In this document: one piece after another, positions 1 through 33,995 of the stretch
Numbering within the stretch: the stretch's first letter is position 1
How the letters are laid out: the number at the start of each line of letters is the position of its first letter
Source: an uncultured bacterium
GTDB taxonomy: Bacteria > Verrucomicrobiota > Kiritimatiellia > PWTM01
DNA: 33,995 nucleotides
Direction: 5' to 3'
NCBI GenBank assembly: GCA_937139365.1
Contig: CAKZPT010000101.1
Location: forward strand, 1-33,995
Program-made: the position numbers and the translations under genes
Notes under the pieces: generated by a model
Databases searched by the model: none
Told to the model about the DNA's origin: nothing
The model's input: only the letters and a program-made list of their open reading frames with translations

Positions 1-1773
1 CTCGGTGTACCTCTTCTGTTCGCGGAGCATCTCGCCCGCGCGGAAGGCGGCGTGGTTGTACAGCTCGATGCTCAGCTCCGGGAAGGTCATCCCCTTCGTG
101 TAGCGGCGGACGGCCTCCTCGAGCTCACCCAGCGCGCCGGAGACGTCGCCGAGCAGCACATGGGCCTCGCCCTGCAGGCGGCTGTCGGGATGGCGGTCCA
201 CGAACCGCAGGAGTTTGCGCTCCGCCTCCTCGTACGCCCCGAGCCCGTAATCGCAGGTCGCCGAGCGGAACAAGGCGTCCTCGGCGTACATCGAGGCGGC
301 AAACTCCTGCAGCAGGCGGTCGAAGGCCGGCCGCGCCTCGGCGTACTTGCGGTCGAACAAGAGGGACATCCCCAGCCAGTAGAGCGCATCCACCTCCCGC
401 TCGCTGCCGGGGTATTCGCGGACGATCCGGTCGAAATGCCGCTGGGCGTCGGCGAGTTTCTCCTCCATGAACGACGCGTAGCCGAGGAGGAAGAGCACCT
501 CGGCGATGTCCTGGTGCTTCGGGCTGACCTCCAGCGCCTTGCCGAGCACCGCCAGCACCCGGGGCCAGTTCTGCTCGGCGGCGTACACCTGCCCGACGGC
601 GAGGGAGACCTCGTCGTAGTGTTTCCCCCCGGGGTAACGGTCCAGGTACTCGTGACCGCGGGCCAGGCAGCGGTCGGACGGCTTCACGCGGACCGCCGTC
701 AGGAACGAGAGGAATAGGCACTCCTCCTTTTTCTCGCCGGTCACGTCCTCGTACAGCGCGTAAAACAGCTCCGAGGCCTCGCGCAACCGGCGGGTCTCCA
801 TGTAGCTGCGCGCGATCCGGAAGCGAAGTTCGTCGTCGTAGTTCGGAATCTTCTCGATCGCCTGCAGCTCGTTCTCGATCTCGGACACGGCCTCCTGCGC
901 GCGCAACAGCTCGCGGGCCAGTCCCATGAAGCGCTGGTAGCGCCGCACGCGCCGCTTCCACCGCTCGAGCTGTTCCTCCGCGTTGAGCCGCAGCGTGTCG
1001 TGGGAATAGACGAGGCGGTAGATCCAGAGCGCGTCGCGGTACTTGTCGTCGGCGAACAGCTCGTCCCCCGCCTCGAGCGCGGCCATGTTCAACGCCACGC
1101 TACGCGACGCGAACGAGCCGCGCTGCAGCAACAGCGGGACCATCGGGTAGACCTTGTCCGGCTTGCCATCCTTCAGGTAGGACGTGGCAAGCATCGCGGC
1201 CGCCCAGTTGCGGCGGTGCGGGTCGGGCGCGACGCGGTACACCTCAAGCAGAAAGGGCTCGGCCTTCTCCCATTTCTCTTCTGCCAGATGACAGCGGGCC
1301 ATCGAGACGAGGATGTCCGTCCTAAGGTCGAGCGAATACTCGTAGCTTTTGAGCGCCTTGTCGTACGCCGTCAGCGCGTCGCCGTACTTGCCTTCGTAGC
1401 GCCAGGTATCGGCCAAAAAGATCGCCACCAGATGGGCGTTGGCGCCGTAGCGGAACTTCTTCAAATAGACGTCGAAGACGTCGCGGCATTCCTTGAACTG
1501 CGCCAGAAAGAGGTGGCAAAGGCCGAGGTGGTAGTAGACGTCCTCCATCTCCGCCCGCATGCTGGCCTTGTCGGTGTCGCCGAACCACTCGACGAGCTGG
1601 CGCAACGGGGGAATCGCGTCCTCGTAGGCCCCGGCGGCCAGCGCGGCGGCCGCGGCCGCCCGGACTTCCTTGTAGGTGTCCTGCGGAACCGCCGGCGCGG
1701 CAAGGAACGGCAAAAGGAACGCCACCCACCGTGCCACGGTGCAGCGTTGCGCGCTGTGGAGATGGCGCATCAT
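1..1773 (-). CDS. Secreted tetratricopeptide-repeat protein (3' end outside window)
   Basis: The minus-strand reading frame stays open from an ATG at 1773 to the left edge, giving about 590 residues with no stop, so the C-terminus is missing. The first 30 or so residues form a signal peptide: a basic start, a hydrophobic stretch near VAFLLPFLAAPA, then a likely cleavage site. The rest is helical and rich in paired-helix TPR-like units with A/G, Y and L at TPR spacing, such as YHLGLCHLFLAQFKECRDVF and LYWLGMSLLFDRKYAEARPA. It is therefore an exported scaffold or protein-interaction factor, probably periplasmic; no enzyme domain is visible. A second ATG follows directly at 1770. The start lies 21 bp after the stop of the DnaE-like gene, so it is probably the last gene of the CPBP/DnaE-like/TPR transcript. 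Specific function unknown. Confidence 0.8.
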   Translation of the reverse strand, partial: MMRHLHSAQRCTVARWVAFLLPFLAAPAVPQDTYKEVRAAAAAALAAGAYEDAIPPLRQLVEWFGDTDKASMRAEMEDVYYHLGLCHLFLAQFKECRDVFDVYLKKFRYGANAHLVAIFLADTWRYEGKYGDALTAYDKALKSYEYSLDLRTDILVSMARCHLAEEKWEKAEPFLLEVYRVAPDPHRRNWAAAMLATSYLKDGKPDKVYPMVPLLLQRGSFASRSVALNMAALEAGDELFADDKYRDALWIYRLVYSHDTLRLNAEEQLERWKRRVRRYQRFMGLARELLRAQEAVSEIENELQAIEKIPNYDDELRFRIARSYMETRRLREASELFYALYEDVTGEKKEECLFLSFLTAVRVKPSDRCLARGHEYLDRYPGGKHYDEVSLAVGQVYAAEQNWPRVLAVLGKALEVSPKHQDIAEVLFLLGYASFMEEKLADAQRHFDRIVREYPGSEREVDALYWLGMSLLFDRKYAEARPAFDRLLQEFAASMYAEDALFRSATCDYGLGAYEEAERKLLRFVDRHPDSRLQGEAHVLLGDVSGALGELEEAVRRYTKGMTFPELSIELYNHAAFRAGEMLREQKRYTE

Positions 1774-1794
1774 TGACACGTAAAACTAAATTTA

Positions 1795-4700
1795 TCATCC
1801 GCCTTCCGGTGATTCAAGATGGAGCGACACCGTGCCCCAACCCCACCGCTGCTCCAGCGTCCGCCAGAGGGCCGCACCGGGCGACAGGCGACGCGCCACG
1901 ACCGTCGCCGGGCCGGCGAACCCGCCTTCGGCGTTCAGGGGCCTGACCACCAGCCGTGCGCGCCCCCCGCCCACCCCGGGCAGATCCTCGAAAGCACCTG
2001 CCGGAGGCCGCAGCTCAGGACCGAACCACGCCGTTAGCCGGACCTCCACGATTCGCGCCGCCACCGCATGGGGCCGCTCCAGCGCTCCGCGCACCTCCAG
2101 CGCATCCCTTCCCATGACTGCCCCGACCCGCGCGACCGCCACCTCCGCTGGCGTGAACCCCTCGTCGCAGCCGGGCGCGCACCGGACACGGATCGTTCCT
2201 TCGATCGCATCCATCATCCACTCCATCCGTCCCTCTGGCGCGGCCCTCCGCCGCACCAGCACGCCAACGACCCATTCGTCGGCCTTCACGACGCCCGCAA
2301 CTCCCGCCGCGCGAAGGCCGCGCGCCAGCCACTCCCACTCCTCCGCCGGATGCGGCGAAACTGCCGTCCCCAAAACCGCGCGCTCGTCCTCCCACCGTCC
2401 GCCGGCGTCAACGCCCGCCCCGTCGCTGGGCGCCGCGACCTCGAACAGCAAGCCCTGGCGGTCGCTGCCCGCTCCGTCCAAGCGTTCCAGGGCTTCGACG
2501 TCCTGCAGTTGTCGGGCGCGAACGGAATCGAACACGTCGAAGGCGCCGGCCCGAAGCAGCGACCGTAGATGCCCCCGGGCCGAGTGCCCCACCTTCTCCG
2601 CCCGTCGGGCGAAGTCCGCCACGTCCCGGTACGGGCCGCGGACCGACCGTTCCTCGACCCAAGCGGCGGCGGTGTCGTGCCGCACACCGCGGACAAGGCT
2701 GAGGCCCAGCCGGACGGCCGATTCCCCCTCCGGCCGGCACTCTGCATGGCTTTGGTTGATGTCGGGCGGCAACAGACGCAGGCCCGTGGCGCGGGCTTCG
2801 GCGGCCAACGCCGCGATTCGGTCCGTCTCTCCAGCGGCCCCGTTCAGCGCGGCGGCGTGAAAGGCGGCCGGCCGGTGCGCCTTCAGCCACGCCGCCCGCC
2901 ACGCGGCCTCGGCGATCACAACGCCCCGCGCCTTCGACACGCGGCGTTGCAGCCGTTCCCGGATGCGCTCCCATGCGGCCTCGAGGACCGCATCCGGAAT
3001 CCGGCGACGCCGGGCGCCGCGTCGGAACAGGTTCCACAGCAGCGACGCCGACCGATCGTCACGGCTCAGGAGCGCGCGGCGAAGGGCGTCGGACTGTTCC
3101 GCCGAAAGCCCGCCGAGGATCTCGGCGAGCCGCATCGCCTGTTCTTCATAAAGGCCCACGCCTGCGGTCTCGCGCGTCAGGTCCGCCACCGCGCGCCACA
3201 CCGTAAGAGGCATGTTCTGCGGCGGCTCCTCGTTGGCGCCCCCGGCGGGAGCCTGGGCACGGCGGTCCAGATACTCGCGCAAGAGGTCTGCGGCGTTGGC
3301 CTCGTGCAACGCCGCCAGCGGGACGACATCGTCCAGCGTCAAGACGCCGTGGCGACGAATGGCGGGACGGAGGGATGGCGACTCGAAATGGGGCACGCCG
3401 ACAAGGTCGCACCGTTGAAACACGGCGGCCGTCGCCGGATCGTCCGGCGGTGGCCCCGAACGTTCCGCCGGCTCGGCCGGCCAGTCGGGGTCCCTGAAGA
3501 ACGCCGCCGCGCGGCTGGAGGCGATCTCGATCGGCACTAAGCCGAAACGGCCGAGCTCACGCGCCTCGAACTGCGTCACGAGCCCGCCATCGGGCGCCGG
3601 AAGAATCGGCACACGCGTGGCGATGGGCACGTCGGTAACGAGGACCGCCGTCGGATGGCATGCGGGGTTGCGCGGCAGCCCATCGAACTGCCGGGCCAAG
3701 TCCACCAGGCGGCGCCGCGGATCGGCGGTATTCAGCGTTTCAAACTCCCGGGCAAGATGATCCAGCTCGCCTGCCCGACCGGTGGCCCGTTCTCCGGCCT
3801 CCGAACGGCTGGCGAGGCGGGACAGGACGTCCTCGAGGGCACGGGCGGGTGTCCGCAGCACGCGGGCGGCCTCACGCACCGCAAGGCGCGCACCGAATTC
3901 GCCGAGTACGAGCGCGTGCGCGACGCGGTCATTCCCGTAGCGGCGGCGCAGCGCCTCGATCATCTCCGTCCTCCGGCTAGGGGGCACATCGAGCCCCAGC
4001 TCCGGCAGTGCGCGGTGCGCGGGGTTCGCGAACCGCTCGGACGGGAGCCGGTGGCGGAGGGGGTCCACGTCCGTCAGCCCGAGACACCACGCCAGAAGGC
4101 TGCACGCCGGCGCCGCCCGGCCGCTCCAAACGGGCAGCCCGGCTTCGCGGGCCAGGTCGGCGATCTCCAGGTGCACCAACAGAAACCGGATGGCCTTCAC
4201 CTCGATCACCGCCCAGATTTCGCGCTCCAGTCGCCGCGCGGCCTCGTCCCATGCCCGGCCCGTCCGCGGGCGGCCCAGCTCGGCGAAGCGCCGCTCCAAG
4301 GCTTCGCTTGCGAGTTTCCGCAGCCACGCAGCCAGCCGGTGTTCGGGAGCCATTGCGGGCGCGAAGTTCTCGGGCGGATCGGCGCGGGGGAACGCCACCG
4401 GCACCGCGGGCCAGACGTCGCCCGAGCACCGCGCGGCAATCTCTTCCGTCCGCTCCACGGCGCCGGGGTCGTCCGAAAAGAGCGCAGCCATCTCGGCGGG
4501 AGAACGCAGGTAGAAACGGTCCGAGTACGGTGGGTGGCCTCCGGCGTCGGTGTTGCGGCGGATGCATCGTAACAAACGATGGGCCTCGGCGTCGGTCGGG
4601 CGAAGGTAGTGGACGTTGTTCGTCGCCACCGTGGGCAGGCCCGCGCGGCGGGCGGCCTCGCGCAGCGCGGCGCGGACGCCGTCCTGTCCGGGCAGGTCCT

Positions 4701-5217
4701 GGTGGGCGAGCTCCACATAGACCCGGTCGCGGCCGTAGATGTCCGCCAGCCGGTCGAGCGCGGCCACCGCCTCGTCGAAGCGGCCCTCCGCGCACAGCCG
4801 GGTCACTTCGCCGTTGTTGCCGCCGGACAGCGCCAGCAATCCGCGCGCATGGCGGGCCAGCGTCGTCAGGCTGACCGACGGCCGGCCGGGATAGGCCGGT
4901 TCAAGATGCGCTTGGCTCGCTAGCGCGCATAGCGACCGCCATCCCTCCGCGTTCTCCGCCAGCAAGACCAGGTCCGATCCAGAGGACGCCGAGGCCCCCC
5001 CCCAGACCACCTCCAGCTCGATCCCGAAGATCGGCTGCAGGCCACGGCGCGCCGCTTCACGGTGGAACTCGGGTGCGCCGTACAGCGCCCCGGAGTCCGT
5101 CATCGCCACGGCCGGCATGTCGAGGCGGGCCACCTCGTCCATCAGCGCCGGGATCCTCGCCAGGCTGTCGAGGAGGCTGTATTCCGTGTGGACGTGCAGA
5201 TGAACGAACGACGCCAT
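1795..5217 (-). CDS. DnaE-like DNA polymerase III alpha paralogue with degenerate active site
   Basis: 1140 residues with the bacterial C-family polymerase layout: PHP domain (about 1-270, opening HLHVHTEYSLLDSLARI), palm/thumb (about 300-570), fingers (about 670-800) and an OB-like C-terminal part (about 950-1040). Conserved landmarks include ATNNVHYL near 198 and FYLRSPAEM near 235. The catalytic core is eroded. The PDFDVDF motif reads PELGLDV at 405-411, so the first catalytic Asp is Gly408 and only Asp410 remains. The third Asp (KFDFLGL in E. coli) is Glu564. GSGAGS has become SGRAAPACS, and the fingers lysine motif LRRAMGKK reads LRRALLSRDD. The PHP metal site is also altered (TDS at 40-42), as it is in E. 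coli DnaE. The protein is full length with no frameshift, so it seems maintained for a non-polymerising role; this is inference. It lies between CPBP and TPR genes with 21-bp gaps. It is not the main replicative dnaE, and it lacks the residues that ImuC/DnaE2 keeps. Confidence 0.85.
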   Translation of the reverse strand: MASFVHLHVHTEYSLLDSLARIPALMDEVARLDMPAVAMTDSGALYGAPEFHREAARRGLQPIFGIELEVVWGGASASSGSDLVLLAENAEGWRSLCALASQAHLEPAYPGRPSVSLTTLARHARGLLALSGGNNGEVTRLCAEGRFDEAVAALDRLADIYGRDRVYVELAHQDLPGQDGVRAALREAARRAGLPTVATNNVHYLRPTDAEAHRLLRCIRRNTDAGGHPPYSDRFYLRSPAEMAALFSDDPGAVERTEEIAARCSGDVWPAVPVAFPRADPPENFAPAMAPEHRLAAWLRKLASEALERRFAELGRPRTGRAWDEAARRLEREIWAVIEVKAIRFLLVHLEIADLAREAGLPVWSGRAAPACSLLAWCLGLTDVDPLRHRLPSERFANPAHRALPELGLDVPPSRRTEMIEALRRRYGNDRVAHALVLGEFGARLAVREAARVLRTPARALEDVLSRLASRSEAGERATGRAGELDHLAREFETLNTADPRRRLVDLARQFDGLPRNPACHPTAVLVTDVPIATRVPILPAPDGGLVTQFEARELGRFGLVPIEIASSRAAAFFRDPDWPAEPAERSGPPPDDPATAAVFQRCDLVGVPHFESPSLRPAIRRHGVLTLDDVVPLAALHEANAADLLREYLDRRAQAPAGGANEEPPQNMPLTVWRAVADLTRETAGVGLYEEQAMRLAEILGGLSAEQSDALRRALLSRDDRSASLLWNLFRRGARRRRIPDAVLEAAWERIRERLQRRVSKARGVVIAEAAWRAAWLKAHRPAAFHAAALNGAAGETDRIAALAAEARATGLRLLPPDINQSHAECRPEGESAVRLGLSLVRGVRHDTAAAWVEERSVRGPYRDVADFARRAEKVGHSARGHLRSLLRAGAFDVFDSVRARQLQDVEALERLDGAGSDRQGLLFEVAAPSDGAGVDAGGRWEDERAVLGTAVSPHPAEEWEWLARGLRAAGVAGVVKADEWVVGVLVRRRAAPEGRMEWMMDAIEGTIRVRCAPGCDEGFTPAEVAVARVGAVMGRDALEVRGALERPHAVAARIVEVRLTAWFGPELRPPAGAFEDLPGVGGGRARLVVRPLNAEGGFAGPATVVARRLSPGAALWRTLEQRWGWGTVSLHLESPEGG

Positions 5218-5238
5218 GACGGCGGCGGTCCGGCCGCG

Positions 5239-6120
5239 CTACCAGAACCACCACGAATCGGTTAACAGCACGTGGAGGCCCAGCAGAAAATTCGTTGTGC
5301 CGTGCGCGACGACGGCCGCCCACAGGTCGCCTGTGCGCAGCACCAGTCCGCCGTACACCAACCCGGCCACGATGCCCGCGAACCATTCGGCATGTTCGAG
5401 GCCAAACAGCGCCGCGACCGCCAGCCACACCGGCGCATCCAGCCGCGTCACCGGAAACTCGAGAAAATCGCGCGCGCACAGCCAGCGGTAGAGAAACCCG
5501 CGCCAGAAAAACTCCTCGATCGCCGCGATCACCACCGAGGTTCCGAACATGTGGATCGCGAACGCGGTCCATCCGGTCCGGGCCGGAAGGTACGGGTACG
5601 CCCTCAGCGACTCCCGTAGACGCCCAAACCCGGAGGGAAGCGGGCCGACCAGAAACCGCTCGTAGAACTCCGCCATCCCGGGCGCGGCCCGGCGGAACGC
5701 GTCGCTCTCGGGGCCCACCCAGACCACGAACACCAGCAGCCCGGCGGCCAGCGCCCACCCCAAGTTGCGCGGATGCAGAGGACCGTACCATCGCCACGGA
5801 CGGACAGCCGCCAGGAGCCCCGCACCGCCGAGCGTGCGAAGCGTGTAGTTGGATGCCGACGGCTCGGCCGCCGACATCATCGCGGTGAGCCAGAAGGCGA
5901 ACGGCGCAACGTGGGCCCAGGTGGCCGCGTCGCGCCAAGGCCTCTGCCAGACGAGCGTGGCCGCTCCGGCCGCAATCCCGGCTGCCCGCGCCCAGACGGC
6001 ATCGTCGCCCAGCAGGTGCGAGACAAACCCGAATGCGACAAATGGAAGCAGATGCGCCCAGAAGGGCACCGGCGTGGGGGAGACCGTCGTGTCACAGGGC
6101 CGGGCGTCTAGGCCGATCAT
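5239..6120 (-). CDS. CPBP (CAAX/Abi) family intramembrane metalloprotease
   Basis: 293 residues from the ATG at 6120; an upstream in-frame extension to 6267 is possible but looks non-coding. Several hydrophobic helices precede the family core. The first motif is EEFFWRGFLYR (Glu202, Glu203, Arg207), the second His is in FGLEHAEW (His243), and a third motif is VVAHGTTN (His273, Asn277). These match the glutamate/histidine site of CPBP membrane proteases, related to eukaryotic CAAX prenyl proteases. A subgroup of this family occurs in genomes that have the PEP-CTERM/exosortase system, and a PEP-CTERM protein is encoded at 18305-19249. A role in processing sorted membrane proteins is therefore possible but unproven. 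It is the first gene of a minus-strand run; the DnaE-like start lies 21 bp downstream. The Shine-Dalgarno is weak (GGGAG only 2-3 bp from the ATG). Confidence 0.82.
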   Translation of the reverse strand: MIGLDARPCDTTVSPTPVPFWAHLLPFVAFGFVSHLLGDDAVWARAAGIAAGAATLVWQRPWRDAATWAHVAPFAFWLTAMMSAAEPSASNYTLRTLGGAGLLAAVRPWRWYGPLHPRNLGWALAAGLLVFVVWVGPESDAFRRAAPGMAEFYERFLVGPLPSGFGRLRESLRAYPYLPARTGWTAFAIHMFGTSVVIAAIEEFFWRGFLYRWLCARDFLEFPVTRLDAPVWLAVAALFGLEHAEWFAGIVAGLVYGGLVLRTGDLWAAVVAHGTTNFLLGLHVLLTDSWWFW

Positions 6121-6239
6121 GACTCCCGACGATAGCCATCTGTATCGAAATGCCAAGCCGGCCTCTACGCCCTCTGCGTCTCGCCGCGCGCCGAAACGGT
6201 CAAGCCGCCTCGGTAGTGGAAAAGGGGCTCGGCGAAACC

Positions 6240-6286
6240 TTCCAATGTTTGGAACCCAAAGACGCACGATTTTCCAAGGGTTGGAA
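6240..6286 (+). repeat. Double-dyad dispersed repeat, copy 1 (intergenic)
   Basis: Two 15-bp dyads of consensus TTCCAANNNTTGGAA occur at 6240-6254 and 6272-6286. Both are perfect in the six-base arms and start exactly 32 bp apart. The 17-bp spacer ends in CGATT. The same arrangement, spacing and spacer end recur at 23564-23610, and in degenerate form at 33737-33783. Translated in one frame, it gives an FQxLE...ARFSKxWK-like pattern shared with the other copies. Confidence 0.8.
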
Positions 6287-6458
6287 GGCCCGGCAGTCCG
6301 CGGCGGAGCCGCCGGAGGCTACTTTGCCGCCGCCGCCTCGGTACCGGCTGGGCACCCCATTTCGTCCACGTGCCGCGCCCATTCCGGCCACCCCGGATAC
6401 GAAATCGTGATCCGCTCCATAGTCGAGCGGGAGCCGTGCGTCATCTCAACAGGTTGAT

Positions 6459-6498
6459 CCCCATAGTGTTGCGCGATTTACCAAAAGTGCCTGTCCCC
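6459..6498 (+). repeat. GTGCCTGTCCC repeat, copy A
   Basis: Contains CCCATA, then GTTGCGC (6468-6474), then 12 bp, then GTGCCTGTCCCC (6487-6498). The same ordered blocks with identical GTTGCGC-to-GTGCCTG spacing occur at 33829-33870. A reverse-strand core lies at 13988-13999. All known copies in the window are intergenic, as expected for a REP-like element. Confidence 0.65.
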
Positions 6499-6620
6499 AA
6501 TCCGATGCAGGATGCCCTTGCGCAAATTGGGCGGACCGGTTGGCCGCCGACACGGTCTCCATGGCAGGGGATGATCGGCGGCATGGCGCGGCAGGGCGCC
6601 GCGGCATCAGGAGATCGACC

Positions 6621-7757
6621 ATGCGGCGGCTCGTGCTCGGGTGGATGGCGGTGGCCATGGCAGCGGCGACTCCCGCCGCCGAGTGGACTCTCGCCCTGCA
6701 GGCGTGGACGCTGAACAAGAAGACCTTCGCCGAGACGGTGGCGGAGACGGCGCAGTTGGGCCTGACCGCCGTGGAGGCGTTTCCCGGCCAGGCCATCGGG
6801 GGCGGATGCGTGGGAAAAATGGTCTACACCATGAGCGAGGCCGCCCGTGCCGCTGTGCGCGATCTCCTCGCCTCCCGCAATGTCCGCTGGCTCAACTACG
6901 GCGTCGTCAGTGTCCGTGGCGAGGCGGAGTGGCGGAAGCTGTTCGAGTTCGCCAAGGCGACGGGAGTCGAAACGCTGGTCTCCGAACCGTCCGAGTCCGA
7001 CCTGGACGTGATCTCGCGACTGTGCGACGAGTTCGACATCCGCTTAGCGATCCACAACCACCCCGAGCCCTCTCACTACTGGAACCCGGAGACCGTGTTG
7101 CGAGCCGTGGCCAATCGCAGCCGCCGAATGAGCGCCTGCGCCGACACCGGCCACTGGCTGCGGTCGAACCTCGATCCGATCGAGTGTCTGCGGAAACTCG
7201 AAGGACGGATCGTCAGCCTTCATCTCAAGGACCTGCCCGAGAAGGGTGTCCGAGGCGTGAAGGACGTGCCATGGGGCACCGGCGTTGCGAATGTGGACGG
7301 AATCTTGAAGGAGCTTCGCCGCCAGGGTTTTCGCGGGGTGATTTCGATCGAGTACGAAAACTGGAGCCCGACGCAGATCGAGGAAATCCGCCGCTGCATC
7401 CAGTGGTTCAGCGCCTGGGGGGCTGAACCCGCGGCTGCCTTGCCCCGTCGCCATCAGCGGGCGATGGGGTTCCACCACGCGTCCAGTCGCCGGCGAAGAC
7501 CGGCGACCTGGTCCGGCAGTTCGGAGGCAAGGTCGCGGTTCTCCAGCGGATCGACGGACAGGTCTACGATCTCGCTATTCACCCCGTCCTTGACTCCGAT
7601 CGCCGGCCGTCCTCCGGAACGAGCGACCAGCAGATTCCACCGCCCCGCGACGATCCCGCGGCTCAACAGGCCGGCGGTATCCCCGAGGTCGAAGATGTCA
7701 TGCGTGTGGTTAAACACCGCGTCGCGGGCCTTCAGGGCGGACCGCCCATCAAGCTGA
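6621..7757 (+). CDS. Secreted sugar phosphate isomerase/epimerase-like TIM barrel (3' end frameshifted)
   Basis: The ATG at 6621 follows AGGAGA (6609-6614) with good spacing. The N-terminus is a signal peptide (MRRLVLGWMAVAMAAATPAA), so the product is exported. The next 250 or so residues match the xylose-isomerase-like TIM-barrel family, with conserved AIHNHPEPSHYWN, CADTGHWLRSNLDP, SLHLKDLPEKG and ISIEYENW carrying the usual Glu/Asp/His metal ligands. The barrel ends near CIQWFSAWG. The frame as given then runs about 110 codons of low-quality sequence, antisense to the facing sulfatase. One more G in the G6 run at 7417-7422 would end the protein at TGA 7424-7426, a natural length for the family. 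The native gene is therefore probably 6621-7426 with a one-base loss, real or from sequencing. A role in sugar isomerisation or epimerisation next to sulfatases fits carbohydrate use; the substrate is unknown. Confidence 0.75.
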   Translation: MRRLVLGWMAVAMAAATPAAEWTLALQAWTLNKKTFAETVAETAQLGLTAVEAFPGQAIGGGCVGKMVYTMSEAARAAVRDLLASRNVRWLNYGVVSVRGEAEWRKLFEFAKATGVETLVSEPSESDLDVISRLCDEFDIRLAIHNHPEPSHYWNPETVLRAVANRSRRMSACADTGHWLRSNLDPIECLRKLEGRIVSLHLKDLPEKGVRGVKDVPWGTGVANVDGILKELRRQGFRGVISIEYENWSPTQIEEIRRCIQWFSAWGAEPAAALPRRHQRAMGFHHASSRRRRPATWSGSSEARSRFSSGSTDRSTISLFTPSLTPIAGRPPERATSRFHRPATIPRLNRPAVSPRSKMSCVWLNTASRAFRADRPSS

Positions 7758-8736
7758 CGCCAGACAGGCGCTCGGGGGCGGACAGGCCGGTGGCGGCCAG
7801 GATCGTCGGGACGATGTCCAGCACCACCGTCTCATCGTCCCGCCGTGGCTGGATGCGGGCGCGCCAGCGGACCAAGATGGGCGTGCGGACGCCCAGTTCG
7901 TAGGGCGATCGTTTGGCGCGCCGGCCCTGGTCGCCGAGCGCGGCATCCCAGCCGTTGTCGACGAGGTACACGACGAGGGTGTTGTCCTTCACGCCACGCC
8001 GTTCGAGGAACCCGTCGAGCTCGCCGATCGTCTCATCCAGCCACCCAACCATCGCGAAGTATTTTTCCGCCTCCGACGTGGGGCCTTTTCCGGCATGACG
8101 CGCCAGCAACCGCTCGGGCGGCGTATGGGGCGTGTGCGGCAGAAACGGTGCGTACCAGACAAAGAACGGCCGTTTCCCGCGGAGCGACGAATCCACGAAA
8201 TTAAATATCGGCTGCATCCCTTCCCGGCCGATCGACAACCCCTCGCCGCCGTGGCGGCCGCCGGGGCGGGTCATACCGTCGGTGAAGCCGATCTCCGCGA
8301 AGCCGACGTTCCACAGCTTGCCCGTCTGCATCGTACGGTATCCGGCGCGCGACAGCTCGCGGGGCAGGAGGAACGAATTGGCCAAAAGCCGCTCGATCAA
8401 CGGGCGGCGGTCGCCGCGCATGCTGCCGACTCCCGGCCGGTCTTTCCGAGCCGCCAGGTCGTTGCCAGTGACGCCTTGGCGGTGCGGCGGCAGGCCGGTC
8501 AGAAGCGTCGTCAGGGACGGCGAACACAGCGCCGTCGTCACGTAGCCGCAGGTGAAGGTGAGCCCTTCCGAGGCGAGGCGGTCGAGGTTCGGCGTGAGGA
8601 CATGAGGGCTGCCCATGAAGCCGTAGTCCGGGAATCCGTAATCGTCAGAGATGATGAGCACCACGTTCGGCCGCTCAGCGGCCGTCACGACACCGGCCGC
8701 CGCCACGGCCAGGATCATGCACACATTCCGAATCAT
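7454..8736 (-). pseudogene. Formylglycine-type sulfatase with one frameshift (CSPSL subgroup)
   Basis: Starts at ATG 8736, overlapping the upstream sulfatase stop by 4 bp (ATGA). A signal peptide (MIRNVCMILAVAAAGVVTAA) is followed by the metal-binding DDYG motif. The active-site Cys71 is in CSPSLTTLLTG. The usual Arg of CxPxR is Leu, as I recall for a subgroup of planctomycete/verrucomicrobial sulfatases with CxPSL. Further landmarks are TGKLW, LVVYLVDNGWDA and YELGVRTPILVRW. The frame ends early at 7732, after RLSGVSLMGG. The expected C-terminus (LDGRSALKARDAVF, then ENRDLASELPD and LRRRLDAWW) continues in another frame to a stop at 7454. Restoring one C near 7753 rejoins the halves as GVSLDGRSAL. 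Its tail overlaps the isomerase readthrough. Probable role: desulfation of polysaccharide in the periplasm or outside the cell. Confidence 0.8.
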
Positions 8737-10191
8737 GGTTCCCCGCCCATCGCTCCGGCCGACCCGGCGGGCGTAGGGAGTCCGCGTGCCCACTCCGACC
8801 AGGCGGCCGTCAGCCGCCCGGCCGTTCCGCGCTCCCGACCCGCCATGTCGTCCATCTCCGAAGGATCCCGCTCCAGGTCGTACAACTCCCACGGCGCGTC
8901 GGGGCGTGGACGGATGAGCTTCCGGCGCCCCTCCCGAACGGCCGCCTGCCCTTGGCACCGCCAGAACAGCCGCGATCGCCGTGGCTCCGCATGTTCATCG
9001 CGAAAATAGGGCAGCAAACTGAACCCGTCCAACCCTTCGGGCACCGACACACCTGCGGCGTCCAACGCCGTCGGGGTCCAGTCGAGCGTGGAGACGACCC
9101 GCCGTTCCACCGTGCCGGGTGTCGCGACGCCTGGCCATTTCACCCACATCGGCACCCGGATCCCGCCCTCGTACATCTCGCCCTTGCCGCCGCGGAACGG
9201 GCGATTGGATGAGGTCAGCTCGCGCGTCGGTCCGCCATTGTCGCTGACGACCATGACGAGCGTGCGATCTGCCAGGCCTTTTCGCTCCAGCAGATCCAGC
9301 AGCCGGCCGATCGAATGGTCCAGATGACCAAGCATTGCCGCGAACAACCGCCGGTGAGGGTCTGCGATGTCCGCATGGCGCTCGAACCATTCGACCGACG
9401 CTTGCATCGGGCTGTGAACCGCGTTGTACGCCAAGTAGAGAAACCACGGTTGGCCGCGGTGCCGGACGATGAAATCCTCCGCCTCACGGGTGAATGCATC
9501 GGTCAAGTTGTCCGGCTCCGCACAGGGTTGGCCTCCGCGCCAGAGAGGGTTATTCGCGTCGTAGGGCGGCTCGTCCGAGGCCATGTGGGTGGACCAGAAC
9601 ACCCGGCCGTTTAGCGACCGCCAGAGTCCCTCGCCACCGTTCGGCAATCGTCGCCGCCTCAGCCAGGTGATGTGCCCCGTCCACGGCGGAGGAACATAAA
9701 AATGTCCCTCGTGAAAAAACCAAAGAATTCGTCAAAACCACGCCGGAGCGGGTGGTGGGCAGGTGACGCCCCCAGGTGCCACTTCCCAACGCCGACGTGG
9801 CGTAGCCGGCGAGTTTCAGGCGGGACGCGACGCGCGTCTCGGAGAGCGCCAACCCCGCGCGTGGATCCTCGTTTTGCGGGCCCACCGGATTGAACTCGAA
9901 GCCGATGCGCGAGCAACGGCGTCCGGTGAGCAGGGACGCGCGGGATGGGGCGCAATATGGGGCCGTAACGTAGGCCTCCGAAAACCGAATGCCCTCGCGG
10001 GACAGGCGGTCGAGGTTGGGAGTCGGTAGCCTGCCGCCATAACAGCCGGGTTCACCAACCCCCAAATCGTCAATGACGATCCAAAAGATTTTCCGCCGCG
10101 CGAGCTCCGCCCGCACGGGGCCGGCCCTCGCGACAAGCACGGAGATCCGGAAGACGGCGGCCAACAGCCCATGTAAGCTAACCACCTTCAT
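8733..10191 (-). pseudogene. Formylglycine-type sulfatase with two frameshifts
   Basis: The reading frame begins at ATG 10191 with a hydrophobic signal-like N-terminus. It carries the metal-binding VIDDLG motif (Asp41, Asp42) and the canonical formylglycine site [11 protein letters not shown] (Cys80). The first frame fails after [10 protein letters not shown]. The expected [20 protein letters not shown] continues in a second frame from about 9787. That frame fails at a T-run (A6 on the plus strand, 9714-9719), and a third frame continues with [11 protein letters not shown], then VVSDNGGPTREL, FRGGKGEMYEGGIRVP and LYDLERDPSEMDD, to the stop at 8733-8735. Each break is mended by one extra base. 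Without correction the gene cannot make a complete enzyme. Its stop overlaps the next sulfatase's start, so the two form one transcript for sulfated glycan degradation. Confidence 0.82.
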
Positions 10192-10332
10192 AACAACCTG
10201 AATCTACCCGAATCCCACCGCGCGGGTCGACAAGATCCGGCCTGTTCAAAACCGTAGACCCGCCAAGGAGCGGCCAGAGCGGCCCAGTCCAGCGCGTCAA
10301 CACGTCGGCGTCGTGAATCAGGCCAAAATGAA

Positions 10333-10365
10333 GGCGCCCTCCGGGGAGTGTGGATGGAGGGCGCC
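10333..10365 (-). terminator. Hairpin terminator after the small membrane gene
   Basis: A perfect 10-bp inverted repeat, GGCGCCCTCC (10333-10342) and GGAGGGCGCC (10356-10365), surrounds a 13-nt loop. Read on the minus strand it lies 20 bp after the stop at 10386 and is followed by TTCATTTTGG, a weak U-rich tail. On the plus strand no T-run follows, so the minus direction is preferred. Confidence 0.6.
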
Positions 10366-10385
10366 CGGTCGGGGTTGGGGTGGGT

Positions 10386-10613
10386 TCAGCGCAACGCCAG
10401 AAGACGGCGAACCGCCGGCAGGAAATTTGGACTCGAAACCAAACCCACGCAGAGAAGCGATAGCGATGCGAACACCAAATAGACGGACCAATGATGGCGA
10501 TTCGCGACCGGCATTCCGCTCTGCCGGGCTAAGGGGCCGCCGCCACAAACACCATGGTCCACACCCGCCCTGTCCACATCCAAAATCGCCCTTCTCGGCC
10601 CGGTTCCGTTCAT
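10386..10613 (-). CDS. Small single-pass membrane protein, hypothetical
   Basis: 75 codons, unrecognised. Support comes from three features together. AAAGGGG lies 6 bp before the ATG at 10613. There is a clear transmembrane helix near the C-terminus (SVYLVFASLSLLCVGLVS), followed by a short basic tail ending RRLLALR. A strong hairpin terminator sits 20 bp after the stop. The N-terminal 40 residues are Gly/Arg-rich and less convincing; an internal ATG at MPVANRHH would leave a 42-residue protein that is mainly the helix. It is isolated from other genes. It has no PEP motif, so it is not an obvious sorting substrate. Confidence 0.4.
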   Translation of the reverse strand: MNGTGPRRAILDVDRAGVDHGVCGGGPLARQSGMPVANRHHWSVYLVFASLSLLCVGLVSSPNFLPAVRRLLALR

Positions 10614-11116
10614 CCGACACCCCTTTCGTTTGCCGGTACCGCCGTCGGCTTTAGTGGCTCAGTTGGGCACGAACTGTGCCTGACCGTTCGACACGCCGGT
10701 TTTCCCTCACCGGCCCCAAAGACCTGGGCTTTCGGTTTGATTCTACATCCACTAGTGATCAATTACTTGTGTAGTTCCTCGTCGATTTGTTACCTGGGAG
10801 GACCATCCGGACAAGTTTTCAGAAATGTGAAATGGCTCCGGCGGACGCAAATCTTCAATGGCGTATCTAGTTCCCCGACGGGCCTGCGCCGGCGGCTTTG
10901 CCGGTGCGGGGGGGCGCATGGGACGGCTGTTTGAGTTGACGCGTTTTTTGCCGGCACGGCTGATCGATTGGCATAAACACCGGTGGAATTTCCTCCGAAT
11001 CAATCATCCAGCACAAACCGTCGGTCGGGGAGGCGGCGGCTTACCGGCCCCGCCGCACCTTCGGCCCTGGAATGTGGTTGCTTGCCGGCCCATTCGGGGC
11101 GCCCTAGAATTCGAGC
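10614..11116. other. About 500 bp without a supported gene
   Basis: Includes an AT-richer patch around 10740-10860 that contrasts with the GC-rich surroundings, and several short inverted repeats such as CCGGT/ACCGG near 10710. It should hold the promoters of the small membrane gene (minus) and the exonuclease (plus). TTGACG at about 10936 is a possible -35 box, but no convincing -10 box follows. Reading frames here lack recognisable motifs. Confidence 0.4.
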
Positions 11117-11920
11117 ATGCGGCTCCAATTGACCCGCCCGCTGGTCATTTTCGACATCGAAGCGACCGGAGCGAACTGGGAGCGCGACCGGATTATTGAT
11201 CTGGCCGCGATCCGGCTGACGCCCGACGGCAGCCGACAGACGACGAGCTTCCGGTTCAATCCCGGCATGCCGATTCCGCCTTCGTCGACAGCCATCCACG
11301 GCATCACCGACGACGACGTGAAGGACGCGCCCACCTTCGACCAGCGTGTGGACGAGGTGGAGGCCGTGTTTCACGACGGAGACCTGGCAGGTTTCAATGC
11401 GTGGCGGTTCGACGTGCCCCTGCTTCGTCAGGAGTTCAAGCGGGCCGGCCGGACCTTTGAGCTGCGCGGGCGGCGCATCATTGACGTCCAACGCATCTAC
11501 CATCTAAAGGAACGGCGCGATCTGAGCGCTGCCGTCCGTTTTTATTTGAACGAGGAGCACGTCGGCGCCCACGGGGCGGCGGCCGACGCCGAAGCCACGC
11601 TTCGCGTCCTTGACCGCCAGCTCGAGATGTACGCCGACCTGCCCTCCGACGTGGAGGCGCTGGAACGGTTTTGTTTTCCCACATCCGCCGAGGCCATCGA
11701 CCGCGAGGGAAAGCTCCGGTGGGATGTCGGCGGTGACGCTGCCCTCGCGTTTGGCCGTTTCCAGGGCCGAAAGCTGCGCGAACTGGCTGCCGACCGCGAC
11801 GGACGCAAATACCTCGAATGGATGCTTCGGCAGGAATTCGGCGCCGAAGTGAACGAGTGGGTCCGTCTTGCCCTCGAGGATCGCCTTCCGCGGCGGGTGG
11901 AGGCCCCCCCGGCTGGTTGA
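11117..11920 (+). CDS. DEDDh-family 3'-5' exonuclease
   Basis: 267 residues. The ExoI motif IFDIEATG supplies Asp13 and Glu15, the ExoII region is GFNAWRFDVPLL, and ExoIII is the HGAAADAEAT segment with the catalytic His and Asp. This is the DNA polymerase III epsilon/RNase T fold, acting on DNA or RNA 3' ends. The C-terminal segment (LAFGRFQGRKLRELA, then KYLEWMLRQEF) resembles the small module that follows the nuclease in exodeoxyribonuclease X-like proteins. It stands alone on the plus strand and converges on the SpoIIE-type phosphatase, with only 5 bp between the stops. The ribosome site is weak. The substrate is not evident; repair or proofreading-type trimming is likely. Confidence 0.82.
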   Translation: MRLQLTRPLVIFDIEATGANWERDRIIDLAAIRLTPDGSRQTTSFRFNPGMPIPPSSTAIHGITDDDVKDAPTFDQRVDEVEAVFHDGDLAGFNAWRFDVPLLRQEFKRAGRTFELRGRRIIDVQRIYHLKERRDLSAAVRFYLNEEHVGAHGAAADAEATLRVLDRQLEMYADLPSDVEALERFCFPTSAEAIDREGKLRWDVGGDAALAFGRFQGRKLRELAADRDGRKYLEWMLRQEFGAEVNEWVRLALEDRLPRRVEAPPAG

Positions 11921-11925
11921 GCGCT

Positions 11926-13410
11926 TCAGCCGACGGCCGGACCGCCGTCAGCGCGCATGCGAAGCAAGAGCAGGGTCAGGTCGTCCTCTGGCGGGCGTCC
12001 TCCGCAAAACCGGCGGACCCGGTCCTCTATCGCGTGGACAATCTCTTCGACCGGACGGTCGCCCGACAGCACCAGCGTTTCCATAATGCGATCCGTCCCG
12101 AACTCTTCGCCCCGGTCGTCTCGGGCCTCGCTCAGACCATCCGTGAACGCCAGCACCAGGTCCCCGGCCCGCAGCTGGACAGTCGTCTCCCCCGCTACAG
12201 TGTCGAACAGTTCGGGCTCCCCGATGCCGATGCCCACGCCCGGCACTTCGATCCGGGTCAACCCGCGTTCGGCCGGCCGGTACAGGATCGGCGGCTCATG
12301 CCCGGCACACGCAAGGGACAGGCGGCCCCCGGGATCGAAGATCATGTAGAGCGCGGTGACAAACATGTCCCCCTCAAGGTCCGGCGCGACGGCCCGATTG
12401 AGGGCCCGCAGGGTGTCGGCCGCCGAACGGTGGGCTGGCGCCAGAGCACGCAGCACACTTCGGCACACGGACATCAACAGGGCACCGCTGACCCCTTTCC
12501 CCGACACGTCGGCCACCGCCAGGCCGAGCCGCCCACCGTCGAGCGGGATGGCGTCATAGTAGTCCCCCCCCACCTCGCGGGCGGGAACGTTGAGGGCGGC
12601 CAGCTCCAACGCCGGCGTTTTCGGCAACCGCCTTGGTAGTAGCGCGCGCTGGATACGTCGCGCCACCGCCAGGTCATGGTCCAGCTGCCGCTTTGCGTCG
12701 AGTTCCTCGCGAAGCATCACGTAATGGAGGGAAACCGATGCCTGATCGGCAAGTGCCTGCAGGAGGTTCAGGTCGGCTGGAGTGAATGGACAGCCATCGG
12801 TCCGATTGACGACCACAAGCACGCCCATTACCCGATTGCGGAACCGCATCGGCACCGCCACCAGCGAACGGATACGAAGGTGGGCGGATTCGTGGCGGGG
12901 CACTTGAGGATCGCGTTCGGCGTCGCGCACCAGCCGTGCCGTGCCCAGCCGAGCCACCTCGCCGACCATGCCCTCCCCGCAACGGATGATCTCAGCCCGG
13001 ACTCGTCGTTCGACGGCCTCGGCGAGACCCACCGCCGGTTCGCCCCAATCCTGCGGAATGGGATCGCGAAGCGGTGGGAACAGACCCCGGACGGCGCGGA
13101 CGCGCAGCTCTTGCCTACCGGCTTCGACCAGGTAGACCGCTCCCGACAACCCCGCGCTGGTGCGCAAAGCGTAGGAGAGGACCTTGTCCAGCAGCGGTTC
13201 GACCTCGACCTCGTCCGATTCGGAAAAGACCTCCGCCACGTCGTGGACAAAGGCGAACATGACCTCCCGCTCCCGCTGCAGCGCGTCGGTCTGTCGGCGG
13301 CAGAGACGGTAGCGACGCCACAACGCGACACCGATCAGCATGCCGAGGCCGATCGAGCCGGCCAGCGCCACTTCGAGCGCCGTTCCCCAACCGTCGGCGG
13401 ATGGCGTCAC
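11926..13410 (-). CDS. Membrane-anchored GAF-SpoIIE (PP2C-type) serine phosphatase
   Basis: 494 residues. One N-terminal transmembrane helix (about 12-31, ALAGSIGLGMLIGVALW) and a short linker lead to a GAF domain (about 60-235, with SLVAVPMRFRNRVMGVLVVVN). The SpoIIE/RsbU phosphatase domain (about 255-490) follows. Metal-binding residues are visible in GGDYYDAI, ADVSGKGVSGALL, FTDGLSEARDD and EDDLTLLLLR. Such enzymes dephosphorylate STAS-domain anti-anti-sigma factors in partner-switching pathways, with the GAF domain as sensor. The STAS gene lies immediately upstream with a 4-bp ATGA overlap (13407-13410), so the two are translationally coupled and probably functional partners. No RsbW-type kinase or sigma factor is in view. 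Confidence 0.88.
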   Translation of the reverse strand: MTPSADGWGTALEVALAGSIGLGMLIGVALWRRYRLCRRQTDALQREREVMFAFVHDVAEVFSESDEVEVEPLLDKVLSYALRTSAGLSGAVYLVEAGRQELRVRAVRGLFPPLRDPIPQDWGEPAVGLAEAVERRVRAEIIRCGEGMVGEVARLGTARLVRDAERDPQVPRHESAHLRIRSLVAVPMRFRNRVMGVLVVVNRTDGCPFTPADLNLLQALADQASVSLHYVMLREELDAKRQLDHDLAVARRIQRALLPRRLPKTPALELAALNVPAREVGGDYYDAIPLDGGRLGLAVADVSGKGVSGALLMSVCRSVLRALAPAHRSAADTLRALNRAVAPDLEGDMFVTALYMIFDPGGRLSLACAGHEPPILYRPAERGLTRIEVPGVGIGIGEPELFDTVAGETTVQLRAGDLVLAFTDGLSEARDDRGEEFGTDRIMETLVLSGDRPVEEIVHAIEDRVRRFCGGRPPEDDLTLLLLRMRADGGPAVG

Positions 13411-13925
13411 TCCCGAACCTCCTCGTCTCTGTGTCGGCGCATGTGATCTCGCAAAAACTCGATCACGTCGCGAAACCGTTCCCGGTTCGCCTCATCCGCC
13501 TCGATCAGCGACTCGTGGGCCTCCAGAATGGCCTTGTTGGCGGCCGGCCCTCCGCCCCCCTCCAGGGGCACGACGTCCGCCGCTCCCTCCGCCGCCGAAG
13601 CCGACACCTCCGCGACGCGGTCGACACCCAACGTGTGCAACAGCCGTCCCACCCGCTCATTGGGGGCCGACAGCACCAGCCTCCCCCCACCCCGCCGCAA
13701 TCGCAACCCGAACCCGGCAAATAAGCCCATCATCGTGCTGTCAAGGCTCTCACAGCAGCTCAGGTCCACCACCGCTTCGTGAACGCCGGCCGACTCTGCC
13801 TCTTCGATGAACTGCCGGAGGGCCGGTCCAAATTTCAGCGTCCCCAAGCCCAAAATCTGTATGAGCGCCCGTCCTCCCTCCAACGCGACCATCACCCGGT
13901 CCCGGGGTTTGGCATCGTCATTCAT
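13407..13925 (-). CDS. STAS-domain protein (anti-anti-sigma factor-like)
   Basis: 172 residues. Residues 15-110 match the STAS fold. The phosphorylatable Ser sits at the start of the helix in CESLDSTMMGLFAGF (Ser63 in DST), preceded by the strand HEAVVDLSC. A later strand-helix pair is LVLSAPNERVGRLLHTLGVDR. The C-terminal 60 residues form a charged helical tail (EANRERFRDVIEFLRDHMRR) absent from minimal SpoIIAA proteins. It overlaps the SpoIIE phosphatase by 4 bp and is probably its substrate. Partner switching in PVC bacteria often serves surface or stress responses; the output here is unknown. Confidence 0.85.
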   Translation of the reverse strand: MNDDAKPRDRVMVALEGGRALIQILGLGTLKFGPALRQFIEEAESAGVHEAVVDLSCCESLDSTMMGLFAGFGLRLRRGGGRLVLSAPNERVGRLLHTLGVDRVAEVSASAAEGAADVVPLEGGGGPAANKAILEAHESLIEADEANRERFRDVIEFLRDHMRRHRDEEVRE

Positions 13926-13985
13926 AAACGGTACGCGCCGGCGAATCTACCATCGCCATTCCAATAGCGTCAACACCACCAGTTG

Positions 13986-13999
13986 TTGGGGACAGGCAC
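13986..13999 (-). repeat. GTGCCTGTCCC repeat, core copy on minus strand
   Basis: TTGGGGACAGGCAC is the exact reverse complement of the 14-bp core at 6487-6500. It lies in the gap between the STAS gene and rlmN. The outer GTTGCGC block is not recognisable here, so this is a partial copy. Confidence 0.55.
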
Positions 14000-14012
14000 G
14001 CAAGTTAATGAT

Positions 14013-14036
14013 GTACATTATTCATCATGAATGTAC
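14013..14036. repeat. AT-rich palindrome
   Basis: GTACATT (14013-14019) is repeated inverted as AATGTAC (14030-14036). The interior ATTCATCATGAAT (14020-14032) is itself a perfect palindrome around one base. The patch is strikingly AT-rich for this genome and sits 13 bp after the GGGGACAGGCAC core. Could be an operator or part of a small mobile element. Confidence 0.45.
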
Positions 14037-14120
14037 TATGTAACGACATGAACTGCCTGCCCGGACCGTTTGCCCCCGCGACCTCCCCCTGCCCTCCCCA
14101 TGACCGTTGGTGCGCAAAAC

Positions 14121-15236
14121 TTACGCGACCGTCCCGCCAGAGCTCCCGCCATGGCCGACTATCATTCCCGACCGTGAGGACGGCGGCGGCTCGTCCTCGA
14201 CAACGGCTAGTGTGGATAGTTGCCCGCAAGCTGCCGCAATGTCCTGCCCGCGCGATCTACGGATCGTCGTTCGAAATCCCTTGGCCCGCAACGCGGTTTC
14301 AAACGCCAGCAACCGCCCCTCTTCAGTCGCAGGCCAGCGCTGGTCCGGACGGGGGTGGTAGCGCATCAGGTTGATCCGGCACGGCAACCCATGCAGCAGG
14401 CGGCAAAGTTCGCGGACGTGCCTCGGTGTATCGTTGAAGCCGCCGAACACAATGTACTCAAACATGAGCCTCCGCTGGCCCCGCCATTCGTAGCGGCGTA
14501 GTCGTGCGACCACCTCTCGGATCGGATGCGTCCGCTCGACCGGCATCAATGAAGCGCGTTCCTCGGAAAACGGACTGTGGAGGCTGATGGCGACGTGGCA
14601 ATCGGACTCTTGCAGCAGCCGGTCCATGGCGGGGAGCAGGCCGACCGTGGACACCGTCAGCCGTCGGGGGCTCATCGCCAGCCCCCAGTCAGCCGACATC
14701 GCTCTCAAGGCCCTCAACACCTCGTCAAGATTGTCCAGTGGCTCCCCCATCCCCATGAACACAACGTTGTCCACGGCGGGCCGCTCGGGCAGTCCCGTCA
14801 ATTGATTCAGCATCGCGCCGGCGGACAGATGCCCCGCAAAACGTTGCCGGGCCGTGTGACAGAACCGGCACCCCATGCGGCAGCCAGCCTGGGTCGAAAC
14901 ACATAAAGTGCTCCGCCCGCGATCGGGAATCCACACGGTTTCCACCCATCCGCCGGCGTTCCCGCCGAACAGATATTTACGCGTGCCGTCCGCGGACACC
15001 ACACAGCGCGCAGGAGGACGGATCCCGATATCGTGGCGTGTCGCCAGATCCCTCCGCACCCGCCGGGGCAGATCCGTCATCAGATCGAAGGACGCCGTCC
15101 CCCGGACATAGATCCACCGCGCCATCTGCGTGCCGGCATACGCCGGCAATCCCACCTCCCTCGCGACCGCGCATAGTTCATCCAACGAACGACCGAGCAG
15201 TTCGCTGCCGGGTACCTTTGGAATGCCGTCCGCCAT
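14121..15236 (-). CDS. rlmN: RlmN-family radical SAM rRNA/tRNA adenine C2-methyltransferase
   Basis: 371 residues from ATG 15236; upstream in-frame sequence looks non-coding. The radical SAM cluster motif CxxxCxxC is CRMGCRFC. Other family landmarks are VETVWIPDRGRSTLCVSTQAGC, NVVFMGMGEPLDN, LTVSTVGLLPAMDRL, VAISLHSPFSEERASLMP, IVFGGFNDTP and INLMRYHP. The methyl-carrying C-terminal Cys lies in GQDIAAACGQL. The enzyme methylates C2 of A2503 in 23S rRNA and A37 in some tRNAs. Between the C-terminal Cys and the stop are about 35 extra Ser/Gly-rich residues. It is divergent from yraN, with 154 bp between the starts. RlmN subgroups include Cfr-like members, but nothing here points to Cfr in particular. 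Confidence 0.9.
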   Translation of the reverse strand: MADGIPKVPGSELLGRSLDELCAVAREVGLPAYAGTQMARWIYVRGTASFDLMTDLPRRVRRDLATRHDIGIRPPARCVVSADGTRKYLFGGNAGGWVETVWIPDRGRSTLCVSTQAGCRMGCRFCHTARQRFAGHLSAGAMLNQLTGLPERPAVDNVVFMGMGEPLDNLDEVLRALRAMSADWGLAMSPRRLTVSTVGLLPAMDRLLQESDCHVAISLHSPFSEERASLMPVERTHPIREVVARLRRYEWRGQRRLMFEYIVFGGFNDTPRHVRELCRLLHGLPCRINLMRYHPRPDQRWPATEEGRLLAFETALRAKGFRTTIRRSRGQDIAAACGQLSTLAVVEDEPPPSSRSGMIVGHGGSSGGTVA

Positions 15237-15390
15237 GCCCGCAACGTTGCCCCGTTCCGCCGTTTTTCGCAATGCCCTCCACCCGTGCCCGCTCAGCCTC
15301 CGCCCCCGTCCCTTGCGCCCAGCCGCGGCGTGCGGCCCGCTTGCCCGCACACTCGAGGGCGCCGCTCCTTCCCGTTAGAATCCGGGCCGC

Positions 15391-15822
15391 GTGTTCGGAT
15401 GGCTCCAACGTCTCGGCTTGTGGCGGCACTTCACCCCGGCGCGGCCGGGGGAGTGGGGCGAAACCATCGCGGCCGCCGAATTAAAACGGGCCGGCCTTCG
15501 GGTCGTCGGCCGGCGTGTCCGCGTCGGCCGCCGCGACGAAATCGACCTCGTCGCGTGGGAAGACGACACCCTGGTCTTCGTGGAGGTGAAGACACGCGCG
15601 TCGGAGGCCTTCGGACCGCCGATCGCCGCCGTCGATTCGGCCAAGCGGCGTCACCTGTCCAGGGCGGCCGTGCGCTATCTGCGCAGCCGGAGGGGGCCGG
15701 CGCCGGCCCATCTGCGGTTTGACGTCGTGGAGGTCGTCGGCCGGCCAGGCGGACCGCCGCCCGTCGTGCGACACCATCGCAACGTGTTCGGCCTGGAGGG
15801 GGGGTATCGCCCTCCGGTCTGA
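15391..15822 (+). CDS. yraN: YraN/UPF0102 family nuclease-like protein
   Basis: 143 residues starting with GTG. It shows the full UPF0102 signature GEWGETIAAAELKRAG, then RRDEIDLVAWEDDTLVFVEV followed by KTR. This is the Glu...Asp...ExK core of the restriction-endonuclease-like (Holliday-junction resolvase-type) fold. The in vivo role of the family is unsettled; a DNA processing or repair function is inferred from the fold. Length is a little above the usual 115-130 residues because of a Pro-rich tail. hypF starts 46 bp downstream on the same strand, so the two may share a transcript. Confidence 0.88.
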   Translation: MFGWLQRLGLWRHFTPARPGEWGETIAAAELKRAGLRVVGRRVRVGRRDEIDLVAWEDDTLVFVEVKTRASEAFGPPIAAVDSAKRRHLSRAAVRYLRSRRGPAPAHLRFDVVEVVGRPGGPPPVVRHHRNVFGLEGGYRPPV

Positions 15823-15868
15823 GACCGTCATCTTCGCCGGAGCCGCAGTCCCGCGTTACATTGGATAG

Positions 15869-18190
15869 GTGAACGACTGGGTTCGCCACACGGTCGAGAT
15901 CGAAGGCCTCGTGCAGGGGGTCGGGTTCCGTCCGACCGTGTTCCGCCTGGCCCGGGATGCCGGATTAGGCGGATTTGTCCAAAACCGGTCCGGCGGCGTT
16001 CGCCTCTGCCTCATCGGGCCGCGCCAGCGGGTCGCCGGTTTTCTGGAACGCCTTCCTGCCTCCCTGCCGCCGCGTGCCCGAATCGATCGAATCGCGACCT
16101 TGGAGTGGGGGACCGTCGCGGCCTCCGACGTAGGCGGACGTTTCCGGATTCTCGAGAGCGAGGAACAACCGGAGGCGGTTCCCGACGTGCCGCCCGACAT
16201 TGGGCTGTGCGCCAAATGTCGCCAGGAGGTCCTCGATCCGCGCAACCGGCGCCATGGCTATCCCTTCACCACCTGTTGCGACTGCGGACCGCGCTACACG
16301 GTGATAGAGTCGACGCCGTACGACCGGGAGCGAACGACGATGCGCGTCTTTCCGCTCTGCCCCGACTGCCGGGCCGAGTACGAGGACCCCGCCAGCCGTC
16401 GATTCCACGCCGAGAGCATCGCCTGCCCCGCCTGCGGCCCCGCTCTGAGTGTCCATTCGCCCGACGGGCGGCCGATCAACGGGCCGGCGCTGCGAGTAGC
16501 GCGGGCCGCCCTGGCCGAAGGCCGCATCGTCGCCCTGCGGGGCATCGGCGGATTCCTTCTTGCCGTCAATGCACTCGACCCGGCGGCCGTTCGCCGCCTT
16601 CGCGAGCGCAAGCGCCGACCCCACAAGCCTTTCGCCACCATGGCCGCCGACCTCGAAGTCGCCCGCCGGCATTTCGTCCTCGACCCGGACATCGCCCTCG
16701 AACTCTCCTCCCCTGCCGCGCCGATCGCGATTCTTCATCCGCGCCCCGAGTCACCGCTGCCGGTCGACGCTATTGCACCGGACCAACGCACCATCGGGGT
16801 CATGTTGCCAACTTCCGCCTTGCACCTTCTGCTCGCCCTGCCGTTGCCGGGGGACCCCACTCCGCCCTTCGACATCCTCGTGATGACCAGCGGCAACCGC
16901 TCCGGCGCGCCGATCTGCCTGGCCAACGACGAGGCACTTGCCGAGCTGGGCGCGGTGGCGGACGTGTTCCTCTTTCACAACCGTGACATCTGCCTGCGTG
17001 CGGATGACTCGCTATTTGCCGTGCGGTCGGGCCGCCCGCAAATCTGGCGTCGCGCCCGCGGATACGCCCCATCGCCTCTGCGGCTTGCGCGCCCACTGCG
17101 CCGGGCCGTGCTGGCGTTGGGTGCCGAACTGAAAAACACCCTGGCCGTCGGTTTCGCCGACCGGATCTGGCTCTCCCCCCACATCGGAGATCTGGCGGCG
17201 CCAGAGGCCGTTGCGCATCTCCGAAAGGTTGCCGCCCGCCTTCCGGCCGATCTGCGCCTCCGGCCAGAGGTCGTCGCAGTGGACCTTCACCCCGACTACC
17301 GCTCCACGCAGCTTGGCCTTGAAATCGCCGGCCGGCTAGGACTGCCGTTGGTCAGGGTCCAACATCACCATGCCCATGCGGCGGCCCTCCTTGCCGAGCA
17401 CCACCTCGAATGCGGCCTGGTTTTGGCCTGGGACGGAACCGGCCTGGGAACGGATGGTCACATCTGGGGCGCCGAGCTGCTTCATCTGCCCCGGCTCGAT
17501 CGCTCCGAGCGCCTGGCGTCGTTTCGCCCCGTCCCCCTGCCGGGGGGCGACGCTGCGGTATTGCGCCCCGCCCGCCAACTGGTCGGGCGCTGGCATTCGG
17601 CCGGCCTTCCGTTGGAGGCCGATGCCTGCGTCGCTGCCGGCATTTCCTTCGCTGAGGCCGAACTATGGCTCCGCCAGATCGAGTGCAACATCGCTGCGCC
17701 CCTGACCCATGCGGCGGGCCGGCTGTTTGACGCGGTGGCCGTCGCGCTCGGCGCCGCTCCGGACCGGATCACGTACGAAGGGCAGACGGCCGTCCGCCTC
17801 GAAACCCTCGCGTCGGCAGGTCGTTCCGATCCCGAACTGGCCGCCTCGCTATTCGGATTGGAGAAAGCGGAGGGGATGTTGTGGATTGACTGGACCCCGA
17901 CATTTCTGCTGTTGCGCCGGTCGCCCTCCGCGGCTCCCGCCGACTTTGCCCGGACGTTTCACACTGCCCTGGTCATGGCAGCCCTTGCCATGGCCCGTCA
18001 TGGCCGTCAGCGTACCGGCGCAAGCGTTGTCGGCCTGAGCGGGGGTGTGTTCATGAACCGGATTCTGCATGAGGAAGTCTGTGAAAGGCTGGCGGCGGAA
18101 GGGTTCCAGCCGCTGGTCCACTCCGCCATTCCCCCCAACGACGGCGGCGTCTCTTTGGGGCAGGCCGTGGTCGCAGGCGGCTCCGAATAG
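15869..18190 (+). CDS. hypF: Carbamoyltransferase HypF (hydrogenase maturation)
   Basis: 773 residues from a GTG start, a complete HypF. An acylphosphatase-like domain (about 1-90, EGLVQGVGFRPTVFRLA) is followed by two zinc fingers with Cys114/Cys117, Cys136/Cys139, Cys164/Cys167 and Cys186/Cys189. A YrdC-like nucleotide-binding domain comes next (about 200-385, RKRRPHKPFATMA and VMTSGNRSGAPI). The Kae1-like carbamoyltransferase domain has QHHHAHAAALLAEHH, LAWDGTGLGTDGHIWG and GLSGGVFMNRIL. It makes carbamoyl-AMP and transfers the carbamoyl group to HypE for the CN ligands of [NiFe]-hydrogenase. No hypC/D/E/A/B or hydrogenase subunits are seen in this window, so its partners must lie elsewhere in the genome, if present. 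Confidence 0.93.
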   Translation: MNDWVRHTVEIEGLVQGVGFRPTVFRLARDAGLGGFVQNRSGGVRLCLIGPRQRVAGFLERLPASLPPRARIDRIATLEWGTVAASDVGGRFRILESEEQPEAVPDVPPDIGLCAKCRQEVLDPRNRRHGYPFTTCCDCGPRYTVIESTPYDRERTTMRVFPLCPDCRAEYEDPASRRFHAESIACPACGPALSVHSPDGRPINGPALRVARAALAEGRIVALRGIGGFLLAVNALDPAAVRRLRERKRRPHKPFATMAADLEVARRHFVLDPDIALELSSPAAPIAILHPRPESPLPVDAIAPDQRTIGVMLPTSALHLLLALPLPGDPTPPFDILVMTSGNRSGAPICLANDEALAELGAVADVFLFHNRDICLRADDSLFAVRSGRPQIWRRARGYAPSPLRLARPLRRAVLALGAELKNTLAVGFADRIWLSPHIGDLAAPEAVAHLRKVAARLPADLRLRPEVVAVDLHPDYRSTQLGLEIAGRLGLPLVRVQHHHAHAAALLAEHHLECGLVLAWDGTGLGTDGHIWGAELLHLPRLDRSERLASFRPVPLPGGDAAVLRPARQLVGRWHSAGLPLEADACVAAGISFAEAELWLRQIECNIAAPLTHAAGRLFDAVAVALGAAPDRITYEGQTAVRLETLASAGRSDPELAASLFGLEKAEGMLWIDWTPTFLLLRRSPSAAPADFARTFHTALVMAALAMARHGRQRTGASVVGLSGGVFMNRILHEEVCERLAAEGFQPLVHSAIPPNDGGVSLGQAVVAGGSE

Positions 18191-18304
18191 CCGCCGGCGC
18201 CCATCGGCATGCGGCCTTGGGCCGACCGAACACGGCCACCCGATCCGATGAAAATCCTCGTTGCGTCGGTTTGGCGGGAGGGGGAAGCTGTTGTGCCGGG
18301 CCAA

Positions 18305-19249
18305 TCAACCGTCCGCCGGACCGCCCTCCTGTGGCGGTGGCCGACGGAATCGGCGGATCACGAAGCCGCCGACGGCCACGGCCACAGCCCAGAAGGCCAT
18401 TGTCGCGGGCTCCGGTATCGCCGCGACCAACTGGTCGTAGTACGCCGGCGTCGTCAGGTTCGCCGCCCAAGTCCGGTTCCCGTAGACCACCGTACCGGGC
18501 CACGGCTGCCCGGTTTGCACGCTGATGTTGTGCATCATGCCGACCAGTTCCCAGGCCGTGCCGTTCCAATAAAAGGCCGCTCCGCCGGAGTCCCCGATCA
18601 CGGCCTGGGCCTCATCCGCTGAGGCGCCTTCGGTAAACGTGACTCGGAACGATCGCGTGATGGAGCTGTAGGGAACAGACGCCACGTCCACGTTCTTAAA
18701 TGCGTTGTCCACGGTGTTCGAGCCCCAGCGCTTCGCATTGAACCCGAGAAACATCTTGAACCCCGTCCACGTGTACGGTGGGGAATAGATTTCGTTCCAC
18801 GACGCGTCCCAGTAACTGTTCGTCGGATGGCGCGAGCGCCCGTATCCGACCATCACCAGCGAAGCGTCATCGGGAATCTGGGTGGACCTCAGCGTGACGT
18901 CCCCCAGGGGGGGCGAGTTGCTCAGCCGGACCATCACCATATCGGCGGCCGATCCGCTGGCGTTCGTGATCCGGGTCCATGTGTTGGTGTCGAGCCCGTA
19001 CCACGTGCCGGCCAGCAAAACTTGCGAAGGGTTGTTGTCCACTCTCACATGCCAGGCGGTCAGCAGCCAGCGGTTGCCCAAGTAGACGGCCGATCCCTCG
19101 CCGACGTTGAACCGGCCGACGTTGTCCCACTCCGCAAGGCCTGAAGGGGCGTTGGTGTTGCCCTGACCGTCGCCGCCAGAGACGACCACCGCCCGGCACG
19201 TTGCCGACACAGCGAGGGCCGCCAAGACCGCCGCTCTGCGAAGATTCAT
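18305..19249 (-). CDS. Secreted trypsin-like serine protease with PEP-CTERM anchor
   Basis: 314 residues from ATG 19249. A signal peptide (about 1-20) is followed by a chymotrypsin-fold domain with catalytic His67 in LLTAWH, Asp103 in ADMVMVRL and Ser221 in GDSGGAAF. The C-terminus is a textbook PEP-CTERM tag: IPEPATM (Pro279-Glu280-Pro281), a hydrophobic helix (FWAVAVAVGGFVI) and a basic stretch RRFRR. Exosortase would cleave at the tag and the protein would be sorted to the surface or exopolymer matrix. About 11 extra residues after the basic cluster are slightly unusual. It converges on hypF and is divergent from the outer-membrane barrel gene. The intergenic gap holds a small TCGGA/TCCGA dyad at 19331-19343. 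Substrate unknown. Confidence 0.88.
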   Translation of the reverse strand: MNLRRAAVLAALAVSATCRAVVVSGGDGQGNTNAPSGLAEWDNVGRFNVGEGSAVYLGNRWLLTAWHVRVDNNPSQVLLAGTWYGLDTNTWTRITNASGSAADMVMVRLSNSPPLGDVTLRSTQIPDDASLVMVGYGRSRHPTNSYWDASWNEIYSPPYTWTGFKMFLGFNAKRWGSNTVDNAFKNVDVASVPYSSITRSFRVTFTEGASADEAQAVIGDSGGAAFYWNGTAWELVGMMHNISVQTGQPWPGTVVYGNRTWAANLTTPAYYDQLVAAIPEPATMAFWAVAVAVGGFVIRRFRRPPPQEGGPADG

Positions 19250-19414
19250 GGTGCGCGCTTCTTCTAAAGGCGAGATACCACGGATTGGCGCGGGCGTCAA
19301 ATCATTCGCCCGCCGCCCCATTCGGAACGTTCGGACGCTCCGACACCCGGTTGCGCGCCGAGGCGCGTTGACTTCGGCCTAAAAACGGCCATGCTGATAC
19401 GCGGAGTCGCCGCC

Positions 19415-20134
19415 ATGATCCGAAACTGCCGAACTGCCGTCGTATCCCTTGCCCTCGCCGCCGCCGCCGGGGCCGCCCCCATGAGTGTCGGCAGCCACCG
19501 GGACGCCCTGGTCGCGGTCGATCAGATCCGGAACTGGATCGTCGGCGCGGACTCCGCGTGGCTGCGGAGGGACCTGAAGGTGGACGGCCTTCCGGCCCGC
19601 TTGGAGGCGGAGAGCTACGCGGTGTTCCTCGGCCTCCGTCTTGCGCACTGGCTGACGCTACACGGCGACGTGGGACACGCCGACGCGGATGTGGACAACG
19701 TTCAAATGGACGACGGCCTGATTTGGGGGGCGGGCCTGCAGGCGCGGTTGTGGAGGCACGACCTCAAGGACCCCGTCTTCCTCGCCGGCCGCTGGTCCAT
19801 CCGTCTCGGGGCCGGCTACCGACGCGCCGACGTCGAGGCGGGCGAATGGGACGTCATCTCCGCCGCCGCGGTGGTCCACTTCGAAATCTTTGCCGAGACG
19901 GCCGCCGCGACCGAACGGATTCCATTTAGCCTCGGCCTCTACGCCGGCCCCGTGTACTCCCGGATCGAGGGCCAGGTCGAGGACCTGCCCCCGTCGGAGG
20001 ACTTCGAGGGCGAGTCCGTCTTGGGCGCCGTCGGCGGGGTCGAGGTGCACCTGTCGCACAACTTTTTGCTTGCGCTCGGAGCCGAGTTCGTGGACGGCAC
20101 CTCCTGGAGCGTGTCGGTGCGGCATTCGTTCTGA
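19415..20134 (+). CDS. Outer-membrane beta-barrel protein, hypothetical
   Basis: 239 residues from ATG 19415, chosen because GGAG lies about 9 bp upstream; an ATG at 19391 is the alternative and lacks a ribosome site. A signal peptide (VVSLALAAAAGAA) is followed by alternating amphipathic strands, such as YAVFLGLRLAHWLTLHGDVG, WSIRLGAGYRRADVE and FSLGLYAGPVYSRIEG. The C-terminus is WSVSVRHSF, with the terminal aromatic residue recognised by the BAM machinery. It is therefore a small outer-membrane barrel of roughly 8-10 strands. No specific family is recognised. The nfeD gene begins 64 bp downstream on the same strand. Confidence 0.75.
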   Translation: MIRNCRTAVVSLALAAAAGAAPMSVGSHRDALVAVDQIRNWIVGADSAWLRRDLKVDGLPARLEAESYAVFLGLRLAHWLTLHGDVGHADADVDNVQMDDGLIWGAGLQARLWRHDLKDPVFLAGRWSIRLGAGYRRADVEAGEWDVISAAAVVHFEIFAETAAATERIPFSLGLYAGPVYSRIEGQVEDLPPSEDFEGESVLGAVGGVEVHLSHNFLLALGAEFVDGTSWSVSVRHSF

Positions 20135-20197
20135 CCCCCGCGTTCGCCACCGTGTCGGGACGTTGCTTCGCCGGGCTGCTGGCCGTAGGATGCCGCC

Positions 20198-21643
20198 ATG
20201 AAACGCTGGCCGCTGTGGTTGGCAGGGCTGGGTGCGGCCGCCGCGACGGCCGCCGCCGGTCGCCCCGCCCACGGGATCGTCTCCGAGGCCAGCCCCCCGA
20301 CGGCAGGACCGGGCCGGGTGCTGGTCATTCCGATCCGCGGCCCCATTGAGCCCGCCCTCCTCTACATCGTCCGGCGCGGCGCGCGTCTGGCGGCCGACAG
20401 CTACGAGGTGCGTGCCGTCGTGTTTGCGCTGGACACGCCTGGCGGACAGCTCGACGCCGCCGAAAAAATCATCCGGGCCATCCAGCAGATTCGTGCGCCC
20501 AAATACGCATGGGTGGAGCGGCAGGCGATATCGGCCGGCGCCCTGATCGCGCTGGCGGCCGAACGGATCTACATGGCCCCCGGCAGCGTCATCGGGGATG
20601 CGCTCCCCATTCTCGCGCTGCCGCTGGTCGGCGTTCAGGACATGCCCGACGACCTGAAGGAAAAGGTCGTCTCCGCCACCGCCGCCCTCGCCCGCGCGGC
20701 GGCGCAACAGGGCGGCCATGATCCGGCGGTGGCCGAGGCGATGGTTCGCAATGATGTGGAGCTGAAGATCGGCGACGAACTCATCAAGCCGGCTGGTCGG
20801 CTGCTGACGCTCACCGACCGCGAAGCCGCGCGGCGCGTGGGGCCGGAGCAGCGTCCCCTGCTCTCCGCCGGCACGGTGCCCAATCTTGCCGAACTCCTCG
20901 CGCAGGCCGGCCTGCGCGACGCCCGCGTCGAGGAGATGCCCATCACCGCCGCCGAGCGCCTCGCGCGATGGGTGCAGATGCTCAGCGCGCTGTTTCTGCT
21001 TCTCGGCATCGGCGGCATCTACCTCGAGGTCAAGACCCCCGGCTTCGGCCTTCCCGGCATCGTGGGTATTCTGGCGCTGGCCGTCTTCTTCTGGGGCCAC
21101 CACGTCGCGGGGCTGGCCGGCTACGAGGATCTGGCGCTGATCGTCATCGGCGCGATTCTGCTGGGGGTCGAACTCTGGCTGCCCGGCTTCGGTGTGCCGG
21201 GACTGCTCGGCTCGGCGGCCCTGATCGCCGGGCTGGTCCTTGCGATGGTCGAACGGCCCGCCGGCGGGTGGCTGCCGGCCCCGCGTGACCTGGGTCCGGC
21301 ACTGGTGAACCTGGCGCTGGGGGCCGGCGGGGTGGCGGCCGCCGGCTGGCTCATTGGCCGGTGGCTCCCGCGCACGCCCGCCTACGGGGCGCTGGTGTTG
21401 ACCGCTTCGACCTCGAGGGTCTCGGGATTCACCGCGGCGACGACGATGGCGGACCTGACGGGGCGCGAGGGAGTTGCCCTGACGGACCTGCGCCCCTCTG
21501 GCACGGCCCGGCTGGACGGCCGGAGGATCGACGTTGTCGCCGACGGCGAATTCATCCCGGCAGGTACTTCGGTGCGCGTCGTGAGGGTCGAGGGCTTCCG
21601 CGTCGTCGTGACCCGCCGGGGGGACGAGGAGGCGGTGTCGTGA
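20198..21643 (+). CDS. NfeD-type membrane serine protease (long form)
   Basis: 481 residues. A signal/anchor at the N-terminus is followed by a ClpP-class (SDH-like) protease domain (about 38-240) with ALDTPGGQLDAAEKI. The nucleophile Ser112 lies in RQAISAGALIALAAERIYMA, and Lys154 or Lys156 in DDLKEKVVSA is the candidate base, as in Pyrococcus PH1510. Four or five transmembrane helices (about 263-395) and a C-terminal OB-fold NfeD domain (DLTGREGVALTDLRPSGTA to the end) follow. Long NfeD proteins cleave membrane-associated stomatin/flotillin-like partners and help organise membrane microdomains. The next gene is a short NfeD overlapping by 4 bp. No SPFH/flotillin gene is in view. Confidence 0.88.
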   Translation: MKRWPLWLAGLGAAAATAAAGRPAHGIVSEASPPTAGPGRVLVIPIRGPIEPALLYIVRRGARLAADSYEVRAVVFALDTPGGQLDAAEKIIRAIQQIRAPKYAWVERQAISAGALIALAAERIYMAPGSVIGDALPILALPLVGVQDMPDDLKEKVVSATAALARAAAQQGGHDPAVAEAMVRNDVELKIGDELIKPAGRLLTLTDREAARRVGPEQRPLLSAGTVPNLAELLAQAGLRDARVEEMPITAAERLARWVQMLSALFLLLGIGGIYLEVKTPGFGLPGIVGILALAVFFWGHHVAGLAGYEDLALIVIGAILLGVELWLPGFGVPGLLGSAALIAGLVLAMVERPAGGWLPAPRDLGPALVNLALGAGGVAAAGWLIGRWLPRTPAYGALVLTASTSRVSGFTAATTMADLTGREGVALTDLRPSGTARLDGRRIDVVADGEFIPAGTSVRVVRVEGFRVVVTRRGDEEAVS

Positions 21644-22116
21644 CCACGCTCTACATCGCGTTGCTCATCGCTGGCATCCTGATGCTCGGCGCGGAGATCT
21701 ATCTGCCCGGCGGCATTCTCGGGGTCGTGGGCGCGGTCGCACTGGTCGCCGCAATCGTGGTCGGATTCCGAATCGGCCCTGCGTTCGGCTGGGCCGGCGT
21801 CTGGGTGGCGGTGCTCACCACCGCCCTGGGGCTCTGGCTGTGGGTCCGCTTCTTTCCCCGTACGAGAATCGGCCGGCGCCTGACCCTGTCCGCCGACGGG
21901 CGCGACTTCAAGGCACGCTCGGAGGACCTGGGGCGGTTGGTCGGGCATAGTGGCGTGGCGACTACGGATCTGCGGCCGGCCGGCATTGCGTTGATCGACG
22001 GCAGGCGGGTGGACGTCGTCACCGACGGGGAATGGGTCGAGACGGGGCGCCCGATCCGGGTCGTCCGCGTCGAAGGCATTCGAGTCGTCGTCGTGCCGGC
22101 CGACCCGGCGGTTTGA
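21640..22116 (+). CDS. Short NfeD-like membrane protein
   Basis: 158 residues from GTG 21640, overlapping the previous stop (GTGA), with GAGGAGG 7 bp upstream. Two transmembrane segments (YIALLIAGILMLGAEIYLPG and the following helices to about residue 70) precede a C-terminal NfeD OB domain. That domain is clearly paralogous to the one in the upstream gene: both contain TDLRP, a DGRR(V/I)DVV segment and RVVRVEG. There is no protease domain, matching the short NfeD class. It was probably produced by tandem duplication of the C-terminal half of the long form, and the pair likely works as one membrane complex. Confidence 0.85.
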   Translation: MTTLYIALLIAGILMLGAEIYLPGGILGVVGAVALVAAIVVGFRIGPAFGWAGVWVAVLTTALGLWLWVRFFPRTRIGRRLTLSADGRDFKARSEDLGRLVGHSGVATTDLRPAGIALIDGRRVDVVTDGEWVETGRPIRVVRVEGIRVVVVPADPAV

Positions 22117-22293
22117 GTCCGCGGGGCCGCCATCTCCCTCAGTGTCGTTGTCGCGTTTCGGTCTTCTCCGCCGCCCGCCACCAGCAGCGGTCACTGCCCC
22201 GGAAGCCGTTTTTTAACCGCCGGGAAGCGTTTGCATTAGGGCCCGAATCCAGCGCAGATTCGGTTCACAGCCGCTCGATCCAAGGAGAGAGCC

Positions 22294-23117
22294 ATGTCAA
22301 GGCCACCGTACGTGTGACCGGCCGGTCTGTTCGCAGCCGCCTCTCTTCTCCTGTCCTTCCCCTCGCCTTCCATGGCCGATCCCGTTGTGTCCACGGCCGA
22401 GATCGAATCCCTGCGGCTGGCGATCCTCGCCCCCGAAGCAACCTTTCCGGATCGCCATGTCGCCGGTCCGCGACTCGAACACCTCGCCCCCCTCGAAGCG
22501 GCGCTGACCAATGCGTCCGACGTCGCCTTCCTGCGGGCGGAATTCGACCGCCTCCGCCGCGAGGCCCTCCTGGCTAACCCTCTGCTGGACGGCATTTCGA
22601 TCCTGTGCCTCCGCCGAAAGCTGGCGAACGACCGGACCCTCGACGACCGGGCGCTCGGCCTCCCGCAGAACTGGCAAGGCAACTGTGCCCTTCCCCCCTT
22701 GGGCCACACCAACCAGATTGTCCGCATCGATCCCGCCCGGCCGGACGATCCGCCGGAGGTTGTGTTCGAACTTTCCGATCCCGTCTGCCTCGCTGATCTC
22801 GAGCCGCATTGGGACGGCCGCCGCCTTCTGTTCTCGATGCCCGCCGGCCCCCGGCGGCGATGGCAGGTGTTCGAGCTAGTCCCGGCTGGAGGGGCCGTCC
22901 GGCAGATCACTCGGGATTTTCCTCAGGAAATCGACAACTACGATCCCGCCTATCTGCCCGACGGCGACATCGTGTTCGCCTCAACCGCATGTGTCGCCGG
23001 GGTGCCGTGCGTCGGCGAGAGCACCCGCGTCGCCAATCTCTTTCGGTGCCATCCCGACGGCTCCCGTATCCGGCAACTGTGCGTGGACCAGGAACACAAC
23101 TGGTATCCGGCCGTACG
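22294..23117 (+). pseudogene. Hydrazine-synthase-alpha-like propeller protein, damaged N-terminal part
   Basis: An ATG at 22294 with a good AAGGAGAG ribosome site opens a reading frame whose eighth codon is TGA (22315-22317). Beyond it the same frame encodes a signal peptide (LFAAASLLLSFPSPSMA). A family-typical region follows, with NPLLDGISILCLRRK, LPQNWQGNCALP, LLFSMPAGPRRRWQVFEL, IDNYDPAYLPDGDIVFAST and QEHNWYPAV. This matches the HZS_alpha_mid/TolB-like proteins common in PVC genomes, whose next residues should be the LxNGRVxYxRWEY segment. Here homology stops abruptly at about 23117, where GH127 sequence begins in another frame. So there is both a nonsense codon and a truncation. Downstream ATG 22372 could start a protein without a signal peptide. 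Confidence 0.75.
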
Positions 23118-24448
23118 GTTTTCTCTCCGGGGTCTTGTTCGGCGGCGATCGGTACCCCAACCCGCTCGAATCCGATGGCCGCAACCGGTTCAACCACGGC
23201 GCGCCCGAGCGCCAACCGTGGTTTGGCTGCTTTTGCTGCCCCGTCAACGTCGCGCGAGTCGTGCCGCAGATCGGCGCCTGGGGTTATTCGGCTGGTCCCG
23301 CCCGCCTGCACGTCCATCTCTTCGAGGCCGGCGTCGCCACAACCCGCGTGGCCAGAGCGACCGTCATCGTCCGCCAGCTCACCCGCTACCCCTGGGACAG
23401 GGCCGTCACGATCGAGCGACATCCCGAGCCAGCCGTGGAGTTCGATTTGATGGTCCGCGTCCCCGGCTGGACGCTCGGCCGGCCTGTGCCCTCCGACCTG
23501 TACCGACACGTGGGCCCGCCGCCGCCCGCCCCCACCGTCGCCCTGAACGGCATCGCGGTCAGGTTCCAATCCTTGGAACGCGGATACGCCCGATTGTCCA
23601 AGGTTTGGAAGCCCGGCGACCGCGTCGAACTCCATCTGCCCATGCCGATCCGCCGCGTGGCCTGCCACCCCGCCGTCGCGGACAACGCCGGCCGGCTGGC
23701 GGTCGAGCGGGGCCCCCTGGTCTACTGCATCGAGGGGGCCGACCATCCCGACCGTGGTGCGCTGCACATCGCCGTGCCGGCGGACGCCGACTGGTCGGCC
23801 GCCTTCGAGCCCGACCTCCTGAACGGCGTCGTCGTCCTTCGTGGCCGTGGTCTGGCCGTGCGCGAAACCGGCGATGGCCGGCGCGAGGTCTCGCCGGTAA
23901 AAGTCGCCGCCATCCCCTGTCATGTCTGGTGCCACCGCGGCCCGAACGAGATGCCGGTGTGGATGCCCACAGATCCCGCCCACGTCCGCCCCTTGCCGCC
24001 GTCAACCCTCGCGTCGGAGGTCAAGATCAGTGCCTCGTTCTGCCACCCCAACGATTCGCCGGACGCAGTGAACGACGGCCGGCTGCCGAAGCGCTCCAAC
24101 GACCACGGCATCCCGCGCATGACGTGGTGGAACCACCGCGGCACCGCGGAGTGGATCCAGATGGAGTGGCCGTCGCCGCGGACGGTGGCGGCCATGGACA
24201 TCTACTGGTTCGACGACACCGGCCGCGGCCAGTGCCGGGTGCCGGCCTCGTGGCAGTTGTTCCGCCGCGCCGACGGCCGTTGGATCCCCATCGAGGGCCG
24301 GAGCGCGCCGGGCGTCGCGCCGGACACCTTCAACCGTCTCGAGTTCGAGCCAATCGCCACGGACGCCCTCCGCGTCGAGGTCCAATTGCAACCGGGCGTC
24401 TCCGGCGGCGTGCTGGAGTGGCGGGTGTTTTCGCCTCCTGGGCCATGA
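23118..24448 (+). pseudogene. GH127 beta-L-arabinofuranosidase, C-terminal half
   Basis: From about 23117 the frame ending at 24448 reads as the second half of GH127 (formerly DUF1680). It has FLSGVLFGGDRYPNPLESDG and WFGCFCCPVNVARV, which holds the adjacent Cys pair that includes the nucleophile and a zinc ligand, then KPGDRVELHLPMPIRRV and AVERGPLVYCIEGADHP. A C-terminal galactose-binding-like module follows (WWNHRGTAEWIQMEW, IYWFDDTGRGQCRVPASW). The N-terminal half of the (alpha/alpha) barrel, including the other zinc ligands, is absent and replaced by the out-of-frame hzsA-like fragment. It cannot be an active enzyme unless a start elsewhere rescues it. Its stop overlaps the next sulfatase start (ATGA, 24445-24448), so the two were one operon for arabinose-containing sulfated or pectic glycans. 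Confidence 0.8.
23564..23610 (+). repeat. Double-dyad dispersed repeat, copy 2 (inside GH127 coding sequence)
   Basis: Dyads lie at 23564-23578 (perfect TTCCAANNNTTGGAA) and 23596-23610 (one mismatch, first T is G). Starts are 32 bp apart, and the spacer ends ACGCCCGATT, like copy 1. In the GH127 frame it encodes FQSLERGYARLSKVWK, covering the family-conserved GY and W positions. Confidence 0.8.
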
Positions 24449-25863
24449 GGCGGTGCGCGCGGCGGGTTCGTCTCGGAGCCGTGGTTGGAGTCCTCCTCGC
24501 CGCCAGGGTGTCGGCGACCGCTCCGCCGCCCAACCTCCTCGTTATCCTCACGGACGACCAGCGCCACGATGCCCTGGGTTGCGCCGGTGGCCCGTTGCCG
24601 GCCCTGACGCCGGCCATGGACCGGCTGGCCGCGCGCGGTTTGCGTTTTCGGAACGCGTTTGTCGTGCTCTCGATCTGCAGCCCGAGCCGCGCCGCAGTCC
24701 TGACGGGCCTCTATGGCAGCGTCAACGGCGTCGTCACCGTCGGGAGCGCACGGCTGCGGGAGGGGGTCGCGACCTTCGCCCAGCGACTGCGCGCCGCCGG
24801 CTGGCGCACCGGCATGGCCGGCAAATGGCACCTCGGCACGCCGCCCGCGGAGGCGGGGTTCGACTTCGTCGCGGCCTTTCACGGCAACGGCCCCTGGTAC
24901 CGTCGCGGTGTGGTCGCGGATGGCGTCGAGGGCGTCGCGGAGGGGATGATCGATGAGTGGGTCGCCGCGCAGACGATCCGGTTTCTCTCCGAGGCCGCCC
25001 GCGATTCCCGGCCATTTGTGTTCTGGATGTGTACGCAGCTGCCGCACATGGACGACCGGCATGAATGGGACGTGCGGCCCGAGTCGCTCGAACGCTTTCC
25101 AGTCGAACGCATGCCGCTGCCGGCGACGTGGAACGACGACCTGACCGGGCGGCCGGCCTACCTGTTGACCGCGCGCCCGCGGCTGCAGGCGCGTCGGTAC
25201 GGCTACGACGACCCGGAGGCGATCCGACGGCATATCGCCCGTTATCTGGCGGCCGTCTACGAGGTGGACTGCGCGATCGGCCGGACGCTGGACGCGCTCG
25301 ACCGACTTGGTCTGACGGACCGCACCGTGGTGATCCTCTCCAGCGACAACGGCTGGCTCCTCGGCGAGCACGGCCTGACGGGCAAGGTGCTGCCCTACGA
25401 GGAATCAATTCGCGTACCCCTGATCTTCGCGGGCCCCGGCGTCCGGCGGGGTGTGGAGGACCGGTTTGTCCTGAACCTCGACCTCGCTCCCACGATCTCG
25501 GATTTGGCCGGGCTGTCGCCGGATCCGTCGATCCACGGCCGCAGCCTTCGGCCGCTGTTGGCCGGCGAGCCGGCGCCCGAGTGGCGCGAGGAGTTCCTCT
25601 ACGAGGCGCCGGTCGGCCAGCTCGGCGTCCGGCCGTTGTGGGCGGTGCGCACGGAGCGGTGGAAGTACGTGCGGACCGAGGACCCGCGCGAGCCCGGCCG
25701 GATCCTGTCGGAGGAATTGTACGACCTGACGGCCGATCCGCTCGAAACCAACAACGTGTTCGTGGATCGCCGCCGGCACGACGTCGCCGGGCGGATGGCC
25801 GGCCTGCTGCGGCGGTTTCAAGTGGAGCTGGAACGTGACCGCGAACGCCGCGCCGGCCGATGA
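24445..25863 (+). CDS. Formylglycine-type sulfatase, intact
   Basis: 472 residues. A signal peptide (LGAVVGVLLAARVSA) leads to the metal site ILTDDQRHDALG (Asp37, Asp38). The canonical formylglycine motif is CSPSRAAVLTG (Cys78). MAGKWHLGTPP, SSDNGWLLGEHGLTGK, YEESIRVPLIFAGPG and ELYDLTADPLETNN are all in one frame and of normal length. Cys78 is oxidised to formylglycine by an anaerobic or FGE-type maturase that is not in this window. It overlaps the GH127 fragment by 4 bp and is the only undamaged sulfatase here. Predicted role: extracytoplasmic hydrolysis of sulfate esters on a polysaccharide; substrate unknown. Confidence 0.9.
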   Translation: MRRCARRVRLGAVVGVLLAARVSATAPPPNLLVILTDDQRHDALGCAGGPLPALTPAMDRLAARGLRFRNAFVVLSICSPSRAAVLTGLYGSVNGVVTVGSARLREGVATFAQRLRAAGWRTGMAGKWHLGTPPAEAGFDFVAAFHGNGPWYRRGVVADGVEGVAEGMIDEWVAAQTIRFLSEAARDSRPFVFWMCTQLPHMDDRHEWDVRPESLERFPVERMPLPATWNDDLTGRPAYLLTARPRLQARRYGYDDPEAIRRHIARYLAAVYEVDCAIGRTLDALDRLGLTDRTVVILSSDNGWLLGEHGLTGKVLPYEESIRVPLIFAGPGVRRGVEDRFVLNLDLAPTISDLAGLSPDPSIHGRSLRPLLAGEPAPEWREEFLYEAPVGQLGVRPLWAVRTERWKYVRTEDPREPGRILSEELYDLTADPLETNNVFVDRRRHDVAGRMAGLLRRFQVELERDRERRAGR

Positions 25864-25914
25864 CGCGTACGGCTTGCGGGCGAGCCGCGACCGCCCGACA
25901 CTTCAGGTGCGGCG

Positions 25915-25995
25915 GCCCGGGTGGCGGAACGGCAGACGCAGCGGACTTAAAATCCGCTTCCGCAAGGAGTGCGGGTTCGAGTCCCGCCCCGGGCA
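25915..25995 (+). tRNA. tRNA-Leu (anticodon UAA)
   Basis: Acceptor arms GCCCGGG (25915-25921) and CCCGGGC (25988-25994) pair perfectly, with discriminator A at 25995. The anticodon stem GCGGA/TCCGC encloses loop CTTAAAA, with anticodon TAA at 25948-25950. The T arm GCGGG-TTCGAGT-CCCGC is canonical, and an extended variable region precedes it, as expected for a class II leucine tRNA. CCA is not encoded. Confidence 0.93.
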
Positions 25996-26022
25996 CGTCC
26001 ACCCGTGCGGGTGGGTGCGGTG

Positions 26023-27729
26023 TCAGACCCCGTCGGGCCGCGCCCGCCGGACGCCGCCGAGGAGGTCCACCAGCACCCACAGGGCCAGCGCCAGCAACAC
26101 CGCCGCGAGCGCGCCGACGAACGCGCTGCCGCCGGCCAGGTTTCGCCAGGCCAGCTTGGCCAGGGCCGTCAGTGTGGTCGCAAGCATGAAGGCCATGGGG
26201 ACGCCCACGTAGGCGGCCGGGCGGAGGCGCGAGCGCAGCCATCCGAACACGACCAGCAGGGCGAGCGCAGCGAGCAACTGGTTGGAGGCGCCGAACACCG
26301 GCCAGATGGCCTTCCAGACCGGCATTCGCACGCCGCCCGGCCCCGGGATCTCACCGAACACGGTCGCCGCCGGCAGGAGCAGCACGCCCAGGCTGGCCAG
26401 CGTCCGGGCCGCCGCGCCGGGCGGCGCGCCGACCAGCTCCTGCAGAAGGAGCCGGGCGAGCCGCGTGCAGGTGTCCAGCGTCGTCAACAGGAACGTGCTG
26501 ACGGCCAACATCCCGAAGATCGCCGCATACACCGGCGGCAGGCCGAACACCTCCAGCGCGCGGCCGAGGCCGCCCGCAAACACCTGCACCGGCGTCCCGC
26601 CACCCGCCTCGGGCGCGCGAACCATGACGGCCAACACCGCGATGATCGCCAGCACGCCCTCGACCAGCATCGCGCCGTAGCCGACCGACCGCGCGGAGCT
26701 TTCGCGGTCGAGCTGCTTCGCCGTCGTGCCGGAGGCGACGATCGAGTGAAAACCGGAGACCGCGCCGCAGGCGATGGTGACGAACAGGGCCGGGAAAATG
26801 AAGCCCAGCTCGGGATGCGTCCAGCCCCGAAACGCGGGGTATTGCGCCGTCAGGGATCCCGTGAGGGCGCTGGCGCCGAAACCGGCGAGGCCGCCCAGCA
26901 GGCAGGCGTACAGGAGGAACGACGCCAGGTAGTCGCGCGGCTGCAGCAGCAGCCACACCGGCAGCACCGAAGCGGCCCAGCAGTAGAACAGCAGCACCAC
27001 GTTCCAGAAATTCTTCTGCGAACCGGCGATCGATGGGATCATCTCGATCGTCAGCGGCCAGCGATGGCCCGCCGCCACCGCCGCGAACACGAGCGGGACG
27101 AACACGAGCGTCGCCGGACCAATTCGCATCCGCCAGCGATAGACCGCCAGTCCAAACAACAGGGCCAGCCCGATGTAGAGCAGCGACGCCGTGGCCACCG
27201 CCCCGCCCTCCCGGATCGTCAGCCGGGTATCCTCGGGCAGATCGGCCGCCAGCGAGGCCACCGGCGCGAAGCTTGAGGCCGTCAGATCGAGAAAGACGAC
27301 GATCACATAGACCATCGTCAACAGGATGAAGAGCAGCAACGCCCGGTACGTCGCGGGATGGATCAGCCGGCGGCTGATCTCGGCGATCGAACGCGCCCCG
27401 TGCCGGACGCTGGCGATGAGCGACGAGAAATCGTGCACCCCGCCGACGAACACGGCCCCCACCAGAATCCACGCCAGCGCCGGCAGCCAGCCGAACGCCG
27501 TGGCCGCGATGACCGGTCCGACGATCGGCCCGGCCCCCGCAATCGAGCTGAAATGGTGGCCGAACAAAACCAGTGGGCGGGTGGCGACGTAGTCCACCCC
27601 GTCGCTCTGGGTCACCGCCGGCGGAGCCCGCCGGTCGTCCACTCCGAGCCATCCGCCGATCCGCCGTCCGTAGAATCGGTAGGCGAGGGCGAACCACAAG
27701 ACGCCCAGGGCCAGCGGCGCCAGGATCAT
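26023..27729 (-). CDS. cstA: CstA/BtsT-family peptide or pyruvate transporter
   Basis: 568 residues with about 15 hydrophobic helices and the CstA signature near the N-terminus: LFGHHFSSIAGAGPIVGPV, then VFVGGVHDFSSLIASVRHGA. Later landmarks are GAVSGFHSIVASGTTAKQL and WPVFGASNQLLAALAL. These inner-membrane proteins take up peptides or pyruvate, the latter with protons, and are typically induced by carbon starvation. It is shorter than E. coli CstA (about 700 residues), like many members outside enterobacteria. It lies alone on the minus strand, converging on tRNA-Leu and divergent from tgt. Transporter family is certain; the substrate is inferred. Confidence 0.9.
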   Translation of the reverse strand: MILAPLALGVLWFALAYRFYGRRIGGWLGVDDRRAPPAVTQSDGVDYVATRPLVLFGHHFSSIAGAGPIVGPVIAATAFGWLPALAWILVGAVFVGGVHDFSSLIASVRHGARSIAEISRRLIHPATYRALLLFILLTMVYVIVVFLDLTASSFAPVASLAADLPEDTRLTIREGGAVATASLLYIGLALLFGLAVYRWRMRIGPATLVFVPLVFAAVAAGHRWPLTIEMIPSIAGSQKNFWNVVLLFYCWAASVLPVWLLLQPRDYLASFLLYACLLGGLAGFGASALTGSLTAQYPAFRGWTHPELGFIFPALFVTIACGAVSGFHSIVASGTTAKQLDRESSARSVGYGAMLVEGVLAIIAVLAVMVRAPEAGGGTPVQVFAGGLGRALEVFGLPPVYAAIFGMLAVSTFLLTTLDTCTRLARLLLQELVGAPPGAAARTLASLGVLLLPAATVFGEIPGPGGVRMPVWKAIWPVFGASNQLLAALALLVVFGWLRSRLRPAAYVGVPMAFMLATTLTALAKLAWRNLAGGSAFVGALAAVLLALALWVLVDLLGGVRRARPDGV

Positions 27730-27848
27730 TGTGGGTCAGTCTCCATCCCTTCACGCTACCACCGCCGACCGGCGTCCGCCACCGGCCGGGCTGGCGCCGG
27801 CCGCGGGGCCCGGCTACCCTCTTGCCGCCCGTCCCTCGGGCGCCCGTC

Positions 27849-29024
27849 ATGGCACGGCCCGGCACATTCGAGATTCTGGCCGCCGACCCCGGCAGCCGCG
27901 CAAGGCTTGCGCGCCTGCACACGGCCCACGGCGCGGTCGAGACCCCCGCCTTCTTGCCCGTCGGCACCCGGGGCGCCGTCAAGACTGTCCACCCGGACGA
28001 ACTCGAGGAATTGGGCTTCCGGATGGTGCTGGCCAACACCTATCATCTGCACCTCAAACCCGGCGTGGAAACGATCGAGGCCCTCGGCGGGCTGCACCGG
28101 TTCATGGGCTGGCGAGGCGCGGTCCTGACCGACAGCGGCGGCTACCAGGTTTACAGCCTCTCCCGATTGCGCCGGATCGACGACGACGGCGTCGAGTTCC
28201 AGTCACCCTACGACGGGGCCCGTGTCCGACTCACGCCCGAACTGGCGATGGAGATCCAGCGCCGGCTCGGCTCCGACATCGCGATGGTCCTCGACGAATG
28301 CCCGCCCGGCGACTGCGACCGGGCGACGACTTGCCAGGCGGTCGAACGGACCGTACGATGGGCGGTTCGATGCGCCCGCCAGCCGCGGGCCGAGGGCGCG
28401 CTGCTGTTCGGCATCGTCCAGGGCGGCGGGCATTCCGATCTGCGGCAACGCTGCGCGGCCGCGTTGCTCGACCTCGGCCTCGACGGCTACGCCATCGGCG
28501 GCGTCAGCGTGGGCGAGCCCGAAGAGCGGATTCTCGGGGCCGTGCGGGAGACCGCGCCCCTGCTGCCGGCGGACCGGCCTCGCTATGTGATGGGTGTGGG
28601 AGACCTGATGCAGATGGTGGACATGGTAGCCGACGGAGTGGACCTGTTCGACTGCGTCATGCCGACGCGTCTGGCGCGGCATGGCACTGCCTTCACTCGA
28701 ACCGGCCGCTATCCGCTGAAGGCGGCCGCCTGCGCCCGCGACCCCCGGCCGATCGAGGAGGGGTGCGCCTGCCCCGCCTGCCGCACCCATAGCCGTGGCT
28801 ACATCCGCCACCTGCTCAACGTCGGCGAGGTGTCGGGCATCCGTCTGCTCACGCTGCACAACCTCCACGTCTATGCCGGGGTGCTCCGCGACATCCGCGA
28901 GAGCCTCCGCACCGGCCGGTTCACGGAGCTTCGCGCCGCCATGAACGCCGTCCGCCGCGCCGCGGCCGCCGATTCCGCCAACCGTGCCGCGGGGACCAAC
29001 CCCGCCCCAGGAGCCGTACCATGA
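27849..29024 (+). CDS. tgt: Queuine tRNA-ribosyltransferase
   Basis: 391 residues from ATG 27849; the reading frame extends upstream but without conserved sequence. Catalytic Asp95 is in LTDSGGYQVYSL, and the nucleophile Asp268 is in DLFDCVMPTR. The substrate pocket region is DECPPGD and LLFGIVQGG, and the zinc site is Cys306, Cys308 and Cys311 with His in LTLHNL. It exchanges guanine-34 for preQ1 in GUN-anticodon tRNAs. It heads the conserved tgt-yajC-secD-secF order; yajC overlaps its stop by 4 bp (ATGA). The last 20 residues are an Ala/Pro-rich tail. Confidence 0.95.
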   Translation: MARPGTFEILAADPGSRARLARLHTAHGAVETPAFLPVGTRGAVKTVHPDELEELGFRMVLANTYHLHLKPGVETIEALGGLHRFMGWRGAVLTDSGGYQVYSLSRLRRIDDDGVEFQSPYDGARVRLTPELAMEIQRRLGSDIAMVLDECPPGDCDRATTCQAVERTVRWAVRCARQPRAEGALLFGIVQGGGHSDLRQRCAAALLDLGLDGYAIGGVSVGEPEERILGAVRETAPLLPADRPRYVMGVGDLMQMVDMVADGVDLFDCVMPTRLARHGTAFTRTGRYPLKAAACARDPRPIEEGCACPACRTHSRGYIRHLLNVGEVSGIRLLTLHNLHVYAGVLRDIRESLRTGRFTELRAAMNAVRRAAAADSANRAAGTNPAPGAVP

Positions 29025-29356
29025 CCCCCCATTCCATTTTCCTTGCCGCCGCCACAGCCCCCGAGCAATCGCCACTGATGATGCCGATGATGCTCGTGCT
29101 GATGTTCGCGATGTTTTACCTCCTCATCATCCGGCCCCAGCAGCGGCGCGAAAAGGAGCGGCAGGCGATGCTCGCCGCCCTCAAGAACGGCGACCGCGTC
29201 GTCTTCGCCGGCGGGTTGCTGGGCATCGTCACCAACGTCAAGGATAAGACCTGCACCGTCCGTCTGGCCGACAACGTCAAGGTCGAAGCCCTCCGCAGCG
29301 CCATCTCGCAGGTCCTGACGAAGGACGATACGCCCGACGAGACGGCCTCGAAATAA
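29021..29356 (+). CDS. yajC: Preprotein translocase subunit YajC
   Basis: 111 residues. A single transmembrane helix (MMPMMLVLMFAMFYLLIIRP) is followed by the YajC hallmark RPQQRREKER. A small beta domain then reads KNGDRVVFAGGLLGIVTNVKD. It associates with SecDF-YidC at the inner membrane. It is coupled to tgt by a 4-bp overlap and followed by secDF. Confidence 0.93.
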   Translation: MTPHSIFLAAATAPEQSPLMMPMMLVLMFAMFYLLIIRPQQRREKERQAMLAALKNGDRVVFAGGLLGIVTNVKDKTCTVRLADNVKVEALRSAISQVLTKDDTPDETASK

Positions 29357-29389
29357 CGCCCGCGCGGCATGTTTCCGGGAGAGCCCCCG

Positions 29390-31963
29390 ATGCAAAAAAA
29401 CCCTTGGTGGCAATGGCTGATCCTGGTGGCGGCCATCCTTGGTTCCGTCGTGCTGGTCATCCCGCCGCTCGACCGCCTCGACGCCGAGGGCCGCGTCGTC
29501 CAGCGGGGCAAAATTCGCCTCGGCCTCGACCTACGTGGCGGCACCTCCTTCACCGTCGAGGTGGACCGCGAGGAGCTCGCGGCCCGCCTGCGCCAGCGCA
29601 GCCCGGACCTGACCGACGAGCAGGTCAAGGCCGCGGTGGAGCGGTCTGTGGTCGAGTCGCGCGACGTCGCCCTCGAGGCGATCCGCAACCGGATCGACGG
29701 CCTCGGCATTGCCGAGCCCCAGATCTATCCCCAGGGCGCCGACCGGATCATCGTCCAAATGCCCGGCGTCGAGGCCCAGAAGCGCGACGAGGCCCGCCGC
29801 GCCATTCAGAGCGTCGCCTTCCTCGAGTTCCGGCTCCTCCACCGCAACAACGACGCGTGGGTGCGCAAGCTCTTTGAGGAGCAACGTACCCCCCGTGGCT
29901 TCCGGATCGAGGGCACCAGCCCCGACAACTTCTTCTACGTCCGAGATCCCAAAGCGGTGGCGGACGAGGAGATGGACTCCAGATTCTGGGCCGAGATCCG
30001 CCGCTTCGCCCCGCGCGAGGGGGCCGAGTTCATGCTGCAGCGCGACGAGGAGGGCGAGATCCGCCGCATAGTGTGGCGCCCGGTCTATGTCGAGCGGGCC
30101 GTGCTGATGACCGGCACGATGGTGCAGGAGGCAGGGGTGGACTACGACCAGCTCAACCGCCCCGTTGTTCGGCTCCAGTTCAACCGAGCGGGCGCGCGCA
30201 AGTTCACCGAGATCGTTCGCGACTACCGCCCAAACGGCGAGATGAACCGCGGCAGCGAGCGCGGCCGCCGTCTGGCGATCATCCTCGACGGCGTCCTTCG
30301 CTCCGCGCCCGAGATCACCGACCGGTTCCCGCACGACACGACCATCCGCTCCTGCGAGATCAGCGGGCGCGGCATGGACTTGCGCGAAGTCAAGCAACTG
30401 GTGAACGTTCTCAAGACGGGCGCGCTGCTGGCGCCGATGCGCATCGTGCAGGAATACACGGTCGACCCGACCCTCGGGCGGGCGTCGGTCGAGGCGGGCC
30501 GGATCGCCATCCTCGTCGGCCTAGCGCTTGTCGCGGCGTTCATGCTCTACTACTACCGGCTGGCGGGCCTGATCGCCGACGCGGCGCTGCTGCTCAACGC
30601 CGTTCTGCTGCCGCTGGGCCTGTTCTTCATCGCCGGCATCTTCGCCGTCTTCGCCCGCACGCCCGGGATGCCCCAGCTGCCCACCCTGACGCTGCCCGGC
30701 CTGGCCGGCATCGCGCTGATGTTCGGCATGGCCGTGGACGCCAACGTGCTGATCTACGAGCGCATGCGCGAGGAGCTCAAAGCGGGCAAGCACCTGGTCG
30801 CCGCCATCGTCGCGGGCTACGAAAAGGCCTTCGTGACGATCCTCGACGCCAACGTCACCACCGTGTTGGCGGCGGTGATCATGTTCTGGCAGGGGTCCGG
30901 CCCGGTGCGCGGTTACGCGGTGATGCTCTCCGCCGGCATCCTCGTCAGCATGTACACGGCCGTCGTCGTCACGCGGATGCTGTTCACCGGCCTCGCCGAC
31001 CGCGGCCGGCTGAAGACGCTCCGGATGGCCGAATGGATCCGCCAGCCGTCCTTCGACTTTCTCGCGCGGCGCAAGGTGGCCGCGGCGTTGTCGGTCGGCC
31101 TTCTGGCGGTCACCGGGGGTGTCTTCGCCGCCCGCGGTTCGCGCAATTTCAACGTGGACTTCACCGGCGGCGTGGCGCTGACGGTGGAGTACACGGCCCG
31201 CGTGCCGGACAACCAGGTGCGCGACGCCTTGCGCGCCGCCGGCGTGCGCGGCGAGCCGATGGTCCAGTACCGGCAACTCCTCGGCGAGGAACGCGCACAG
31301 CGGCTGGTCGTTCAGGTGCGCGCCGAGGACGCCGCCGCGGCCGAGCAGGCGATCTCGACCCGGTTTCAAAAGGCCGGCTTCCGCATCGTGCAGCGAGAGG
31401 AGATCGGCTCCCAGATCGGCGCCGAACTGAAGCGCCGCGGCGTGCTGGCGCTGGCGTGGGCCCTCGTCGGGATGGTGCTCTACATCTCGATCCGATTCGA
31501 GTTCGCGTTCGCGATGGGCGCGATCACGGCGCTCCTGCACGACGCACTGCTCTCGGTCGGCATCTTCTGCCTGCTCGGCCGGCAGCTCTCGGCGCCGATG
31601 ATCGCCGTGGTGCTCACGATCGTCGGCTACTCGGTGAACGACACGATCGTGGTCTTCGACCGCATTCGCGAGGGTTTGAGGCTATGGAAGGGCAGGCCCT
31701 ATGCCGAGGTCGCCAACCTTGCGATCAACCAGACCCTCAGCCGCACCCTGCTGACCGCCGGCACCACGATCCTCACCGTACTGGCGTTGTTCTTGCTCGG
31801 CGGAGGCGCGATCAATGATTTCGCGTTGCTGCTGTTGATCGGGCTGATTGTGGGCACCTACTCCTCGATCTTCATCGCCACGCCGGTGATGCTGTTGTGG
31901 CACCGCACCCCCGCCCCCGCCGTCGCGACCGCCCCCGCGCCCAAGGCCAGGGGCGGCCGATGA
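29390..31963 (+). CDS. secDF: Fused protein translocase SecDF
   Basis: 857 residues from ATG 29390, chosen because GGGAGAG (29377-29383) lies 6 bp upstream; ATG 29369 is less likely. The SecD half (about 1-545) has one N-terminal helix, GLDLRGGTSF, a long periplasmic P1 domain and five helices including GLAGIALMFGMAVDANVLIYER. The SecF half (about 560-857) has NFNVDFTGGVALTV and VVLTIVGYSVNDTIVVFDRIREG. The conserved Asp and Arg residues of the proton pathway are present. SecDF pulls translocating proteins across the inner membrane using the proton gradient. The fused form is common in PVC and Bacteroidetes genomes. Confidence 0.94.
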   Translation: MQKNPWWQWLILVAAILGSVVLVIPPLDRLDAEGRVVQRGKIRLGLDLRGGTSFTVEVDREELAARLRQRSPDLTDEQVKAAVERSVVESRDVALEAIRNRIDGLGIAEPQIYPQGADRIIVQMPGVEAQKRDEARRAIQSVAFLEFRLLHRNNDAWVRKLFEEQRTPRGFRIEGTSPDNFFYVRDPKAVADEEMDSRFWAEIRRFAPREGAEFMLQRDEEGEIRRIVWRPVYVERAVLMTGTMVQEAGVDYDQLNRPVVRLQFNRAGARKFTEIVRDYRPNGEMNRGSERGRRLAIILDGVLRSAPEITDRFPHDTTIRSCEISGRGMDLREVKQLVNVLKTGALLAPMRIVQEYTVDPTLGRASVEAGRIAILVGLALVAAFMLYYYRLAGLIADAALLLNAVLLPLGLFFIAGIFAVFARTPGMPQLPTLTLPGLAGIALMFGMAVDANVLIYERMREELKAGKHLVAAIVAGYEKAFVTILDANVTTVLAAVIMFWQGSGPVRGYAVMLSAGILVSMYTAVVVTRMLFTGLADRGRLKTLRMAEWIRQPSFDFLARRKVAAALSVGLLAVTGGVFAARGSRNFNVDFTGGVALTVEYTARVPDNQVRDALRAAGVRGEPMVQYRQLLGEERAQRLVVQVRAEDAAAAEQAISTRFQKAGFRIVQREEIGSQIGAELKRRGVLALAWALVGMVLYISIRFEFAFAMGAITALLHDALLSVGIFCLLGRQLSAPMIAVVLTIVGYSVNDTIVVFDRIREGLRLWKGRPYAEVANLAINQTLSRTLLTAGTTILTVLALFLLGGGAINDFALLLLIGLIVGTYSSIFIATPVMLLWHRTPAPAVATAPAPKARGGR

Positions 31964-31970
31964 TCGTTGG

Positions 31971-33683
31971 ATGAATGCGGCCTCCCCGGCGTGGCGGCTG
32001 GCGGCCGCGGACGACGACGCCGTTCAGCGGCTCGCCGCGGAACTTGGTGCGCCGCCGCCAATCGCCCGGATGTTGGTGGCGCGTGGCTGGACCACCCCCG
32101 AGATCGCCCGCCAGGCCCTCGCCCCGGACTACCGGTTGCCGCCGCCCGAGGTACTGTCGGGCATGGCCGGCGCCGCCCAAGTGGTCGCCCGGGCCGTGCG
32201 CGCCCGTCGGCGCATCGCCGTGTACGGGGATTTCGACGCCGACGGCGTCACCGCCGCCGCCCTCCTATGCCGATGGCTCCGCGGAGCCGGCGCCGACGTC
32301 GTGCCCTTCCTTCCGCAGCGCCTCGCCGACGGCTACGGCCTCACCGTCCCCACCGTGGATCGCTGCCTTCGAACGCTCCAGCCCGACCTGGTGGTCACGG
32401 TGGACTGCGGCACGCACTCCGACGGTGCCGTGCGACATGTGCTCGAACGCGGGGTCGACATCGTCGTCACCGACCACCACCTCGCCGTCGCCCCTTCCCA
32501 GGTCGCGCCGACGGCAATGGTCAATCCGCAGCTCGGCCCGGCCGACGGCCCGGGGCGCGAGCTGGCCGGAGTCGGCGTCGCCCTCCAGCTGGTGCGGGCG
32601 ATCGCCCAGGTGCTCGGCCGCGACGACCCTGCCGACGACCCCGCAATCCTGGAATTGGCCGCCATCGGCACCGTCGCCGATTGTGTTCCCCTCCGCGGAA
32701 CCAACCGGACGCTAGTGCGGCGCGCGCTGTCGAGGATGGTCTCCGATTCCGCCCTGCCCGGTCTCCGTGCGCTGCGCGCCGTCGCCAAGGTCGGCGAGAT
32801 CCGCGACACGTGGCCGTTGGCGTTCCTTCTCGCGCCGCGGCTGAACGCGGCCGGACGGCTCGGCACCGCCGAGGATGCCTTGGAACTTCTGCTGACAGAT
32901 AATGCGGACCGGGCCCAGGTCCTTGCCGGTCACCTCGATCGCGAAAACCGCCGCCGCCAGGAAATGGAGGAAAGGATCCTCGAGGCCGCCTCCGCGCAGC
33001 TCGACGAACAGCCTGCCACAGAGCGGGAGTTTGGCGTCGTCGTGGCGGATCCCTCATGGCATCCGGGTGTGGTCGGCATTGTCGCAGGCAAACTGGTGGC
33101 CCGTCACCGGCGGCCGGCGGTCGTGATCGTATTAAGGCCCGACGGCGGCGGCCGCGGATCCTGCCGCGGCCTGGAGTCTCTTGATTTGACCGCAATCCTC
33201 GCCGATTGCGCGGGCTGTCTGGAGAGTTGGGGCGGACATGCGATGGCGGCAGGCCTCGATTTGGCCGCTGGCCGCCTCGACGACTTCCGGCGCGCCTTCA
33301 ACGCCGCGGTTTGCCGCCACGCTGGAGGAGCGCTTCCCCCGCAGCAGCTGTCCTACGATGCGCTTCTTCCGCTGGGCGACGCCGACGTTGACCTCTGGGA
33401 CTGGATCGAGCGTGCCGGTCCCTACGGCCACGGCTATCCGCCACCCCTCTGGGCCGCCGAACGGCTTGAGATCCTCGACTGGCGCGTCGCCAAAGCGCGA
33501 CACGTCCTGATGCGGGTCCGCCAAGGCCAAGTCTACCGCCGTGCGGTTGCGTTCCAGCAGGCCCATTGCCCGCGACCGCAAGGTCCGACGGACTTCTTGT
33601 TCGAATTACAGATCAACAAATGGACAGGAGTGCGCCACCCGGAACTGCGCGTGGCCGCTTGGCGTTCCTCGCCCCCAGGCTGA
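31971..33683 (+). CDS. recJ: Single-stranded-DNA-specific exonuclease RecJ
   Basis: 570 residues, normal RecJ length. DHH-superfamily motifs are GDFDADGVT (Asp87, Asp89, Asp91), VTVDCG (Asp145) and VTDHH (168-170). LAPRLNAAGRL marks the centre, and the DHHA1 part carries WHPGVVGIVAGKLV, GRGSCRGLESLDL and SWGGHAMAAGL, followed by an OB domain. It degrades ssDNA 5' to 3' in recombination and mismatch repair. It begins 7 bp after the secDF stop, so it is part of the same transcript. A GC hairpin follows the stop. Confidence 0.94.
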   Translation: MNAASPAWRLAAADDDAVQRLAAELGAPPPIARMLVARGWTTPEIARQALAPDYRLPPPEVLSGMAGAAQVVARAVRARRRIAVYGDFDADGVTAAALLCRWLRGAGADVVPFLPQRLADGYGLTVPTVDRCLRTLQPDLVVTVDCGTHSDGAVRHVLERGVDIVVTDHHLAVAPSQVAPTAMVNPQLGPADGPGRELAGVGVALQLVRAIAQVLGRDDPADDPAILELAAIGTVADCVPLRGTNRTLVRRALSRMVSDSALPGLRALRAVAKVGEIRDTWPLAFLLAPRLNAAGRLGTAEDALELLLTDNADRAQVLAGHLDRENRRRQEMEERILEAASAQLDEQPATEREFGVVVADPSWHPGVVGIVAGKLVARHRRPAVVIVLRPDGGGRGSCRGLESLDLTAILADCAGCLESWGGHAMAAGLDLAAGRLDDFRRAFNAAVCRHAGGALPPQQLSYDALLPLGDADVDLWDWIERAGPYGHGYPPPLWAAERLEILDWRVAKARHVLMRVRQGQVYRRAVAFQQAHCPRPQGPTDFLFELQINKWTGVRHPELRVAAWRSSPPG

Positions 33684-33685
33684 TT

Positions 33686-33703
33686 CCGGGCGAGCCCGCC
33701 CGG
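33686..33703 (+). terminator. GC-rich hairpin after recJ
   Basis: CCGGGCG (33686-33692) and CGCCCGG (33697-33703) form a perfect 7-bp stem with a four-base loop, starting 3 bp after the recJ stop. No U-run follows, so it may be a pause, Rho-aided or RNA-stabilising element and not a classic intrinsic terminator. Confidence 0.4.
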
Positions 33704-33736
33704 CAGTGCTCTGGCCCGCAGCGCCCCCCAAAAAAC

Positions 33737-33783
33737 CTACAACTCTCGGACGCTTCTCGGCCCCGATTTTCCAAGGTCCGGAC
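33737..33783 (+). repeat. Double-dyad dispersed repeat, degenerate copy 3
   Basis: The second unit at 33769-33783 (TTCCAAGGTCCGGAC) is close to the consensus and is preceded by CCCCGATT, as in copies 1 and 2. At the expected 32 bp upstream (33737) the first unit survives at about 8 of 15 positions. In the equivalent frame it reads LQLSDASRPRFSKVR, recalling the FQxLE...RFSKxWK pattern. Confidence 0.5.
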
Positions 33784-33794
33784 GAGTTCACCTC

Positions 33795-33870
33795 GGGACA
33801 GGCAAGCGCGCGAAGTGTGGATTCCATTACCCATAATTGGGTTGCGCCATCTCGCTTTCGTGCCTGTCCC
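33795..33870 (+). repeat. GTGCCTGTCCC inverted pair, copy B (REP-like)
   Basis: GGGACAGGCA (33795-33804) and TGCCTGTCCC (33861-33870) are a perfect 10-bp inverted repeat with a 56-bp interior. The interior holds its own dyad, ACCCATAATTGGGT (33829-33842), and the GTTGCGC block shared with copy A. It lies about 95 bp before the gene start at 33966. Together with the hairpin and copy 3 it fills the 312 bp after recJ. Confidence 0.6.
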
Positions 33871-33965
33871 TTTTCCCGTCACGGGCGCGGAAAAACACGG
33901 ACCAGTTTCCTTCCTAGAAGTGTGAGGGCGTCATGGGGACGTCCCTCCCAGGAGCCACCACGACC

Positions 33966-33995
33966 ATGAGACTGCCACGACTCAAACCCAACGAC
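33966..33995 (+). CDS. Start of a gene cut by the right edge; possible REP-associated (Y1_Tnp) transposase
   Basis: ATG 33966 follows AGGAG (33950-33954) by 11 bp and reads MRLPRLKPND to the window end. Ten residues cannot identify a family. However, basic N-termini of this kind are, as I recall, typical of REP-associated tyrosine transposases in PVC genomes. The REP-like inverted pair immediately upstream agrees with that reading. Confidence 0.4.
   Translation, partial: MRLPRLKPND

Follow-up and report, generated by a model that had tools for sequence, protein, structure and literature searches.

DnaE2 (ImuC) retains the catalytic aspartate triad of the polymerase site, and ImuB is an inactive Y-family polymerase that is found with it in the ImuA-ImuB-DnaE2 complex. 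Inactive polymerases are further known from the B family, where in archaeal enzymes and in the inactive half of Pol epsilon a wrecked site is kept under selection beside a working replicase (PMC2527604, PMC2669801), and from the X family, where noncanonical PolX of Deinococcus has lost the catalytic and nucleotide-binding residues of the palm with its PHP domain preserved (PMC9226535). The accessible part of a 2026 survey describes inactive Y-family proteins and inactivated PHP proofreaders, and in that part no inactive C-family polymerase is described (PMC12926913); a literature search for a known inactive DnaE likewise found none. Note that the aspartates D401, D403 and D555 (E. coli numbering) were called absolutely conserved in the C family in a 2013 survey of about 2000 genomes, from which sequences with a damaged active site had been left out (PMC3919608).

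The window, by which we mean the whole analysed stretch of 33,995 nucleotides, contains a DnaE-type gene, here termed dnaE-p (protein P0001), that departs from this pattern. The bacteria concerned belong to a little-known group of Lentisphaerae type.

1795..5217, minus strand: dnaE-p (P0001), DnaE fold, full length, 1140 amino acids, polymerase active site dismantled
2515..2784, minus strand: helix-hairpin-helix domain HHH_6 (Pfam), residues 812-901, presumed to contact duplex DNA
2041..2316, minus strand: OB-fold region, residues about 968-1059, a low-confidence part of the model

The first-pass annotation had described an undamaged frame encoding a protein with PHP, palm, fingers and OB regions, and both points hold. 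Re-read from the DNA, the frame is intact from its ATG start through 1140 codons with no internal stop, and Pfam places PHP at residues 6-171, DNA_pol3_alpha at 298-562, DNA_pol3_finger at 590-737 and HHH_6 at 812-901, all above the gathering cut-offs. With phmmer the protein aligns across about 900 residues with the solved DnaE chains of Thermus, M. tuberculosis and E. coli. An AlphaFold model built on a 29-row alignment (pLDDT 83, pTM 0.79) matched E. coli DnaE with a VIA Z score of 46 over 879 residues, without a residue-level structural alignment, and retrieved the DnaE of M. tuberculosis and of the Thermus group in Foldseek (E 1e-62); PolD DP1 matches in the fold search were confined to the OB domain and were discarded. 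We took a DnaE fold with PHP, palm, fingers and HhH parts as the mark of the C family, and by Pfam, Foldseek and VIA dnaE-p bears it. It shares fold and domain order with canonical DnaE1 (Pol III alpha of E. coli, Thermus and M. tuberculosis) but lacks the aspartate triad, the PGRGSGAGS loop, the KxD lysine and the LRRAMGKK motif. It passes the NCBIfam model for the DnaE superfamily (TIGR00594, 516.9 bits against a curated cut-off of 434.35) but falls far below every DnaE equivalog cut-off (PRK05673, 552.6 against 1002 bits). An assembly artefact or sequencing error is unlikely, as the same kind of changes is found in three other genomes. One of these three bears a title of the single-cell-assembly type (SCGC AH-151-A22).

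The residues that set dnaE-p apart are the following; G001, G002 and G003 denote the other species of the window's genus and G006 a genome of its sister genus.

3994..3996, minus strand: G408, at the site of the catalytic aspartate D401 of E. coli (alignment and re-read DNA)
3988..3990, minus strand: D410, at the site of E. coli D403, kept here and glutamate in G003 and G006
3526..3528, minus strand: E564, at the site of E. coli D555, with P562 at the KxD lysine (E. coli K553)
4099..4125, minus strand: SGRAAPACS, residues 365-373, replacing the palm loop PGRGSGAGS
3061..3084, minus strand: LRRALLSR, residues 712-719, replacing the fingers motif LRRAMGKK

HMMER and MAFFT alignments agree on these correspondences, with no gap nearby, and in direct translation of the DNA LPELGLDVP stands opposite MPDFDVDFC of E. 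coli, and GLVPIEIAS opposite GLVKFDFLG. Residues 408-411 and 562-567 lie on strands in the model. If three aspartates are required of an active C-family polymerase, dnaE-p does not qualify. We surveyed 160 non-redundant DnaE frames drawn from the loci gathered in this analysis; the complete Asp triad is found in 154 of them, and another is truncated and does not reach the third position. The five exceptions are dnaE-p (G, D, E), G001 and G002 (S, D, D), G003 (A, E, D) and G006 (D, E, D), and none of the four species of the window's genus has kept the first aspartate. On these counts the change is not a matter of chance. The first-pass annotation had inferred a loss of catalysis from G408, D410 and E564 together with the rewritten GSGAGS loop and LRRAMGKK motif, and alignment and re-read DNA bear out each of these changes. 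Its mention of D410 as a retained residue applies to the window genome but not to G003 and G006, and G408 and E564, for which it had proposed to search the orthologues, are not shared by them in that exact form: position 408 is S or A in the relatives and E564 occurs in the window genome only.

As judged from these residues and in the absence of biochemistry, dnaE-p has very probably lost polymerase catalysis, because two of the three metal-binding aspartates are changed and neither the loop nor the KxD lysine nor the KK of the fingers motif has been kept. Against a dead site it must be said that one or two carboxylates remain (D410, E564) and that G001 and G002 retain two aspartates. Moreover, the label must stay provisional, because PolB2 of Sulfolobus was predicted to be inactive and turned out to be active (PMC8764526). 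The same precedent would favour a specialised, weakly active polymerase, of translesion or terminal-transferase-like type, that makes use of altered carboxylates such as D410 and E564, and so would the palm, with about 53% identity within the genus and a dN/dS of 0.05-0.16 in the closest pair, G001 and G002. We consider such an enzyme distinctly unlikely, as D401, the KxD lysine, the GSGAGS loop and the fingers lysines were all lost together, the rate of evolution is far higher in the fingers than in palm or PHP, and the D403E exchange alone turns E. coli alpha into a dominant-negative subunit (PMC10850973). For this last reason the single D403 to E change in G006 may by itself be inactivating.

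The first-pass annotation had also suggested that a canonical dnaE be sought elsewhere in the genome, and there is one. The window genome (2.8 Mb, 97% complete) encodes on contig 41 a second DnaE, P0002, with an intact triad (PDVDIDL and KMDLLG), nine of nine PHP ligands and a score above the equivalog cut-off (1169 against 1002 bits); this protein presumably does the replicase job. We refer to the dnaE-p type as the p copy and to the P0002 type as the c copy. The p copy is present in all nine genomes of the family and is accompanied by a c copy in eight; the ninth, G003, which is 68% complete, shows p only. Outside the family the c type (54-67% identical) turned up in two genomes only, G038 and G026, which represent two different families, and other members of the class are no more than 45% identical to it.

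In trees under two models the p copies of the family cluster with the DnaE1 that the remaining class members have in single copy; the c copies are placed elsewhere. An LG+C20 tree gives the same division, and a tree constrained to unite p and c in one clade is worse by 94.7 log-likelihood units (AU test, p-AU 1.3e-12). A recent duplication as the source of the two genes is rejected by this test. The p sequences of G003 and G004 were left out of later trees for their long branches, and because p branches in general are long and compositionally biased their fine placement is uncertain. G006 is sister to the window's genus in the p part as well as in the c part of the tree. The simplest reading of these sequence relationships is that p is the native DnaE1 of the class and c its replacement; c is probably of foreign origin, an import that we infer and whose donor was not identified, and an ancient duplication followed by many losses is not excluded. 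The term paralogue in the first-pass annotation, in the sense of a gene that arose within the lineage, has to be given up in favour of a displaced native DnaE1. That dnaE-p is an ordinary in-lineage duplicate of the replicase that lost its function would agree with the finding that every family genome except the incomplete G003 contains two DnaE genes, but the rejected p+c clade and the clustering of p with the single-copy DnaE1 of other families make this hardly credible.

The resemblance to DnaE2/ImuC is limited. Like those proteins, dnaE-p is an additional DnaE that presumably does not act in replication and whose PHP site is degenerate, and its triad-intact p relatives in sister genera resemble such accessory copies. 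Unlike them it has lost the triad and has another phylogeny: it does not branch with DnaE2 but groups with the DnaE1 of the class, and G034b, a second-copy DnaE from another family, is placed far away in the tree. The only Y-family genes detected in the family are not ImuB-like and resemble active PolY with SIDE motifs. On the strength of tree and Y-family search an ImuC/DnaE2 identity is rejected, as the first-pass annotation had maintained. With ImuB dnaE-p would share the fate of a dead polymerase that is kept for a non-catalytic part in a complex, but ImuB belongs to the Y family and acts in the defined ImuA-ImuB-DnaE2 assembly, and no ImuB was found here. Neither adjoining gene is of imu type.

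5239..6267, minus strand: CAAX-protease-related protein, next upstream after a gap of 21 nt, adjacency kept in four of four species of the genus
1..1779, minus strand: TPR protein, next downstream after a gap of 15 nt, running off the contig

In relatives the TPR gene is followed by a run of ExbB/ExbD/TonB-like genes, and neither the CAAX protease nor the TPR/ExbB neighbours point to a link with DNA metabolism. The order CAAX, dnaE-p, TPR is found in all four species of the genus and is specific to it; in other genomes of the family the CAAX and TPR genes lie on contigs without dnaE-p, and the dnaE-p gene has also moved between the genus and these genomes. As the arrangement is limited to the genus, the neighbours say little on function. 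A promoter and terminator scan yielded nothing informative.

Across the family, four genera have a p copy with an intact triad, a fifth has E in place of D403, and in the genus of the window the site is dismantled. The p copies of G004, G005, G007, G008 and G038 keep the triad with a decayed PHP site, of which one to four of the nine ligands are left in the sequences that cover it; that of G006 combines the D403 to E change with the loop PGRGAVAGS. We propose that the native DnaE1 was displaced in the ancestor of the family, and of families f19 and f23, by another DnaE1, distinct in phylogeny, whose PHP exonuclease site is intact. The ousted copy would at first have been retained as an accessory polymerase, with the triad intact and the PHP site decayed, as is still seen in four related genera. 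On the way to the window's genus polymerase catalysis would then have been lost in steps, with D403 to E in the sister genus, and D401 to G, S or A and the rewriting of fingers and loop in the genus itself.

The gene that resulted is not a pseudogene. Purifying selection on dnaE-p is supported by a Nei-Gojobori dN/dS of 0.24 in the closest pair, G001 and G002, and by frames that remain open in four of four species at only 40-67% protein identity, which answers the check on dN/dS that had been set for the idea of a maintained protein and rules out a pseudogene. For the same pair the c copy gives 0.11 and the TPR neighbour 0.09. Note that most pairs come close to saturation at synonymous sites, which makes these ratios approximate. 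A relic that decays under relaxed selection and whose breakage is not yet visible might be suspected, since p evolves faster than c (in one pair 67.5% identity for p and 85.6% for c) and since there is hardly any constraint on the C-terminal OB/tau region, with a dN/dS of 0.56 in the closest pair and 1.15 in a distant one. Such a relic is very unlikely in view of a frame of about 1100 codons that is open in four so divergent species, the overall ratio of 0.24 at a dS of about 1, with 0.18 for the PHP domain, and a constraint that has shifted between domains and not fallen evenly.

This shift points to the amino-terminal part of dnaE-p.

4402..5217, minus strand: PHP domain, residues 1-272, best-conserved domain in the genus
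2998..3492, minus strand: fingers region, residues 576-740, weakly conserved within the genus (distant pairs 27-31% identical)
2443..2457, minus strand: QGLLF, residues 921-925, motif of the beta-clamp-binding type (motif only, no binding data)

Pairs of p copies within the genus are 57-59% identical in PHP, 53% in palm and 27-31% in fingers, whereas the order is reversed in the catalytically intact p relatives, with 65-68% in palm, 55-66% in fingers and 38-49% in PHP. The closest pair, G001 and G002, has 80% in PHP, 79% in palm and 59% in fingers, and in the c copy the palm is the most conserved domain. The interaction of PHP against fingers reaches z values of 5.4-6.1 in three comparisons, to be taken as indicative since the pairs share ancestry. 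At the nine metal ligands, HHDHEHCDH in the consensus, dnaE-p has H H D S E D G N H, where H8, H10, D17, E67 and H203 are kept (five of nine) and S42, D82, G133 and N201 are changed; all four species share this set apart from S or A at the fourth position, and GGNNGE and VATNNVHYL are invariant. With four of nine ligands changed dnaE-p falls short of the complete set, and a canonical trinuclear PHP nuclease is therefore unlikely, as far as ligand identity can tell.

A metal-dependent nuclease or phosphatase that works with H8, H10, D17, E67, D82 and H203, after the manner of noncanonical PolX, is nevertheless possible. Within the genus no domain is better conserved than PHP, which in the intact relatives ranks behind both palm and fingers; none of the four species deviates at the five consensus ligands or at D82, N134/N135 and N201; and the noncanonical PolX proteins, which show the same trade-off, are active exonucleases (PMC9226535). 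The comparison has its limits, as PolX is of another family and its nuclease domain is functional, whereas the ligands changed in dnaE-p include the Cys and an Asp of the metal centre. In addition, the E. coli PHP domain with comparable ligand losses has virtually no exonuclease activity and a structural role, and it binds the epsilon exonuclease (PMC3666897). On balance we regard a retained PHP enzyme as unlikely.

The QGLLF motif occupies the same place as in canonical DnaE1, and at the level of the motif dnaE-p qualifies as a beta-clamp binder. The congeners G001 and G002 have QALLF and QTLLF and G003 has none, which leaves three of four species with the motif; it is also kept in G006. A role centred on clamp or tau is weakened by this absence in G003 and by the almost free C-terminal and OB parts, and entry to the fork via tau is disfavoured because the C-terminus is only loosely constrained.

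We consider it probable, though far from settled, that dnaE-p is a dead, displaced replicase that has been reused as an accessory protein centred on PHP and binding DNA and the clamp. That it is a dead but maintained displaced replicase we hold with considerable confidence; the PHP- and clamp-based accessory role is tentative, its chances somewhat short of even. The protein would no longer synthesise DNA, would bind DNA through HhH and in most species the clamp, and would have its functional centre in the PHP domain, either as a docking platform, with a DnaQ-type exonuclease as one conceivable partner, or as a metal site that has been remodelled. A DnaQ-like protein is encoded in the window at 11117-11920. 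It could compete with polymerases, or hold their place, at clamps or primer ends. The first-pass annotation had spoken of a different job, structural, regulatory or clamp-associated; catalytic loss and maintenance speak for this, but the job itself is only inferred from the domain pattern, which points to a PHP-centred role, and no activity has been demonstrated.

With the inactivated archaeal B-family polymerases and the inactive half of Pol epsilon dnaE-p has in common a wrecked site that is under selection beside a working replicase; those proteins differ in family and in their much wider distribution, and at least one group of them, PolB2 (Dpo2), was later found active. We are inclined, with due reserve, to regard dnaE-p as the first pseudo-polymerase of the C family, a native replicase that was displaced by a foreign DnaE, kept family-wide and converted stepwise in one genus to a PHP-centred function. 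A maintained and catalytically dead DnaE would fill the C-family gap among the known inactive polymerases. The family would put on record an apparent replacement of a replicase whose ousted enzyme survives in accessory and in dead forms in living relatives, and the living intermediates would preserve the order of the steps of loss. It would thereby become testable what uses a bacterial replicase may have besides synthesis, and whether its PHP domain has a job of its own.

The native DnaE1 gene of genome G004 (locus L041, contig 32) encodes only about 909 residues and is without the C-terminal part. Its PHP site is strongly altered, but in spite of both changes the catalytic Asp triad is retained. 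As judged from a comparison of loci L198-L202 with L203-L209, a DinB-type Y-family polymerase is present in the window's genus and in the sister genus G006, the genomes in which the native DnaE1 copy is dead or half-dead, whereas none was seen in G005, G007 and G008. It is possible that synthesis was handed over to this polymerase in the two genera.

The window itself encodes a DnaQ-like exonuclease of the DEDD type (11117-11920, plus strand; RNase_T, E 7.5e-22). The protein reached none of the DnaQ equivalog cut-offs, and it remains a possible partner for one of the two DnaE proteins. The window also carries several sulfatase-like genes (7732-10191 and 22372-25863), among them a frame of 1163 residues whose C-terminal part matches arylsulfatases.

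In the second, intact DnaE type (locus L033, its positions 2668-6201, minus strand; also genomes G001, G002, G004-G008, G026 and G038), the palm loop is one residue short, reading SP-RGSGVAT versus PGRGSGAGS, and LIKAISKKK replaces LRRAMGKKK. As the family's working replicase, this type is an unusual DnaE1, though one that is apparently active.
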